Below the pieces are notes generated by a model. That model searched no databases. It saw only the letters and a list, made by a program, of their open reading frames with translations, and was not told where the DNA came from. From Nonomuraea gerenzanensis (lineage in GTDB: Bacteria > Actinomycetota > Actinomycetes > Streptosporangiales > Streptosporangiaceae), in contig NZ_CP084058.1 of assembly GCF_020215645.1 (NCBI RefSeq), forward strand, positions 7,378,001-7,442,000: DNA of 64,000 nucleotides, read 5' to 3'. Shown here one piece after another: positions 1-64,000 of the stretch. Position 1 is the first letter of the stretch, and each line of letters starts with the position of its first letter. Both the position numbers and the translations under genes were made by a program.

Positions 1-533
1 GCCGCGTCGATCGCGAAGACCGCCCACGGCTCGGCCACGACCAGCAGCACCCCCGCCAGCGAGGGCGCCACCACGCTCATGAACGACTCCGAGACGCGCA
101 GCGTGGCGTTGGCCCGCTGCACGTCCCCGGCGATGCGCGGGGTGATGCTGGCCACCCCGGGCTGGAAGGTGGCGCCGCCGGCGCCGACCAGCGCCAGCAG
201 CACGAGCACCTGCCACAGCTCGGGGGTGCCCACGGCGAGGAGCAGGGCGAGCAGCGACTGGAAGACCAGGCGCACGACGTCCGAGATGATCATCATGCGC
301 CGGGCGCCGAACCGGTCCGACAGGACGCCGCCCAAGACGATCAGGACGGCGAAGGGGCCCAGGTGGGCGGCCAGCGCGTAGCCGACCCCGCTGAGGCCGT
401 ACCCGGCGTGGATCATGGCGGCCGAGATGACCACGGGCAGCATGTAGTCACCCAGCAGGGACGTGCTGCGAGCCGCGAAGAACAGGCTGAAGTCGCGGTT
501 CCAGAGCCGCTGCGCGCCCCGTGCCTCTAACAC
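1..533 (-). CDS. MFS transporter, N-terminal part (runs off the window)
   Basis: Reading the minus strand from a GTG at 533 gives about 177 residues with no stop before the window edge. The product begins with a short basic stretch (LWNRDFSLFFAARSTSLLGDY), followed by alternating hydrophobic segments and the loop 2-3 motif LSDRFGARR. That loop is typical of the DHA-type major facilitator family (drug or metabolite efflux in the inner membrane). No in-frame ATG lies upstream and no strong ribosome site is visible, so the start is provisional; a TTG at 587 is the alternative. The C-terminal half is outside the window, so the substrate cannot be guessed. Confidence 0.8.
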   Translation of the reverse strand, partial: MLEARGAQRLWNRDFSLFFAARSTSLLGDYMLPVVISAAMIHAGYGLSGVGYALAAHLGPFAVLIVLGGVLSDRFGARRMMIISDVVRLVFQSLLALLLAVGTPELWQVLVLLALVGAGGATFQPGVASITPRIAGDVQRANATLRVSESFMSVVAPSLAGVLLVVAEPWAVFAIDA

Positions 534-622
534 GGTGAGCCGCCCGGCGGGCGGGTCACCGGCATCCCCGTGTCCCCATTCGTCCAAATGATCACAGCGG
601 GACAGCGGTGTCAAACCCCTCC

Positions 623-1486
623 TCAGCCGGCTCGGAAGGCGCCGGCGTGGTCGGCCACCCATTCGGCGTAGGTGCGCGCGGGCCGTCCGAGCGCCTGGTC
701 CACCTCCTGCGTCACCACCTGCCGGTCCCCGTCGAGGTAGTGGGCGTACCTGGCCAGCAGCGCCCGCGCCCAGGGCTCGGGCAGCCCGCCGGCCACCAGG
801 TGGGCGGCGACGGCCTGAGCCGGCACCTCCTCGAAACGCAGCGGCCTGCCGAGCTCCGCGGCGATCACCGCCACCATCTCCTCGTGCGACAGCGACTGCG
901 GCCCGGTCAGCTCCAGCCGGCGATCGTCCAGCTCATCGGTGAGCAGCGCGCGGGCCGCGACGTCGGCCAGGTCGCGCTCGTCGAGCACGGGCTCGCGGAA
1001 GCGGGCGCAGGCGTAGCGCACGACGTCGCCGGCGCGGAGCTGGCTGCCCCACGCCTGCGCGGAGTTGCCCGCGAAGCTGCTCGCCCGCAGGCTGGTCCAG
1101 GTCAGGCCGCTGTCCATGGCGGCCTGCTCCGCCTCCCTGTTCCTGTCGCCGCGCCAGCGGGAGGGCTGCAGCTCGTCCGGGTCGTCGATGTTGATCGCCG
1201 ACAGCGCCACCACCTTGCGGACGCCGTGCGCGGCGGCCACCTCCAGCAGCCGCCGCGCCGAGTCGCCGAACGAACGCGGGTGCAGGAAGACGGCCTCGGC
1301 GCCGTCGAAGCAGCCGGCCATCGTCTCGGGCCTGGACGGGTCCGCCTGGACGAGCTCGGCCGCGCCGGGCAGGGCGGCCCGCTCCGGCGTACGGCTCACG
1401 GCACGCACGCGGGCACCCGCGGCCAGCAGCCGCGGCACGACGAGCCGCCCGAAGGCGCCGGTGGCTCCGGTGACGAGAACGATCAT
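623..1486 (-). CDS. NAD(P)-binding NmrA-like SDR family protein
   Basis: The 287-residue product starts with a Rossmann fold carrying the glycine-rich dinucleotide motif TGATGAFG at residues 6-13. It continues as the atypical short-chain dehydrogenase/NmrA type: RxxxR after beta-2, VVALSAINI, and a C-terminal helical part. Such proteins are cytosolic NAD(P)H-dependent oxidoreductases or redox sensors; no substrate is evident. The ATG at 1486 is preceded by GGGAGGAA at good spacing, which decides the start. The same frame stays open upstream across the antisense of the sigma gene, but that part is shadow. The gene is divergent from the sigma factor gene at 1754. Confidence 0.85.
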   Translation of the reverse strand: MIVLVTGATGAFGRLVVPRLLAAGARVRAVSRTPERAALPGAAELVQADPSRPETMAGCFDGAEAVFLHPRSFGDSARRLLEVAAAHGVRKVVALSAINIDDPDELQPSRWRGDRNREAEQAAMDSGLTWTSLRASSFAGNSAQAWGSQLRAGDVVRYACARFREPVLDERDLADVAARALLTDELDDRRLELTGPQSLSHEEMVAVIAAELGRPLRFEEVPAQAVAAHLVAGGLPEPWARALLARYAHYLDGDRQVVTQEVDQALGRPARTYAEWVADHAGAFRAG

Positions 1487-1652
1487 GATGTTCCTCCCTT
1501 GGTCATGCCTCCTGAGAGGGACGGCGGGAGCGGGAACGTGACGCGCCACCGGCGGATGTGGCGCACGCCTCACCGGTTCCGCCGGTTGTAACCCTTTTGT
1601 GACCCATTTCGGGTGAAGGTTTGAAAAAACCGGGCATTCTTGATCTCGAAGT

Positions 1653-1710
1653 CCAGCAGAGGGCTTCGCCTCACGCGAATCACCTGAGCGTGCCTCTGCC
1701 TGGGCTTTTT
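1653..1710 (+). promoter_or_regulatory. structured leader before the sigma factor gene
   Basis: A long-range stem pairs GCAGAGG (1656-1662) with CCTCTGC (1693-1699). Inside it lie a small GGC-TTC-GCC hairpin (1662-1670) and a second stem CACGC (1672-1676) / GCGTG (1688-1692). A T-run follows at 1706-1710, so the element resembles an intrinsic terminator or a riboregulatory three-way structure 43 nt before the ATG. CTGCC at 1696-1700 could instead pair with GGGCAG (1718-1723). It matches no riboswitch class that I recognise. Confidence 0.4.
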
Positions 1711-1753
1711 CTGTCTTGGGCAGGGCCGCTGGCACCTTTCTTGGAGCAGTGAC

Positions 1754-2527
1754 ATGCCTGTCCTGAACATCGCATTCGAGCAGCTCACCGCCGAGGAACT
1801 GCTGGCCGACCTGGCCGACCCCCAGATCTCGGAGATGCACGCCGTTCGCATCCGCGAGCGGCTGGTGGAGATGCACGAGGGACTGGTCAGCGAGGTCACC
1901 CGCCGCTACCGGTACCGAGGCGAGCCCATGGAGGACCTGCGCCAGGCCGCGTACGTCGGGCTGATGAAGGCCGTCAACGGCTACGACCCCGAGCTCGGGC
2001 ACGAGTTCAGGGGCTACGCCATGATCACCATGATGGGCGAGGTCAAGCGCCACTTCCGCGACCGCACCTGGGCCATCCGGGTGCCGCGGGTCTACCAGGA
2101 ACGCCGCATCGAGCTCAACAAGGCCACCGCCGAGCTCACCCAGAAGCTGGGCCACTCCCCCACCGTGGCCGAGCTGGCCGAGAAGATGGGCATCTCCGAG
2201 GAGGACGTCCTGCTCGCGCTGGAGGCGTCCACCGCCTACAGCACCCTGTCGCTGGACGCCCCCGTCAGCAGCGGTGACGACGACGCCGCCGAGCTGAGCG
2301 ACTTCGTGGCCGACCAGGACGCCTCCCTCGACACGCTGGTGGACCGGCACGCGGTCAAGCCCCTCATCGACGCCCTGCCGCCGCGCGAGAAGAACATCCT
2401 GCTCATGCGGTTCTACGGGAACATGACGCAGTCGGAGATCGCCCAGGAGTTCGGCATCTCGCAGATGCACGTCTCCCGCATCCTGCGCGCCGTCCTCACC
2501 AAGCTGCGCACGGCCCTGTCGGAGTGA
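1754..2527 (+). CDS. RNA polymerase sigma factor, SigB/SigF type
   Basis: The 257-residue protein has the order of a group 3 sigma-70 factor of the SigB/SigF/SigG type. Region 2 holds the core-binding helix (EDLRQAAYVGLMKAVNGYDP) and the -10 recognition stretch (FRGYAMITMMGEVKRHFRD). Region 3 is near residues 120-160 (LGHSPTVAELAEKMG). Region 4 has its HTH near 225-250 (MTQSEIAQEFGISQMHVSRIL). These factors direct general-stress or developmental transcription and are usually held by anti-sigma factors. No anti-sigma or anti-anti-sigma gene is next to it, which is unusual. TTGGAG upstream serves as ribosome site. A structured leader precedes it and a strong hairpin follows it. Confidence 0.93.
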   Translation: MPVLNIAFEQLTAEELLADLADPQISEMHAVRIRERLVEMHEGLVSEVTRRYRYRGEPMEDLRQAAYVGLMKAVNGYDPELGHEFRGYAMITMMGEVKRHFRDRTWAIRVPRVYQERRIELNKATAELTQKLGHSPTVAELAEKMGISEEDVLLALEASTAYSTLSLDAPVSSGDDDAAELSDFVADQDASLDTLVDRHAVKPLIDALPPREKNILLMRFYGNMTQSEIAQEFGISQMHVSRILRAVLTKLRTALSE

Positions 2528-2541
2528 GCCACGGTCCTTCA

Positions 2542-2577
2542 GGCCGAGGCCGCGGGTGATCCACCACGGCCTCGGCC
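2542..2577 (+). terminator. hairpin terminator after the sigma factor gene
   Basis: A perfect 11-bp inverted repeat, GGCCGAGGCCG (2542-2552) and CGGCCTCGGCC (2567-2577), lies 15 nt after the sigma stop codon. It has no T-tract, as is usual in actinobacteria. It also covers the first possible cobF start at 2556, which argues for the later cobF start at 2607. Confidence 0.7.
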
Positions 2578-2606
2578 CCGGCCCGGGCTCTGGCACACTC
2601 TCACAG

Positions 2607-3371
2607 GTGAAGCGGCTACTCCTCATCGGCATCGGCGCCGGCGACCCCGACCATCTCACCCTGCAGGCGGTCAAGGCGATCGCCGCCGCGGACGTGTTCT
2701 TCATCGTGGACAAGGGCGAGGTCAAGCAGGATCTCATCCAGCTCCGGCTGGACATGATCGCCGAGCACGGGCGGGCGCCGTACCGGATCGCCGAGGCCCG
2801 CGACCCGGAGCGCGACCGCGACGCCGCCGCCTACACCGCCGCCGTGGACGACTGGCGCTCGCGGCGCGGGCACGCCATCGAGGCGCTCGTCCGCGACGAG
2901 CTGGCCGACGGCGAGACGGGCGCGTTCCTCGTGTGGGGCGACCCCGGCGTGTACGACAGCACGCTGGCCATCGTCGAGGAGATCCTCCAGCGGGGGAACG
3001 TCACCTTCGACTACCAGGTCGTCCCCGGCATCAGCAGCGTGGCCGCGCTGACGGCCGCCCATCGCCTCAGCCTGACGCAGGTCGGCCGGCCCGTGCACCT
3101 GACGACGGGCCGGCGCCTGGCCGAGAGCGGCCCGACGGCCGACGACGTGGTGGTGATGCTCGACGCCCACTGCTCGTTCGCCGGGCTCACGGAGTACGCG
3201 ATCCACTGGGGCGCCTACGTGGGCACCGCCGACGAGATCCTCGTGTCGGGGCCGGTGGCCGAGGTGGGCGAGCGCATCAAGCAGGTGCGGGCCGAGGCGC
3301 GGGCCCGCAAGGGGTGGATCATGGACACGTACCTGCTGCGGCGCCTGTCACCTCGTCCGGAACAAGCCTGA
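2607..3371 (+). CDS. cobF: precorrin-6A synthase (deacetylating), CobF
   Basis: The 254-residue product belongs to the tetrapyrrole methylase family. GIGAGDPDHLT at residues 8-18 is the SAM-binding start, WGDPGVYDS at 110-118 is the second conserved loop, and VVPGISS at 138-144 is the family's proline-glycine motif. CobF methylates precorrin-5 at C-1 and releases acetate in the aerobic cobalamin pathway. GTG at 2607 is preferred over an in-frame ATG at 2556, because the ATG sits inside the terminator hairpin and the GTG gives the normal family length. No other cob genes are nearby, so it is a displaced single pathway gene. Confidence 0.9.
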   Translation: MKRLLLIGIGAGDPDHLTLQAVKAIAAADVFFIVDKGEVKQDLIQLRLDMIAEHGRAPYRIAEARDPERDRDAAAYTAAVDDWRSRRGHAIEALVRDELADGETGAFLVWGDPGVYDSTLAIVEEILQRGNVTFDYQVVPGISSVAALTAAHRLSLTQVGRPVHLTTGRRLAESGPTADDVVVMLDAHCSFAGLTEYAIHWGAYVGTADEILVSGPVAEVGERIKQVRAEARARKGWIMDTYLLRRLSPRPEQA

Positions 3372-3613
3372 CCAGCTCCGTACCCCACTCGGTGTCGTCG
3401 GCGGTGGCGAGCAGCACGACGCTCCACCCCGGATCGGGCAGCCGGGCGCGCGGCGCGCAGGCCCGGCCGGCCGCCGCCGTGCCGGTGCACGCGATGACCG
3501 GCGTGCTCGCGCAGGCCCCCATCGCCGCGCTGCCGATTCCGAGCGCGCCGGACCGGGCACCGTCGGGCTAAGGTGAGGCGTTCTGATCCGATCTTGACCC
3601 CCCGGGAAGCGAA

Positions 3614-4435
3614 GTGCCCCGTCATCACCGATTAGGCGTCCCCGCCCTGATCATCACGGCTCTCTACGCCGCCGCCCTCCTGACCACCGGCACCCTCGCC
3701 CTGACCACCGGCGACGTCGCACCGCTGTGGCGGCTGACGGTGTTCGCGCAGGTGGAGGAGGCCGTCGAGGCCACCCCGCAGAACGTGGCCACCATGCTGC
3801 TGATCGGCCTGCCCTGGGCCTGCGCGCTGTGGCTGTGCCTGCGCGGCCCCCGCACGGGGCGGCCGCCCGAGCTGACCCCGCAGGACCGGCGGCTGCGCGT
3901 GGCGCTGTACGCGGCCGCGGCGGCCTGGCTGCTCTACCCCATCACGCCCGGCTGGCCCTGGTGGGCGGCCATGCTCGACTCGCTGCTGATGCTCGCGGTG
4001 GTGGTGCTGTTCAACCCCGTGCTGGGCGACGGTCTCGAGTACGCGGGCCTGGCGCGGATCGCCGGCATCCTGGCCTACGGCGGCGCCGCCGTCACCGCGG
4101 TGACCGACGAACTCGGCGTGGACCTCGGGCCGTTCGTCCTGCTCTGCCTGGTGGGCCAGCTCGTCTGGATGGTGCTGGTGCTGCGCGCGCAACGCTGGGA
4201 CGACCGCTGGCCGTTCGTCACCTACCTGTACGGGATCACATCCCTGGTGCTGCCGATGCTGGTCATGACGCTGGGCTGGCTGGTCGTGGACGTCGGCAGC
4301 CTCTACTACAGCCTCGCGGCGGCGGCCGGCGTGCTGATGGCCACCTGGCTGGCCCAGTCGGCGCACGACCTCGCCGACCCGCGCAACCGGCCCGTCGCGC
4401 CCGTACCGCTGCCCACGGAACCGACCACCCCGTGA
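3614..4435 (+). CDS. polytopic membrane protein of unknown function
   Basis: The 273-residue product is almost entirely hydrophobic, with about seven likely membrane segments and a short proline-rich C-terminal tail. It starts at GTG 3614, and codon 7 is a rare TTA. I do not recognise a named family. Its order of motifs (W..CLRGP after segment 2, QRWDDRW before segment 6, and TWLAQSAHDLA at the end) recurs in the N-terminal half of the 614-residue protein encoded at 21037-22881, so the two look like distant paralogues. It is convergent with the amidohydrolase gene. Function unknown. Confidence 0.75.
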   Translation: MPRHHRLGVPALIITALYAAALLTTGTLALTTGDVAPLWRLTVFAQVEEAVEATPQNVATMLLIGLPWACALWLCLRGPRTGRPPELTPQDRRLRVALYAAAAAWLLYPITPGWPWWAAMLDSLLMLAVVVLFNPVLGDGLEYAGLARIAGILAYGGAAVTAVTDELGVDLGPFVLLCLVGQLVWMVLVLRAQRWDDRWPFVTYLYGITSLVLPMLVMTLGWLVVDVGSLYYSLAAAAGVLMATWLAQSAHDLADPRNRPVAPVPLPTEPTTP

Positions 4436-4478
4436 CAGCGCCCGTACCGCCGTCCCACGGAAGCGACCACCCGTGACG
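4397..4478 (+). repeat. 41-bp tandem duplication across a stop codon
   Basis: Copy 1 (4397-4437) and copy 2 (4438-4478) both run GCGCCCGTACCGC...CCACGGAA.CGACCACC..GTGAC, with a few substitutions and compensating single-base indels. Copy 1 holds the last codons and the TGA of the membrane protein gene; copy 2 repeats that tail beyond the stop. Confidence 0.8.
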
Positions 4479-4479
4479 C

Positions 4480-6201
4480 TCACGCGGATCTGCGGTCGGC
4501 GCCCAGGAACGTCCCGGTGCGGCGCGCGCTGCCGTAACCGGCGGCGAAGGCGCCGTCCTCGAAGACCGGCTCGCCCGCCACGCACACCGCCCTGACGGCG
4601 GCGTCGCTGCGGTTCACCATCCGCCGCACGCCGCCGAAACCCGGCATGGGCGCCTCGTGGTAACCGGCCAGCCGGTCGTCGAGCCCCGCCGGGTCCAGCA
4701 CGACCAGGTCGGCCCGATCGCCGGTGCGCAGCGTGCCGGCCCGCAGCCCGAACCAGTCGGCCGGCTCGCCGGTCAGCCGGTGCACCGCCTGCTCCACCGT
4801 CATGCAGGGCCGCCCCGCCGCCCGCGCGGCCACGACGCGCTGCAGCAGCCGCAGCGGCAGGTTGTAGTGCGCCATGTTGCGCAGGTGCGCCCCCGTCTCG
4901 GCGAACCCCAGGTGCAGCGCCGGATGGCCGGCCAGCCTGTCCAGCACGTGCGGCCGGTGGCGGGCGATCGTGGTCCGCCAGCGCAGCCGCGACCCGTGCG
5001 CGACCACGAGATCCAGGAACGTCTCGGCCGGATGCCGCCCGCGCTCCGCCGCCACCTCGCCGAACGACCGGCCCACCACCGCCTCGTCGGGGCAGGAGAC
5101 GATGCCGGCGTCGTACAGATGCCGGAACCTGCTGTCGTAGCCGCGGCGGAACCACCGCCGGTAGGCCCGCCGCGACAGCAGCCGCGCCCGCTCCGCCTCC
5201 TGGCGCAGGTGCAGCGCGGCCGCGGTGGCGCCGAACTCCTCGAAGATCGCCAGGTCGATGCCGTCGGCGTACAGCTCGTACGGAACCGGCAGGTGCTGCC
5301 AGCGCACCTCCGCCCCCAGCAGCCGATTGGCCGGCATGGTCAGGCCCCCGAGCACGGGCGAGGTGCCGAGATCGAGCGCCGGCAGCAGCGACGTCTTCAG
5401 CCGCGGCCGCACCCACAGCCCGGCGCTGGCCAGGAAGAACGGCAGGCTGCTCCACGGCCTGGCGGCGCCGGGGGCGCTCTGCAGCACCCGGCCGCGGGCA
5501 CGCAGCACCCGGTGCAGCGCCCGGTACTCGCGCCAGCCCGCGAACGTGGACGGCAGCCGCGCCGACCGGAACCGCTCGCCGTCGAGCCGGCAGTACGTGC
5601 TGCTCACCGTGGACAGCCCGAGGAACCCGGCGTCCAGGGCACGGTCCAGCAGCGCCGTCATCCGGTCCAGGTCCTGGCCGGTGGCGGGGTCGGCGGCGAC
5701 CGCGCGGCCCAGCCCCATGACGTACGCGCGCAGGTCGGAGTGGCCGAGGAAGGCGGCCACGTTGGGGCCGAGCGGCCGGGTCAGCAGCGCCTGCACGTAC
5801 TCGTCGGCGCCGGACCAGCGCCGGTGCCGCTTCAGCGCGTCGAGCACGGCGGCGTGCGGCAGCGCCTCGACCCGGCTGAACAGGTCGGCCGCGTCGTCGG
5901 CCGGGCAGTAGACGGCCGACAGCGAGCAGTTGCCGAGCACGACCGTGGTCACGCCGTGCCGCACGGACTCGGGCAGCCCAGGGGACGACAGCACCTCGAT
6001 GTCGTAGTGCGTGTGCACGTCCAGGAAACCCGGCAGCACCCAGCAGCCGCCCGCGTCGAGCACCCGCCGGCACCCGGCCTGCGGCAGCGGCTCCGCCGAG
6101 ACGGCCGCCACCCGCCCGGCCCGCACCCCGAGGTCGCGGACGGCGGACGGGCTCCCCGTGCCGTCGAACCAGCGGCCCCCCTTGATGATCAAGTCGAACA
6201 T
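4480..6201 (-). CDS. D-aminoacylase-like amidohydrolase (amidohydrolase family 3)
   Basis: The 573-residue protein opens with the family signature LIIKGGRWFDGTG, then DVHTHYD with metal-binding H63 and H65, and GNCSLS at residues 90-95, where a bridging cysteine (C92) is expected. The middle is the TIM-barrel. The C-terminal beta-sandwich ends with GTLRTGDRADLVVLDP, the usual closing motif. Family members hydrolyse N-acyl-D-amino acids or D-hydantoin-like amides in the cytosol. Where relatives often read GFSDAGAH, this protein reads GFAETGAH, so the usual Asp is a Glu. Length fits the family. Substrate not predictable. Confidence 0.85.
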   Translation of the reverse strand: MFDLIIKGGRWFDGTGSPSAVRDLGVRAGRVAAVSAEPLPQAGCRRVLDAGGCWVLPGFLDVHTHYDIEVLSSPGLPESVRHGVTTVVLGNCSLSAVYCPADDAADLFSRVEALPHAAVLDALKRHRRWSGADEYVQALLTRPLGPNVAAFLGHSDLRAYVMGLGRAVAADPATGQDLDRMTALLDRALDAGFLGLSTVSSTYCRLDGERFRSARLPSTFAGWREYRALHRVLRARGRVLQSAPGAARPWSSLPFFLASAGLWVRPRLKTSLLPALDLGTSPVLGGLTMPANRLLGAEVRWQHLPVPYELYADGIDLAIFEEFGATAAALHLRQEAERARLLSRRAYRRWFRRGYDSRFRHLYDAGIVSCPDEAVVGRSFGEVAAERGRHPAETFLDLVVAHGSRLRWRTTIARHRPHVLDRLAGHPALHLGFAETGAHLRNMAHYNLPLRLLQRVVAARAAGRPCMTVEQAVHRLTGEPADWFGLRAGTLRTGDRADLVVLDPAGLDDRLAGYHEAPMPGFGGVRRMVNRSDAAVRAVCVAGEPVFEDGAFAAGYGSARRTGTFLGADRRSA

Positions 6202-6255
6202 CGCGTCCTTCGGCTGTCGCGTACGGTGAGCGATCGTTCGAACACCCTACGGCAT

Positions 6256-6304
6256 GGGACGGCGGCCGGACCGCGCCGCGCCACGCGTGTCCGGCCGCCG
6301 TCCC
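6256..6304 (-). terminator. hairpin terminator of the ABC exporter operon
   Basis: GGGACGGCGGCCGGA (6256-6270) and TCCGGCCGCCGTCCC (6290-6304) form a perfect 15-bp stem with a 19-nt loop, starting 3 nt beyond the stop of the second exporter gene. It also separates that operon from the start of the amidohydrolase gene. Confidence 0.8.
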
Positions 6305-6307
6305 CTC

Positions 6308-8260
6308 CTAGTCGAGCTCCGCCACCGCCTGGGCGAACTGGGCCGAGTACAGCCGGGCGTACGCGCCGCCCGCCGCCAGCAGCGACTCGTGCGTGCCCTG
6401 CTCGACGATCCGCCCGCCGTCCATCACCAGGATCAGGCTGGCGTCGCGGATCGTGGACAGCCGGTGCGCGATCACGAAACTCGTCCGCCCCTTCCGCAGC
6501 GAGCTCATCGCCCGCTGGATGAGCACCTCGGTCCGCGTGTCGACCGAGCTGGTCGCCTCGTCCAGGATGAGGATCGCCGGCTCCGACAGGAACGCCCGCG
6601 CGATCGTGATGAGCTGCTTCTCGCCCGCGCTGACCGCCGCGCCCTCCTCGTCGATCACCGTGTCGTAGCCGTCGGGCAGCGTGTGCGCGATGCGGTCCAC
6701 GTGCGCCGCCGCCGCGGCGGCCTCGATCCGCTCGCGCGTGGCGCCCTCCGCGCCGTAGCCGATGTTCTCCGCGATCGTGCCGCCGAACAGCCAGGTGTCC
6801 TGCAGCACCATGCCGATGTCGGCGCGCAGCTCCTCCCGCGACATCTTCGCGATGTCGACCCCGTCGAGCATGATGCGGCCGCCCGTCACCTCGTAGAAGC
6901 GCATGATGAGGTTGACCAGCGTCGTCTTGCCCGCACCCGTGGGGCCGACGATGGCCACCGTCTGGCCGGGCTCCACGGTCAGCGACAGGTCCTCGATCAG
7001 CGGGCGGTCCTCGGCGTACCTGAAGGACACGTGCTCGAACGCCACGCGCCCCCTGACCCGCTCAGGCCGTACGGGCTCGGCCGGCTCGGCCGACTGCTCG
7101 GGCGCCTCCAGCAGCTCGAAGACCCGCTCGGCCGAGGCGGCGCCCGACTGCACGAGGCCGGCCATGCCCGCCACCTGGGTCAGCGGCTGGCTGAACTGCC
7201 GCGAGTACTGCACGAACGCCTGCACGTCGCCCAGCGAGATCGAGCCCGAGGCCACCTTGAGCCCGCCCACCACGGCGACCAGCACGTAGTTGAGGTTGCC
7301 GATGAACATCATGGCCGGCTGGATGACACCGGAGATGAACTGCGCGCGGAAACTGGAGGCGAACAGCGCCTCGTTGTGCTGCTCGAAGGTCTCGGCCGCC
7401 TCCTGCTGCCTGCCGAACACCCGCACCAGCGTGTGACCGCCGTACATCTCCTCGATGTGACCGTTCAGCTTGCCCGTCGAGGACCACTGCTTGATGAACT
7501 GCGGCTGCGCCCGCTTGCCGACGACCGCCGTCACGTACACCGACACCGGCACCGTGACCAGCGCGATCAGCGCCAGCACCGGCGAGATCCAGAACATCAC
7601 CACCAGCACCGCCACGACCGTCAGCACCGAGGAGATGAGCTGGCTCATCGTCTGCTGCAGCGTCTGCGCGATGTTGTCGGTGTCGTTCGTGGCCCGGCTG
7701 AGGATCTCACCGCGCGGCTGGCCGTCCAGGTAGCTCAGCGGCAGCCGCGCCAGCTTGCCCTCGATCCGCTCGCGCAGCCGCGCCGCCGCCCGCTGCACCA
7801 CCACGGTCGTCAGCCGGAACTGCACGATGCCCAGCACCGCCGCCACCACGTAGATCGCCAGCACCCAGCCCAGCACATGCGCCAGGGCGGTGAAGTCGAT
7901 GCCGCGGCCGGGCACGACGCTCATCGAGGCCACCATGTCGGCGAACGTGCCCTGCCCCTCGGCCCGCAGCCCCGCCACGGCCTGCTCCTTGGTCACCCCT
8001 GCGGGCAGCCCGGCCCCGATGATGCCGGTGAAGATGAGGTCCGTGGCGTGACCGAGGATCTTCGGGCCGGCCACCGTCAGCGCCACGCTGGCCGCGCCGA
8101 GCGCCAGGATCACGGCCAGCAGCGCCCGCTCGGGGCGCAGCAGCATCGCCAGCTTGCGCAGCGTGCCGCCGAAGTCGAGCGCCTTCTCCACCGGGCCGCC
8201 CATCATCCGGGCCGGGCCGAACCCGGGCTGCGGGCGCCGCGCCGGCGCCTGAGTCGTCAC
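6308..8260 (-). CDS. ABC exporter half-transporter B (TMD-NBD, catalytic-site subunit)
   Basis: The 650-residue half-transporter has a six-helix exporter domain (about residues 35-380) and an ATPase domain. Walker A is GPTGAGKT at 439-446. The Walker B/Glu motif is ILILDE ending at E568, and the switch His is H599. The signature is SAGEKQ at 544-549 instead of LSGGQ. The canonical catalytic Glu here, with a degenerate signature, complements subunit A (8257-9993). Together they fit a heterodimeric exporter with one active and one degenerate ATP site. GTG at 8260 overlaps the upstream stop as GTGA, indicating coupling. Substrate unknown; the TetR partner suggests efflux of a toxic small molecule. 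Confidence 0.93.
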   Translation of the reverse strand: MTTQAPARRPQPGFGPARMMGGPVEKALDFGGTLRKLAMLLRPERALLAVILALGAASVALTVAGPKILGHATDLIFTGIIGAGLPAGVTKEQAVAGLRAEGQGTFADMVASMSVVPGRGIDFTALAHVLGWVLAIYVVAAVLGIVQFRLTTVVVQRAAARLRERIEGKLARLPLSYLDGQPRGEILSRATNDTDNIAQTLQQTMSQLISSVLTVVAVLVVMFWISPVLALIALVTVPVSVYVTAVVGKRAQPQFIKQWSSTGKLNGHIEEMYGGHTLVRVFGRQQEAAETFEQHNEALFASSFRAQFISGVIQPAMMFIGNLNYVLVAVVGGLKVASGSISLGDVQAFVQYSRQFSQPLTQVAGMAGLVQSGAASAERVFELLEAPEQSAEPAEPVRPERVRGRVAFEHVSFRYAEDRPLIEDLSLTVEPGQTVAIVGPTGAGKTTLVNLIMRFYEVTGGRIMLDGVDIAKMSREELRADIGMVLQDTWLFGGTIAENIGYGAEGATRERIEAAAAAAHVDRIAHTLPDGYDTVIDEEGAAVSAGEKQLITIARAFLSEPAILILDEATSSVDTRTEVLIQRAMSSLRKGRTSFVIAHRLSTIRDASLILVMDGGRIVEQGTHESLLAAGGAYARLYSAQFAQAVAELD

Positions 8261-9993
8261 GCTGCCGCCTCCTGTTCCGTGAGCTGCGACAGCACGATCT
8301 CCCTGTACGTCGGGCAGCCGTCCATCAGCTCGCCATGGGTGCCGCTGCCGACGACGCGCCCGTCCTCCAGGACGATGATGCGGTCGGCGTCGCGGATCGT
8401 GCTCACCCGCTGCGCCACGATCACGATCGTGGCCTCGGCGATCTCCTCGGCCAGCGCGGCACGCAGCCGTGCGTCGGTGGCGTAGTCGAGCGCCGAGAAC
8501 GAGTCGTCGAACAAGTAGATCTCCGGCCGGTGCACCAGCGTCCGCGCGATGGCCAGGCGCTGGCGCTGCCCGCCCGAGACGTTCGTGCCGCCCTGGGAGA
8601 TCGGCTCGTCCAGCCCGCCCGGCATCGCCTCGACGAACTCGCGCGCCTGCGCCACCTCCAGCGCCCGCCACAGCTCCTCGTCGGTCGCGTCCGGCCTGCC
8701 GTAACGGAGGTTGGAGGCGACCGTGCCGGTGAACAGGTACGGCGCCTGCGGCACCAGGCCCACCGCGCGGGACAGCGCCGCCTGGTCGAGGTCGCGCACG
8801 TTCACGCCGTCCACCAGCACCTCGCCGGCGGTGGCGTCGAACAGCCGCGGGATCAGGTTGAGCAGCGTCGTCTTGCCGCTGCCGGTGCTCCCGATGATCG
8901 CCGTCGTACGTCCTGGGCGCGCCGCGAAGCTCACCCCGCACAACACCGGCTCCTCCGCACCCGGGTAACGGAAGTCCACCGAGCGCAGCTCCAGCTCACC
9001 GTCGCGGCGCTCCGGCGTGACGGCGGCCACCGGCGGATGCACGGTCGGCTCGGTCGCCAGCACCTCCTCCACGCGCTCGGCGCACACCTCCGCGCGCGGG
9101 ATCATCATGAACATGAACATGGCCATCATCACCGACATGAGGATCTGCATCAGGTAGGAGATGACGGCGGTCAGCGCGCCCACCTCCATGGCCCCGTCGG
9201 CGATGCGGTGGCCGCCGAACCACACCACGGCGACGCTGGAGACGTTCACCACCAGCATGACCGTGGGGAACATCAGCGCCATCAGCCGCCCGACCCGCAG
9301 CGACACCTCGGTCAGCAGGTCGTTGTCGCCGGCGAAGCGCTCGCGCTCGTACCGGTCGCGGACGAAGGCCCTGATGACCCGGATGCCGGTGATCTGCTCG
9401 CGCAGCACCTGGTTGATGCGGTCGATGCGGTCCTGCATCGTACGGAAGAGCGGGCGCATCCGGACCACGATCACCGCCACGATGGCGATCATCACCGGCA
9501 GCGCGACGAGCAGCAGCGACGACAGCGTGACGTCCTGCCGCAACGCCAGCACGATGCCGCCGACGCACATGATCGGCGCGGCCACCATCATCGTGAACGC
9601 CATCAGCACCAGCAGCTGGATCTGCTGCACGTCGTTGGTCGTCCGGGTGATCAGCGACGGCGCGCCGAACCTGCCGACCTCCTGGGCGGAGAAGCCCTGC
9701 ACCCGGTGGAAGATCGCGGCCCGCAGGTCCCTGCCCAGGGCCATCGACGTCCGCGCGCTGTAGTAGACCGCCACGGTCGCGCAGGCGATCTGGACGAGCG
9801 TCACGCCGAGCATCACCAGCCCGACGCGCATGATGTAACCGGTGTCGCCCTTGACGACACCGTCGTCGATGATGTCGGCGTTGAGAGTGGGAAGATAGAG
9901 CGTGGCCAGCGTCTGCACGAACTGGAAGAGCACGACGAGCGCGATCTCTCTCCGGTACGGCCTGAGCTGGACCCGCAGCAGACGGAGCAACAT
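8257..9993 (-). CDS. ABC exporter half-transporter A (TMD-NBD, degenerate-site subunit)
   Basis: The 578-residue protein has six transmembrane helices (about 15-300) and an ATPase domain with Walker A GSTGSGKT (368-375) and canonical signature VSGGQ (472-476). Walker B reads IYLFDD, placing Asp497 where the catalytic Glu belongs. The switch loop reads VAQR, with Gln528 for the usual His. Both changes are hallmarks of the degenerate-site subunit in heterodimeric exporters such as TM287/288 and TmrAB (established knowledge). It starts at ATG 9993, overlapping the TetR stop as ATGA, and ends in a GTGA overlap with subunit B. Confidence 0.93.
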   Translation of the reverse strand: MLLRLLRVQLRPYRREIALVVLFQFVQTLATLYLPTLNADIIDDGVVKGDTGYIMRVGLVMLGVTLVQIACATVAVYYSARTSMALGRDLRAAIFHRVQGFSAQEVGRFGAPSLITRTTNDVQQIQLLVLMAFTMMVAAPIMCVGGIVLALRQDVTLSSLLLVALPVMIAIVAVIVVRMRPLFRTMQDRIDRINQVLREQITGIRVIRAFVRDRYERERFAGDNDLLTEVSLRVGRLMALMFPTVMLVVNVSSVAVVWFGGHRIADGAMEVGALTAVISYLMQILMSVMMAMFMFMMIPRAEVCAERVEEVLATEPTVHPPVAAVTPERRDGELELRSVDFRYPGAEEPVLCGVSFAARPGRTTAIIGSTGSGKTTLLNLIPRLFDATAGEVLVDGVNVRDLDQAALSRAVGLVPQAPYLFTGTVASNLRYGRPDATDEELWRALEVAQAREFVEAMPGGLDEPISQGGTNVSGGQRQRLAIARTLVHRPEIYLFDDSFSALDYATDARLRAALAEEIAEATIVIVAQRVSTIRDADRIIVLEDGRVVGSGTHGELMDGCPTYREIVLSQLTEQEAAA

Positions 9994-10616
9994 CAGCAGG
10001 GGCTCTCTCGGTCGGGGGCGGGTAAGGGCCTGACGAGCAGCCCGTCGAGCAGCACGGAGACGATCTCCTCGTCCTCCATGTCCGCGAAGTCGCCGCCCTG
10101 GTCGAAGACGCGGTGCACGGACACCGCCATCAGCATGAGCAACAGCTGCGCCGCGGCCTCCGGCGAGCGCCGCAGCCGGTCACGATCGGGCTCCATGAGG
10201 GCGGCCAGCGCGAGCATGATCTGGTGCCGGCCCGCCATCATGCGCTGCCCGAACTCGGCGTCCTCGGCCATCAGCTCACGGGGGACGGCGAAGAGGTTGG
10301 CGTTGGCCCGCATCCCGGCCCGGATCTTCGCTACCGCCTCGCACAACCGCTCCCGCAACCCGCCTTGCGTGCCGATCTCCCGCAACGCCTCCACGGCGTT
10401 GCGCGGGTCGAACGCGCTCATCAGCGCCGCACGCAGCAACGACGCCTTGTCGGGGAAGACGCCGAAGATCGTGCCCTCGGCGACGCCCGCCGCCTCGGCT
10501 ATCTGACGGGTGCTCACCGCCGCGCCGTGCTCCCGCAGCAACGGGATCGTGGCGGCGATGAGCGCGGCCCGGCGGTCCTCCGGCGCCATGGCCGGGACCC
10601 TCCGCCTCTTGTTCAT
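9993..10616 (-). CDS. TetR family repressor of the ABC exporter operon
   Basis: The product has a standard N-terminal HTH (AVSTRQIAEAAGVAEGTIFGVFPDKASLL), preceded by a basic MNKRRRV start, and an all-helical C-terminal ligand domain. I choose ATG 10616 (207 aa) rather than the in-frame ATG at 10649. The latter lies inside a palindromic operator flanked by -35 and -10 hexamers, and ATG 10616 sits 7 nt after the -10 box, where a leaderless transcript would begin. The gene is first in an operon with both exporter subunits (ATGA overlap), so it probably represses itself and the exporter until a ligand binds. Confidence 0.9.
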   Translation of the reverse strand: MNKRRRVPAMAPEDRRAALIAATIPLLREHGAAVSTRQIAEAAGVAEGTIFGVFPDKASLLRAALMSAFDPRNAVEALREIGTQGGLRERLCEAVAKIRAGMRANANLFAVPRELMAEDAEFGQRMMAGRHQIMLALAALMEPDRDRLRRSPEAAAQLLLMLMAVSVHRVFDQGGDFADMEDEEIVSVLLDGLLVRPLPAPDRESPC

Positions 10617-10623
10617 GCCAGGA

Positions 10624-10653
10624 AGCGTAATGAGCGAGTACTCACTCATTCAA
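10624..10653 (-). promoter_or_regulatory. promoter with TetR operator between the hexamers
   Basis: On the minus strand, TTGAAT (10648-10653) and TACGCT (10624-10629) are separated by 18 nt. A 22-bp near-perfect palindrome occupies 10629-10650 (half-site AATGAGCGAGT; one mismatch), filling the spacer. A repressor bound here would exclude RNA polymerase. The predicted start of transcription coincides with ATG 10616. Confidence 0.7.
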
Positions 10654-10704
10654 GGGGTTTTATGGTGAAGGCAGTGTGACCCGTTAAGCACGCACAGTAG
10701 TCAT

Positions 10705-13662
10705 ATGCGATGCCACCCCGATGCCGAGCAGCCGCCCGCCTCCCGCCGTACCCGGCTGCGCGCCGCCCCGTACGAACCGGGCGGGCTCCCCATGCCGGGG
10801 ATCATCCTGGCCCGAGCCGGCGAGCAGCTCGAACGCATCCGCGCGGACTGGCGCGAGGCCCGCTACGACCGCTTCCTCCCCGAAGCCCGCCACGCCCTCC
10901 TGCACCGCTACGCCGACGCCCTCACCCGCCTGCTCCCTTCCACCACGGACCTCCCCGCACCGCTCACGGTGGCCGCCCCCTCCACCCCGCCTCCGGCGGC
11001 CGGCCTTCCCACCTCGCTCACGGCGGGCCCCCTTCCCACCTCGCTCACGGCGGGCCCCCTTCCCAGCTCGCTCACGGCGGGCGGCCCTCCCACCCCGGCC
11101 ACCGTCCCGTTCACCGTGGACGACCTCCTCGCCGCCGGCCTCCTCCCCCGGCATCGCCGCCTCGTCACGCTCCTGCTCCACCTCCTGCACGAGCACGGCC
11201 TTGCCGAGCACGAACCCGCCCGCCCCGAGGACCGCTGGCGCCTCGCCGCCCCGGCCGACCCGGACGGCCTCACCCGCGCCCTCCTCCTGCGGCACCCGGC
11301 GTACGTCACCGAAGTGGCGCTCACCACCCGCATGGGACGCCACCTCCCCGCCGTGCTCCGCGGCGAACAGGACCCCCTCGACCTGCTGGAGGACGGGCTC
11401 CTACGGCACCTGTACGACGTCGCCCCGCTGTCCCGCCTCACCAACCGGGTGGCACGAGCCCTCCTCGGCCAGATCGTCGCCGCCTGGCCCGGCGACCGCC
11501 CCCTGCGCATCCTCGAAGTGGGCGCCGGCACCGGCGGCACCACCGCCGCCCTCCTCCCGATCCTCCCGCCCCACCTCACCCACTACACCTTCACCGACCC
11601 CGACCCACTGGCTCTCACCACCGCCCGACGCCGCTTCTCCAACTACGACCTGCCCGCCCACCCCGACCACCCCGACCCCGGCCACCCCGACCCCGGCCAC
11701 CCCGACCCCGGCCACCCCGACCCCGGCCACCAGGGCCCCGACCACCCCGAGCCCGACCACCAGGGCCGCGCCCATCACCACCGGATCGACTACCGGCGAC
11801 TCGACCTCGGCACCGACCCCACAACCCAGGGCCTGACCACCGGCGGCCACGACGTCGTCATCGCCGCCAACTCCCTGCACGCCGCCCAGGACCTGCCCGC
11901 CGCACTCGACCGCGTCCGCAGCCTCCTCGCGCCCGGCGGACACCTGCTCGCCATCGAGACCCACGACCCCGGGCTGCTCCTCGGCGCCTTCGGCCCGCTC
12001 GACCACGCCTGGCCCGCCACCGGCGACCCCCTGCGCCCGCGTACCCGGCTGCTGCGCCGCGAGCAGTGGCCGCCGCTGCTACGCGAATGCGGCTTCACGC
12101 ACGTCACCCAGACCGGCGACAGCACCACCCCTGCCCGGGACGCCTTCTCCATCCTCCTGGCCGCCCGCCCCCGCGCCCGCAACCGAACGCGTCCACTTCC
12201 GGTCGCGTCCGGGGAGACCCGGTGGATCATCGCCGCGGAATCGGAGGACGGCCTGCCGCTGGCCGACGCGGTCGCCGCCCTCCTGTCCGCCCCGGACGGG
12301 GACGTACCAGACGAGCCTGACCCGACCACCAGCACCACCAGCAACGCCGCCACCGCAGCGACCGACAACGCACGGCAGGTGGTCGCGGTGCTCGCCGAAA
12401 ATCAGCCCGGCCGGTGGTGGCAGGAACTCATGTCCGCCCACCCGACCAGCCAGAGGATGGCCGTCACCCTCGTCCCCGCCGAACAGCACCCCCCTCACCC
12501 CGGCGACCAGCCACGCTCAACCACCCTGCGAGCCATCGAACGCGCCTTCACCGAACTCCCCGCCACCGTCAACCGATCCCTGTACGTCATAACCCGCGAC
12601 ACCACCCCAGACCCGGCACCCACCTCCCCCGACCACTCCAGCCTCCACATCGCCCTCCACCCCAGCGAAAACCTCACCGCCGACGCCCACAAACTGGCCC
12701 GCGAACTCCTCACCACCCCGACGGACAACGAAGTCGTCCTGACCCCACGAGGCCGCTTCGTCATCCGCGAACTCCCCCACACCCCCCTCACCCCCCACGC
12801 CCTCGACCACACCACCGAACCGACCTGGACCCCCACCACCCCACCCCCATCCCCCGGCCCCGGCATGGCAGCCGTAGAAGTACGCGCCGCCACCTTGCCG
12901 CACCCCACCCCGTCCGGCGGCTGGTGGTCCTGCGCCGGCGTGGTCACCGCCGTGGGCCCCGGCGTGCCGGCCATCAGACCGGGCGACCACGTGGCGGGCC
13001 TCGCCCAGGGCACCCTCGCCTCCCACGTCCTCACCCAGGCCCGCCTTCTCACCCCCACCTCCCGGAGCATGAGCGACGCGGAAGCCGCCACCACCCCTCT
13101 GCCGCACCTGCACGCCCACCTGGCCCTGACCGTCCAGGCCAAGCTGTCACCCGACGAGACCCTCCTCCTGCACGACGACGCCACCGGCCTCGGCCTGGCG
13201 GCCCTGCGCCACGCCCTGCACTGCGGCGCCCGCGTCATCGCCGCCGCCCGCACCCCGGCCCAGCGCGACCTCCTGCTCACCCTCGGCGCGTGGCGAGTCC
13301 TCGACGCCCTCGCCAGGGACGCCCCCCGACAGGTCCTCCGGTGGACGGACGGCCGGGGCGCCGAGGTCATGGCCGGCCCCGTTCCCCCCGGCTGGGAGCG
13401 GGCACTGAACCCGGACGGGCGTTACGTCGAGCTCGGCGCCGCGGACCCGTCCGACCCTGACGTGTTCGCCGAGGTCATGTCGGGAGCGGCCCGCGATCGG
13501 TGCCTGCCGCTGCCGTTCAGCGCCTACCCCGCGACCCGCGTACGGGAGGCGCTGACGTCCCTGCGGGAAGGCCGGCCCCTCGGCGAGATCGTCCTCTGCT
13601 TCGACCCCCTGGACGGCCATCCCGCCCTCACCGTCCAGCCGGCCACACACCTCAGGACCTGA
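10705..13662 (+). CDS. orphan PKS-like methyltransferase - enoylreductase protein
   Basis: The 985-residue protein reads like a slice of an iterative type I polyketide synthase. A C-methyltransferase domain (about 140-480) carries the SAM motif LEVGAGTGGTT at 270-280, followed by IAANSLHA. A poorly conserved stretch (about 490-720) resembles a structural ketoreductase subdomain. An enoylreductase-like MDR domain (about 725-975) has AGVVTAVGPGV and a weakened NADPH loop, TGLGLAA, at 827-833. There is no ketosynthase, acyltransferase or carrier domain, and no other PKS gene in the window. Two low-complexity inserts occur: LPTSLTAG repeats near 101-125 and HPDPG repeats at 319-343. The usual TAYYAL of the enoylreductase is replaced by HLHAHLAL, so that domain may be inactive. 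The start codon is uncertain. Confidence 0.75.
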   Translation: MRCHPDAEQPPASRRTRLRAAPYEPGGLPMPGIILARAGEQLERIRADWREARYDRFLPEARHALLHRYADALTRLLPSTTDLPAPLTVAAPSTPPPAAGLPTSLTAGPLPTSLTAGPLPSSLTAGGPPTPATVPFTVDDLLAAGLLPRHRRLVTLLLHLLHEHGLAEHEPARPEDRWRLAAPADPDGLTRALLLRHPAYVTEVALTTRMGRHLPAVLRGEQDPLDLLEDGLLRHLYDVAPLSRLTNRVARALLGQIVAAWPGDRPLRILEVGAGTGGTTAALLPILPPHLTHYTFTDPDPLALTTARRRFSNYDLPAHPDHPDPGHPDPGHPDPGHPDPGHQGPDHPEPDHQGRAHHHRIDYRRLDLGTDPTTQGLTTGGHDVVIAANSLHAAQDLPAALDRVRSLLAPGGHLLAIETHDPGLLLGAFGPLDHAWPATGDPLRPRTRLLRREQWPPLLRECGFTHVTQTGDSTTPARDAFSILLAARPRARNRTRPLPVASGETRWIIAAESEDGLPLADAVAALLSAPDGDVPDEPDPTTSTTSNAATAATDNARQVVAVLAENQPGRWWQELMSAHPTSQRMAVTLVPAEQHPPHPGDQPRSTTLRAIERAFTELPATVNRSLYVITRDTTPDPAPTSPDHSSLHIALHPSENLTADAHKLARELLTTPTDNEVVLTPRGRFVIRELPHTPLTPHALDHTTEPTWTPTTPPPSPGPGMAAVEVRAATLPHPTPSGGWWSCAGVVTAVGPGVPAIRPGDHVAGLAQGTLASHVLTQARLLTPTSRSMSDAEAATTPLPHLHAHLALTVQAKLSPDETLLLHDDATGLGLAALRHALHCGARVIAAARTPAQRDLLLTLGAWRVLDALARDAPRQVLRWTDGRGAEVMAGPVPPGWERALNPDGRYVELGAADPSDPDVFAEVMSGAARDRCLPLPFSAYPATRVREALTSLREGRPLGEIVLCFDPLDGHPALTVQPATHLRT

Positions 13663-13799
13663 GCATCGACCGCGGGTGTGCCTCCGGTTCAGCATCCTGG
13701 CCGCGCCCTTTACGTTGTAGATCACATACTTACGGAGGACCCCATCCAGCCGCACCGAGCCGTCTAACATGAACGGAGTTCCTGAGACGAGGGAGGCGT

Positions 13800-14525
13800 G
13801 TGGAGGAGAACGTGCCGCTGGCTCAGCTCACCCGCCGGCTCGAAGAGGTGGTGAGCGAGCTGCGGGGCCTGCCCGTGGACGTCGAACGGCTGGAGGACGG
13901 CGATGACGTCCGGCGCCGGATCCTGGAGGCGGCGTCCTCCGCCCGCGAGGTGCGCGCCATGCATCCCGTGGGCCCGGCCGAGCCGGAGCGGCGCGAGCAC
14001 CTCACCCGGCGCCAGAACCTCGACGCCCTCGAACGCGGCATACGGATGCGCACCATCGTGCACGCCGACGTCCTCGACAACCCGCGCAACGCGGCCAGGA
14101 TCCGGCAGTTGCACGCCGCGGGCGACCTGCACCGGGTGGCGGACGAGCCGATCCAGCAGCTCATCGTCTTCGACCGGACGGTGGCCTTCCTCCAGTTCAC
14201 CCCCGTGGCCTACACTCCCGGGGCGCTGGTGATCAGGCAGCAGAGCCTGATCACCGCACTGATCGGGCTGTTCGAGCAGACGTGGGCGCGGGCGCGCGAG
14301 GTCACGGAGCCGACGCACCGGCTCAGCTCGCGGGAACGGGAGGTGCTCGCGCTGATCGCCCAGGGACGGTCGAACGGTGCGGTCGCCCGGGCGTTGTCGA
14401 TCACTGAGGCGGCCGTGGGGAAGCATGTGGCGAGCGTGTTCGCCAAGCTGGAGATCCCGGCCACGGCCGATGACAACCGGCGGGTGCTGGCGGTGCTCGC
14501 CTACCTGCGGGGGACGGCGAGGTGA
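13800..14525 (+). CDS. LuxR family transcriptional regulator
   Basis: The 241-residue cytosolic protein ends with a clear LuxR-type HTH (RLSSREREVLALIAQGRSN, then ALSITEAAVGKHVASVFAKL). The rest (about 1-170) is a helical/alpha-beta sensor part with an RMRTIVHADVLDN stretch. Such a part is common in stand-alone actinobacterial LuxR proteins related to TrmB-like sensor domains. There is no receiver Asp and no ATPase domain. GTG 13800 follows GGGAGG closely; GTG 13812 is a possible alternative start. Target genes are not evident; the adjacent small membrane protein gene is a candidate. Confidence 0.88.
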   Translation: MEENVPLAQLTRRLEEVVSELRGLPVDVERLEDGDDVRRRILEAASSAREVRAMHPVGPAEPERREHLTRRQNLDALERGIRMRTIVHADVLDNPRNAARIRQLHAAGDLHRVADEPIQQLIVFDRTVAFLQFTPVAYTPGALVIRQQSLITALIGLFEQTWARAREVTEPTHRLSSREREVLALIAQGRSNGAVARALSITEAAVGKHVASVFAKLEIPATADDNRRVLAVLAYLRGTAR

Positions 14526-14649
14526 TCGGCGAGGTGATCGGCGAGCGCCGACGGCCCCTGCCGGCGTGGCGGGGGTAGGGCCAGGCCTACCTCGTACTCG
14601 TCCCAGACCCCGTGTGGTCGCCACCGGGTCAGCTGTTTGAATACTCGGC

Positions 14650-15189
14650 ATGCAACGCATGACTGGACTGCTCATCGGCGCCGTGTTCGGCGCCGTCTTC
14701 GTCTTCGTGAACACGCACGACCCGCTGAACGGCACCGCCGTGCTGCTCTTGAGGGTGGCTGCTGGCCTGGCCGCCGCAGCGGTCCTCGTCATGTGGTTCA
14801 CCACCGTCCGCGGGGAGCGGGAGTCCGGCGGCGCTTCCAAGGGAGCCATGTACGGGCGGGGGTACCTGGCCGTCGTGGCCGCCGAGGCGATCCTGCTGTT
14901 CGGCGGCCTCCGGGTGCTCGGCGCGCTGGAAGCTCCGGAGCAGGCGAACGTGGCGTGGGTGGCGCTCGTGGTCGGGGTGCACTTCGTCGTGCTGGCGCCC
15001 ATCTGGAAGAGCTGGGACATCGCCGTCCCCGGCACCGTGCTCACCCTGCTCGGCGTCGCGGGGCTCGCCCTCGCGCCGACGTCCGTGGCGGCCTGGGTGC
15101 CGTTCCTCAGCGGCGTGTTGTCGGGGATCGTGCTGCTGGCGGCGGCCCTGGCCGTCGGCTGGCGGACCGTGGCAGCACGTACGAACTGA
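14650..15189 (+). CDS. small integral membrane protein, unknown
   Basis: The 179-residue product is hydrophobic, with five to six predicted membrane segments. A hydrophilic loop, TTVRGERESGGASKG, lies near residue 60 and the C-terminus is short and basic. I do not recognise a family. It follows the LuxR regulator by about 120 nt on the same strand. The gene ends two bases before a 15-bp tandem repeat. Confidence 0.7.
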   Translation: MQRMTGLLIGAVFGAVFVFVNTHDPLNGTAVLLLRVAAGLAAAAVLVMWFTTVRGERESGGASKGAMYGRGYLAVVAAEAILLFGGLRVLGALEAPEQANVAWVALVVGVHFVVLAPIWKSWDIAVPGTVLTLLGVAGLALAPTSVAAWVPFLSGVLSGIVLLAAALAVGWRTVAARTN

Positions 15190-15190
15190 C

Positions 15191-15250
15191 GCCCTGACCA
15201 CCCCGGCCCTGACCACCCCGGCCCTGACCACCCCGGCCCTGACCACCCCG
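15191..15250. repeat. four exact 15-bp tandem repeats
   Basis: The unit GCCCTGACCACCCCG is repeated exactly four times between the convergent membrane-protein and DUF4132 genes. No hairpin is formed. It is a likely slippage-variable locus. Confidence 0.95.
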
Positions 15251-15283
15251 CCCGGTCACTCCGACAGCCGCCGACCGCCTCCT

Positions 15284-17689
15284 TCACCCCCCGCCCTTGA
15301 TCTGCCTGAGGATGCTCTCGTCCGTGATCTCCGTGTCCCTGGCCAGCAGCAGCGCCTTGCTGAGGATGAGCGCCAGCCGGTCGTCCTCCTCGAACGGCAG
15401 GAACACCCGCTCGTCCCGGCGCCGCTCGGGCACGATGCACAGATAGACGTCACCCGGCTCCATGAGGATGTTGCCGCTGCCCAGGTGGATCTTGTATGTA
15501 CGCAGGTCACCGCGGACCACCAGGAAGCGGTCGGTGAGCGTGCAGCGCCCGCCGATGGCCGTGCGGGGCAGGATGCGGGCCAGGGCGTCGCGGCGCACCT
15601 CGCCCGAGGGGTGCAGCGGGCCGGCGGAGGAGTCGCGCCAGTAGGCCAGGTGGCGGTCGTGCCCGCGGTCGGTCCAGCCGGGGTCGGCCGCGATCGAGGT
15701 CACGGCCACGAACAGGTCGACGTCCCGCATGGCCTCGCTGAACACCAGCGGCGGCACCTCCGCCAGCGGCGCCTCCAGCCAGGCGCCCGTGTCGCCGCGC
15801 CGGTGGAAGCGCACCTGGTCGGTAGCGGCGTACTCGCCGGGCTCGTCGTACAGGTAGTCGTGGTGGAACGAGACCCGCCAGCGGCCCTCCGCCAGCACCC
15901 GGGTGGCCGCGTCGGTGTCGCCGCCGTCCCAGGGACCCAGCATCTTGGAGTCCCAGTTCCTGGCGCGGAACATCGCGTACAGCCGCCGGTAGTCGACGAC
16001 GTGGGCGGCGAACCTGTTGGAGTAGACGGCGGTCTGCTCCTCGGCGGGCGTGAGCGGATAGACCTCGCGGAACGCCTGCTTGAACGGCTGCCTGACCCGC
16101 CCCTCGGTCACGGCCTCCCGCCACCGGGCCACCTCGTCGGCGCCCGCCCGCGCCGGATGCCACAACCGCACCCGCCGCCCGTCCACAGCCCCGCCCGTCT
16201 CAGGCCCGCCCGTCCCAGGCCCGCCCGTCCCAGCCCCGCCCGTCCCAGGCCCGCCGGCGACCGGCGCGAACGCGGGTGGCAGGGTGCGCCACTCGCCCGG
16301 TGCGACCTCCACCTCCCAGATCAGCCGGCTCGCCACCGACCTCGCGATCGGGTGCCCGGCGACCTGCTCGCGCCACGTCTCGTACGGCCAGCACATCTCC
16401 CCCGCGAAGCCGCCCTCCAGCGCCCGGCACAGCGTCGTCACCTGCCGCCGCACCTGCTTGACCAGCTCACGCAGCCGTTTGACCTCCTCGGCATGGTCTC
16501 TGCGCACCGCCGCCGGCACGCTCTTGAGCGCCTTGCCGCCCTGCCACCAGCCCAGCTCGAACTCCCCGCCCGCACCAGGGGAGATCACCGCCGTGTACTC
16601 CCCCAGCGGCACCTCCAGCCGCCCGCCCGGCTCGAAACCCAGGGACGGCATGCGGAAGGCCACCTCGACCCGATCGGCCAGCCCGGGCTCGGCCTTCTTG
16701 ATCATGCGGTCGAGCTGCTTGACCACTCCCGCGTGCCGGGTCGCCGACCGGGCCGCGCGCAGCGCCGTGATGGCCTCGGGGGTCGGGAAGCGCCCGATCG
16801 CCCGGCCCAGCTCGAACAGCAGTGCCTGCGACGGCAGCGTCTTGGCCTTCGTGGGCGCGACGGCCACCCGTGCCAGCAGGCTGTCGAGCAGCGCGGGCAG
16901 CCACGGCGCGTCGCAGTGCAGCGCCAGCCGCGCGGCCCGGCCGAGCGCCGGCACCTCGGCCGCGCTGAACGCCTTGTCGGCGCGGTACGGCAGCTCGCCC
17001 GCGTGGATCGCGGCCACCCTCGCCTCCGCTGCCTCCAGGGCGGAGCGGGCGAAGTCCGCGTACGGGGTCAGGGCGGCCAGCCGGTCCCAGACGTCGGGCA
17101 GCTCGGGCGGCGACCCGTACGAGCGAGGCCCGATCTCGGCCACCAGCGCCCTGCCCACCGGGTCGAGCCCCAGCACCACGTCACGCTCGGCCGCCGCCAG
17201 CGACCCCAGCACCTCGTCCATCGATCTCTCCACCCCTTCCACCCCGCCCAGACCAGCCACCGCCAGCAGCGCGTACGGCGCCTCGAACCGCGCCTTGCCC
17301 ACCATGAACTCGGTCAGCACCCGCGCGACCCCAGCCAGCTCCCCCTCCGGCACCCCACCGGGACACCGCAGCAGCGCCCCGGCCGCCAGGCACACGTCGG
17401 CCCACTTCCGCCGATCCAGCCCGTCGGCCAGCGCCTGGTAGAGGGCCAGGCACGACTCGGCCGTGAACTCCGGCTGCCGCTTCCTGACCTCGTCCTCGAC
17501 GGAGAAGCGCATGGACGTGGCGGGGCCGCCCTTGCCCGGGGTCCGGTAGGCGAGCGGCAGCAGGACGCCCAGATCGACGGCCGTCAGCCGCGACAGGTCG
17601 GGCCACGGATCGGGATAGCCGAGGTCGGGCTCGGTGAGGTGGCGGTGGAGGCGGCGGGCCTCCGGGGAGAGGGGGTCGGTCACGTTCAC
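15284..17689 (-). CDS. DUF4132-domain protein
   Basis: The 801-residue protein has a helical N-terminal half with ARM/HEAT-like character (about 1-330). The central to C-terminal DUF4132 region is recognisable by QPFKQAFREVYPLTPAEE followed by YSNRFAAHVVDY. It ends with a beta-rich tail (YKIHLGSGNILM..GDVYLCIVP). A glycine-threonine linker (about 500-525, GGPGTGG units) interrupts the middle. DUF4132 proteins are often found with WGR domains or MoxR-type ATPases, but the function is not established and neither partner is adjacent here. GTG 17689 is assumed; no clear ribosome site is seen. Confidence 0.8.
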   Translation of the reverse strand: MNVTDPLSPEARRLHRHLTEPDLGYPDPWPDLSRLTAVDLGVLLPLAYRTPGKGGPATSMRFSVEDEVRKRQPEFTAESCLALYQALADGLDRRKWADVCLAAGALLRCPGGVPEGELAGVARVLTEFMVGKARFEAPYALLAVAGLGGVEGVERSMDEVLGSLAAAERDVVLGLDPVGRALVAEIGPRSYGSPPELPDVWDRLAALTPYADFARSALEAAEARVAAIHAGELPYRADKAFSAAEVPALGRAARLALHCDAPWLPALLDSLLARVAVAPTKAKTLPSQALLFELGRAIGRFPTPEAITALRAARSATRHAGVVKQLDRMIKKAEPGLADRVEVAFRMPSLGFEPGGRLEVPLGEYTAVISPGAGGEFELGWWQGGKALKSVPAAVRRDHAEEVKRLRELVKQVRRQVTTLCRALEGGFAGEMCWPYETWREQVAGHPIARSVASRLIWEVEVAPGEWRTLPPAFAPVAGGPGTGGAGTGGPGTGGPETGGAVDGRRVRLWHPARAGADEVARWREAVTEGRVRQPFKQAFREVYPLTPAEEQTAVYSNRFAAHVVDYRRLYAMFRARNWDSKMLGPWDGGDTDAATRVLAEGRWRVSFHHDYLYDEPGEYAATDQVRFHRRGDTGAWLEAPLAEVPPLVFSEAMRDVDLFVAVTSIAADPGWTDRGHDRHLAYWRDSSAGPLHPSGEVRRDALARILPRTAIGGRCTLTDRFLVVRGDLRTYKIHLGSGNILMEPGDVYLCIVPERRRDERVFLPFEEDDRLALILSKALLLARDTEITDESILRQIKGGG

Positions 17690-17722
17690 GAGTCAGCAGG
17701 TTGCCGTACGGCACCGACAAAA

Positions 17723-19963
17723 TCAGCAGGTGGTGCCGCGCGGAGGCAGCCGGAGGGTCGCCAGGTACCGGTTGACGTGGGCGGTGATGCAGCCGCTGAG
17801 CCCCTGGAGGTAGAGGGTGTGGCCGTGTCCCTCGTAGCGCAGGCTCGCCGAGCCCGGCACGTGACGGACGGTGGTGTCGACCTCCCCGTGGTCGGTCCAG
17901 CTGCCCACCCCCAGGAACGGCGGCAGGCCGGTGGCGGGGAGCGGGGCCGGTGGGTTCGTGACGGGGGCGGGCCAGCCCGCGCAGGCCAGGGGCCACCAGG
18001 CTCGTTGCCCGGCGAAGTTCGGCGACAGCCGCTGCGCCGCGCGCAGCGCCTTCCGGTACGCCGCGTAACCGCCGTACCCCTTGCCGTCGAGGCAGTGCGT
18101 CATGTTCTGCCCGGCGAGCGAGGGCACCTTGGGGCTGCCCGAGGCCTGCCGCACGTAGTCCGCGAACCCGGCGGCGTCCCCGGCGGCGGCCCGCTCGATG
18201 GCGGCGGCGAGCTGCACCCAGCGCGGCACGTCCGGCTCCCTGCCCGGCGCGGTGAAGCTGGGGGCCGCCGCCACCTTCAGGTCGAACCCGGTGTACGCCG
18301 CCCCGGTCGGGTCGTCGCGCACCGGCACGGGCGTCCGGTCCGCCGCGGCCACCAGCTTCCGCCACACCTGCCCCACGTCCTGGCCGTGCAGCGCGCACGC
18401 CGTGGCCGTCCGGCACCAGGCCGCGAACCGCTCCAGCTGCTGCTCCGCGATCGCGTAACGGCGGGGCTCGCCGTCCGCGACCTGCTCGACGTGCGGCACG
18501 GCGCCGTCCAGGACCATGGCGCGGACGCGGGCGGGGAACAGCCGGGCGTACGCGGTCGCGGGCGTCCCGCCGTAGGAGTTGGCCAGGATGCTCAGCCGTT
18601 CCTCCCCCAGCGCGACGCGGACGGCCTCGAGGTCGCGGGCGACGGAGGCCGAGTCCATGTGGTCGAACAGCTCGGGGTCGGCGGTCCGGCAACGCTGCGC
18701 GTGCGCGCGGTTCGTCCGCTCCAGCGCCGCGTACTCGGCCCGGTCGCGCGGCAGGGTGATCCAGGGGCCGGTGGCCAGGCAGTCGTACGGGATCGGCCCG
18801 CCGGGCTTGACGGTGTTGCGCGGGGCGAAGCTCACCACGTCGAACCGGTCGCGCAGCTCCGCGAACCGGCCGTGGAACTGCTTCAGGTCGTCCAGCCCCG
18901 ACGCGCCGGGGCCGCCGGGGACGGAGAAGACGGTGCCGATCCGGCGTTCGGCGCCGGAGGCGGGCAGCAGGCCGACCGGGATGGTGATCTTCCGCCCTGC
19001 TGGACGGGCCCAGTCGAGCGGCACCTGGACGGCGGCGCAGCGCATGTCCTGGGGTGCGTCCTGGTCCGCGCACGGCTGCCACACCAGGGTGCCGCGTGCG
19101 GGCGACCCGGCCGCGGGCAGCGCGACCAGCCCTGCCAGCAGGGTCGCCGCCACCCCCACGGCCAGCGCCTTCACCTTGCGCCCTCTCAGCGCGATCACCA
19201 CCGACCCCGCCGTCAGCGCCACGGCGACGTGCGCGGCCAGCAGGCCGGCCGCCGCCCGCGGCGCCAGCAACCCGCCGCCCACCCCGGCGACCTGCTGCGG
19301 CAGGCTCTCGAACAGGTACGCCCCAGCCTGCGTCCGCAGCGGCGGCGGCAGCACCCGGACGGCGAACGGCACCACCAGGAACAGCATGACGAGCACGACC
19401 AGGGTGCCGGGCGTGGAGCGGAGCGCCGCCCCCACGCCCAGCCCGATCAGCGCCGCCGCCGTCATGGACAGCCCGGCGACGACCACCGAGGTGAGCACGC
19501 CGGGCTCGGCCAGCCCGGTGCCCAGGGTCCGGCCGTCGAGCAGGATGTCGCCGGCACGGTCGCCGAGCACGGCCTGGGCGGACAGGTGCATGGCGAACGC
19601 CAGCACCTGTCCGCCGACAAGGGTGACCGCGGCCAGCCCCGGAGCCTTGGCGAACAGGAAGAGCTGCCGCCTCGGCACCGCCACCAGGCTGGTGCGGATC
19701 ATGCCGGTGGCGTACTCGGAGGTGACGGTGAGCGCGCCGAGCGTGCCGAACACGAAGTACGCGACCGGCAGCCCGGTGCCGAGCCCGTCGCCGTTGCCGG
19801 TGAAACGCAGCCGGTCCTGCGGCGGCTGGGCGTCGTACCCGCGCACGATCAGGCAGGCCACGCCGGCGCAGACGAGCACGGCGAGCAGGGAGGTGACCAG
19901 GAGGTAGGCGTTGGAGCGCAGGGAGCGGAGCTTGTGCCATTCCGCGGCGATCGCGTCGATCAT
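17723..19963 (-). CDS. ABC-2 permease fused to secreted-type alpha/beta hydrolase
   Basis: The N-terminal 260 residues form an ABC-2 type permease with about six membrane segments (starts MIDAIAAEWHKLRSLRS). Residues 264-746 form a complete tripeptidyl-aminopeptidase-like (S33) hydrolase. It has its own signal-like hydrophobic segment (265-287), the oxyanion motif PGGPGASG (349-356), nucleophile S463 in NSYGG, and a terminal GHGH (712-715) carrying the likely catalytic His. An in-frame GTG at 19174 (V264) has AGAGGG 6 nt upstream, so a separate 483-residue exported hydrolase could also be made. The ATG overlaps the ATPase gene stop (ATGA). The pair therefore forms an importer/exporter unit with the gene upstream. 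Confidence 0.85.
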   Translation of the reverse strand: MIDAIAAEWHKLRSLRSNAYLLVTSLLAVLVCAGVACLIVRGYDAQPPQDRLRFTGNGDGLGTGLPVAYFVFGTLGALTVTSEYATGMIRTSLVAVPRRQLFLFAKAPGLAAVTLVGGQVLAFAMHLSAQAVLGDRAGDILLDGRTLGTGLAEPGVLTSVVVAGLSMTAAALIGLGVGAALRSTPGTLVVLVMLFLVVPFAVRVLPPPLRTQAGAYLFESLPQQVAGVGGGLLAPRAAAGLLAAHVAVALTAGSVVIALRGRKVKALAVGVAATLLAGLVALPAAGSPARGTLVWQPCADQDAPQDMRCAAVQVPLDWARPAGRKITIPVGLLPASGAERRIGTVFSVPGGPGASGLDDLKQFHGRFAELRDRFDVVSFAPRNTVKPGGPIPYDCLATGPWITLPRDRAEYAALERTNRAHAQRCRTADPELFDHMDSASVARDLEAVRVALGEERLSILANSYGGTPATAYARLFPARVRAMVLDGAVPHVEQVADGEPRRYAIAEQQLERFAAWCRTATACALHGQDVGQVWRKLVAAADRTPVPVRDDPTGAAYTGFDLKVAAAPSFTAPGREPDVPRWVQLAAAIERAAAGDAAGFADYVRQASGSPKVPSLAGQNMTHCLDGKGYGGYAAYRKALRAAQRLSPNFAGQRAWWPLACAGWPAPVTNPPAPLPATGLPPFLGVGSWTDHGEVDTTVRHVPGSASLRYEGHGHTLYLQGLSGCITAHVNRYLATLRLPPRGTTC

Positions 19964-20934
19964 CGGCCCGCTCCGGTGCCGGCTTCCTTGACGCTGCCCG
20001 CTCCAGTGGTGGCGGCCTTGACGCTGCCCACCCCGCCGGCGGAGGCGCCGAACTCGACGGCGTCCTCGGTCAGCTCCATGAACGCCTCCTCCAGCGAGGC
20101 GCTGCGCGGCGTGAGCTCCCGCAGCGCGATCCCCGCCCGCAGCGCGACGTCGCCGACGGCCCCCGCGTCCAAGCCCCGCACGAGCAGCGCCCCGTCCCCG
20201 CCCGAGACGGTGGCCCCGCAGTCGCGCAGCAGCGACGCCAGCCGCTCCGGATCCGCAGCCCGGACCAGCACGTCACGCTGGAAGCGCGCCGCGAGCGCCG
20301 CCATGGTCGTGTCGGCGATCAGCCGGCCGCGGCCGACGACCACCACGTGGTCGGCGGTGAGCGCCAGCTCGTTCATCAGGTGGCTCGACAGCAGCACGGT
20401 ACGGCCCTCGCCCGCGAGCCGGCGCAGCAGCTCCCGGACCCAGCGGATGCCCTCGGGATCCAGCCCGTTCAACGGCTCGTCGAACATCAGCACCGCCGGA
20501 TCCCCGAGCAGCGCCGCCGCGATGCCCAGCCGCTGCTTCATCCCGAGCGAGAACCCGCCGATCCGCCGGTCCGCCACCTCCTCCAGCCCGGCCTGGCCCA
20601 GCACGGCGGCGACCCGGCCGGGGCCCAGGCCGTTGCTGCGCGCCAGGCAGCCGAGGTGGGCGCGCGCGGTCCTGCCGCCGTGGACGGCTCCGGCGTCGAG
20701 CAGCGCCCCCATGGTGCGCATGGGACGGCGCAGCGACGCGTACGGGCGCCCGTCCACCAGCGCCTCGCCGGCGTCGGGCACCTCCAGCCCGAGCACGGCC
20801 CGCATGGTCGTGGACTTGCCCGCCCCGTTCGGCCCGAGGAAACCGGTCACCAGCCCCGGTCTCACGGTGAAGGTCAGCTCGTCCACGGCCACCGTGCGGC
20901 CGTACCGCATGGTCAGGCCCCTCACTTCGATCAC
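19960..20934 (-). CDS. ABC transporter ATP-binding protein (ABC-2 type)
   Basis: The 324-residue ATPase has Walker A GPNGAGKST, a FSLGMKQRLGIA signature, Walker B VLMFDEP followed by LNGLDPEG, and a switch His in SSHLMNE. A DrrA-like C-terminal part (AALAARFQRDVLVRA...LEEAFMELT) follows, and then a short repeated tail (two GSVK-x2-T/G-TGAG-like units). It would drive the permease encoded immediately downstream. The GTG at 20934 is chosen because GAGGGAGA lies just before it; an upstream ATG at 20964 lacks such a site. Gene overlap with the permease is ATGA. Confidence 0.92.
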   Translation of the reverse strand: MIEVRGLTMRYGRTVAVDELTFTVRPGLVTGFLGPNGAGKSTTMRAVLGLEVPDAGEALVDGRPYASLRRPMRTMGALLDAGAVHGGRTARAHLGCLARSNGLGPGRVAAVLGQAGLEEVADRRIGGFSLGMKQRLGIAAALLGDPAVLMFDEPLNGLDPEGIRWVRELLRRLAGEGRTVLLSSHLMNELALTADHVVVVGRGRLIADTTMAALAARFQRDVLVRAADPERLASLLRDCGATVSGGDGALLVRGLDAGAVGDVALRAGIALRELTPRSASLEEAFMELTEDAVEFGASAGGVGSVKAATTGAGSVKEAGTGAGR

Positions 20935-21036
20935 GTCTCTCCCTCGTCGTCCGGCGGGTGCCATGACCAGGCTCGCGGCCGGGGAGCCGGGCGGCCATGG
21001 GCGTGCGCCTACCGGGCGGGGTGGAGAAACGCCACC

Positions 21037-22881
21037 TCAGGGGGTGGGGCCTGCCCCACCCCAGCCCGCCCACGTGCGGTGGACGACCTTCTTCGCGGAC
21101 CGGCCGGGGTAGACGACGATCAGGTGTTCCTCGACGGGCGCCTCGGGGTCGGCCTCGTCCCATTCCTCCGTACGGGCGTAGATCCGCATCCGGTAGCGGC
21201 CGGGACCGTCGACGGCCAGGCTCGGCAGCGGCGCGAGCGCCCCGCTGTCACCGCCCTCGGGGTACGGCGGCACGACGATGCGCCCGCTGCGGCTGGCGAT
21301 GCCCACCTCGACCACCTGCGCCCAGCCCTTGAGCCGCAGCGGCGGCGCCTTGCGGAAGGCCTTGACGGTCATGCACATCGGCTCGTTCTCACCGAAGGTT
21401 GTGATGGCGGCGCTGCCGCCTGCGGCGTGCACGAACCCGTCCTCGATGGCCTCGAACATGTCGGCGTACGGGTCGCCGTCGGTGCCGTCGCGGTCGTCGT
21501 AGACGTAGTAGCCGCCCCCCTCGAAGAGCAGGTACGCCGCCGTGCCCTGCCGCGCGGCGCGCACCTTCGGCCACGGGTCGGCGCACCGGGTGTTCATCTC
21601 CGCCAGCTCGGCCTGCCAGGCGGCCTGTTCGCGCTCCCTTTCCCGCTGTACGCGTGCCTGCTCGGCCCGGTGCCGGGCGGCGGCGCCGGGGCACAGGAAC
21701 TCCAGGGCGTCGCCGAGCCGGACCATGCCCGGCGGCTCGTTCGTGCGGCGCAGCCACTCCTGCCGGTCCTTGACGGCGGGCATCGCGCACAGCCGGTCGC
21801 CGTGGGCCAGCACCTGCCGGTCCGGCAGGTTCCTGGGGAAGATCGGGGATTCCACCGAGTCGTCCCTGGCGAGGCAGAGGAACGTACGCCGCCGGTCCTG
21901 CGGGCGGGTCTCGGCGAAGGGGCGGATGCGCTCGCCGCAGTCCTCCTCCGTGCCGGTGAAGCTGTACCGGGCCTCTTCCTCGGCCCCGATCGCGAGCAGC
22001 GGCAGCACCACCGCGACGGACAGCAACAGCCGCGTCCCCCGGTGAGTGACGGGCCGCGAGCCGGTGGCGGCTCCTGACCGGGCCAGCTCGTGCGCCGTGC
22101 GTGCCAGCCAGACCGTGGTGAGCGTCTCCAGCACGTCCGCCACGAGCGCGAGGGCACGGGACACGTCCTCCGCCTCGTCGGGCAGGACGAGGTGGAGGAG
22201 GGGGAGAATCAGCGGGGCGATGAGGGCGAGCCACCCGATGGCGACCGTGGCGCCGCTCCACCGCCCGTCGCGGCGCTGCCCGAGGAGGATCATCACCGTG
22301 AAGGCGATGCTCGCCAGGCCCAGCACCCAGCGCCCCTGCCAGATCACCGCGTCGGGCAGCAGCACCAGCGGCAGCGCGCCGATCAGGCCGAGCGCGAGGC
22401 CGGCCGCCCGTAACGAGGCCGGCATCCCCGTGAGGACGCGCACCCACACGATCATCGTGACGGCCCACAGGACCCGGCTCCCGACGAGCACCACGACGCC
22501 GGACAGCTCGTCCAGGACCTCCCAGAACACCAGATCGGCGGCGATGCCCAGGTAGAGCAGGCGCCGCAACCACACGACGTCACGCGGCGACCCCTCGGCG
22601 CGCGGCAGAGCGGGGCCGCGCAGCACCTGCCACAGCATCCACGCGTTGAACACGCCGATCGCGACGAGCAGCGGCCCGAGCCGGCCTCCGCCCACGAAAC
22701 GTGGCCACGACGCCAGACCCGTCACGGTCACCGACAGCGCCGACAGGTCGCGGGACACGATGGCGTACCCGGTGGTGGCGGCCACGGCGGCCAGGTAGAA
22801 CGCGACGGCGACCGCGGCCAGGCGCCCGAGGCGGTAGCGGCCGGCGGCGGCCCAGAGGTGAGTGACGATGGGGAAGATCAT
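21037..22881 (-). CDS. 614-residue membrane protein with soluble C-terminal half
   Basis: The first 320 residues hold about eight to nine hydrophobic segments, ending with VWLARTAHELA, and resemble the smaller membrane protein at 3614-4435. A further membrane helix (LLLSVAVVLPLLAIG) leads to a soluble part of about 280 residues with paired cysteines. That part has a charged helix rich in Arg/Glu/Gln (about 440-475) and beta-rich ends. I do not recognise a named domain. The gene is divergent from the sensor kinase gene, separated by an 18-bp palindrome; a second copy of that palindrome overlaps its stop region. It may be a target or accessory of the two-component system, which is inference. 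Confidence 0.75.
   Translation of the reverse strand: MIFPIVTHLWAAAGRYRLGRLAAVAVAFYLAAVAATTGYAIVSRDLSALSVTVTGLASWPRFVGGGRLGPLLVAIGVFNAWMLWQVLRGPALPRAEGSPRDVVWLRRLLYLGIAADLVFWEVLDELSGVVVLVGSRVLWAVTMIVWVRVLTGMPASLRAAGLALGLIGALPLVLLPDAVIWQGRWVLGLASIAFTVMILLGQRRDGRWSGATVAIGWLALIAPLILPLLHLVLPDEAEDVSRALALVADVLETLTTVWLARTAHELARSGAATGSRPVTHRGTRLLLSVAVVLPLLAIGAEEEARYSFTGTEEDCGERIRPFAETRPQDRRRTFLCLARDDSVESPIFPRNLPDRQVLAHGDRLCAMPAVKDRQEWLRRTNEPPGMVRLGDALEFLCPGAAARHRAEQARVQREREREQAAWQAELAEMNTRCADPWPKVRAARQGTAAYLLFEGGGYYVYDDRDGTDGDPYADMFEAIEDGFVHAAGGSAAITTFGENEPMCMTVKAFRKAPPLRLKGWAQVVEVGIASRSGRIVVPPYPEGGDSGALAPLPSLAVDGPGRYRMRIYARTEEWDEADPEAPVEEHLIVVYPGRSAKKVVHRTWAGWGGAGPTP
21043..21060. promoter_or_regulatory. 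18-bp palindrome, copy at gene 3' end
   Basis: GGTGGGGC-CT-GCCCCACC lies inside the last codons of the 614-residue protein gene, 6 nt from the start of its stop codon. The flanking bases extend the pairing to CCACCCC. It may act as a terminator stem, but its arms are identical to the palindrome at 22885-22902. Confidence 0.6.
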
Positions 22882-22884
22882 AGT

Positions 22885-22902
22885 GGTGGGGCCAGCCCCA
22901 CC
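22885..22902. promoter_or_regulatory. 18-bp palindrome in the divergent promoter region
   Basis: GGTGGGGC-CA-GCCCCACC sits between the divergent 614-residue protein gene (ATG at 22881, 4 nt away) and the histidine kinase gene (GTG at 22936). The arms are identical to those at 21043-21060. The position suits an operator of the adjacent response regulator or an RNA hairpin masking the ribosome site. Confidence 0.55.
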
Positions 22903-22935
22903 GCCCTCCGCTCCAGGGCACGGCAGACTGCAGGG

Positions 22936-24144
22936 GTGAGCAGGACACGACCACGACCCGCCAGGGACAGGGCCGCCGCGTTCAGGAGGGCGAGCGACCC
23001 CGGCCACCTGGTGGCGAGGCCGGTGTCGCACGCCGTCGCCGTGCCGGCCGAGCTGGTGCTGAACGCCGTCACCGGGCTCGTCGCGCTCGCGTTACTGATG
23101 CTGCTGGTCCTGGGCGGCGCGCTCGCCCCGGTGACCGGGCCCGCGCCGCTCGCCCGGGCGTCCGCCCTGGCCCGCCGCCTGGCCGTCTTCCACCGCCGCC
23201 GCGCCGGCCGGAGCACGCCGCGCCGCCCGCCCACCACCCGCCGCACCGTGCTCTGGCTGGCCGTCCACAGCGTCACGGGTCCCGCCCCGGTGGCCGCGAC
23301 GTGGGCGATGCTCGCCGCCCTGGACTACGTCTTCTTCAGGCTGCACCCGGTGGAGCGCAGCTCGCTCAACACGTTCGCCATGAGCCTGTCCATCGCGGCC
23401 ATCGCGGTGGTCATCCTCCTGTCGGTGTTCCTGTTCCGGGCCGGACAGGACCGGCTGGCGCGGCTGCTGCTCGACCCGCCCCCGTCCCCCGACGCCCGCA
23501 TCAGGGAGCTGACCGAGGCGCGGGCCGCGCTGGCGGACGCGCGCGCCGCCGAGCTGCGCCGCATCGAGCGCGACCTGCACGACGGCGCCCAGGCCAAGCT
23601 GATCGCCATCCGCATGCACCTGGGCCTGGCACGCGGCTCCCGCGACGCGGGCGAGATGCTGCGCATGATCGACGAGGCGCGGGAGGTCGCCGGTGAGGCC
23701 CTGACGGACCTGCGTGACCTGGTACGCGGCATCCATCCCCCGGTGCTGGCCGACCGGGGCCTGGCGGGCGCCATCGAGGCGTCCGCGCTGCTGTGTCCCG
23801 TGCCGGTCACGCTCGACCTCGACCTGCCCGGCAGGCTGCAGCCGCCCGTCGAGTCCGCCGTGTACTTCGCCGCCGCCGAGGCCCTGACGAACGTCACCAA
23901 GCACAGCGGCGCCGCCCGCGCCTGGGTGCGGCTGCGGCACGCGGCCGGAATGCTCACCCTGACCGTCGGCGACGACGGCCGGGGCGGCGCCCGCCGCGAC
24001 GCGGGCACCGGCCTGCGCGGCATCGAGAACCGACTGTCCGCCTTCGACGGCTCGCTCACCGTGAGCAGCCCTCCCGGCGGCCCCACCGAGCTGATCATGG
24101 AGCTGCCGTGCGCGTTGTCATCGCCGAAGATCTCGCCCTGCTGA
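22936..24144 (+). CDS. two-component sensor histidine kinase (HisKA_3 type)
   Basis: The 402-residue kinase has a basic N-terminus, two to four membrane segments (about 30-175), and the HisKA_3 dimerisation/phosphoacceptor motif RRIERDLHDGAQ with H215. The ATPase domain carries AAEALTNVTKHSGA (N box), GDDGRGG and GTGLRGIENRL. It is the NarL/LiaS-like class and acts with the response regulator gene that overlaps its 3' end. The GTG at 22936 begins close to the palindrome; upstream frame extension is unlikely to be coding. CAGACT 6 nt before the GTG could be a -10 box of a leaderless transcript. Codon 53 is a TTA. Confidence 0.92.
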   Translation: MSRTRPRPARDRAAAFRRASDPGHLVARPVSHAVAVPAELVLNAVTGLVALALLMLLVLGGALAPVTGPAPLARASALARRLAVFHRRRAGRSTPRRPPTTRRTVLWLAVHSVTGPAPVAATWAMLAALDYVFFRLHPVERSSLNTFAMSLSIAAIAVVILLSVFLFRAGQDRLARLLLDPPPSPDARIRELTEARAALADARAAELRRIERDLHDGAQAKLIAIRMHLGLARGSRDAGEMLRMIDEAREVAGEALTDLRDLVRGIHPPVLADRGLAGAIEASALLCPVPVTLDLDLPGRLQPPVESAVYFAAAEALTNVTKHSGAARAWVRLRHAAGMLTLTVGDDGRGGARRDAGTGLRGIENRLSAFDGSLTVSSPPGGPTELIMELPCALSSPKISPC

Positions 24145-24779
24145 GGGACGGCCTGGTCCGTCTCCTGTCGGCGAACGGTTTCACGGTCGTGGAGGCGGTC
24201 GGCAACGCCCCCATGCTGCTGCGGGCGCTGGTGCGGCACCGCCCGGACGTGGCCGTGATCGACGTGCGGCTGCCACCCCGCTTCACCGACGAAGGGCTGC
24301 GCACCGCGCTGGAGGCGCGCCGCCTCGTCCCGGGGCTGCCGGTGCTGATCCTGTCGCAGTACGTGGAGCAGCTCTACGCCAGGGAGCTGCTGTCCGACCG
24401 GTCGGGCGGGGTGGGGTACCTGCTGAAGGACCGGGTGGGGGACGTCGACCGGTTCGTGGACGCGGTCCGGGAGGTGGCCGGCGGCGGCACCGCGATGGAT
24501 CCGGAGGTGGTCACCCAGCTCCTGACCCGCCGCGGCCGGGACGAGCCGCTGGCCACGCTGACGCCTCGGGAGCGCGAGGTGCTGGAGCTGATGGCGGAGG
24601 GGCTGTCCAACCTGGCCATCGCCGCCCGCTTCCAGGTGACGGACAAGGCGGTCGCCAAGCACACCAACAACATCTTCACCAAGCTCGGCCTGCCCCCGTC
24701 GGACGACCACCACCGGCGCGTCATGGCGGTCCTGGCCTACCTTCAGGCCAGCCCCACCGGCGACCGCCCGACCGCGTGA
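24108..24779 (+). CDS. NarL/LuxR-type response regulator
   Basis: The 223-residue regulator has a receiver domain with the phosphoacceptor D52 in VIDVRLPP and conserved Lys in YLLKDRVG. A C-terminal LuxR HTH follows (LTPREREVLELMAEGLSN, then VTDKAVAKHTNNIFTKL). Start GTG 24108 lies inside the kinase gene (37-nt overlap), so translation of the two is coupled. It is the cognate regulator of the upstream kinase. The palindrome pair at 21043 and 22885 is a candidate binding site. Confidence 0.93.
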   Translation: MRVVIAEDLALLRDGLVRLLSANGFTVVEAVGNAPMLLRALVRHRPDVAVIDVRLPPRFTDEGLRTALEARRLVPGLPVLILSQYVEQLYARELLSDRSGGVGYLLKDRVGDVDRFVDAVREVAGGGTAMDPEVVTQLLTRRGRDEPLATLTPREREVLELMAEGLSNLAIAARFQVTDKAVAKHTNNIFTKLGLPPSDDHHRRVMAVLAYLQASPTGDRPTA

Positions 24780-24785
24780 CGTGGC

Positions 24786-25388
24786 TCAGGTCGCGGCGAT
24801 CCGTGGCGCCCAGAAGCGCTCGTAGTTGTCGGCGGTCGACAACGAGCGCGGCTCGGCCCGGTCGAGGTACAGGACGCCGTTCAGGTGATCGGTCTCGTGC
24901 TGCGCGATGCGCGCCGGCCACCCGGACAGCTCCAGCTCGTACGCCCGCCCGCCACCGTCCTGCGCCGACAACCGCACCAGCCCGTGCCGCGCCACGACGG
25001 CGGTGAGCCCCTCGACGCTCAGGCACCCCTCGTAGAACGCGTGATAGCGGGACCCGAGCGGCGTGACGACGGGGTTGACCAGCTCCAGCCTCGGCTGCGG
25101 CGCCCGCTCCCGCTCGGCGGCGAGCTCCGCCGGCACCTCGGCGGGATCCTCGATGACGGCCAGCGCCAGCGGGATGCCGACCTGCGGCGCGGCGAGCCCC
25201 ACCCCGACGCCCGGCAGGTGCAGGAACATCGCCTCGAGCAGCTCCCGCAGCAGGCCGTCGGGAAGCTGCCCGTCGTACCGCTCGGCCGGGCGGCGCAGCA
25301 CCGGGTCGCCGACCTGCGTGACGGACCAGGGCCTGGGCGCCGCCAGCAGCGCCTCCACCTGCTCGACCAGCTGCTGCCCGCCGCTCAT
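24786..25388 (-). CDS. def: peptide deformylase
   Basis: The 200-residue enzyme has all three deformylase motifs: GVGLAAPQ (62-69), EGCLS (120-124) with metal ligand C122, and QHETDH (163-168) with H164, E165 and H168. It removes the N-formyl group from nascent proteins in the cytosol. It is larger than the E. coli enzyme, with a longer N-terminal helix region. ATG 25388 is preceded by GGAG at 7-nt spacing. It overlaps as ATGA with a possible 21-codon upstream frame. It is likely one of several def copies, since it stands away from fmt. Confidence 0.95.
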   Translation of the reverse strand: MSGGQQLVEQVEALLAAPRPWSVTQVGDPVLRRPAERYDGQLPDGLLRELLEAMFLHLPGVGVGLAAPQVGIPLALAVIEDPAEVPAELAAERERAPQPRLELVNPVVTPLGSRYHAFYEGCLSVEGLTAVVARHGLVRLSAQDGGGRAYELELSGWPARIAQHETDHLNGVLYLDRAEPRSLSTADNYERFWAPRIAAT

Positions 25389-25450
25389 CGCGCCGCTCCG
25401 GCGGCTGCCCGGCGCGGTCCGCCGCCGTCGGGGGTGTACTCGTGTTCCAT
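25385..25450 (-). CDS. possible 21-residue upstream ORF coupled to def
   Basis: A short frame (MEHEYTPDGGGP...) starts at ATG 25450 and ends with a TGA that overlaps the def start as ATGA. GAAGGA lies upstream, though at long spacing. The exact overlap suggests translational coupling or a leader peptide. It is too short to prove coding by codon bias, and no homologue is known to me. Confidence 0.3.
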   Translation of the reverse strand: MEHEYTPDGGGPRRAAAGAAR

Positions 25451-25555
25451 GCGCAGAGGGGTCCTTCCGGTCGGCGGTCGTCCGGTGGCCGAGCATACGG
25501 GCACCGCGCGCCCGCCTCCAGGGGCCGCCGACACCGATCATGATGACCGTGGGCT

Positions 25556-25855
25556 CAGTGGTCGGTGGCCAGGTGCAGCCTGAGCAGGTCCACCCCGTGG
25601 TCGTTGCCGTTACGTCTGCTCCACGTGCTCGCGCACCTCCTTCATCCGCACCTCGGCAAGCTGCTCGGAGCCGGGCAGCCCCTGGCAGGCCGGCTCCAGG
25701 CTGTCCGCGCTGCTCCGCGGAGAGCCCGGCCAGGAACGCCTGGGCCGCCCGGACGAGCGCGGCGGTGGCGACGCCCGTGGAGTGGATCGCGTAGAGGTCC
25801 TCGACGACCTCGCCGTCGGTGGTGGCGCCGACACGAGGTGCGTGTCCGTGCATGT
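25556..25855 (-). pseudogene. DUF3500 protein remnant
   Basis: Three pieces of a DUF3500-like protein appear in order but in different frames. The N-terminal piece is ATAALVRAAQAFLAGLSAEQRG. The middle piece is AEVRMKEVREHVEQT, ended by a stop. The C-terminal piece is NDHGVDLLRLHLATDH, followed by a stop near 25556. The last matches the family's NDYG.D.LRLH ending. Most of the central domain is missing, so it is a deleted and frameshifted relic. The family assignment is from motif memory only. Confidence 0.6.
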
Positions 25856-25983
25856 CGCCAATGTCGGAGACCAAGATGAGGAACGACTGAAGACGCGCTT
25901 TGAAATGCCTTGGCCGGGCAACTCCCCGGCCTTTATCCCCGGCCGTATGCGCGGGCCGCTAATCCACCGCGCCGCGGGCAAGA

Positions 25984-26013
25984 GGAAAGGCCCCCTATTG
26001 AGAGGGCCTTTCC
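25984..26013 (-). terminator. hairpin terminator after lsr2
   Basis: GGAAAGGCCC (25984-25993) and GGGCCTTTCC (26004-26013) form a perfect 10-bp stem with a 10-nt loop, 9 nt beyond the lsr2 stop codon. Confidence 0.85.
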
Positions 26014-26022
26014 GAGGTCAAT

Positions 26023-26376
26023 CTAGTGCGCGGCCTCGTACTTCTGGATCACCGAAGAGGCGATGCGGCCCCGCTCGCTGACCGGCAGGCCGTGCGCCTT
26101 GGCCCACTGCCGGATCTCCTGGCTCTTCTCCTTGCTCATGGCCCGCGTCGTGCCGCCGGGGGTGCGGCGACCGCGAGGTCGCGACGTGGGAGCGGGGTCG
26201 TCGCGCCGCGCCTTCGCGATGAAGGGCGCCAGGGCCGCGCGTAGCCGGTCCTCGTTCTCGGGCTTCAGATCCATCACGAACCGGTCGCCCTTGATGCTGA
26301 AGGAGACCGGGTTCTCGTCCTCCATCGGGGAGCCGTCGAAGTCGTCCGTGATCGTTTCAATCAACCTCTTGGCCAT
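26023..26376 (-). CDS. lsr2: Lsr2-family nucleoid-associated protein
   Basis: The 117-residue protein has the Lsr2 layout: an N-terminal oligomerisation domain (about 1-58, FSIKGDRFVMDLKPENEDRLR), a basic linker with RPRGRRTPGG, and the C-terminal DNA-binding domain with IRQWAKAHGLPVSERGRIASS. The RGR tripeptide inserts into the minor groove of AT-rich DNA. Lsr2 bridges DNA and silences foreign or AT-rich genes. ATG 26376 has GGAG 7 nt upstream. A promoter and terminator of its own make it a single-gene unit. Confidence 0.96.
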   Translation of the reverse strand: MAKRLIETITDDFDGSPMEDENPVSFSIKGDRFVMDLKPENEDRLRAALAPFIAKARRDDPAPTSRPRGRRTPGGTTRAMSKEKSQEIRQWAKAHGLPVSERGRIASSVIQKYEAAH

Positions 26377-26410
26377 GCTGGCACTCCAATTCAGCCCCAG
26401 GTTGTGCGGT

Positions 26411-26438
26411 ACTGTAGCGCGCTGCGCGATGCCGTCAA
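26411..26438 (-). promoter_or_regulatory. lsr2 promoter
   Basis: On the minus strand, TTGACG (26433-26438) and TACAGT (26411-26416) are separated by 16 nt, about 35 nt upstream of the lsr2 ATG. This is a good match to the actinobacterial housekeeping sigma consensus. Confidence 0.65.
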
Positions 26439-26548
26439 GCCGTATCGAGATTTACCGAAAATTTTCTGCGGTCATTCTACCTGGATAAAACTCCGCACCG
26501 GAAGATTCCACCTTCAACAACCCGGATTGAGCAGCCGTCGGTTTCATT

Positions 26549-26596
26549 CGAAAGGCGGCCTCGCCGGGCCTCCCGGCCCGGCGAGGCCGCCTTTCG
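26549..26596 (-). terminator. 21-bp perfect hairpin terminator
   Basis: Positions 26549-26569 and 26576-26596 pair perfectly over 21 bp around a CTCCCG loop. The stem lies downstream of the cysteine hydrolase gene and insulates lsr2 from its transcription. Confidence 0.9.
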
Positions 26597-26667
26597 GATA
26601 TGTCATTATGGACTTTTCGACCACTCGGCCGCCCGGGAAGAATGCGGCGGGCGAGGTTATTCAGCGG

Positions 26668-27222
26668 TCAGCCGGCGAAGTCGACGTCCTTCGTCTCGAC
26701 CGTGCCGCCCGTGCGCCCGGGCGCCGCGTGGTACTTCCAGTACAGGTTGGTGTGCGCGATGACCTGGTCCGGCGACGGCGCGCCCCACTTCGACAGGTCC
26801 TCCGTGGTGTGCGCGTCGCTGACGAGGATCGCGTCGTACCCCCTGACGATCGCCCCGTGCAGCGTCGAGCGGATGCAGACGTCGGTCTGCGCCCCGGACA
26901 CCACGAGCCGCCCGACCTCCAGGCCGGCCAGCACGCTCTCCAGCGTGGTGTCCTCGAAGGAGTCGGGGTAGGACTTCTCGACGAGCGGCTCGCCGTCGTT
27001 CCTGGTCAGCTCGGGGACGAAGTGCCACCCGTCGCTCTCCCGGGGCATGTCCGCGTCGTTGTGCTGCACCCACACGACGGGGACCTGCTCGGCCCGCGCC
27101 CTGTCGACGAGGCTCGCCACGTTGGCCACCACCGCGTCGCGCTCGTGGGCCTCCCCTACGACGCCGTTCTGCACGTCAATGACGAGGAGCGCGGTCTTCG
27201 GCCGGTTCTCCAGTGTGGTCAC
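26668..27222 (-). CDS. cysteine hydrolase (isochorismatase-like)
   Basis: The 184-residue protein has the isochorismatase-like alpha/beta fold and its catalytic triad: D16 in VIDVQNG, K83 in VEKSYPDSF and C116 in AQTDVCIRST. Such enzymes hydrolyse amides (nicotinamide-like) or, rarely, isochorismate; the Cys makes an amidase-type reaction more likely. GTG 27222 is preceded by AGGGGGA at good spacing and gives the normal family start; the longer in-frame extension to 27267 is not needed. The gene is followed by a strong terminator. Confidence 0.9.
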   Translation of the reverse strand: MTTLENRPKTALLVIDVQNGVVGEAHERDAVVANVASLVDRARAEQVPVVWVQHNDADMPRESDGWHFVPELTRNDGEPLVEKSYPDSFEDTTLESVLAGLEVGRLVVSGAQTDVCIRSTLHGAIVRGYDAILVSDAHTTEDLSKWGAPSPDQVIAHTNLYWKYHAAPGRTGGTVETKDVDFAG

Positions 27223-27290
27223 GTTCGTCCCCCTTGTCGGTTGGTCGTGCAGAGACGCTACCGCCACCCGGCGTCAGGGGGCGACGGGGG

Positions 27291-27800
27291 TCAGATCCGC
27301 GGGGCGCGGCCGTTGCAGGTCCACTGCTGGGTCCTGGCCCCGTTGGCCGCCGAGCCCGCCGCGTCGCCCGTACGTCGGCGGGGCCGGCGGCGGCGACGGC
27401 GGTGCACCGGCCCCGCTCCGCCCCGCCGGCCTGCTCGGTCGCGACCTCCAGCAGCCGTTCCCCGCCGGCCGAGGCGAGCAGGGTGGAGCTGTAGCGGTTG
27501 CGGACCATCTCCGCCGGCCCCGGCGCGGCGGAGGAGAAGGGCGGCGCGGCGGGCAGGTCGCGCAGCCACGCGTCGAGCTGGGCGGTGCTCGTCATGTTCC
27601 CGCACGCGGTGTCCTCGCCGCCGGCGAGCTGGCCGACGCGCCAGCCGCCGTGTCCCTCGTGCGCGGTGCCGCCCAGCCGGGCCGGCCCGGAGGCCTGGCT
27701 GCCGAGGAAGTCGACCGCGCGCCCGTCCGCCTGGAAGAGCTGCCACAGGCCGGTGCGGTAGCCGCCGTCGGCGCCCCGGGTGGAGGCCCCTCCACGCGCG
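27291..27800 (-). pseudogene. GDSL esterase-CBM13 gene remnant
   Basis: A frame reads GGYRTGLWQLFQADGRAVDF, then DFLGSQASGP and HEGHGGWRVGQLA, the region that normally follows the GDS nucleophile block of secreted SGNH esterases. The GDS block itself and most of the catalytic core are missing. The sequence jumps to a linker-like part, then, in another frame, ends in ANGARTQQWTCNGRAPRI, a ricin-type CBM13 terminus. It is a decayed secreted esterase at the edge of the polysaccharide island. Confidence 0.5.
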
Positions 27801-28000
27801 AACGACCCCGGGAACAAGTGGGGTGAGCCCGGACCGCGGCTGTCATCGCGGTGCGACGGGTCTTCAGGCTAGTGAGGGCCGATCCGGCTGCCAATACGCC
27901 CGTGGATGGATCCGTGGTCAACCTGGGCGGTGCGCGCGCGGGCGCCGTACCGCCGAAGTCGCAGGGCGCATGCCGCGGCAGGTTGACGCGGGAGGCGAGG

Positions 28001-28873
28001 CTATCTGAGGCCGCCCACGGACAGCCCGCCGCGCCAGTGCCGCTGCAGCGTGAAGAAGGCGATGACGAGGGGGACGACCGACACGAGCGCGCCCAGGATG
28101 ATGAGGCTCCACAGGGACGTGCTGCCCGCGTTGTTCGCCGAGGCGATGCCCTGCCAGAGGCCGAGCCCGACGGTGACGGGGAACAGCCGGTTGTCGGAGA
28201 GCATGGCGAGGGGCAGGAAGTAGTTGTTCCAGGACGCCACGGCCGACAGCAGCAGCACGGTGACCACCGCGGGCCGCATCAGGGGGAAGGCGACCTGGAG
28301 GAACGTGCGCACCTCACCGGCGCCGTCGGCCCTGGCCGCGTCCAGGATCTCGTCGGGCACCGCGTCGCGCGCGTAGACGTGCATCAGGTAGACGCCGAAC
28401 GGGTTGAGCAGCGACGGGATGATCACCGCCCAGATCGTGTTGGTCAGGCCGAACTCGGAGAACATCATGAAGGTCGGGATCACCAGCGCCGTGGCCGGCA
28501 CCATCAGCGCGCCGAGCACCAGCGAGAAGCTGAAGCGCCTGCCGGTGAAGCGGTACTTGGCGAACCCGTAGCCGGCCATGACCGCCAGCACCGTGGCGCC
28601 GAGGCCGCCCACCAGGGCGTAGAGGGTGGAGTTGAGTATCCACCTGCCGTAGATGCCGTTGTCGTAGGTGAACAACTGCTGCAGGTTGCCCAGGTAGTCG
28701 ATCCGGTCGGCGAACCACAGCGTGTTGCCGCCGCCGAACAGGCCGGGGGCGTCCTTGGAGCTGTTGACGATGACCCACCAGAACGGCACGAGGAAGTACA
28801 CGACCAGGAAACCGAGCAGCACCTGCAGGGGCAGGTGGCTCTGCGGGCGGCGGCGGGAACGGTCACGGGTCAC
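28001..28873 (-). CDS. carbohydrate ABC transporter permease (MalG type)
   Basis: The 290-residue inner-membrane permease has six helices and the EAA loop near residues 180-200 (ILDAARADGAGEVRTFLQVAFPLMRP), which docks to the ATPase. The C-terminal GGLSVGGLR resembles MalG-type ends. GTG 28873 overlaps the stop of the preceding permease gene (GTGA), which fixes the start; the longer open frame upstream is antisense noise. With the binding protein and MalF-type permease it forms an oligosaccharide importer. No ATPase gene follows; a shared MsiK-like ATPase elsewhere is expected. Confidence 0.94.
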   Translation of the reverse strand: MTRDRSRRRPQSHLPLQVLLGFLVVYFLVPFWWVIVNSSKDAPGLFGGGNTLWFADRIDYLGNLQQLFTYDNGIYGRWILNSTLYALVGGLGATVLAVMAGYGFAKYRFTGRRFSFSLVLGALMVPATALVIPTFMMFSEFGLTNTIWAVIIPSLLNPFGVYLMHVYARDAVPDEILDAARADGAGEVRTFLQVAFPLMRPAVVTVLLLSAVASWNNYFLPLAMLSDNRLFPVTVGLGLWQGIASANNAGSTSLWSLIILGALVSVVPLVIAFFTLQRHWRGGLSVGGLR

Positions 28874-29802
28874 AGGAAGCTCCTCCGCTTGCGGGTGAAG
28901 AACAGGAAGGCGTAGACGCCGACGAAGACGATCCCGCCGAGCGCGAAGGAGATCGCCGATCCGTAGTTGAAGTTCGCGAGCGCGAAGGCCTGCTGGTAGG
29001 CGTACATGTTGGGGGTGAAGTCCGGCCCGATCGTGCCGGCCGCGAGCGATCGCAGGATCTGCGGCTCGTTGAAGAACTGCAGGGTGCCGATGAGCGCGAA
29101 GACCAGGATCAGCAGCAGCGCCGGGGTGATCAGCGGGATCTTGATGCGGAGCGCGATCTGCCACTTACCGGCCCCGTCCATGCGGGCCGCCTCGTAGAGC
29201 GCCGGGTCGATGCCCTGGAGGGCCGCGTAAAGGATGATCATGTAATAGCCGGCCCATTGCCAGGTGACGATGTTGACCAGCCCGTAGAAGATCAGGTTGC
29301 CGCCGAGGAAATCGGGCGGGGCGGCGCCGAACAATCCGAACAGGTCGGCCAGCGGGCCGAAACTCTTGCTGTACAGAAATCCCCACATGACGGCTCCGAT
29401 GACCGTCGGAATGGCGTAGGGAAGAAAGATCATGAGGCGCGAGAAACGCGTGAACATCGAGGTCACGGCATCCAGGATCAGCGCCATCGCGAGCGCGACG
29501 ACGATCTGCAACGGGATGGAGACCAGCGAGAAACGCACGACGAACCAGGAGCCGGAAAGAAAGCTCGGGTCGGTGAACGCCTTAACGTAATTGTCGAGGA
29601 AGACGAAACTGGTGCCGCCGATCAGCCTCTTCTGGAAAAGGCTGAGATACAGCGCGTACGCGAGCGGCGCGATGAGCAACGCCAGGAAGACGATCCCGAA
29701 CGGCCCGACGAAGAGCCATCCCATCACCTGCTCGCGCAGCCGTATCTTGCTGCGCTTTCTGCGCGTCCTCTGCTGGGCGTCCGGCGCACTTTTCTCGATC
29801 AT
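28870..29802 (-). CDS. carbohydrate ABC transporter permease (MalF type)
   Basis: The product (310 aa from ATG 29802) has a charged cytosolic N-terminus, six membrane helices and the EAA motif YEAARMDGAGKWQIALRIKIPLITPA. It pairs with the MalG-type permease whose gene overlaps its end. A TTG at 29811 with GGAG 6 nt upstream is an equally plausible start and would add three residues. A hairpin separates it from the binding-protein gene upstream, a usual means of keeping permease levels low. Confidence 0.93.
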   Translation of the reverse strand: MIEKSAPDAQQRTRRKRSKIRLREQVMGWLFVGPFGIVFLALLIAPLAYALYLSLFQKRLIGGTSFVFLDNYVKAFTDPSFLSGSWFVVRFSLVSIPLQIVVALAMALILDAVTSMFTRFSRLMIFLPYAIPTVIGAVMWGFLYSKSFGPLADLFGLFGAAPPDFLGGNLIFYGLVNIVTWQWAGYYMIILYAALQGIDPALYEAARMDGAGKWQIALRIKIPLITPALLLILVFALIGTLQFFNEPQILRSLAAGTIGPDFTPNMYAYQQAFALANFNYGSAISFALGGIVFVGVYAFLFFTRKRRSFL

Positions 29803-29846
29803 GAGGGTCAACCTGGGCTCCGCGATGTCGAATAAGGGGAGATCCC

Positions 29847-29878
29847 GGGTGGGCCGGCCGGTGGCGGACGGCCCACCC
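29847..29878 (-). terminator. hairpin between binding-protein and permease genes
   Basis: GGGTGGGCCG (29847-29856) and CGGCCCACCC (29869-29878) make a perfect 10-bp stem directly after the binding-protein stop codon. It likely acts as a partial terminator or mRNA-stabilising stem. Confidence 0.6.
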
Positions 29879-29883
29879 GCGCG

Positions 29884-31257
29884 TCACTGAACGGTGAAGC
29901 CTTGTTCCTTGGCGTACTTCGCCACGTCCTCCTGCAGCCGGTCGGCGGCCTGCGCACCGGTGACGGAGCCCTCGATGAGCGCGCTGACCTGCTTGGTCAT
30001 GGCGTCGAAGTAGTACTGGCCGAACGGGCTGTAGGTGACGCCCTGGTAGGCGTTCGCCGCGGGGACGTAGACCTCCTTGTTGGCCTGCTGGCCGTCGAAG
30101 AAGGCGACCTTCAGGTTCACGAACTCGGGGTCGTTGAGCGCCTTGAGGTTCAGCGGGAAGATGATCTGGTTGGTCCAGCCGTGGGTGAGCGACTCCTTGT
30201 CGGCGTAGAGGCCGTAGGCCACCTTCGCGGCCAGCTCGGGGTTCTTGGCCTGGCTCGTCACGGAGAAGGCGGAGCCGCCCCAGTTCACCTGCACCGGGTT
30301 GGCGGGATCCCACTGCGGCAGCGGCGCCACCGCGAACTTGCCGGTGTCCTCGCCCTTGCCGACGCCGGCGCCGGTGAGGTAGCCGGGCGCCCAGGCCGCC
30401 GAGATGTAGGTGGCGTACTTGCCGTTGATCACGCCGGAGATGTACTCGGGGGTGAACTGGTCCTGGGTGCCGACCAGGCCCTTCTGCGCCAGGCGCCCCC
30501 AGTAGTCGAGCACGTCCTTGGAGGCCTGGTCGTTCAGCTTGACGCCGATCGAGCTCTGCTGCGCCGGGTCGTAGGTGAAGGGGGCGGCGCCCTTCTGGAT
30601 CTGCAGCGCCATGGTCAGCGCCGACACGTTCGCGGCGAAGTCGCCGAACGCCGGACCGCCCGCGTCCTTCATCTTCTGGGCCGCCTGCTCGTACTCGGCC
30701 CACGTCTTCGGCGGCGTGATGTCGTACTTCTCGAACAGGTCCTTCCGGTAGATCATCGCCATCGGGCCGCCGTCGACCGGCACGCCGTAGACCGCCTCAC
30801 CGACCGAGACGTCCTTCCACGCGCCCGCGCTGTAGTCGGCCTTGACGGCGTCGAAGCCGTACTTCTTGATGTCGACGAGGGAGTTCTGGATCTGGAAGGT
30901 CGGGATCCGGTCCATCTCGATCATGATCACGTCGGGGGCGCCGGTGCCGGCCGAGATGGCCGTCTGGAACTTGTCGTACTCGTCGCTGCCCTGGCCGACG
31001 TTGGTCCAGCAGACCTGTACCTCGCCGTTCTGCTTGTTGAAGTTGTCGACGACGAGCTGCATGTTGGGGTACCAGCCCCACATCGTCACGACCGGCAGGT
31101 TCTTCTTGGGGATGGTGTTCGTGCAGTTGCTCGCGCCACTGCCGCTGCCGGCGGCGGTGCCGGCGCCGCCTCCGCCACCGGAGGAGCAGGCGGCCAGCAC
31201 GGTCGTGGCGGCGAGCACGGCCGCCGCGGCGGAGAGCCAGTTCTTCTTCATGGGCAT
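29884..31257 (-). CDS. extracellular sugar-binding lipoprotein of the ABC importer
   Basis: The 457-residue protein has a lipoprotein signal peptide with lipobox VLAAC, a Gly/Ser-rich spacer, and a family 1 solute-binding fold (VVTMWGWYPNMQLVVDNFNKQ; SAGTGAPDVIMIEMD; YGVPVDGGPMAMIYRKDLFEKY). It would capture oligosaccharides outside the membrane and deliver them to the permeases encoded downstream. Several starts are in frame: ATG 31251, 31257 and 31272; 31257 is chosen because AAGGGA lies just upstream. A LacI-type operator half lies at 31373. Neighbouring xylan/arabinan enzymes suggest xylo- or arabino-oligosaccharides as ligand (inference). Confidence 0.93.
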   Translation of the reverse strand: MPMKKNWLSAAAAVLAATTVLAACSSGGGGGAGTAAGSGSGASNCTNTIPKKNLPVVTMWGWYPNMQLVVDNFNKQNGEVQVCWTNVGQGSDEYDKFQTAISAGTGAPDVIMIEMDRIPTFQIQNSLVDIKKYGFDAVKADYSAGAWKDVSVGEAVYGVPVDGGPMAMIYRKDLFEKYDITPPKTWAEYEQAAQKMKDAGGPAFGDFAANVSALTMALQIQKGAAPFTYDPAQQSSIGVKLNDQASKDVLDYWGRLAQKGLVGTQDQFTPEYISGVINGKYATYISAAWAPGYLTGAGVGKGEDTGKFAVAPLPQWDPANPVQVNWGGSAFSVTSQAKNPELAAKVAYGLYADKESLTHGWTNQIIFPLNLKALNDPEFVNLKVAFFDGQQANKEVYVPAANAYQGVTYSPFGQYYFDAMTKQVSALIEGSVTGAQAADRLQEDVAKYAKEQGFTVQ

Positions 31258-31322
31258 GTTTCCCTTGGACATCGCGGCGCGCGGACTTGCCGCGCGCCGC
31301 CGGTGGAACCGAGCGGCCGGCC

Positions 31323-31354
31323 GGGGCGGGGCGCGGATGACCGCGCCCCGCCCC
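31323..31354 (-). terminator. 14-bp hairpin upstream of the binding-protein gene
   Basis: GGGGCGGGGCGCGG (31323-31336) and CCGCGCCCCGCCCC (31341-31354) pair perfectly around an ATGA loop. The stem lies between the esterase gene and the importer genes, downstream of the operator, so it may end esterase transcripts or attenuate importer transcripts. Confidence 0.6.
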
Positions 31355-31372
31355 CTCGCGCCGACTCGCAGG

Positions 31373-31384
31373 TGAGCGCTAACA
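31373..31384. promoter_or_regulatory. LacI-type operator before the importer operon
   Basis: TGAGCGCTAACA matches 11 of 12 central positions of the perfect palindrome TGTTAGCGCTAACA found at 42312 and 44598. It lies about 115 nt upstream of the binding-protein start. Confidence 0.6.
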
Positions 31385-31425
31385 GGGCCCGCGTCCGGCG
31401 GCGAAGGCCGGGCGGACAGGCTCGT

Positions 31426-33561
31426 CTAGCGCTTGAACAGGCGGGGTGCCAGATCGATGAGGTTCTTCTGCCAGACGTCCCAGCCGTGCGGGCCGGGGGT
31501 GACGCCGTCGAACTCGTAGCGGATGCCGAGGTCGTTCAAGGTGGCCAGGGACGTCATGAACGACGGGTAGACGAAGTCCGTGCGGTCGCCGACGTACAGG
31601 CGCAGCAGCTTGGTGCCGCTGTTGATCGCCGCCGCGTCGACGCCCGCGCCGCTGCCGAACCCGGCCGAGAACGCCGCGACGTAGGCGAACCGCCCAGGGA
31701 AGGCCTTCAGCACGCCGAACGTCTGCCCGCCTCCCATCGACAGGCCGGCCAGGGCCTGCTGCGACGGGTCGTCGGAGACGTGATAGCGGGCGCGGGCCGC
31801 CGGCACGAGGTTCTCCAGCAGCTCCTTGTTGAAGTCGGGCACGTTGCCGTTGCCCATCACGACCACCATCGGCTCCAGGTTCCCGTCGAGGAAGTGGTGG
31901 TCGAGGATCTGCTTGGCGCGGCCCATCTCCACCCAGTCGGTGTGGTTCTGGCCGCCACCGTGCTGCAGGAAGAAGACGGGGTACGGCTGCGCGCGGCTGG
32001 GGTCGTACCCCGGCGGGGTCCAGACCAGCGCGGTCCTGTCCTGGTTCGTGACGGTGCTCCGGTAGGTCATGCTCTCGACCTTGCCGCCCTTACCGGCGGG
32101 AACGTCGGTGAGCAGGCGCGCCGCCGGCCCGTCGACGAGGAAGGTGCTCCACGTCGGCTCGGTGGTCACCTTCGTCGGGTTCGACGCGTCCTTGACCGAG
32201 ACCCCGTCCACCATCAGCCGGTAGTAGTAGAACCACGGGTCGAGCGGGCCGACCGTCGCGCGCCACCGGTCACCCGAACGGGTCAGCGGGACGCGCAGCC
32301 AGCTGCCGTTGGGAGCCCAGTTCGCCCACACCTTGACGCGCTGGGCGGCGGTGAAGTCCGTCGTGGTCTCGAAGGTGACGAAACCGTCCTCGGTCACGAA
32401 CGGCGTCGGGGTGGTGCCGGGGGCCGGCGGGCGGAACTCGCCCTTCAGCCTGCCGTGCCCGGCGCTCGGGCCGTGGTCGCGCACCTTGCGGAACAGGCGC
32501 GGCACGAAGTCGATGAGGTTCTCCTGCCAGGCGTTCCAGTTCGCCCCGGCGTCCGGGTTGACCCCGTCGAACTCGTACCCGACCCGGGCGCGGTCCAGCA
32601 CCTTCGTCAGGCGGTGGGTGGCGTTGTAGGCGGGGTCGGTCACGTTCCCCGTGTACAGCCGCACCAGCTCGGCGTGGCGGTTGGTCACCTTCACGTCCGT
32701 CAGCAGGCCGGAGAACGAGCCGACGTAGGCGTACTGGCCCGGGCGGGTCAGCACCGTCCGCAGGGCCTGCGTCCCGCCCTCGGCCACACCGGCGATCGCC
32801 TGGTGCGCCGCGTCCTGGTGGACCCGGTAGCGGCCGGCGACCGCCTTGCGCAGCTCCTGCGGATCGCCGCCGTCGCTGATCACCACCAGCATCGGCGCCA
32901 TCCGCCGCTGGAGCGACAGGTTGTCCAGGATCTGCCGGGCCCGGCCGAGGTCCAGCCAGTCGGTGGCGCTCCAGCCGTCGCCGGACTGCAGGAACAGCAC
33001 GGGATAGGTCTTTCTGGCCGCGTACGCCGGAGGCGTCCAGACCAGGGCCTGGCTCCCGGAGCCGTAGGTCAGAGTGTCGATCTTGCCGCCCTGGCCCTCG
33101 GGCGCGTCCGCCAGCAGCCGGACGGCCTCACCCGGCACGAAGAAGGTGCTCCAGAGCGGCTTGGACGCCACCACGGTGCTGTTCGTCGGGTCCTTCATGC
33201 CCTTGGTGTCGTCGCCGGTGACCTGGTAGGAGTACAGCCCCGGCCGCAACGGGCCGAGAACGCCGGAGAAGACGTCGCCGCGCCGGGTCAGGCCGTACTC
33301 CGCCCAGGTGGCGGAGGGGCCGAAGTTGCCCTCGATGACCAGCTGCGACACCGGGCCGATCCCCGCCTCGACGGCGGCCACCGGAACGCTGAAGGAGGCG
33401 AAGCCGTCGTCGGAGACGCTCAGCCACGGCGCCTCCGCGGCCGCCGCCGGGCGCGGCACGAGCAACATGGCGGCGATCGTCAACACCCCGGCGGCGATCG
33501 CCGCGGCGCGCCTGAGCCCGCCGAGGGGTCGTGACCTGCCGTGATAAAGTAAAAATGGCAT
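31426..33561 (-). CDS. secreted esterase with two tandem CBM48/esterase repeats
   Basis: The 711-residue protein has a Sec signal peptide (about 1-43) and two copies of a beta-sandwich plus esterase-D/feruloyl-esterase-like domain (about 45-355 and 390-711). The second copy has the nucleophile S608 in GLSMGG and the catalytic His H692 in GPHGWD. The first copy reads GVAEGG (A260 in place of Ser) and lacks the His, so it cannot work by the same mechanism. Relatives remove feruloyl or acetyl groups from arabinoxylan, or act as enterochelin-esterase-like enzymes. ATG 33561 has AGGGAG 7 nt upstream. Codon 4 is a rare TTA. Confidence 0.88.
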   Translation of the reverse strand: MPFLLYHGRSRPLGGLRRAAAIAAGVLTIAAMLLVPRPAAAAEAPWLSVSDDGFASFSVPVAAVEAGIGPVSQLVIEGNFGPSATWAEYGLTRRGDVFSGVLGPLRPGLYSYQVTGDDTKGMKDPTNSTVVASKPLWSTFFVPGEAVRLLADAPEGQGGKIDTLTYGSGSQALVWTPPAYAARKTYPVLFLQSGDGWSATDWLDLGRARQILDNLSLQRRMAPMLVVISDGGDPQELRKAVAGRYRVHQDAAHQAIAGVAEGGTQALRTVLTRPGQYAYVGSFSGLLTDVKVTNRHAELVRLYTGNVTDPAYNATHRLTKVLDRARVGYEFDGVNPDAGANWNAWQENLIDFVPRLFRKVRDHGPSAGHGRLKGEFRPPAPGTTPTPFVTEDGFVTFETTTDFTAAQRVKVWANWAPNGSWLRVPLTRSGDRWRATVGPLDPWFYYYRLMVDGVSVKDASNPTKVTTEPTWSTFLVDGPAARLLTDVPAGKGGKVESMTYRSTVTNQDRTALVWTPPGYDPSRAQPYPVFFLQHGGGQNHTDWVEMGRAKQILDHHFLDGNLEPMVVVMGNGNVPDFNKELLENLVPAARARYHVSDDPSQQALAGLSMGGGQTFGVLKAFPGRFAYVAAFSAGFGSGAGVDAAAINSGTKLLRLYVGDRTDFVYPSFMTSLATLNDLGIRYEFDGVTPGPHGWDVWQKNLIDLAPRLFKR

Positions 33562-33683
33562 GCAAAAACTCCCTTGATGGCTGGCCACGGTTGATGCCCG
33601 ACTGGCCGGCCTGATTCATGCGGTGGATACCTCGTGGTCGGTGTTCGCACCTCCATTCCGTCGTGGGGTCAGCTTGCCCACCC

Positions 33684-33705
33684 GACGTCCGTTGCCGCGG
33701 ACGTC
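33684..33705 (-). terminator. hairpin after the first LacI gene
   Basis: GACGTCCG (33684-33691) and CGGACGTC (33698-33705) form an 8-bp stem between the LacI gene and the esterase gene. Confidence 0.45.
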
Positions 33706-33744
33706 AGGTGCGCAGGAAAGCCGTCCCTGTGGGTGTCGTCATGG

Positions 33745-34761
33745 TCACCGAGGGTCTCCCGGGGCCGCGGTGGAGCCTCTGACCACCAGGCGGGTGGGCA
33801 GCACGGTCCGGCCGGGGCCCTCCCAGTCGCCCCGCACCAGCGCCTTCAGCATGCGTGCCGCCTCGTACCCGAGCCGGTACATCGACTGGTCCACGGTGGT
33901 CAGGCCGGGCTCCGCCAGCGCCGACTCCGGGATGTTGTCGAAGCCGGCCACCGACAGGTCGCCGGGGACGTCGAGCCCCAGCTCCTTGGCCACCTGCAGC
34001 GTCTTCAGCGCCATGCCGTCGCTCGCCGCGAAGATCGCCGTCGGGCGGTCCGCCCTGTCGAGCAGCGCCCGCGCGAGCGGTGCCGCCGACTCGGGGTTGA
34101 AGCTGCCGCGGGCGATGAGCTGCGGATCGAGCGGAACGCCGGCCGCGGCCAGCGCCGTGCGGTACCCCTCCTCGCGCGCCCACGCGGCCTCCAGACCGGC
34201 CCGGCCCGCGATGCAGCCGATGCGCCGGTGCCCCAGGGCGAGCAGGTGCTCGACCACGGCGGTGGCGCCGGCGAAGTTGTCCGCCGTCACCGACGGGGCC
34301 GTGGAGCCCCGCGCCGGATCGATGACCACGACCGGCGTGCCGCTGCGTACCTCGCCCGAGGGCGTGACCACGATGCAGCCGTCGGTGAGCGTGCCCGAGA
34401 GCCGGGCCAGGTGCCGCTGCTCCCAGCCGTCCGAGTACGTCCCGTACAGGTCGCTGTTGGCGTAGATGATCAGGTCGAAGCCCGACTGGCTGAGCGCGTC
34501 CATGACGCCCTTGAGCACCTCGGCCGTGTAGGACTGGAAGCTGTGCGTCACCAGCCCCAGGACGTTGGTGCGACTGCGCCGCAGGCTCGTCGCCACCAGG
34601 CTCGACTCGTAGCCGAGCTGCTCGATGGCCGAACGTACCTGCTCGATGGTGCTCACGCTGACGCCGTAACGCCCGTTGACCACGCGCGACACGGTCGCGG
34701 TGGAGACGCCCGCTAATCGCGCGACATCGCTCATCGTCACCGGGGCGCCACCTCTGGCCAT
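33745..34761 (-). CDS. LacI family transcriptional regulator (first)
   Basis: The 338-residue regulator has an N-terminal LacI HTH (MSDVARLAGVSTATVSRVVNG), the hinge helix (LVATSLRRSRTNVLGLV) and a periplasmic-binding-protein-like effector domain to the C-terminus. It probably senses a sugar and represses nearby genes. It lies upstream of the esterase and importer genes on the same strand. The promoter region holds an imperfect LacI-type palindrome at 34782. The TGTTAGCGCTAACA sites of this island are plausible targets, but the assignment between the two LacI proteins is inference. A GTG nine residues in (VTMSDV) is an alternative start. Confidence 0.93.
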   Translation of the reverse strand: MARGGAPVTMSDVARLAGVSTATVSRVVNGRYGVSVSTIEQVRSAIEQLGYESSLVATSLRRSRTNVLGLVTHSFQSYTAEVLKGVMDALSQSGFDLIIYANSDLYGTYSDGWEQRHLARLSGTLTDGCIVVTPSGEVRSGTPVVVIDPARGSTAPSVTADNFAGATAVVEHLLALGHRRIGCIAGRAGLEAAWAREEGYRTALAAAGVPLDPQLIARGSFNPESAAPLARALLDRADRPTAIFAASDGMALKTLQVAKELGLDVPGDLSVAGFDNIPESALAEPGLTTVDQSMYRLGYEAARMLKALVRGDWEGPGRTVLPTRLVVRGSTAAPGDPR

Positions 34762-34781
34762 GCCGCCTCACAAGTTGCAAT

Positions 34782-34795
34782 CGTTATCGGTTACG
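34782..34795. promoter_or_regulatory. imperfect LacI-type palindrome upstream of the first LacI gene
   Basis: CGTTATCGGTTACG has the central CG and symmetric T/A positions of LacI-family operators and lies 21 nt before the ATG, suiting autoregulation. Confidence 0.4.
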
Positions 34796-34940
34796 TTTGC
34801 AGCGCAAAGGTAAGCGATGCGGTTTCCGGAAACAAGGTCTTTCCGGCCAGCCGTTCTTGGGGTAAAACCATGGCCGGAACGTGGGGCGCGAGCCGGGTGC
34901 GGCGGCGCCCTGCCCACCGGGCGGGGGAATCGCCGCGCGT

Positions 34941-35981
34941 TCACGAGGGCGCCGGCCCCGTCGAGTCGCGAACGCTGAGGGTCGTCGCGAGCTGGAGATG
35001 CCGGGAGGCGGGCTGCACGCCGTCGGCCATGCCGAGGACGGTCTCGACGGCCATCCGGCCCATGCCCATGAGCGGCTGCCTGACGGACGTGAGCCGGGGT
35101 GTGGTCCACTCGGTCTGCGGCGTGTCGTCGAAGCCGGTGACCGACAGCCCGCCCGGGACCGGGATGCCGAGCTCCTTGGCCGCGGCGAGGACCCCGACGG
35201 CGATCTCGTCGTTGCCCGCGACGATCGCGGTCGGCCGCTCGTCGAGCGAGAGCAGGTCGCGCCCGTGCCGCTGCCCCGCCTCGACGGCGAACGCCTCGTG
35301 CCGGACCAGCGCGCGGTCCGGCACGAGACCGGCCGAGTCGAGCGCGGCCTGGTAGCCGTGAAAGCGCTCCGCCGAGGGGGCCGAGCCCAGTGGCCCGCCG
35401 ATCCAGCCGACCCTGCGGTGGCCGAGCTGGATCACGTGCTCGGTCGCAGCACGACCGCCCGCCCAGTTGGTGGAGCCGATGCTGACCAGCCGTGACTCGG
35501 TGGTGTCGATGGGATCGATCGTCACGACAGGCAGCCCGAGCTCCTCCGCGGCCGAGATCACCGAGTCGGGCACGGCCACGGCCAGCGCGATGACCCCGGC
35601 GACCCCGGACGCCTGCTCCTCCTCCAGCCAGGCCCGCGCCGCCTTGCGGCTGCTGCCGACCGGCTCCCCTGGCGGCAGCCGGACCAGCAGCTCGGCCTGC
35701 GCAGCGGTCGCCGCCACGAGGATGCCCTGGAGCACCGTGCCGGCGTAACGGGACTCCACGATGTCGAGCACGGTGACGAGCATGCGATCCCTGGCCTGCT
35801 CGTGGCGCGCCGCCGTCGGTTTGTAGCCGATCTCGGCCATGACTCCGAGCACCAGCTCGCGCGTCTTCGCCCCGACATCGCTGCGCCCGTTGAGGACCTT
35901 CGAGGCGGTCGTCGGCGAGACGCCGGCCAGCCGGGCGACGTCCGCCAGGGTGGCTCGCTCGGAACGACCTCGCCGTCGCAT
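34941..35981 (-). CDS. LacI family transcriptional regulator (second, xylan-regulator-like)
   Basis: The 346-residue regulator starts MRRRGRSERATLADVARLAG and has the recognition helix VSPTTASKVLNGRSDV. That helix type occurs in actinobacterial xylan regulators, which bind CGAAA-N-TTTCG-like palindromes (established knowledge, from memory). A sugar-binding core follows. ATG 35981 has AAGGGG at proper spacing. Two copies of CGAAAT-N-ATTTCG flank its promoter region (36002 and 36115), and similar sites precede the xylanase and GH127 genes, so it is the likely xylan/arabinan regulator of this island and of itself. Confidence 0.92.
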   Translation of the reverse strand: MRRRGRSERATLADVARLAGVSPTTASKVLNGRSDVGAKTRELVLGVMAEIGYKPTAARHEQARDRMLVTVLDIVESRYAGTVLQGILVAATAAQAELLVRLPPGEPVGSSRKAARAWLEEEQASGVAGVIALAVAVPDSVISAAEELGLPVVTIDPIDTTESRLVSIGSTNWAGGRAATEHVIQLGHRRVGWIGGPLGSAPSAERFHGYQAALDSAGLVPDRALVRHEAFAVEAGQRHGRDLLSLDERPTAIVAGNDEIAVGVLAAAKELGIPVPGGLSVTGFDDTPQTEWTTPRLTSVRQPLMGMGRMAVETVLGMADGVQPASRHLQLATTLSVRDSTGPAPS

Positions 35982-36001
35982 CAGGGCCCCTTGTGGCGCT
36001 A

Positions 36002-36014
36002 CGAAATTATTTCG
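36002..36014. promoter_or_regulatory. CGAAAT-T-ATTTCG operator, downstream copy
   Basis: A perfect 13-bp palindrome lies 21 nt upstream of the second LacI start codon, between its probable promoter and the gene. Confidence 0.65.
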
Positions 36015-36114
36015 AAACCTACCTCGAACCGTTCTCGCCAGGCTTCCGGTGGGCTCCTCCCGTTGACAGGAGCCAGGATACGCACCTAGTGTCCTGGCAA
36101 CAACGAACAAGTTG

Positions 36115-36127
36115 CGAAATAATTTCG
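36115..36127. promoter_or_regulatory. CGAAAT-A-ATTTCG operator, upstream copy
   Basis: This is the second perfect 13-bp palindrome, 113 bp from the first, upstream of a possible -35 (TTGTTG) and -10 (TATCCT) on the minus strand. It also lies just past the stop of the GH27 gene. Confidence 0.65.
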
Positions 36128-36177
36128 GAGCCGGTCAGTGCGAGAGGAGCGCGTCACCGCCGCCGGGCACCGGGTGC

Positions 36178-37761
<1,584 letters not shown>

Positions 37762-39030
37762 TCAGGACGCGTCACAGGTGAGGGCGGGGGTGGCGGGCAC
37801 ACCGCCGGCCGTGAAGCCGAACGTGGCGGTGCCGCCGGGGGCGAGCGAGCCGTTGTACGACTCGTTGCGCACGGTCACGCCTGCTCCGGAGCCGGAGCGG
37901 ACGCCGTTCCACAGGCTGCTGATCGTCTGCCCGCCCGGCCACGCCCAGCCGACCGTCCAGCCGTTGACGGCGGCGCCACCGGCGCGGACGGTCACGGTGG
38001 ACTGGAAACCGCCGGACCAGGAGTTGACGGTCTCCATCGTGGCCGTGCAGCCGCCGGGCGCCGGAGTCGGCGACGAGGTGCCGCCGCCGAACTGGGCGAA
38101 GAACTTCCACACTTCTGCCTTGGTCCAGGTCGTCACGCCGTTGTCGGTGTAAGTGCCGTCCACCGGGGCGGGCGTGTGACCGTTGTCGAACGCCGCCCAC
38201 ACTACCGGGTAACCGGCCCGGCACCCTGAGTAGGCGGTGACGACGTGGCCGCGGCTGCCCGCGCTGGGCTCGGGCGGGTTCTGCGGAGTGCAGCCGTTGT
38301 TGCGGACGAACCTGTCGCGCAGCGCCCGCCCCTGCGCGATGCCGAGCACCGTGTCGCCGAGGCCGTGCAGGCCCAGGTACGCGACCGGCTGCGTGCCGCC
38401 GCTGCAGCCGCTGAGCTGGGCGCCGGAGAAGACGGCGACCGCGCGGAACACCGACGGGCGGGAGCACGCGAGCGAGAAGCTCATCCCGCCGCCGTAGCTG
38501 AAGCCGGTGGCGAAGCGCTGGGAGGTGTCGACGCAGAGGTCGGCCTCGATGAGCCTGATCAGGTCGTCGACGAAGGTGACGTCCTCGCCGTTGCTGTTGG
38601 CCCAGCCGTTGTTGAGGCCCTGGGGGGCGACGAAGATGGCGCCGTTGTCCGACAGCTGCCTGAGGCCGTAGTACGACCACGGGTATCCGCTGGTCCCGCC
38701 GGAGTCGACGTCGGCGGCGGTGCCGCCCAGCCAGTGGAAGCCGAAGATCAGGCGGTAGGGGGTGCCGTTGTGGTAGTTGTCGGGCAGGCGGAGGATGAAG
38801 GAGCGGTTCCTGCCGCTGCTCTGAATCGACTGCGTACCGCTCCTCAGCGTCGGCGACTTGCCGCATCCGGCGGTCGTCGCGAGCGCACCGGCGGGCTGCG
38901 CCAGCGTGCCGGTGGGCGGCGCGGTGAGGGTGCTGGTGTCGCTGCTCAGCGCGGCGCCGGCCGTGGCGAGCACGAGCAGTGCCGCGGCGGTGACCGCGAT
39001 CGTGGTGAAGAGGGAGCCGCGTCCTGACAT
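37762..39030 (-). CDS. secreted CE1-type esterase with CBM2
   Basis: The 422-residue protein has a signal peptide (about 1-28), a feruloyl-esterase/PHB-depolymerase-like alpha/beta hydrolase domain with nucleophile S178 in GFSYGG, and likely His in FDNGHTPAP. A Pro/Thr linker leads to a CBM2 (about 325-422) with conserved Trp residues (NSWSGGFQ, NGWTVGWAWPGGQ). The CBM2 targets cellulose or xylan, and the esterase probably frees feruloyl or acetyl groups. ATG 39030 has GGAG 7 nt upstream. It is the third gene of the esterase-GH43-esterase-GH27 operon. Confidence 0.92.
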   Translation of the reverse strand: MSGRGSLFTTIAVTAAALLVLATAGAALSSDTSTLTAPPTGTLAQPAGALATTAGCGKSPTLRSGTQSIQSSGRNRSFILRLPDNYHNGTPYRLIFGFHWLGGTAADVDSGGTSGYPWSYYGLRQLSDNGAIFVAPQGLNNGWANSNGEDVTFVDDLIRLIEADLCVDTSQRFATGFSYGGGMSFSLACSRPSVFRAVAVFSGAQLSGCSGGTQPVAYLGLHGLGDTVLGIAQGRALRDRFVRNNGCTPQNPPEPSAGSRGHVVTAYSGCRAGYPVVWAAFDNGHTPAPVDGTYTDNGVTTWTKAEVWKFFAQFGGGTSSPTPAPGGCTATMETVNSWSGGFQSTVTVRAGGAAVNGWTVGWAWPGGQTISSLWNGVRSGSGAGVTVRNESYNGSLAPGGTATFGFTAGGVPATPALTCDAS

Positions 39031-39056
39031 CACGTAACTCCGATCCTGGTGCCGGA

Positions 39057-40883
39057 CTACTGGAACGAGGCGTCGTCGATGGTGAAGCCGTCGGTGCCCG
39101 CGGTCGTCTCGACGTAGAAGGTCGCGCCGGTCAGCGTGCCGCTCCACGAGACGGTCGCCGTGCCGGTGAGCCGGGTCCAGCCGCTGGAGGTGACCGGGGT
39201 GGCCGGGGTGAGCTGGAGATAGCTGGTCGTGCCGCCGGCGGTGAGCGCCAGGGTCGCCTTCGCGCTGGGCGTGCCGCTCTGCGCGCGCACCCAGACGCTG
39301 GTGGTGTAGGTCCTGCCGTTGGTGAGCTTCGCGGTCACGTCCTGGGTGGTGCCGTTCCATGACGCCGTACGCCCGGCGATGGCCAGCGCCCGCGCGCCCG
39401 CGTGCACCGGGTCGGTCACGGACGACAGGGCTCCCCCGGACGCGCCCCAGCCCGTGGTGCCGCTCTCCATGTCGCCGTTGGCGAGCAGGTTGCCGCCGGA
39501 GCCGCCGGTGAACTGCCACCAGTTCACGTTGAACAGGTTGCCGCTGCCGCCGGTGTACCTGAAGTACAGGTCATGGGTGCCCGTCGCGCCGGTCACCGGG
39601 CAGGTGACCGTCGTCCAGGTCTGCCAGCCGCCGGTGCCCGGCACCGTGCACGTCCCCACCAGGGTGCCGCTGACCCCGCCCAGGCGCAGCTCGATCCGGC
39701 CGCCGCTGGTCGCCGAGGCCACTCGCGCGCTGAAGGACGTCGCGCCGGAGCCGAAGGCGACGCCCTTGACCTTGATGTAGTCGCCGTTCTCGATCCAGCC
39801 GACGTTCATGCCGCCCTCGCCGGCGGGCTCGGTCTCCACGCCGGATCCCCAGGCGATCGTCTCGGCCTCCTGGCGGACGTACGGATTCAGCGTGCCGACC
39901 TGGGGCGCTCCGGCCGTGGTCATGTTGATCGTGGGGATGGTGCCGTCGGCGTTGTAGGTGAACTTCTCCACGGCCACCGAGCGGGTGAAGCCGCCACCGC
40001 CCGGCAGGGCGCCGTTGTGGTAGAAGAAGTACGATCCGCCGTTGAAGTCGATGATCCCGGCGTGGTTGGTGAAGCTGCTGCCCTGCGTGGGCATGACCGT
40101 CCCGCGGTAGGTCCACGGGCCGGTGGGTCCGGGAGCCGTCGAGTAGCCGATGAACTCCGAGCAGCACTTGGCGGCGAAGACGTTGTAGTAGAGGCCGTTG
40201 CGCTTGTAGACCCAGGGGCCCTCCTCGTACAGGGTGGGCCGGCTGGCGTTGCCGGTCCGGGTGCCGAAGCCCGCCGTGGTGAGCGGGATCTGGGTGGGGC
40301 TGCCGGAGTAGGAGATCATGTCGGCGTTGAGCCGGACGTACCAGAGGTTGGGATTACCCCAGTACAGGTACGCCTGCCCGGTGTCGTCGATGAAGACCGA
40401 GGGGTCGATCTCGCCGTTCCTGACCAGAGGGCGGCCGATGGCGTCGGTGAAGGGCCCGGTGGGGCTGTCGGAGACGCCGACGCCGATGGCCATCTGACCG
40501 CTCGCCCGGTCCTTCACCGGGACGTACCAGTAGAACTTGCCGTTGCGGTGGACGGCCTGGCCCGCCCACGCGTCGGCGCTGGCCCAGGCGAAGGTGGCCA
40601 CGCTCATCGGCGAGCCGTGGTCGGTCCAGTTCACCATGTCGGCGGACGACCAGACCCGCCACTCCTTCATGGTGAAGTACGTGGAGCCGTCCTCGTCGTG
40701 TCCCGTGTAGAGGTAGACGCGGCCGTTGTGCACCAGGGGGGCGGGGTCGGCGGTGTAGATGGTCTGGACGATCGGGTTGTCCGCCCTGGCCGTGCCGGGG
40801 ATCATCGCCACGCCGCAGAGCAACGCCATGATCGCTAGCGCGCCGCGCCGCAGCAGGGCGCCGAGCCGAAGTCTCATGGTCAC
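39057..40883 (-). CDS. GH43 arabinofuranosidase with CBM6 and a second beta-sandwich module
   Basis: The 608-residue secreted enzyme has a signal peptide (about 1-34), then a five-bladed GH43 propeller with general base D46 in TADPAPL, pKa-modulating D160 in EIDPSVF and acid E221 in YEEGPW. A CBM6 (about 335-460, ending FNVNWWQFT) and a C-terminal CBM4/9-like sandwich (about 468-608) follow. The order matches arabinoxylan arabinofuranohydrolases of the XynD kind. It would remove arabinofuranose from xylan. Second gene of the minus-strand operon; 80 nt from the CE1-CBM13 gene upstream. Confidence 0.92.
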   Translation of the reverse strand: MTMRLRLGALLRRGALAIMALLCGVAMIPGTARADNPIVQTIYTADPAPLVHNGRVYLYTGHDEDGSTYFTMKEWRVWSSADMVNWTDHGSPMSVATFAWASADAWAGQAVHRNGKFYWYVPVKDRASGQMAIGVGVSDSPTGPFTDAIGRPLVRNGEIDPSVFIDDTGQAYLYWGNPNLWYVRLNADMISYSGSPTQIPLTTAGFGTRTGNASRPTLYEEGPWVYKRNGLYYNVFAAKCCSEFIGYSTAPGPTGPWTYRGTVMPTQGSSFTNHAGIIDFNGGSYFFYHNGALPGGGGFTRSVAVEKFTYNADGTIPTINMTTAGAPQVGTLNPYVRQEAETIAWGSGVETEPAGEGGMNVGWIENGDYIKVKGVAFGSGATSFSARVASATSGGRIELRLGGVSGTLVGTCTVPGTGGWQTWTTVTCPVTGATGTHDLYFRYTGGSGNLFNVNWWQFTGGSGGNLLANGDMESGTTGWGASGGALSSVTDPVHAGARALAIAGRTASWNGTTQDVTAKLTNGRTYTTSVWVRAQSGTPSAKATLALTAGGTTSYLQLTPATPVTSSGWTRLTGTATVSWSGTLTGATFYVETTAGTDGFTIDDASFQ

Positions 40884-40963
40884 CTTTCCGATCGAGGCCG
40901 GGGGGTGTCAGGTGCGAGTCCGGCGCCGGAGTGTCGGGTCCGGCGCCGGTCGCCGCCGACTGG

Positions 40964-42325
<1,362 letters not shown>

Positions 42326-42350
42326 GACCGCTGCCGGGGTGGCGGGATGG

Positions 42351-42380
42351 AGCAAACACGAGCCAGAAAGGTACTGTCAA
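42351..42380 (-). promoter_or_regulatory. predicted promoter of the esterase-GH43-esterase-GH27 operon
   Basis: On the minus strand, TTGACA (42375-42380) and TTTGCT (42351-42356) are separated by 18 nt. The predicted transcription start is about 20 nt from the LacI operator. Confidence 0.5.
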
Positions 42381-42478
42381 GAGCGCCTTAACATGCGGAG
42401 GTCGGAAAGTAAGCACCCCGAACGCGCTCACCTCGGATTACCTTATTCGGGCACTCCCGACCAGCCACAGCGGCGTCG

Positions 42479-42591
42479 TGAAACTTTCATCCAGCACCGA
42501 AACGGCCCACTCGCCGAAACTTTCAAGGCCACAAGTCGCACGTGAGCCGGAGCCCCAACCCGCCCGAGCGCCGCTGGAGCCGAAAGTTTTC
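42479..42591. promoter_or_regulatory. three GAAA-N-TTTC sites upstream of the xylanase gene
   Basis: TGAAACTTTCA (42479-42489), CGAAACTTTCA (42515-42525) and CGAAAGTTTTC (42581-42591) lie in the xylanase upstream region; the last is 9 nt before a TTGACA box. They resemble the CGAAAT-N-ATTTCG sites at the second LacI gene and known xylan-regulator sites. Confidence 0.6.
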
Positions 42592-42600
42592 AGAGCATCC

Positions 42601-42629
42601 TTGACAATTTTCGGCACTCTTCCCACACT
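42601..42629 (+). promoter_or_regulatory. predicted xylanase promoter
   Basis: TTGACA (42601-42606) is followed after 17 nt by CACACT (42624-42629). This lies about 100 nt before the xylanase start and directly after the operator cluster. Confidence 0.5.
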
Positions 42630-42705
42630 GAGTGCCTGCTGCTCGACAAAGGGATCACTTTCCCGACGCCCGTGGTGTGCGTCCCCCCGGATCCCTTCCC
42701 CATGA

Positions 42706-44187
<1,482 letters not shown>

Positions 44188-44204
44188 CCGCACGGCGCGG
44201 CCGG

Positions 44205-44234
44205 TGACCGGGCTCCTGTGGCCGAGCCCGGTCA
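44205..44234 (+). terminator. hairpin terminator after the xylanase gene
   Basis: TGACCGGGCTC (44205-44215) and GAGCCCGGTCA (44224-44234) form a perfect 11-bp stem 18 nt after the stop. Confidence 0.8.
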
Positions 44235-44405
44235 TCCGGCATGTCAGCGCGGCTATCGTGTCCTTAATTTCAGAAGATCGATTACGCCTCCCGCCGCAGC
44301 ACACGGCCCCGGTACGCCTCCCACCGAGCAGCCCTCTCCGAGGCTGTGAGGCAGCAAGTTAATTCATCTAACTTCGCAACGTACCTCTTGCCATCGCGTA
44401 ACTTC

Positions 44406-44420
44406 TGTGAAACTTTCACA
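44406..44420. promoter_or_regulatory. perfect palindrome TGTGAAACTTTCACA
   Basis: This 15-bp palindrome shares the GAAA-N-TTTC core with the sites before the xylanase and second LacI genes. It lies about 330 nt upstream of the GH127 start. Confidence 0.65.
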
Positions 44421-44597
44421 AGCACGAGCAGTGCGGCGCGATCTCCTGGGGCCGCGAAACTCCAGGCAGGCGGGCCTTCCGGCGGCGACGCCCGAGCCGG
44501 CGAGGGGTTGCCCTCGTTGACGCCGGGCCGCACCGTCGGATGTACTCCGCGACAACCCGCCCGACGGAATTGGGCCACACAGCTCTGCAGGACCGAA

Positions 44598-44611
44598 TGT
44601 TAGCGCTAACA
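44598..44611. promoter_or_regulatory. perfect LacI-type operator TGTTAGCGCTAACA
   Basis: It is identical over 14 bp to the operator at 42312 and lies 137 nt upstream of the GH127 start codon. Confidence 0.85.
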
Positions 44612-44748
44612 ACGCGATCCAGCGAAGGAGCCCGGAGACGAGCCCACCGGCAGCGACGCCACCCCCGATCGGCGAGCCGGAGGCCCGACCCGGCGCGCCC
44701 GTGGCCGGCGGCGGCCGGTCACCGCCCCCCATCCCCGAGGAGTTCCGC

Positions 44749-47475
44749 ATGTCCTTGAGCCGTCGTCAGCTCTTACAGGCCGCAGGCGCGACCGCCGCGC
44801 TCTCGGTCGCCGGCCAGGTCGCCGGCGCGTCCCCCGCGCTGGCCGCGATCCCCTGGGCCAGACCGGACATCGGTGTGTCGGCCTACGAGTTCGACCTCGG
44901 CCAGGTCCGGCTGACCTCCGGCCGCTGGCTGGACAACCAGAACCGCACCCTCAGCTACCTGCGCTTCGTCGACGTCGACCGGCTGCTGTACGTCTTCCGC
45001 GCCAACCACCGGCTGTCCACCGGCGGCGCGGCGGCCAACGGCGGCTGGGATGCCCCGAGCTTCCCGTTCCGCTCGCACATGCAGGGCCACTTCCTGACGG
45101 CGTGGGCGCAGGCCTACGCCGTGCTCGGCGACACCACCTGCCGTGACAAGGCCACCTACATGGTGGCCGAGCTGGCCAGGTGCCAGGCGAACAACGGCGC
45201 CGCCGGATTCACCGCCGGCTACCTGTCCGGCTTCCCCGAGTCCGACATCACCGCCGTGGAGAACCGCACCCTGACCAACGGCAACGTGCCGTACTACTGC
45301 ATCCACAAGACCCTGGCCGGGCTGCTGGACGTCTGGCGGCTGATCGGCGACACCCGGGCCAGGACGGTGCTGCTGGCCCTGGCCGGATGGGTGGACACCC
45401 GCACCGCGCGGCTCAGCACCGCCCAGCTGCAGGCCATGCTCGGCACCGAGTTCGGCGGCATGAACGCCGTGCTGACGGACCTGTACCAGCTGACCGGCGA
45501 CTCCCGGTGGCTGACCACGGCCCGGCGCTTCGACCACGCGGCCGTGTTCGATCCGCTGGCCGCCAACCAGGACCGGCTCAACGGGCTGCACGCCAACACG
45601 CAGGTGCCCAAGTGGATCGGGGCGGCCCGCGAGTACAAGGCGACAGGCACGACCCGGTACCGCGACATCGCGGCCAACGCCTGGTCCATCACCGTCGGCG
45701 CGCACACGTACGTGAACGGCTCCAACAGCCAGGCCGAGCACTTCCGCGCCCCGAACGCGATCGCGGCCCACCTGACCAGGGACACCGGCGAGGCGTGCAA
45801 CACCTACAACATGCTCAAGCTGACGCGGGAGCTGTGGCTGCTGTCGCCGTCCCGGGCCGACTACTTCGACTACTACGAGAACGCCCTGCTCAACCATCTG
45901 ATCGGCCAGCAGAACCCGGCCGACGCGCGCGGGCACGTCACCTACTTCACCCCGCTCAACCCCGGCGGGCGGCGAGGGGTCGGCCCGGCCTGGGGCGGCG
46001 GCACGTGGAGCACCGACTACAACTCCTTCTGGTGCTGCCAGGGCACCGGGATCGAGACCAACACCAAGCTGATGGACTCGATCTACTTCCACGACGGCAC
46101 CACGCTGTTCGTGAACCTGTTCACGCCCTCCACGCTCGACTGGAGCCAGCGCGGCATCACCGTCACCCAGACCACCTCCTACCCGGTCGGCGACACCACG
46201 TCGTTGCAGGTCACCGGTAACGTGAGCGGGTCGTGGACGATGCGCGTCCGCATCCCGGGCTGGACGCAGGGCGCGACGGTCAGCGTCAACGGGGTCCAGC
46301 AGTCCATCGCCACCACCCCGGGCTCCTACGCCGACCTCACCCGGTCGTGGACCTCGGGCGACACCGTGACCGTGCGGCTGCCCATGCGGGTGATCATGAA
46401 GGCCGCCAACGACAACCCCGGCGTGCAGGCCGTCACCTACGGCCCGGTCGTGTTGTCGGGCGACTACGGCGACACCGCCCTGTCGTCCGCCCCCACCCTG
46501 GTCCCCTCCTCGGTCACCCGCACCGGCGCCTCCTCCCTGACCTTCACGGCCACGGCCGACGGGGCGCCGGTGCGGCTGGCGCCGTTCCACGACGCCCACG
46601 GCCACAACTACGTCGTCTACTGGAACACCGGCGGCACCGGCGGCACCGGCGCGGCGAGCTTCCGGCTCGTCAACGCGGCCAGCGGGCTGGTGCTCGGCAT
46701 CCAGAACATGTCCACCGCCGACGGCGGCCCCGCCCTGCAGTGGACCGACAACGGCACCGCCGACCACGACTGGGTTCTGGTCGTGGACGGCGCCGCCCTG
46801 CGGTTGCGCAACGTGCACAGCGGCAAGGTGCTCGGCGTCGAGAACATGTCGACCGCCGACAACGCCAGGGTGATCCAGTGGGGCGACACCGGCACCGCCG
46901 ACCACCGCTGGACGGTCACCGACGCCGGCGACGGCTCCGTCAAGATCCGCAACGTGCACAGCGGCAAGCTGCTCGGCATCCAGAACGGCTCCACCGCCAA
47001 CGGCGCCCAGGCCGTCCAGGACTCCGACAACGGCAGCCCAGACAACCAGTGGCGGTTCGTGCCGAACGGGGCGCGGCGCATCCAGAACGCGGGCACCGGG
47101 ATGGTGCTCGGCGTCACCGGCATGTCCACGGCCGACGGGGCGCTGGTCGTCCAGTGGGGCGACACGGGCACCGCCGACCACCTGTGGACGGCCGTCGTGG
47201 ACACCGGCGGCTACCTGCGGCTGCGCAACTCCCACAGCCAGAAGGTGCTGGGCGTGGAGAACATGGGCACCGCCGCCGGGTCGCGCGTCGTGCAGTGGGC
47301 CGACAACGGCACCGCCGACCACCGCTGGCGGCTGCGTCACGGCTCGGGCGCCGCCTTCCGCATCCAGTGCGCCAACGGCGGCCGGGTGCTGGGCCTCGCC
47401 GGCACCTCTCAGGGCGCGCAGGTCGTGCTCGCCGATGACAACGGCTCGAACAACAACCTCTGGAGGTTCCTGTGA
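44749..47475 (+). CDS. GH127-like beta-L-arabinofuranosidase with ricin-type repeats
   Basis: The 908-residue protein has a Tat signal (SRRQLLQAAG) and an (alpha/alpha)6 barrel of the DUF1680/GH127 type. Residues E348, C350, C429 and C430 (in GEACNTYN and WCCQGTG) match the zinc/cysteine nucleophile centre known from HypBA1, with C429 as likely nucleophile. A beta-sandwich follows to about residue 640. Then come six ricin-like repeats with LGxxNMSTADxxxVxQW (about 650-908), probably two beta-trefoils. It removes beta-L-arabinofuranose. GAGGAG 6 nt before ATG 44749 sets the start. Codon 9 is TTA. It overlaps the next gene by GTGA. Confidence 0.92.
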   Translation: MSLSRRQLLQAAGATAALSVAGQVAGASPALAAIPWARPDIGVSAYEFDLGQVRLTSGRWLDNQNRTLSYLRFVDVDRLLYVFRANHRLSTGGAAANGGWDAPSFPFRSHMQGHFLTAWAQAYAVLGDTTCRDKATYMVAELARCQANNGAAGFTAGYLSGFPESDITAVENRTLTNGNVPYYCIHKTLAGLLDVWRLIGDTRARTVLLALAGWVDTRTARLSTAQLQAMLGTEFGGMNAVLTDLYQLTGDSRWLTTARRFDHAAVFDPLAANQDRLNGLHANTQVPKWIGAAREYKATGTTRYRDIAANAWSITVGAHTYVNGSNSQAEHFRAPNAIAAHLTRDTGEACNTYNMLKLTRELWLLSPSRADYFDYYENALLNHLIGQQNPADARGHVTYFTPLNPGGRRGVGPAWGGGTWSTDYNSFWCCQGTGIETNTKLMDSIYFHDGTTLFVNLFTPSTLDWSQRGITVTQTTSYPVGDTTSLQVTGNVSGSWTMRVRIPGWTQGATVSVNGVQQSIATTPGSYADLTRSWTSGDTVTVRLPMRVIMKAANDNPGVQAVTYGPVVLSGDYGDTALSSAPTLVPSSVTRTGASSLTFTATADGAPVRLAPFHDAHGHNYVVYWNTGGTGGTGAASFRLVNAASGLVLGIQNMSTADGGPALQWTDNGTADHDWVLVVDGAALRLRNVHSGKVLGVENMSTADNARVIQWGDTGTADHRWTVTDAGDGSVKIRNVHSGKLLGIQNGSTANGAQAVQDSDNGSPDNQWRFVPNGARRIQNAGTGMVLGVTGMSTADGALVVQWGDTGTADHLWTAVVDTGGYLRLRNSHSQKVLGVENMGTAAGSRVVQWADNGTADHRWRLRHGSGAAFRIQCANGGRVLGLAGTSQGAQVVLADDNGSNNNLWRFL

Positions 47476-49490
47476 GGCGCGTGCTCGCGGTCCTGTCGTG
47501 CTTGTTACTCGTGAGCGTGTCGCTCACCCCCCAGGCCTCGGCCGCGACGGTCGACACCAACGCCTGGTACGTGCTGGTCAACCGTAACAGCGGCAAGGCG
47601 CTGGACGTCTACAACCTGGCCACCAACGACGGCGCCCGCATCACCCAGTGGACCCGCAACAACGGCAACCAGCAGCAGTGGCAGTTCGTCGACTCCGGCG
47701 GCGGCTACTACCGCATCAAGTCCCGCCACTCCGGCAAGGTCCTGGACGTCTACAACTTCTCCACCGCCAACGGCGGCGCCATCGTGCAGTGGGCCGACGG
47801 CAACGGCACCAACCAGCAGTGGCGCCTGGCTGACAGCTCGGAAGGTCACGTGCGCTTCATCTCCCGCCACAGCAACAAGGCCCTGGAAGTACAGGGCGCC
47901 TCCACCGCCGACGGCGGCAACATCGTCCAGTACGACGACTGGGGCGGCGCCAACCAGCAGTGGCAGCTCGTCAAGGTGGACGGCGGCGGCAGCGGCAGCG
48001 GCTACACCAACCCGGTCGTCTGGCAGGACTTCGCCGACGGCGACATCATCCGCGTCGGTGACGCCTACTACTACTCGGCCTCGACGATGCACTACTCCCC
48101 CGGCGCGCCGATCCTGCGCTCCTACAACCTGGTGGACTGGGAGTACGCCGGGCATTCGGTGCCCAGGCTCGACTTCGGCTCCAGCGCCTACGACCTGAGC
48201 GGCGGCCGGGCGTACGTGAAGGGCATCTGGGCCTCGACGTTGAACTACCGGCCCAGCAACAGCACCTACTACTGGATCGGCTGCGTCGAGTTCAACCGCA
48301 CCTACGTCTACACCGCCTCCGCCGTGGACGGCACCTGGACCAAACGCTCGCAGATCAACAACTGCTACTACGACGCCGGCCTGCTGATCGACACCGACGA
48401 CACGATGTACGTCGCCTACGGCAACGGCACCATCAGCGTCGCCCAGCTCTCCGCCGACGGGCTCAGCCAGGTGCGCGCCCAGCAGGTGTTCCAGACGCCG
48501 AGCAGCGTCGGCACCCTGGAGGGCGCCCGCTTCTACAAGCGCAACGGCTACTACTACATCTGGCTGACCCGCCCGGCCAACGGCCAGTACGTGCTCCGCT
48601 CCACCTCGCCGTGGGGCCCGTACGAGATGCGCCAGGTCCTGCTCGACCTGCCCGGCCCCATCTCCGGCGGCGGCGTCCCGCACCAGGGCGGCCTCGTCCA
48701 GACCCAGAACGGCGACTGGTACTACATGTCGTTCGTCGACGCCTACCCCGGCGGGCGCGTGCCCGCGCTCGCGCCGATCACCTGGAACGGCGACTGGCCG
48801 ACGCTGCAGACCGTCAACGGCACCTGGGGAGTCACCTACCCCAAGCCGAACATCCAGACCAGCCGCACCGTGGCGTCCATGATCGGCCCCGACACCTTCA
48901 CCTCGCCCGCGCTCGGGCACCGCTGGGAGTGGAACCACAACCCCGACACCAGCCGCTACTCCACCGGCAACGGCCTGCGCCTGCAGACCGCGACCGTGAC
49001 GAACGACCTCTACAACGCCCGCAACACGCTCACCCACCGCATCCAGGGCCCGTCGTCCACGGCGACGATCGAGCTGGACTACTCCCAGCTGGCCAACGGC
49101 GACCGTGCCGGACTGGCCATGCTGCGTGACCAGTCGGCCTGGATCGGCGTCAAACGCGACAACGGCGTCAACCGGGTCGTGATGACCAACGGGCTGAGCA
49201 TGAACAGCTCGTGGCAGACCACCGGCACCGGCACGGAGGCGGCCAGCGCGGCCGTCTCGGGCGGCCGGATCTGGCTGCGGGTGGCCGCCGACATCCGGCC
49301 GGGCTCCGGCAGGCAGGCCCGCTTCTCCTACAGCACCGACGGCAGCACCTTCGTCAGCCTCGGCCCGGCCTTCACGCTCAACAACGCCTGGCAGTTCTTC
49401 ATGGGCTACCGCTTCGGCATCTTCAACTACGCCACGCAGTCCCTCGGCGGCGCGGTCACCGTGCGCCGCTTCGACCTCACCACCCCCTGA
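47472..49490 (+). CDS. secreted GH43 arabinanase/arabinofuranosidase with N-terminal ricin module
   Basis: The 672-residue protein has a signal peptide (about 1-24) and a ricin-type trefoil (about 28-168) with NQQQWQF, NQQWRL, NQQWQL repeats. A GH43 propeller (about 178-470) follows, with the base Asp in [10 protein letters not shown] and an acid Glu in [10 protein letters not shown]. The C-terminal beta-sandwich (about 475-672) is of the kind found in beta-xylosidase/exo-arabinanase enzymes. GTG 47472 overlaps the GH127 stop. The ricin module is nearly identical at the DNA level to that of the next gene. Codon 12 is TTA. Confidence 0.9.
47550..47986 (+). repeat. 437-bp direct repeat, copy 1 (ricin module)
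   Basis: This segment matches 49592-50028 without gaps and with only about twenty differences by eye. It encodes the ricin-type module of the GH43 gene. Confidence 0.9.
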
Positions 49491-49501
49491 GGAGAGATCC
49501 T

Positions 49502-50953
49502 GTGAAACGCAGATTCCTGACCGTCCTGGCGACGGTGGCCACCTTACTGGCGAGCCTGCTCCTCGCCGTGCAGCCCGCCGGCGCGGCCACCGTCGACACC
49601 AGCGCCTGGTACGTGCTGGTCAACCGCAACAGCGGCAAGGCGCTGGACGTCTACAACCTGGCCACCAACGACGGCGCCCGCATCACCCAGTGGACCCGCA
49701 ACAACGGCAACCAGCAGCAGTGGCAGTTCGTCGACTCCGGCGGCGGCTACTACCGCATCAAGTCCCGCCACTCCGGCAAGGTCCTCGACATCTACAACTT
49801 CTCCACCGCCAACGGCGGCGCCATCGTCCAGTGGGCCGACAACAATACCAACAACCAGCAGTGGCGCCTGGCCGACAGCTCCGACGGCTACGTCCGCTTC
49901 ATCTCCCGCCACAGCAACAAGGCCCTGGAAGTACAGGGCGCCTCCACCGCCGACGGCGGCAACATCGTCCAGTACGACGACTGGGGCGGCGCCAACCAGC
50001 AGTGGCAGCTCGTCAAGGTGGACGGCGGCACCGGCAACCCCGGCCAGTGCGACCTCCCGTCCTCCTACCGCTGGACCTCGACGGGCCCGCTGGCCACCCC
50101 GAGGGCCGGCTGGGTCTCGCTCAAGGACTTCACCGTCGCCCCCTACAACGGCCGGCACCTCGTCTACGCCACCACGCACGACACCGGCACGCGGTGGGGC
50201 TCGATGAACTTCAGCCTCTTCAGCAACTGGTCGGAGATGGCCACGGCCAGCCAGAACGCGATGACCAACTCCACGGTCGCGCCCACCCTGTTCTACTTCG
50301 CGCCGAGGAACATCTGGGTGCTGGCCTACCAGTGGGGTGGCACCGCCTTCTCGTACCGCACCTCCAGCGACCCGACCAACCCCAACGGCTGGTCGGCGCA
50401 GCAGACGCTGTTCACCGGGAGCATCTCCGGCTCCGGCACCGGCCCCATCGACCAGACGCTCATCGGTGACAGCACGAACATGTACCTGTTCTTCGCCGGT
50501 GACAACGGCAAGATCTACCGCGCCAGCATGCCGATCGGGAACTTCCCCGGCAACTTCGGCAGCACCTCCACCGTGATCATGAGCGACACCACGAACAACC
50601 TGTTCGAGGCCGTCCAGGTCTACAAGCTCCAGGGCCAGGACAAGTACCTGATGATCGTCGAGGCGATCGGCGCGCAGGGCCGCTACTTCCGCTCCTTCAC
50701 CGCCACCAGCCTGAACGGCTCGTGGACCCCGCAGGCCGCCACCGAGGGCAACCCCTTCGCGGGCAAGGCCAACAGCGGCGCCACCTGGACCAACGACATC
50801 AGCCACGGCGAGCTGATCCGCACCAGCGCCGACCAGACCTTCACCGTGGACCCGTGCAACCTGCAGCTCCTCTACCAGGGCCGCAGCCCCAACTCCGGCG
50901 GCGACTACGGTCTGCTGCCCTACCGTCCCGGCCTGCTGACACTCCAGCGCTGA
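49502..50953 (+). CDS. GH62 alpha-L-arabinofuranosidase with N-terminal ricin module
   Basis: The 483-residue secreted enzyme has a signal peptide (about 1-29), a ricin-type trefoil (about 33-173) and a GH62 propeller (about 180-483). Motifs include WVSLKDFTV (base Asp), [20 protein letters not shown] (acid Glu) and the family's terminal [16 protein letters not shown]62 enzymes remove single arabinofuranose units from xylan. GTG 49502 has GGAG upstream and lies 11 nt after the GH43 stop, so the three genes form an operon. Codon 15 is TTA. A strong terminator follows. Confidence 0.95.
49592..50028 (+). repeat. 437-bp direct repeat, copy 2 (ricin module)
   Basis: This is the second copy of the segment at 47550-47986, in the same frame, offset by exactly 2042 bp. 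The few differences cluster around the third QxW unit. Confidence 0.9.
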
Positions 50954-50956
50954 CGG

Positions 50957-50994
50957 CACGGCGGGCGGCCCGGACCTCCGGGCCGCCCGCCGTG
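50957..50994 (+). terminator. 17-bp hairpin terminator of the GH127-GH43-GH62 operon
   Basis: Positions 50957-50973 and 50978-50994 pair perfectly around an ACCT loop, starting 3 nt after the GH62 stop. Confidence 0.9.
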
Positions 50995-51028
50995 TCCCGT
51001 CGTGCGGGACAACGCCGCGTCGTCCCTG

Positions 51029-51754
51029 TCAGCCGAGCTTGAGCAGCAGCTCGGTGAGCTCGGCCGGCATGGTGATCATGCAGTCGTGGCCCGTCTCCAG
51101 CTCCCACACCTGCGCCGGGCTGCCGTCCGGCTGGAGCGCCGGGACGGGCCGCCGCTCGATGCCCTCCGGGACGCCGACGACGCAGTGGATGTGCGTACGC
51201 GGGATCAGGCGCGCGGCCGGGTCGTCGAGCCGCACCGGTTGCCGGTAGCAGAGCACCGGCTGGTCCGACAGCATCGACCGCAGCCAGGCCACGTCCGCCG
51301 GGTCGGTGACCCCGAACAGGCCCATGGGCGGCGGCAGCTCCGGCATCGGCGGGACCAGCCAGCCGGTCTCGGACTCCGCGGCCCGGTCGATGAGGGCCTG
51401 GATCACGGGGTGCACGTCCACCGCGCTCTCGCCGTCCTCCGGGACCATCGCGTCGAGGAAGACCAGCCGGGCGATGCGGCCGGGGACGCGGTTGGCGGCG
51501 GAGGAGATGACGAGCCCCGCGTAGCTGTGGCCCACCAGGATCACGTCGGTGAGGTCCGCCTCGGTGATCAGCCTGACGAGGTCGTCGGCGTGGGTGTCCA
51601 GCCCCACCTCGGGGCCGAGCAGGTGCGCCCGGTCGCCGAAACCGGTCAGCGACGGCGCCTCCACCCGGTGGCCCGCCGCCGTGAGCAGCGGGACCACCCG
51701 CTCCCAGCACTGCCCGCTGTGCCAGGCTCCGTGTACCAGCACATAGGTCGACAT
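51029..51754 (-). CDS. alpha/beta hydrolase (EstC/salicylate-esterase-like)
   Basis: The 241-residue cytosolic hydrolase begins STYVLVHGAWHSGQCWERV. It has the nucleophile Ser in GHSYAGLV (about residue 75), LDAMVPEDG, and a C-terminal His in TGHDCMI. This is the plant-methylesterase-like subgroup common in actinobacteria. Substrate unknown. ATG 51754 has GAGGAG upstream. It is divergent from an XRE-type regulator gene at 51915, a frequent arrangement in which the regulator controls the hydrolase. Confidence 0.9.
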   Translation of the reverse strand: MSTYVLVHGAWHSGQCWERVVPLLTAAGHRVEAPSLTGFGDRAHLLGPEVGLDTHADDLVRLITEADLTDVILVGHSYAGLVISSAANRVPGRIARLVFLDAMVPEDGESAVDVHPVIQALIDRAAESETGWLVPPMPELPPPMGLFGVTDPADVAWLRSMLSDQPVLCYRQPVRLDDPAARLIPRTHIHCVVGVPEGIERRPVPALQPDGSPAQVWELETGHDCMITMPAELTELLLKLG

Positions 51755-51914
51755 GATGTGGCTCCTCGCTCTCGGAAGGGAGCACCGGCCGCGCTCGCCC
51801 GTGCCCGTGCGGTAAGCGAGGTTTCCGCGCGCCCGGGGAGTGAGCCAGAGCCCCCGCGATCCTGGGAGTGACAGGGCCAGGCAGGCACGAAGGCGCACGA
51901 AGTACCGTGGGGGC

Positions 51915-52736
51915 ATGAGCGACGAACGCAACCTGCTGGGCGACTACGTTCGCGCCCGCCGGGAGCTCGTCACTCCCGAGCAGGCCGGCCTTTCCTCCGT
52001 GGGCGTCCGGCGGGTGCCGGGCCTGCGCCGGGAGGAGGTCGCGATGCTCGCCGGCATCAGCGCCGACTACTACCTGCGCCTGGAGCAGGGCCGTGACCGC
52101 AACCCCTCCGCGCAGGTCCTCCAATCCCTGGCCCGGGTGCTGCGGCTCGACGACGACGCGACGGCCTACCTGCTGCGCCTCGGCGCGGACCGGCCCCGGC
52201 GGCGTCGGCGGCGGCCTCGTCAGGAGACCGTCCCGCCGGGGGTGGCCAAGCTCGTCGGCACGCTGCCGCTGCCCGCGTACGTGGAGGGCCGCTACTTCGA
52301 CGTCCTCGCCGCCAACGCGCTCGCGACCGCGTTGTCGCCGCGGCTCGCGGCGGGGCGCAACCGCCTGCGTGACGTCTTCCTCGACCCCGCCGAGCAGGCC
52401 CTCCACCCCGGCTGGGAGGACGCGGCGCAGGGCCTGGTCGCCGGCTTCCGCGCCTCCGTCGGCACCGACACCGACGACCCCCGCCTCATCGAGCTCGTCG
52501 GCGAGCTGTCCCTGGCCAGCCCCCTCTTCAGCGGGCTCTGGGCCCGCCACGACGTGAACACCTGCGAGGGCACCCCCAAGCGCCTCGACCACCCCCAGGT
52601 CGGCACGCTGTGGCTGAACCGGGAGCGGCTCGGCGTCAGCGGCGCGCCGGGCGTGACGCTCGTCGTCCTGCATCCGGACGCCGGCACCGGCAGCGCCGAC
52701 AAGCTGGCGCTCCTCGCGTCCCTCCTGGCGGCCTGA
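51915..52736 (+). CDS. XRE family regulator with MmyB-like ligand domain
   Basis: The 273-residue protein has an N-terminal HTH (GLRREEVAMLAGISADYYLRLEQGR) followed by an MmyB-like domain (about 100-273; YFDVLAANALATALSP and HPQVGTLWLNRERL). Relatives bind fatty-acid-like ligands and repress divergent oxidoreductase or hydrolase genes. ATG 51915 is 7 nt after TACCGT, so the transcript may be leaderless. The divergent alpha/beta hydrolase gene is the likely target. Confidence 0.93.
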   Translation: MSDERNLLGDYVRARRELVTPEQAGLSSVGVRRVPGLRREEVAMLAGISADYYLRLEQGRDRNPSAQVLQSLARVLRLDDDATAYLLRLGADRPRRRRRRPRQETVPPGVAKLVGTLPLPAYVEGRYFDVLAANALATALSPRLAAGRNRLRDVFLDPAEQALHPGWEDAAQGLVAGFRASVGTDTDDPRLIELVGELSLASPLFSGLWARHDVNTCEGTPKRLDHPQVGTLWLNRERLGVSGAPGVTLVVLHPDAGTGSADKLALLASLLAA

Positions 52737-52916
52737 CCTCGCCGTCCGCGACCGGCCGGGTGGTGGCCCGATTGCGGGCATTCGCCGGATCCGGCGTCCG
52801 GAACATGGGCCGTCGCAGCGCATTCCTTGGCCAAGTGCCGGGTGACGGGCCGCCCACTACGGAATCCTTGACCGGGAGAAGACGACGCAGCCCGCCCCCG
52901 TGGCTGCCTCGGCGCG

Positions 52917-53678
52917 GTGAACGAGTGCGATGGCGGATCCGTGGAACAGCTGGAATACCGAAAGCTCATCAGGGTGCTGGAGCAGGTGGCCGCGGCTCGT
53001 CAAGGGGCGCTCTATCCGGTGCTGGCCGAGTCCCTGGCCGTCCATCTCGGCTGGACCGACGCGTTCGTCGCCGAGAACCCCGCGTACCTGGCGCTGGGCG
53101 GCGACGGCGAGGAGCAGTACCGCACCACGTTCCGGCCGGACTTCGTGGAGGAGTACGTCGAGCGCTGGCGCTGGAACAACCCGTTCGCCTCGCACGACGG
53201 GGTCGCCTGCCTGACCCGCCGCGGTGTGGCCACCCTCGGGCAGCTGCGCCTGCGGGCGACCGGCCCCGAGCGGGACTTCGCCGACACGTTTCTGCGCCGC
53301 AACGGCATCGACGACATGCTGAAGATCGTCATCAGGTCCGCGGTCACGGGCACGGTCAGCACGCTGGGGGTGCCGTTCGACGGCGCGCGGCGCGCCATCG
53401 GGCCGGGCGACCTGCTGATGGCGGCCACGCTGGGGCCACTGCTGAGCCCGTACTTCGACGCCGATCCCGGGCCGCCCGTCGCCGTGCGGGGCCTCACCAC
53501 GCGGGAGCGTGACGTGGCCGAGCTGGTGCTGCTGGGGCTCGCTCAGGAACGCATCGCGCAGCGGCTGGACGTCAGCCAGAGCGTGGTCGAGCGGCATCTC
53601 GCCTCCGTGCTGGTGAAGATGGGATGCGGTGATCCGGCCGAGCTGGCCGCCCGGTGGGAGGAGCGTCCGGCGAGCTGA
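52917..53678 (+). CDS. LuxR family transcriptional regulator
   Basis: The 253-residue protein ends in a LuxR HTH (GLTTRERDVAELVLLGLAQ, then LDVSQSVVERHLASVLVKM). The N-terminal 180 residues form a GAF-like or helical sensing part without a receiver Asp. GTG 52917 gives the longest frame; GTG 52941 is an alternative. It is convergent with the SulP-carbonic anhydrase gene across a bidirectional hairpin. Targets unknown. Confidence 0.85.
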   Translation: MNECDGGSVEQLEYRKLIRVLEQVAAARQGALYPVLAESLAVHLGWTDAFVAENPAYLALGGDGEEQYRTTFRPDFVEEYVERWRWNNPFASHDGVACLTRRGVATLGQLRLRATGPERDFADTFLRRNGIDDMLKIVIRSAVTGTVSTLGVPFDGARRAIGPGDLLMAATLGPLLSPYFDADPGPPVAVRGLTTRERDVAELVLLGLAQERIAQRLDVSQSVVERHLASVLVKMGCGDPAELAARWEERPAS

Positions 53679-53701
53679 CGCACGGCTCCCGCCCGCGGCC
53701 G

Positions 53702-53750
53702 GGCCGGCGCGGGCCCGGGGCACCGGTCCGCCCCCGGCGCCGCGCCGGCC
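53702..53750. terminator. bidirectional hairpin between convergent genes
   Basis: GGCCGGCGCGG (53702-53712) and CCGCGCCGGCC (53740-53750) pair perfectly; an inner GGGG/CCCC stem extends it. Confidence 0.7.
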
Positions 53751-53772
53751 ACGGGTCACCGCGTACGGCGGG

Positions 53773-56049
53773 TCATCGTTGCGTCGGCTCCGGCGGCGCG
53801 GGGACGGCCTCCCGCGCGGGGACGTCCTCCCCGGCGGCACCGGCTTCCCGCGTGGCACCGGCTTCCCGCGCGGCACCGGCTTCCCGCGCGGCGCCGGGCC
53901 GGGCGGGCGGCACCACGTGCACCTGGGCCGCCCCGATGTCGAAGTACAGCCCGACCAGCTTCAGCCGCCCGGCCGCGACCTGCTCCTCGACCCGGGGGTA
54001 GGTCCGCAGGTTCTCCAGTTGCTGCTGCACGTTCTGCCGGCAGAGCAGTTCGAGCGCGTCGTCCGGGCGTTCGCCGCCGAGCCGGGTCAGGCTCGCGTCG
54101 CCGTGCCGGAGCCAGCGGCGCAGCTGGGGCAGGTCCGCCGTGGTCGCGGGGCCGCTGAGCAGGGCGGCCATCGCGCCGCAGCCGGAGTGGCCGCAGACCG
54201 TGATGGTGTGCACGTTGAGGACGCGGGTGGCGTACTCGATGGCGGCGGCCACCGAGTCGTCGCCCGGCGTGGCGCCCGCGCGTGGCACCAGGTTGCCGAT
54301 GTTGCGGACGGTGAACAGGTCGCCGGGGCCGCTGGAGGTGATCAGGCTCGGCATGATCCTGGAGTCGGCGCAGGTGATGAACAGATGGGTGGGCTGCTGC
54401 TTGGCGGCCAGCTCGGTGAGGATGGGCCGCACGAGCGGCGCCGTACGGCGGTGGAACTCCTCGGCGCCCCGGGTGAGCCGGCATTCCGCGGCCGTGGCGG
54501 AGTCGGGACGGCGGTGCGTCCACGGCAGCCACCAGCGCCCCGACGGCTTGGGCGGGCTCTTGGCGGGGAACATGCGGGCGCCGCCGGCCGCCAGCGTGTA
54601 CCACTCGTCGTGCAGCTCGTCGATGGTGACGGTGCCGCCCAGGCGTTCGTGGTCGAGCCGCCAGCTGTGGAGCGCGTCGAAGGCGGCGTTGTCCATGAAG
54701 TCGATGTTGAGGTCGAGGTCGACGGCGGTGCCCGCCGGGATGGCGCGCAGCTCCTGGGTCAGCCGGGGCACGCCGAGGAAGGTGAGCGAGCCGGAGACGG
54801 TGGCGTGCAGGCGGCCGTTCGGCTCCTCGCGCTTGTCGACCGTGATCCTCGTCAGCCGCCGCAGCGCCAGCAGCGCGGCCAGGGCGAGCCCGGCCAGCAC
54901 GCCCTCGGCCAGCCCGACGAGGATCACGCCCGCCATGGTCACCACGTAGACGGAGATCTCGTTGTGTCCGTGCACCTTGCGTACATGGCCGAGGCTGATC
55001 GTCCTGATGCCGATGAAGACGAGCAGGGCCGCCAGCGCCTCCATCGGGATGAGCTGGATCGTTCCACCGAGGCAGAGCGCGAACAGCAGCACCCAGACCC
55101 CGTGCAGGATCGCCGACCGGTGGCTGCGGGCGCCGGCCCGGACGTTGGTGGTGCTGCGCACGATCACGCCGGCCACCGGGAGACCCCCGAGCAGGCCGCT
55201 GACCACGTTGGCCACGCCCTGCCCGGACAGCTCGCGGTCGAGGTCGGCGCGGCGGCCCGAGTGCTGGCCGTCGATCGCCACGCAGCACAGCAGCGACTCG
55301 GCCCCGGCCAGCAGCGCGATCAGCAGCATGCCGCCGGCCACGTCGTGCCAGTCGCCCTGCGGCAGCTCGGGCGGCGCCCACTCGGTGATCGCGCCGGTCA
55401 GGTCGATGCGGGTGACGTTCCAGCCGAAGACCCAGGCGGTGCCGGCGGCCACGAGCAGCGCGGCCAGCGGGGCCGGGACCGCCCGGACGTGCTTGGGCAG
55501 CCGCCCCCAGACCAGCATGACCGTGACGGTGAGCACGCCGACCATGACCTTGTGGCCGTGCATGTCGATGATCTGGCCGGGGAGCTGGGTCAGGTTGGCC
55601 AGCGCGGAGTGCTGGGGACTGCCGCCCAGCACCACGTGGAGCTGGGCGAGCGCGATGATGATGCCGACGCCGGCCAGCATGCCGTGCACGACGGCGGGCG
55701 AGACGGCCAGCGCCGCCCGCGCCGCCTTGAACACGCCGAGCAGCACCTGCACGGCGCCCGCGAGGATCGTGATGACGCAGGTGGCGCGCCAGCCGTAGGT
55801 GTGCACCAGGCCCGCGATCACCACGGTCAGGCTGGCCGTCGGCCCGCTCACCACGACGGCCGAGCCGCCCAGCCAGCCGGCGACGATGCCGCCCACGGCG
55901 GCGGCGACCAGTCCCGCCGCCAGCGGCGCCCCGGCGGCCATGGCGATGCCCAGCGACAGCGGCACCGCGATGAGGAAGACCACCAGTGACGCCGGAAGAT
56001 CGTATCTGAGAGTTCGTATGAAGCTACTCTCTGTAGTTGTTGTGCTCAT
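53773..56049 (-). CDS. SulP anion transporter fused to beta-carbonic anhydrase
   Basis: The 758-residue protein has a SulP transporter domain with about 10-12 helices (1-400; motif GGLPVAGVIVRSTTNVRAG). A cytosolic STAS-like domain follows (about 410-500, NGRLHATVSGSLTFLGV). Last is a beta-carbonic anhydrase with C560-A-D562-S-R564, H621 and C624 (HSGCG), all zinc ligands and the Asp/Arg dyad being present. The fusion fits bicarbonate uptake coupled to CO2/bicarbonate conversion. The last 45 residues contain AREAG repeats. ATG 56049 has AAGGTG upstream. Confidence 0.94.
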   Translation of the reverse strand: MSTTTTESSFIRTLRYDLPASLVVFLIAVPLSLGIAMAAGAPLAAGLVAAAVGGIVAGWLGGSAVVVSGPTASLTVVIAGLVHTYGWRATCVITILAGAVQVLLGVFKAARAALAVSPAVVHGMLAGVGIIIALAQLHVVLGGSPQHSALANLTQLPGQIIDMHGHKVMVGVLTVTVMLVWGRLPKHVRAVPAPLAALLVAAGTAWVFGWNVTRIDLTGAITEWAPPELPQGDWHDVAGGMLLIALLAGAESLLCCVAIDGQHSGRRADLDRELSGQGVANVVSGLLGGLPVAGVIVRSTTNVRAGARSHRSAILHGVWVLLFALCLGGTIQLIPMEALAALLVFIGIRTISLGHVRKVHGHNEISVYVVTMAGVILVGLAEGVLAGLALAALLALRRLTRITVDKREEPNGRLHATVSGSLTFLGVPRLTQELRAIPAGTAVDLDLNIDFMDNAAFDALHSWRLDHERLGGTVTIDELHDEWYTLAAGGARMFPAKSPPKPSGRWWLPWTHRRPDSATAAECRLTRGAEEFHRRTAPLVRPILTELAAKQQPTHLFITCADSRIMPSLITSSGPGDLFTVRNIGNLVPRAGATPGDDSVAAAIEYATRVLNVHTITVCGHSGCGAMAALLSGPATTADLPQLRRWLRHGDASLTRLGGERPDDALELLCRQNVQQQLENLRTYPRVEEQVAAGRLKLVGLYFDIGAAQVHVVPPARPGAAREAGAAREAGATREAGAAGEDVPAREAVPAPPEPTQR

Positions 56050-56207
56050 GCGGCACACCTTAGAGCGTCGAACCACGAACGTTCAGACATGAGCAGATCT
56101 CGTCGGGCGTCGTCGCGCGGCGGAGCCACTCATCGCCGACCGGGTCAGCGCGGCGCCGCGGGACGCGGGCGTCACGGTGGCGGCGACCGCACCGCCCGGG
56201 ACGGCCC

Positions 56208-56936
56208 TCAGGCGACCTTGGCGGAGCTCGCCTTCCAGGTGTTGCAGGCGCCCGGCTTGCCCGACTTGTAGCCCTGCTGCGACCAGTAGAGCCGGTTCGC
56301 GGTCTTGCCGTGGAACCTGTTCTTCCAGAACTCCGGCACCTTGACGACCGGCTTCCAGTCCTTGACCTGGCGCCCCACGGCCTTGGCCGACACGCCGACG
56401 AAGCAGTCGAGCTGCAGGTAGTAGCGGCGGTTGTGCTCGTTCATGACGGTCTCGGAGGCGTCGTTCTCCAGCCCCCACCACGCCTCGCCGATGCCGGTCT
56501 GCCCGGTGACCACGCCGCCCCACGTCCGGGTGATGGAGGTGAACACGGTCAGGTCGTTCTTGGCCTTGATCCAGTCGTCGGCCAGGCGGACGCGGAGCTG
56601 CGTGGCGCAGATCTCGGAGAAGGAGCCGGCGACGTCCATGCCGGTGGAGCAGGACTCCTTGTCGTCGGCGTCCTTGAAGACCACCTTGACCGGGACGAAG
56701 CCCTTGATGGCCGGCTTCCAGGCCGCGTTGAGGCAGCCGACCAGTCGGGTGATGTACTTCCTGGTGGAGGCGGCACTGGTGCCCTTGGTCAGCTTGCAGG
56801 CGACCTTGGGGAGTGCGGCCGCCTTGTAGAGGGCGTTGTGGGTGAGGTCGGGGGCGCCCTTGACGGGCTCGGCGAGCGCCGGAGCGCAGAGGAGGGCCAG
56901 GCCCATGGCCGTCCCGGCCGATAAGCGGATGATCAT
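56208..56936 (-). CDS. secreted protein resembling actinobacterial neutral zinc metallopeptidases but lacking HExxH
   Basis: The 242-residue product has a signal peptide (1-22) and paired cysteines. It ends NTWKASSAKVA after GKPGACN, an ending I associate with a secreted HExxH metallopeptidase-like family of Streptosporangiaceae. LNAAWKP near residue 70 also fits that family. Where the zinc motif HEYGHHVQ should be, this protein reads RTWGGVVTGQTGI, so no HExxH exists anywhere in the chain. It is probably a non-catalytic paralogue. The family link is from motif memory and needs a profile search. Confidence 0.65.
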   Translation of the reverse strand: MIIRLSAGTAMGLALLCAPALAEPVKGAPDLTHNALYKAAALPKVACKLTKGTSAASTRKYITRLVGCLNAAWKPAIKGFVPVKVVFKDADDKESCSTGMDVAGSFSEICATQLRVRLADDWIKAKNDLTVFTSITRTWGGVVTGQTGIGEAWWGLENDASETVMNEHNRRYYLQLDCFVGVSAKAVGRQVKDWKPVVKVPEFWKNRFHGKTANRLYWSQQGYKSGKPGACNTWKASSAKVA

Positions 56937-56999
56937 AGAGCGGATCTTAGGGGCACGGCGTGCCAGGCGGGGAACCGAGCCACGGCCGGTGCGGTGCGT

Positions 57000-57713
57000 T
57001 CAGGTGGCGAGGGTGTGCCGCCAGTGCTCGGCGGACTGGGACATGTCGCGGTGCAGGTGCCGGAAGAACTGACCGGCGGTGTGCAGCCGCGCGCCGGCCG
57101 GGCTGCCCTCGCCGTAGAGCTGGGCCCCCTGCTGCGTGAACCGCGCCCACAGGACCATGCCGTGCAGGCTCGCCAGCCACGCCTGGTACCAGACGTGATC
57201 GTCGATCAGGTACCTCTCGCGCCGGCCCCGGCGTTCGCGGGTGATGAGGCCGCGCTCCCCGAGCCAGCCGACCGCCTTGGAGACGGAGGCCGGGCTCACC
57301 CGCAGCCGGGCGACGAGCTCCGCGGCGGTGGCGCCGCCGGTGTCGGCGGCGAACAGGCAGACGAGCACCCTGGCCATCATGGCCGGGATCCCGGTCCCGG
57401 TCATCATCGCCGCGAAGCGCTCCTCGAACTCTCGCACCGACTCCGGCTCACCCCCGGACGCGGCGGGGTGGGCGATGGGGCCGGCAGTGAGGTCGGCGGC
57501 GTGCGGGACCGGCCGGCGGCGGGCTCGCCATCGGGTGGCCTGCTCGGCCTGGTTGGCCCGGTAGCGGTGGTGCCCGCCGTTGCGGGCGACCTCGCGGACG
57601 ATCGTGGACGTGGACCGGCCGAGCCGGCGCGCGATCTCGGCATAGGCCAGGCCCGCGGCCAGCCCTTCGGCTATGCGCCGGCGCTCCTCGTAGGTCAGAC
57701 GGCCCGCCGCCAT
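57000..57713 (-). CDS. regulator with HTH_38-like and GbsR/MarR-type domains
   Basis: The 237-residue protein combines two DNA-binding parts. The N-terminal IS30/HTH_38-like helix-turn-helix is LTYEERRRIAEGLAAGLAYAEIARRLGRSTSTIVREV. The C-terminal winged helix of the GbsR/MarR kind (about 110-170) is ATAAELVARLRVSPASVSKAVGWLGERGLI, followed by RRGRRERY. ATG 57713 is preceded by GGGAGG 5 nt away and is chosen over GTG 57719. It is divergent from a cytochrome P450 gene, with a 9-bp inverted repeat between them, so it probably controls that gene and itself. Confidence 0.88.
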   Translation of the reverse strand: MAAGRLTYEERRRIAEGLAAGLAYAEIARRLGRSTSTIVREVARNGGHHRYRANQAEQATRWRARRRPVPHAADLTAGPIAHPAASGGEPESVREFEERFAAMMTGTGIPAMMARVLVCLFAADTGGATAAELVARLRVSPASVSKAVGWLGERGLITRERRGRRERYLIDDHVWYQAWLASLHGMVLWARFTQQGAQLYGEGSPAGARLHTAGQFFRHLHRDMSQSAEHWRHTLAT

Positions 57714-57727
57714 CGCCACCTCCCCCG

Positions 57728-57758
57728 CGATGCGTTCACTGTCATCGTCAACGCATCG
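57728..57758. promoter_or_regulatory. inverted repeat in the regulator/P450 divergent region
   Basis: CGATGCGTT (57728-57736) and AACGCATCG (57750-57758) are perfect 9-bp arms with centres 22 bp apart, two helical turns, 15 nt upstream of the regulator start. This is a good candidate operator for the dimeric regulator. Confidence 0.6.
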
Positions 57759-57868
57759 ACTTTATCGTCCGTAGCTCGGGCTATCGCTCTGACCTGTTGT
57801 TTCCGGTGCGGACGCGCACCTAGCGTTTCGCGCGTCGCAAACACAGAGCACCCGAGAAGGAGACTGCG

Positions 57869-59050
57869 GTGAGCGCACCACTGCCGACCGAGCGGCGCCC
57901 CGGTCACCCATTCGACCCGCCGGCGGGGCTGGCCGAGCTCCGCGAGCATCGCCCGCTGAGCCGGCTGGCCTACCCCGACGGGCACGAGGGCTGGCTGGTC
58001 ACCAGCCACGCGCTGGTGCGCGAGGTGCTGGCCGACCCGCGCTTCAGCGTCCGCCCCGACCTGCGGCACCTGCCGGTCCCCGGCGCCCCGGGCAGCGACC
58101 GGCCGCCGCCTCCCGGGATGTTCGGCGGCATGGACGCGCCGGAGCACACGCGGTACCGCCGCCTGCTCACCGGGAAGTTCACCGTCCGCCGCATGCGCCT
58201 GCTGAGCGAGCGGGTCTCGCTGATCACCGAGGAGCACCTGGCCGCGATGGAGCGGCAGGGCGGCCCGGTTGACCTGGTGACGGCCCTGGCGCAGCCGATC
58301 CCCGCGCAGCTGATCTGCGAGCTGCTCGGCGTCCCGTACCAGGACCGGGCGCGCTTCCAGCAGCACGCGCTGGACCTGTTCCGCCTGAACGCGCCGCCGG
58401 AGGAGCTGGCGGCGGCCTACGGCGCGGTGCACGCGTTCATCCAGGAGCTGGTCACGGCCAAGCGCGCCGACCCCACCGACGACCTGCTGAGCGACCTGAC
58501 CGGGACCGACCTCACCGAGGAGGAGCTGGTCAACATCGGCTTCCTGCTCCTGGGCGCCGGCCTGGACACCACGGCGAACATGCTCGCGCTCGGCGTGTTC
58601 GCGCTGCTCACCCACCCCGATCAGCTCGCCGCCCTGCGCGCGGACCCCGGCCTCGCCGAGCGCGCGGTCGAGGAGCTGCTGCGGTATGCGAGCATCATCC
58701 CCTTCACCGTCCGTACGGCACTGACCGACGTCGAGCTGAACGGCGAGGTGATCAAGGCCGGGGAGTCGGTCACCGTCTCGGTGCCGGCGGCCAACCGCGA
58801 CCCCGCGCACTTCACCGACCCCGACACCCTCGACCTGTCCCGCCGGGCCGGCGGGCACGTGGCCTTCGGGCACGGCGCGCACCAGTGCCTCGGTCAGCAG
58901 CTCGCGCGGGTGGAGCTGCAGGTGGCGCTGCCCGCGCTGGTCGGCAGGTTCCCCGGCCTGCGCCTGGCCGTCCCGGCCGAGGACGTGCCGCTGCGTACCG
59001 ACATGCTCATCTACGGCGTGCACCGGCTGCCCGTGACCTGGGGGGCCTGA
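57869..59050 (+). CDS. cytochrome P450
   Basis: The 393-residue enzyme has all P450 marks: I-helix GAGLDTT (229-235), ExxR at E269-R272, and the heme loop [10 protein letters not shown] with C340 as iron ligand. It is a soluble class I bacterial type (CYP105/107-like by feel). It needs ferredoxin and reductase, which are not encoded nearby. AGAAGGAGA precedes GTG 57869. Substrate unknown; the divergent regulator suggests an inducible detoxification or tailoring step. Confidence 0.95.
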
Positions 59051-59133
59051 CTCTGACGGTTCGGTGGGCGAAATGTCCGGTTTCGTGGCAAGATGCGGGA
59101 CGTCCATCGTGTCCCGTCACCGAAGGAATCCCC

Positions 59134-60048
59134 ATGCGACGACCCCTGGGGGCACTCGCCGCCGTGCTCAGCCTCGCCGCCTGCGCCCCGTCCACGGGCG
59201 GGACGCAGGGCGCCGCTCCCGCGGCACTGCCTGAGGCGACCACACCCGCTCCCGCTTCCACTCCGGCACCCTCCCCGAAGCGGACGCCCTCCCCCGAGTC
59301 GGACAAGTGCCGCGTCAGCGTGGTCAGCCCGGCCATCACCGCGCTGACGATCCGGACCTCGGCGACCCGCCGCGAGTGCGTGCGCCCGGCGCTGATGCGC
59401 GTCCGCATCAAGCGCGCCGTCCCCGGCGAGGATCCCGTCGTCAAGAGCGGCGCGACCAGGAACGACCGCCTCACCCTGAAGATGCCCTGCAAGGCGGGCA
59501 CCTACTACGCGGTCGCCACCGACTACCGCAACGACACCGCCACCTCCGAGCCCGTCCGGCTGACCTGCCCCACCCCCACCCCCACCCCGACCGCCACCCC
59601 GGCGCCCACGCGCACCCGCACCTCCACGGCCAGGAAGACGGAGCAACCGGTGGCCTCCGTCGGATCGGCGCTGGAGAACGAGGTCGTCCGGCTGACCAAC
59701 GCCGAGCGGGCCGACGGCGGCTGCCGCCCGCTCACGCACGACGCGAAGCTGCGCAGGGCGGCGCTCGGGCACTCGGCCGACATGGCGAACAACGACTACT
59801 TCGACCACGACTCCCAGGACGGCCGCGACATGGTCGACCGCATCCGCGCCACCGGCTTCGCCGGCTCGGCCTGGGCGGAGAACATCGCGATGGGGCAGCG
59901 GTCGGCGGCCGCGGTGGTCCGGGACTGGATGAACAGCGACGGCCACCGGCGCAACATCATGAACTGCTCGTACACGCACATCGGGGTGGGCGCGGCCAGG
60001 AACGCGCAGGGCCAGATCTACTGGACGCAGGACTTCGCCGCCCGCTGA
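59134..60048 (+). CDS. CAP/SCP-domain lipoprotein
   Basis: The 304-residue product has a lipobox (LSLAAC) with C17 as lipidated residue, a long Pro/Thr/Ser-rich spacer, and a Cys-paired beta domain (about 50-150). A TPTPT linker leads to a C-terminal CAP domain (about 180-304), with HSADMANNDYFDHDS, ENIAMG and MNSDGHRRNIMN as its signatures. Bacterial CAP proteins are exported; functions vary and are mostly unknown. GAAGGAA lies before ATG 59134. Confidence 0.9.
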   Translation: MRRPLGALAAVLSLAACAPSTGGTQGAAPAALPEATTPAPASTPAPSPKRTPSPESDKCRVSVVSPAITALTIRTSATRRECVRPALMRVRIKRAVPGEDPVVKSGATRNDRLTLKMPCKAGTYYAVATDYRNDTATSEPVRLTCPTPTPTPTATPAPTRTRTSTARKTEQPVASVGSALENEVVRLTNAERADGGCRPLTHDAKLRRAALGHSADMANNDYFDHDSQDGRDMVDRIRATGFAGSAWAENIAMGQRSAAAVVRDWMNSDGHRRNIMNCSYTHIGVGAARNAQGQIYWTQDFAAR

Positions 60049-60175
60049 GCTCCCGGAAAGTCCGCCCCCCGCTGAAGCCGGTGGCGCTGACGGTGAACCT
60101 CGCTCATGACGCCGCCCGTACCTCTCAGGAGCAAGCAATTCGGCCTCACTCCTGAGGCAGACGAAAGGGCCGACC

Positions 60176-61075
60176 ATGAAGAAGCGCACCCTCGCTGTCC
60201 CCGGTCTGGCCGTCGCCACGGCCATGATCGCCGGCTCTGTCACCCCGGTCTCCGCGTCGTCGAGCACCCCCGTGTATCTCGCCGCCTCCCTCGCGGGCAA
60301 GAACGAGGTCCCCGCCCCCGGCACGAAGGCCGGCGACGGGGACGGGAGCGCGCTCGCCGTGTTCCGCATCCACGGGCAGCGGGTGGACTACGCGGTGCGG
60401 TGGCAGAACGTGAAAGCGCCCAGCGGGTTCCACATCCACCGGGGCGCGGCGGGCGAGAACGGTGAGGTCAGGATCCCGTTCTTCGCCACGGCGCTGCCCG
60501 CCCAGCTGCACGCGGTCAAGGGCACCGTCATCGTCAAGGACCGCAACCTGCTCGGCCGCATCCTCGGCAACCCGCAGAACTGGTACGCCAACCTGCACAA
60601 CGCCGAGTTCGGCGGCGGCGCCGTCCGCGCCCAGCTGCACCGCGTCCGGCCGGTGTCCATGGAGTCGGTGCTGGCCCACGGCTTCGGCCACACGCTCACC
60701 GCACGCGCCGACGGCCGGCAGGAGGTCCGCGCCCCCGGCACGAAGGTCGGCGACGGCAACGGGCGCGCGGCCTGGCTGGTGCAGCCGGAGGGCCGGCGCG
60801 TGTGGTTCGCCGCCGCCTGGAAGAAGATCGCGGCCCCGACCGCGGCGCACATCCACCGCGCGCCCAAGGGCAGCAACGGCCCCGTCGTGGTGCCGTTCTT
60901 CGAGGCCAAGGGCGGGTTGCCGGCCGGCGTCACCGGGCTCGCGGGCAGCGCCACGACGTCCGCGGCCGTCTCCCGCCGCATCTGGAACAACCCCGGGAAC
61001 TGGTACGCCAACCTGCACAACGCCAAGTTCCCCGGGGGCGCGGTACGCGGCCAGCTCTACCGAGGGGACTGGTGA
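60176..61075 (+). CDS. secreted protein with two CHRD domains
   Basis: The 299-residue protein has a signal peptide (about 1-28) and two CHRD domains (about 32-155 and 175-299). Each has the pattern GKNEVPAPGTK / GRQEVRAPGTK, then GFHIHRG / AAHIHRA, and ends NPxNWYANLHNAxFxGGAVRxQL. CHRD domains are beta-folds known from chordin; the role in bacteria is not established. AAAGGGCC lies upstream of ATG 60176. The two domains share the typical AHIHRG metal-binding-like histidines. Confidence 0.92.
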   Translation: MKKRTLAVPGLAVATAMIAGSVTPVSASSSTPVYLAASLAGKNEVPAPGTKAGDGDGSALAVFRIHGQRVDYAVRWQNVKAPSGFHIHRGAAGENGEVRIPFFATALPAQLHAVKGTVIVKDRNLLGRILGNPQNWYANLHNAEFGGGAVRAQLHRVRPVSMESVLAHGFGHTLTARADGRQEVRAPGTKVGDGNGRAAWLVQPEGRRVWFAAAWKKIAAPTAAHIHRAPKGSNGPVVVPFFEAKGGLPAGVTGLAGSATTSAAVSRRIWNNPGNWYANLHNAKFPGGAVRGQLYRGDW

Positions 61076-61122
61076 GGCCGCGCCCCTCACAGCCGCGCCT
61101 TGCGAGGGGCAGACTTGACGGG

Positions 61123-61842
61123 CTACTGATGGTGGGTCCTCGCGTACTCGTCCCTTCTTGCCTCGCATTCGTCAACCGGCGCTCGCCGCCGGCAGGTCTG
61201 ATAGACCGCCGTCGCGGGCACGCAGACATCCCCGCTTACGGTGACCCCCCAGGCGTATCGGCAATATTCGTATTCGATGTTTCCCTCGACGCAGATGCTC
61301 CGCTTCGTCACCACACCTCCTGCGTCGGGGCTGCGGCAGTCGGCGTAGACGGGCACGGCGTCCCTGCAGATCAGCCCGGCCCCTCGGTAGACGCACGCTT
61401 CACGCACCGCGGGCGACTCACACTGCCGGTCGGTTCTTCCAGCCAACCGGCAGTCCAGATAGGTCTTGGCGACAGCGGCGGCGCCCGTGACGCACGGCTT
61501 CCTGCCCCTTCCGACCGCGTCGGCCTTGCGGCAGTCGGCGAGAAACGCCTTCACGTCGCGGTCGAGTGCGGCTGCGCCTGCGCAATCTTTCTCCTTGAAG
61601 CCGGACGCCTTGCAGGACCTGTAGCGCGCACGCGACACGTCCGGCACTCTCGGCATCGCTCCGTGGGCCGGGCTCTGCGTCCTCTGCGCCGCAGTCCCGG
61701 CCGTGGCCCGCTGGTGAACCGGTGTGCCACCACTGGGCGGGCTGGGCAGCGGGCAGACGAACCCGATGCCCAGCAAGGCCACCAGCGCGATGCCGCCGCT
61801 CAGCCCCGCCCGGAACCACTTCGAGTGCCGAGTCCACCTCAA
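61123..61842 (-). CDS. membrane-anchored Cys-repeat protein, homologue of the RHS tip
   Basis: The 239-residue product has one N-terminal hydrophobic helix (about 12-32), suggesting an uncleaved anchor or a signal. A Cys-rich domain (about 72-230) follows. Thirteen cysteines there align in order and spacing with the tip of the RHS protein encoded directly upstream; for example RSICVEGNIEYEYC against RSVCIEGNPQYVDC. The start is TTG 61842, supported by GGGAGG 6 nt upstream, 14 nt after the RHS stop, so the two genes are co-transcribed. Function unknown; the position fits an immunity, chaperone or decoy gene, but this is inference. Confidence 0.75.
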   Translation of the reverse strand: MRWTRHSKWFRAGLSGGIALVALLGIGFVCPLPSPPSGGTPVHQRATAGTAAQRTQSPAHGAMPRVPDVSRARYRSCKASGFKEKDCAGAAALDRDVKAFLADCRKADAVGRGRKPCVTGAAAVAKTYLDCRLAGRTDRQCESPAVREACVYRGAGLICRDAVPVYADCRSPDAGGVVTKRSICVEGNIEYEYCRYAWGVTVSGDVCVPATAVYQTCRRRAPVDECEARRDEYARTHHQ

Positions 61843-61856
61843 CGAGAGCCTCCCAC

Positions 61857-64000
61857 TCAGGCGGGACGGACGGTGTCGGTGCAGACGGATCCTATATCGC
61901 CGGCGATGTCGGTACAGACCCTCTTGACGATGAGCCCGCTGCCGGGAGAGCTCAGCCGCGCCTTCTTCCAGTTGGCATTGATATCGGCGTTCTTGTTCAC
62001 CATGTTGAAAATCTTGATGCCGCTGTCGATGAGCCCGCAGACCGTGCTCGCCGCCGTCTCAGCCGGTTTGGCCACAGGTATGTGAGACAGGAAATCCTTC
62101 ACCTGACAGACTCCCGGTGTCGTGAGGTCGGACTTCTTGTAGATCTCCGACGAGAACCACGCCTGGACCGACGAGTAGTACCTCTCGCACGTCTTGGACT
62201 TGTTCTTGGTCACACAGGGCCGTTCTTGGGGGGTGGAGTCGCAGTAGTCCGACTTCGGGTTGGACATGCACCAGTAGATTCCATCGGCCAGCTTTCCGCA
62301 GTCGCCGACCTTCTTCGTGGCCTTGATGCAGTCGAGTTGCACAACACCGGCGGCGAAGCAGTCCCCGAGCGAGCCCTTGACCTTCAGGAAACATCGGACC
62401 GTGTCGTTGGCCACCTCCTTGCAGACGGAGTCCAACTGGTCGTAGCCGCTGCGATCACCCAGGTTCTTGAGCCCGCCCTGGTAGGAGCAGACCGCGTAGA
62501 CCTCGCCGACCACCGCGCATTGAGACTTGGAGCCGTAGTTCTCGCCGTCGACCCGGCACCGTTCGTAGGCTCCGGTCGAACCGACGCAGGTGTCGTGGGC
62601 GTTGCTGTAGCGATGCATGCAGTCGACGTACTGTGGATTGCCTTCGATGCACACGGAACGAGAGATCGACTTGTCCGACCGGCAGGAGTCATAGGCCTCG
62701 ATGGAACTCGTGCAGAGGCTGCCTCCACCCTGGGTGACGCAGGCCTCCTTGACGCCGGCGCCTTCGCAGCTGCCCGATTTCTTGCCTCCCAGGCGGCAGG
62801 ACGTATACGCCACCCCGCCGTCCGCGCACGCGTTGTCGTCGTTGAGACCCTTCTTGCAGTCGACGACGAACGCCTTCGTCTCCTTGGAGATCTTCTTCTC
62901 CGCGTCGCAGTTGAGCCCGTTCTTGTTCTTGAAGCCCTGGTTCGCGCAGGCCTTGTACTCCTTCTCCTTCTCCTTCTGCGTCTTCGTGGTCTTCGTGCTC
63001 GCCTTCTTCGTCGTCTTCTTCGTCGTCGTCTTCTTCTTCGTCGCGTGCCCGTCCGGGTCAACTGCGGTCAGCGGGTTGTCGTTGGCGTAGGTGTAGCGGT
63101 TGAGCTGCACGCTGGGGTCCGGGGCCTGGCCGAGAGTGTCCCGGCTGACGAAGCTGCCGGTGCTGGGCTGGTACCAGCGAGCGGCCATGTTCACCTTGCC
63201 CGTGTCCGGGTCGGTGTAGCCGCCCTGGTAACCCAGGTCGTGAGCCGCCCCTGTACGGGAGAGCACCTCGCCGAAGGGGTCGAAGGCGACCGAATCGGCC
63301 AGGGACGTGCTGCCTGCCCCGAAGGTGCCGATCAGGTCACCACGCAGGTCGCAGAAGGCCAGCCGCCCGCCCGTGCCATCCGACAGTCCGAGCGTGCGGC
63401 CCAGCGCGTCGCGGCCGAAGGTCGACGTCACCACGCCGGTGCCGCCGTCGGTCACCGCCGTCAGGTTGTTGCTCACACCGTCATAGACCATCCGGGTGCT
63501 CTTGCCGCCTGCGGTACGGGTCTCCACCCGGTCCAGGGCGTCATATTCGTAGACGACGGCGTCGTCGTTGATCAGCCGGTCGAAGGCGTCGAACTTGGTC
63601 CGGCGCACGATGCCGGCGGAGTCCTCGGCCAGGGTGCCACGGGCGGTGTACGTGTAGGTGTGCCCATCGCCCGAGATCAAGCGGTTGCGCTCGTCGTAGG
63701 TGAAGGTCTTGTCGCCGGCCTTGACCCGGTTCCCTGCCGCGTCCCACTCGTAGCCGGTCTTCGTGCCGTCCGGCGCGGTCCATGAGGTCAGCCGGTTGGA
63801 CCAGTCGTAGGTGTAGACGTTCCGACCCGCTCCTGTCGTGCCCGCGGTCGTCTTGGACGTCAAGTTGTCGTCCAAGTCGTACTCGTACCCGATCGAGGCG
63901 ATGGGGCTTCCCGCAGAGGTGGTGAGCTGGTCCTCGGTGAGCCGGTTCAGCTCGTCGTAGCTGTAGCTGCGCCGGGCCCCGGACGCGCCGTAGGCCATCG
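61857..64000 (-). CDS. RHS-repeat protein, C-terminal part with Cys-repeat tip (5' end outside window)
   Basis: The visible 713 residues open with YD repeats (YSYDELNRL, YEYDLDDNL, YTYDWSNRL). They reach the RHS core terminus GGYTDPDTGKVNMAARWYQP and then NRYTYANDNPLTAVDPDGH, the usual boundary before a variable tip. A Lys/Thr-rich hinge (KKKTTTKKTTKKASTKTTK) follows, then about 370 residues rich in cysteine with recurring Y-x2-C ... C-x(4-7)-Y-x2-C units. The last about 120 residues have fewer cysteines. I recognise no toxin family in the tip. Such proteins deliver C-terminal toxins between cells (established for RHS/WapA); here the activity is unknown. The sequence is less GC-rich than its neighbours, a sign of transfer. 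Confidence 0.88.
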   Translation of the reverse strand, partial: MAYGASGARRSYSYDELNRLTEDQLTTSAGSPIASIGYEYDLDDNLTSKTTAGTTGAGRNVYTYDWSNRLTSWTAPDGTKTGYEWDAAGNRVKAGDKTFTYDERNRLISGDGHTYTYTARGTLAEDSAGIVRRTKFDAFDRLINDDAVVYEYDALDRVETRTAGGKSTRMVYDGVSNNLTAVTDGGTGVVTSTFGRDALGRTLGLSDGTGGRLAFCDLRGDLIGTFGAGSTSLADSVAFDPFGEVLSRTGAAHDLGYQGGYTDPDTGKVNMAARWYQPSTGSFVSRDTLGQAPDPSVQLNRYTYANDNPLTAVDPDGHATKKKTTTKKTTKKASTKTTKTQKEKEKEYKACANQGFKNKNGLNCDAEKKISKETKAFVVDCKKGLNDDNACADGGVAYTSCRLGGKKSGSCEGAGVKEACVTQGGGSLCTSSIEAYDSCRSDKSISRSVCIEGNPQYVDCMHRYSNAHDTCVGSTGAYERCRVDGENYGSKSQCAVVGEVYAVCSYQGGLKNLGDRSGYDQLDSVCKEVANDTVRCFLKVKGSLGDCFAAGVVQLDCIKATKKVGDCGKLADGIYWCMSNPKSDYCDSTPQERPCVTKNKSKTCERYYSSVQAWFSSEIYKKSDLTTPGVCQVKDFLSHIPVAKPAETAASTVCGLIDSGIKIFNMVNKNADINANWKKARLSSPGSGLIVKRVCTDIAGDIGSVCTDTVRPA

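Follow-up and report, generated by a model that had tools for sequence, protein, structure and literature searches.

A CX9C-array RHS tip of Nonomuraea gerenzanensis and its predicted membrane-anchored copy, a candidate toxin and immunity protein

Overview of the locus

In a 64,000-nucleotide stretch of the Nonomuraea gerenzanensis genome (the window), we found an RHS gene whose cysteine-rich C-terminal tip is homologous to the product of the next gene, here called the partner. The pair is probably an RHS polymorphic toxin of Streptosporangiaceae, acting at the membrane, and an immunity gene whose product would neutralize it as a copy of part of its tip. N. gerenzanensis is a soil bacterium that makes the glycopeptide A40926, and it probably uses the tip, predicted to be rich in disulfides, to attack bacteria related to it. 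The features of the locus are listed in Table 1.

Table 1. Features of the RHS tip and its partner gene in the window
Feature	Position	Strand	Basis
Partner gene, 239 aa, TTG start at 61842	61123..61842	(-)	BLASTP to tip, Cys-fixed shuffles, AF2 model
Partner CX9C array, 14 Cys	61126..61623	(-)	Cys spacing, AF2 model, tip/partner alignment
Partner N-terminal transmembrane anchor (predicted), approx. residues 12-33	61744..61809	(-)	Kyte-Doolittle 19-residue maximum 2.17
14-nt gap, RHS stop to partner start: GTGGGAGGCTCTCG	61843..61856	(-)	Sequence
RHS tip: K/T hinge, C-x9-C helix array, C-terminal domain	61857..63044	(-)	Translation, Cys spacing, tip alignments
Tip C-terminal domain, predicted effector part	61857..62189	(-)	Conserved C..YYS..QAW ... 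C ... C ... PGxG pattern
CX9C array of tip	62190..62960	(-)	Cys spacing; tip/partner alignment
Lys/Thr-rich hinge, ~28 aa	62961..63044	(-)	Translation; differs among relatives
3' part of RHS/YD core, to junction NRYTYANDNPLTAVDPDGH	63045..64000	(-)	RHS_repeat, YD_repeat_2x, Rhs_assc_core

RHS gene and its tip

The RHS/YD protein consists of 5,241–5,256 aa, depending on the start chosen (full ORF in L005), and its gene extends beyond the window by about 14 kb (L005:858-16583/16628). RHS/YD repeats and an RHS-associated core domain were present: the core in the window matched Pfam RHS_repeat with an E-value of 3.4e-17, and the NCBIfam models TIGR01643 and TIGR03696 (YD_repeat_2x, Rhs_assc_core) exceeded their cut-offs. 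The N-terminus, RWAARMAVIMVMALLPSFLTLEGMAVTAEP, resembles a Sec signal as judged by eye, and secretion of the protein is predicted from its sequence. Other RHS cores in the genus bear tips low in cysteine, and known toxin or pretoxin domains (Ntox44, deaminase, and PT-HINT) were found in 3 of 10 such tips scanned.

The tip beyond DPDGH comprises 395 aa with 28 cysteines and ends at a stop codon at 61857-61859 (-). The "Y-x2-C" pattern, described preliminarily as an unrecognized cysteine repeat, represents predicted C-x9-C helices arrayed in tandem. No toxin family exceeded its cut-off for the tips in profile searches, NCBIfam included. Eleven CX9C spacings were counted in the window tip, against a mean of 1.0 and a maximum of 6 in shuffled sequences, and each of 13 tips contained 9–15, whereas none of its 2,000 shuffles had more than 6. 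The C-terminal domain, whose start was placed by eye, had no counterpart in the partner. The AF2 model of the tip was poor (pLDDT 46.7).

Partner gene and its homology to the tip

The gap between the two genes is exactly 14 nt, as claimed in the preliminary description, and a GGGAGG ribosome-binding site lies at 61849-61854, 6 nt from the TTG. The partner holds 15 cysteines and has a single hydrophobic segment (Kyte-Doolittle maximum 2.17) after an Arg/Lys-rich start, in agreement with the N-terminal anchoring proposed earlier; both the anchor and the disulfides are predictions from sequence. Because the Arg/Lys-rich stretch precedes the anchor, the array is predicted by the positive-inside rule to lie outside the cell. 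The AF2 model of the partner showed helices from residue 71 on, with ten-residue pLDDT means of 77–94. An N-terminal hydrophobic stretch with a 19-residue Kyte-Doolittle value (KD19) of at least 1.69 was observed in 28 of 29 partners, the exception being a database entry that starts late.

BLASTP aligned the tip and the partner with 53 of 172 residues identical (31%; E=2e-25) and, by our count, with 13 aligned cysteines, the number given before, and the copied portion corresponds to tip residues ~33-186 (window ~62487-62948). The partner scored 245 when aligned with its own tip, whereas none of 400 shuffles scored above 74; since all cysteines were fixed in these shuffles, the resulting z of 23 indicates homology beyond cysteine spacing. 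When 10 tips and 8 partners were aligned together, at least nine tips and at least seven partners agreed in 24 columns, of which 14 were cysteines. Non-cysteine residues common to partners and tips of classes A, B, and D (classes are defined below) included D62, E94, R129, E134, R164, and Tyr positions. The partner gene was open in all eight class-A genomes examined.

In the tree, the partners formed one clade apart from the tips on a long branch (99/99). The G118 partner scored 64 with its own tip and 88 with that of G020, and class-A partners matched the class-D tip G033a, which is followed by a WD40-like gene, about as well. Since class-A partners are not closest to their own tips and the partners form one separate clade, there is no tight cognate co-variation. 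For the class-B partners, the best score was obtained with a class-B tip in just 3 of 10, and the tip-partner pair of G001 reached a z of 3.5 against Cys-fixed shuffles.

Tip classes and the genes that follow them

Five tip classes (A–E), defined by eye, were found behind one conserved junction, and the genes after them were assigned on the basis of ORFs and third-position GC. In class A, to which the window tip belongs, an anchored CX9C copy came next in all five RHS genes with context (P0015 and P0016 left out of the count), so the gene pair, whose presence in related genomes the preliminary description had left to be checked, does recur. Class-B tips were followed in 3/3 cases by an anchored CX9C protein belonging to a second family, one of them behind a tip fragment. 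A two-TM protein of 59–87 aa, at -13 to +17 nt, followed six of eight class-C tips, the other two (G006 and G120) having no small partner. An N-anchored WD40-like protein accompanied two tip classes, namely D (2/2) and E (2/3); the third class-E tip was followed by a 396-aa membrane protein. Three of these four WD40-like partners exceeded the Pfam WD40 cut-off, and that of G050 fell below it. A change of tip class is thus mostly accompanied by a change of partner class. A contig edge cuts off several loci of classes E and B, the G047 tip shares no frame with an RHS core, the G050 tip is broken, and G033b is a tip fragment.

The C-terminal domain is strongly hydrophobic in class-C tips and weakly so in the window tip. 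One to three windows with KD19 of at least 1.6 were present in each of the eight class-C tips, whereas none was present in the seven class-A tips, whose C-terminal domains had maximum KD19 values of 0.61–1.51. Because of this weak hydrophobicity, a membrane pore is less well supported for class A than for class C.

Partner genes beside tip pieces

Partner genes have been kept beside pieces of toxin genes. Among 22 further partner loci, which include G045, four (G132, G303, G308, and G305) had a tip piece and an open partner but no RHS core within the sequence retrieved, and 17 had neither tip piece nor core. The pieces comprise 48–99 aa of the C-terminal part, including the very end in three. 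The G132 locus, from which the RHS core is gone, carries two such cassettes one after the other, the end of a class-C tip with a two-TM gene and the end of a class-A tip with a class-A lipoprotein, the class-C piece being clear over about its last 30 aa and gapped in a longer tblastn match. In G045, an intact class-A tip and its partner are followed by a class-B tip piece, a broken class-B partner, and a protein 73% identical to the class-E partner of G046. The class-A genes of G052 and G022 had no tip or core within 18-20 kb. Because none of 11 class-E-like lipoproteins adjoins an RHS tip, these are regarded as putative immunity proteins only.

Tip-linked partner swaps and tip pieces beside open partners are the signature of toxin-immunity cassettes, and the partner, which repeats the first half of the array behind a predicted anchor and has no counterpart of the predicted effector domain, therefore most likely serves as an immunity protein. 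Of the three options offered in the preliminary description (a toxin with mimic-type immunity, a surface adhesin with a spare tip, or an orphan cassette), the first is best supported, as the pair recurs, the partner tracks the tip, and stumps lie beside open partners; the last is at odds with the window, whose RHS gene and partner are both open, and applies to several relatives.

Proposed function and alternative explanations

We infer that the tip would be toxic, that its target would be the membrane, and that it would be neutralized by either of two routes. A disulfide-braced C-x9-C helix array would precede a C-terminal effector domain, whose site of action is most likely the outer face of the cytoplasmic membrane in the target cell. 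The partner, predicted to display an extracytoplasmic copy of the first array half without the effector domain, would protect the producer from outside, preferably by pairing with the array of an incoming tip in a dominant-negative co-assembly, or alternatively by occupying the binding partner of the array on the cell surface. The latter route is the core of a reading to which we give perhaps one chance in four, in which the array is the receptor-binding part of the toxin and the anchored copy masks the receptor; the immunity function would be the same and the mechanism different. A common ligand site would fit the non-cysteine residues that partners share with tips of classes A, B, and D, as well as the resemblance of a partner to its tip class rather than to its own tip, and lipoproteins that mask a receptor have a precedent in phage superinfection exclusion. 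However, the common residues may be structural, and the long branch parts partners from tips.

If both proteins present the same array outside the cell, as predicted, the tip might instead be a non-toxic homotypic contact module of a surface adhesin and the anchored copy its receptor on sister cells, and animal teneurins of the RHS type are described as adhesion receptors in PMC13018210. This adhesin or kin-recognition role is unlikely, as unrelated partners (two-TM, WD40-like, and the 396-aa membrane protein) occupy this position where the tip is of another class, sister RHS cores bear toxin domains, and partner genes stay open in stump-partner cassettes without an RHS core. A slightly weaker case can be made for a chaperone or a helper in assembly or disulfide folding of the tip, a role compatible with a co-directional gene 14 nt downstream that has the repeat in common with the tip; a helper would be expected to be lost with its client, yet class-A genes outlast the RHS core, being found without tip or core in G052 and G022 and open without a core in G132. 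The partner is a partial tip copy, but a recent accidental 3' duplication without function is highly improbable given an identity of 31%, a gene open in 8/8 class-A genomes, a long-branched single clade, and common residues beyond the cysteines.

Comparison with known systems

The immunity reading is in line with RHS and CDI toxins, for which PMC3150448 and PMC3482391 describe a variable tip past a conserved junction, immunity directly downstream, and displaced tip pieces with partner genes; orphan CT/immunity modules have been demonstrated experimentally in CDI and RHS systems (PMC3150448). In contrast to those toxins, the window tip consists of a long array of CX9C helices that matched no toxin family, and its immunity candidate is homologous to it. 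No immunity protein homologous to its toxin was found in PMC3482391, most of its immunity tables aside, and wording for such immunity, WD40 included, did not occur in the accessible text of that article. No earlier description of RHS immunity by an anchored tip copy was found in the literature searched.

Membrane-depolarizing toxins with membrane immunity, namely EsxX/ExiCD, TspA/TsaI, and the RHS effector Tse5/Tsi5, are reported in the sections of PMC12744356 available to us, as are ExiCD immunity genes that are orphans in strains without the toxin. Our system would resemble these in membrane action from outside and in membrane-bound immunity, and class-C tips with two-TM partners fit them best. 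ExiCD, TsaI, and Tsi5 are membrane proteins not described as toxin copies in those sections, whereas the window partner has a single anchor and a large predicted outside domain. Protection by likeness is already known to work in the wtf poison-antidote drivers of fission yeast, whose antidote has sequence in common with the poison and neutralizes it by homotypic co-assembly and trafficking (PMC7591262). These drivers are eukaryotic and intracellular, and one gene yields two proteins with most of their sequence in common; the pair described here comprises two bacterial genes whose products are 31% identical and predicted to lie outside the cell.

It is conceivable, though we put it somewhat below an even chance, that the tip of the toxin itself gave rise to immunity genes on at least two occasions, through loss of the effector and gain of a membrane anchor, with the tandem disulfide CX9C array as the recognition module. 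Friend and foe would then be told apart outside the cell by paired or competing arrays, and the class-E lipoproteins that stand alone would serve as decoys for toxins of foreign origin. Most immunity proteins bear no relation to the toxins that they block. An immunity protein that is an anchored toxin fragment would make neutralization by likeness, as in the yeast drivers, a bacterial strategy too and would show the birth of immunity from the toxin itself. CX9C-copy, two-TM, and WD40-like partners for tips with one C-terminal layout would be a natural set for comparing mechanisms.

Resemblance to mitochondrial CHCH proteins

The CX9C disulfide-helix pattern is best known from mitochondria, and the tip is a long array of this kind in bacteria. 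When the tip profile was searched against the PDB, 22 of 23 sequences matched at E<=10 were of the CHCH/twin-CX9C kind, mostly NDUFA8; NDUFA8, NDUFB7, NDUFS5/NIPM, and COX17 are all CHCH proteins. The best match had an E-value of 0.0026 in this search, run without a Cys-fixed shuffle control, and one of ten Cys-fixed shuffles likewise matched a CX9C model (E 0.028). No CHCH-type profile exceeded its curated cut-off in 12 tips, the window tip having no match at all, and the 12 partners gave none either. Six sub-threshold CHCH-type Pfam matches occurred in 4 of the 12 tips, for example, to COX17 (19.9 vs 24.9 bits). The likeness is thus one of C-x9-C helices at the motif level only, and the proteins described here differ from CHCH proteins in having up to 15 tandem CX9C spacings in predicted secreted bacterial proteins.

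Homology and layout of the RHS tip and its partner

The window RHS protein, 5,241–5,256 aa long once read beyond the window edge that cuts its gene, contains YD repeats and an RHS-associated core, followed after the conserved junction by a Cys-rich tip with 28 Cys residues. The small anchored protein encoded next (the partner) contains 15 Cys residues, and the spacing, start codon, and strong ribosome site given for its gene in the preliminary description were reproduced (Table). The homology proposed there for the two Cys regions also held in pairwise comparison, with 53/172 identities and an E value of 2e-25 by BLASTP. Because Cys-rich repeats can imitate homology, the partner was shuffled 400 times with every Cys fixed; the window pair scored 245 against 74 for the best shuffle (z 23). 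The same control gave z values of 15.6, 11.8, 11.1, and 8.2 for the neighbouring pairs of the relatives G118, G131, G045, and G033 (tip G033b), respectively, 3.5 only for that of G001, 1.0–6.4 for four off-class combinations, and 29–30 for two class-E lipoproteins compared with non-neighbouring class-E tips.

Table. Positions of the features in the window and in fetched loci of relatives
Feature	Position or locus	Remark
Window	G000:C1:7378001-7442000	12-Mb genome
RHS gene end	window 61857	then 14 nt to partner start
Partner start codon, TTG	window 61842	preceded by GGGAGG
CHRD-domain protein	window 60176-61075 (+)	two matched stretches
Zinc metallopeptidase-like protein	window 56208-56936 (-)	242 aa
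Transporter-like ORF	window 53773-56076 (-)	767 aa
RHS core with one in-frame TGA	G001:C1:5166471-5167259 (L152)	upstream of otherwise open tip and partner
Two-TM proteins behind class-C tips	L062, L064, L061, L125, L060, L124	59–87 aa
N-anchored WD40-like proteins downstream of class-D/E tips	L022:10570-11913, L057:4781-5596, L128:3600-4970, L127:3005-4408	
Membrane protein, 396/401 aa	L126:9131-10321, L019:3197-4402	73% identical
CX9C lipoproteins like class-E tips	L066, L067, L130, L131, L133, L135, L137, L138, L139, L141, L142	~350 aa

Tip classes and downstream genes

The tips were sorted by eye into classes A–E, and the genes that follow them were read from ORFs alone. In class A (the window, G027, G020, G045, and G118), an anchored CX9C copy was next in 5/5; the lipobox marks this copy as a lipoprotein in G118, and likewise in G132. 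A different anchored CX9C protein was next in all three class-B cases (G131, G001, and the G033 tip fragment), and these partners were matched by the tip profile A4 at E values of 7.4e-13, 1.2e-8, and 3.4e-16, within positions 105–241 of its 360. The gene pair, sought in related genomes, recurs.

The eight class-C tips have one to three TM-like stretches in their C-terminal domain, and a small two-TM protein was next in six, at −13 to +17 nt; none was seen behind the tips of G006 and G120. These proteins are likely to confer immunity to membrane-active tips. An N-anchored WD40-like protein was next in class D (G033a and G050, the latter with a broken tip) and in class E (G038 and G030), above the WD40 cut-off in all but G050; such proteins are candidates for a beta-propeller immunity family. 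The third class-E tip, in G046, was followed by the 396-aa membrane protein, which lies beside a tip at this locus and among several displaced cassettes lined up at the other, with only sub-threshold Pfam matches at both. By eye, the tips share a C-terminal layout with a GxG-like motif at the end after at least two Cys residues, and the CX9C partners lack it.

Distribution of CX9C tips

The partner search of the genus gave matches in 8/54 genomes, including the partner gene in six (G000, G020, G022, G027, G045, and G052) and the RHS tip only in G001 and G033. Profile A4, which detects partners as well as tips, matched 33/341 genomes of the family (6/68 genera) and 5/394 genomes sampled across the taxonomic class, each of the five belonging to that family and one of them being the window's genome. 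The 11 RHS cores closest to the window's in the genus, itself included (69–100% identical), all carried CX9C tips; the next cores among those listed were at most 63% identical. Of the remaining cores, 19 were taken as loci, and the 18 that showed the junction had tips with 4–16 Cys residues, some cut by the locus end; three of ten such tips scanned against Pfam had a toxin or pretoxin domain above cut-off (Ntox44, Pput2613 deaminase, and PT-HINT). CX9C tips therefore belong to a dedicated RHS subtype, the remaining RHS proteins of the genus having ordinary tips.

Nature of the cysteine repeat

C-x9-C was the dominant Cys spacing, occurring 11 times in the window tip and 9–15 times across 13 tips, compared with a mean near 1 and a maximum of 6 in shuffled tips. 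A profile of eight tips gave 23 distinct matches among PDB sequences at E values up to 10 (best 0.0026), 22 of which are mitochondrial twin-CX9C proteins. Pfam returned six matches, from 4/12 tips, to COX17, NDUF_B7, Pet191_N, or CHCH; all fell below the curated threshold, and none came from the window tip. Among ten tips scrambled with every Cys fixed, one likewise matched a CX9C model (E 0.028), and for this reason the likeness to the mitochondrial proteins, with which the tips share the spacing, is placed at the level of the motif and likely of the helix hairpin, and common descent is not claimed. The repeat, first described as unrecognised, still lacks a toxin-family match, and its pattern reads as a C-x9-C array. 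The AF2 model of the partner had helices in series at residues 71–237 (ten-residue pLDDT means 77–94) and an unordered N-terminus; AF2 gave no usable model of the tip.

Origin of partners and displaced cassettes

A tree built from 10 tips and 8 class-A partners placed all the partners on one side of a single branch (99/99, present in 98% of bootstrap trees). One ancient copying event from a tip would therefore suffice, with the finer order unsure because of long branches. Each of the 11 class-E-like lipoproteins scored 100–129 bits with whichever class-E tip matched it best, and no tip of another class exceeded 51 bits; this is a second likeness, distinct from the first. Class-B similarity was weaker and mixed, the best score being with a class-B tip in 3/10 class-B partners.

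A further 22 partner loci were examined, namely G045 and 21 that lack an intact RHS gene alongside. In four of them (G132, G303, G308, and G305), just a 48–99-aa tip piece lay upstream of an open partner frame, with no RHS core found in the fetched stretch. Three of these pieces are the extreme terminus of the tip; that of G303 comes from inside the C-terminal part and contains a stop. G132 comprises two cassettes in tandem, a class-C tip end with a two-TM gene related to the partner of G091 (E 3e-9) and a class-A tip end with a class-A lipoprotein. G045 has an intact RHS gene plus further tip pieces; behind its class-A pair lie a class-B piece, what we read as a broken class-B partner, and the protein 73% identical to the class-E partner of G046. 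In the other 17 loci, neither tip nor core was found in the stretch fetched.

Proposed function of the partner

The tip–partner pair is real and recurs, and it bears the marks of a toxin–immunity cassette; the system would be a new variation of the RHS polymorphic-toxin kind, with the partner probably conferring immunity by likeness to the tip. The stumps and cassettes provide the strongest evidence for such immunity. Orphan CT/immunity modules are known in CDI and RHS systems, and PMC3150448 reports that orphan immunity genes work. Several results count against this reading: no toxin-family match was found for the tips, class-A partners do not track their own tips closely, and they score about as high with G033a, a class-D tip followed by a WD40-like gene. 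For each of the class-E-like lipoproteins (lipobox LAGC, LTGC, or LTAC by eye), neither a tip nor an RHS core was found in the surrounding stretch that was fetched, which also counts against the reading; these proteins are possibly decoys or orphan immunity proteins.

The arrays probably lie outside the cell and are oxidised; secretion and disulfides are predicted, and 28/29 partners have a predicted N-terminal anchor. The tip C-terminal domain may harm membranes, a good fit for class C and a weak one for class A (KD19 maximum 0.61–1.51). The partner copy, which lacks the putative effector domain, might neutralise by pairing with the tip array or by occupying its receptor. For pairing by likeness, the wtf antidotes offer a working precedent (PMC7591262). 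EsxX/ExiCD and Tse5/Tsi5 are precedents for membrane toxins that act from outside and are countered by membrane immunity, ExiCD also occurring as orphans (PMC12744356).

Other features of the window and genome record

The CHRD-domain gene is convergent to the partner gene. The metallopeptidase-like protein partially matched a putative neutral zinc metallopeptidase family (E 1.8e-6), and the 767-aa ORF resembles, by eye, a SulP-type transporter fused to carbonic anhydrase. The N. gerenzanensis record NZ_LT559118.1 contains the tip, the partner, and the RHS core piece, each 100% identical, so the window comes from this species or a very close one. This 11.85-Mb sequence, which has 10 annotated features, is filed as 'plasmid I' but is evidently a chromosome.
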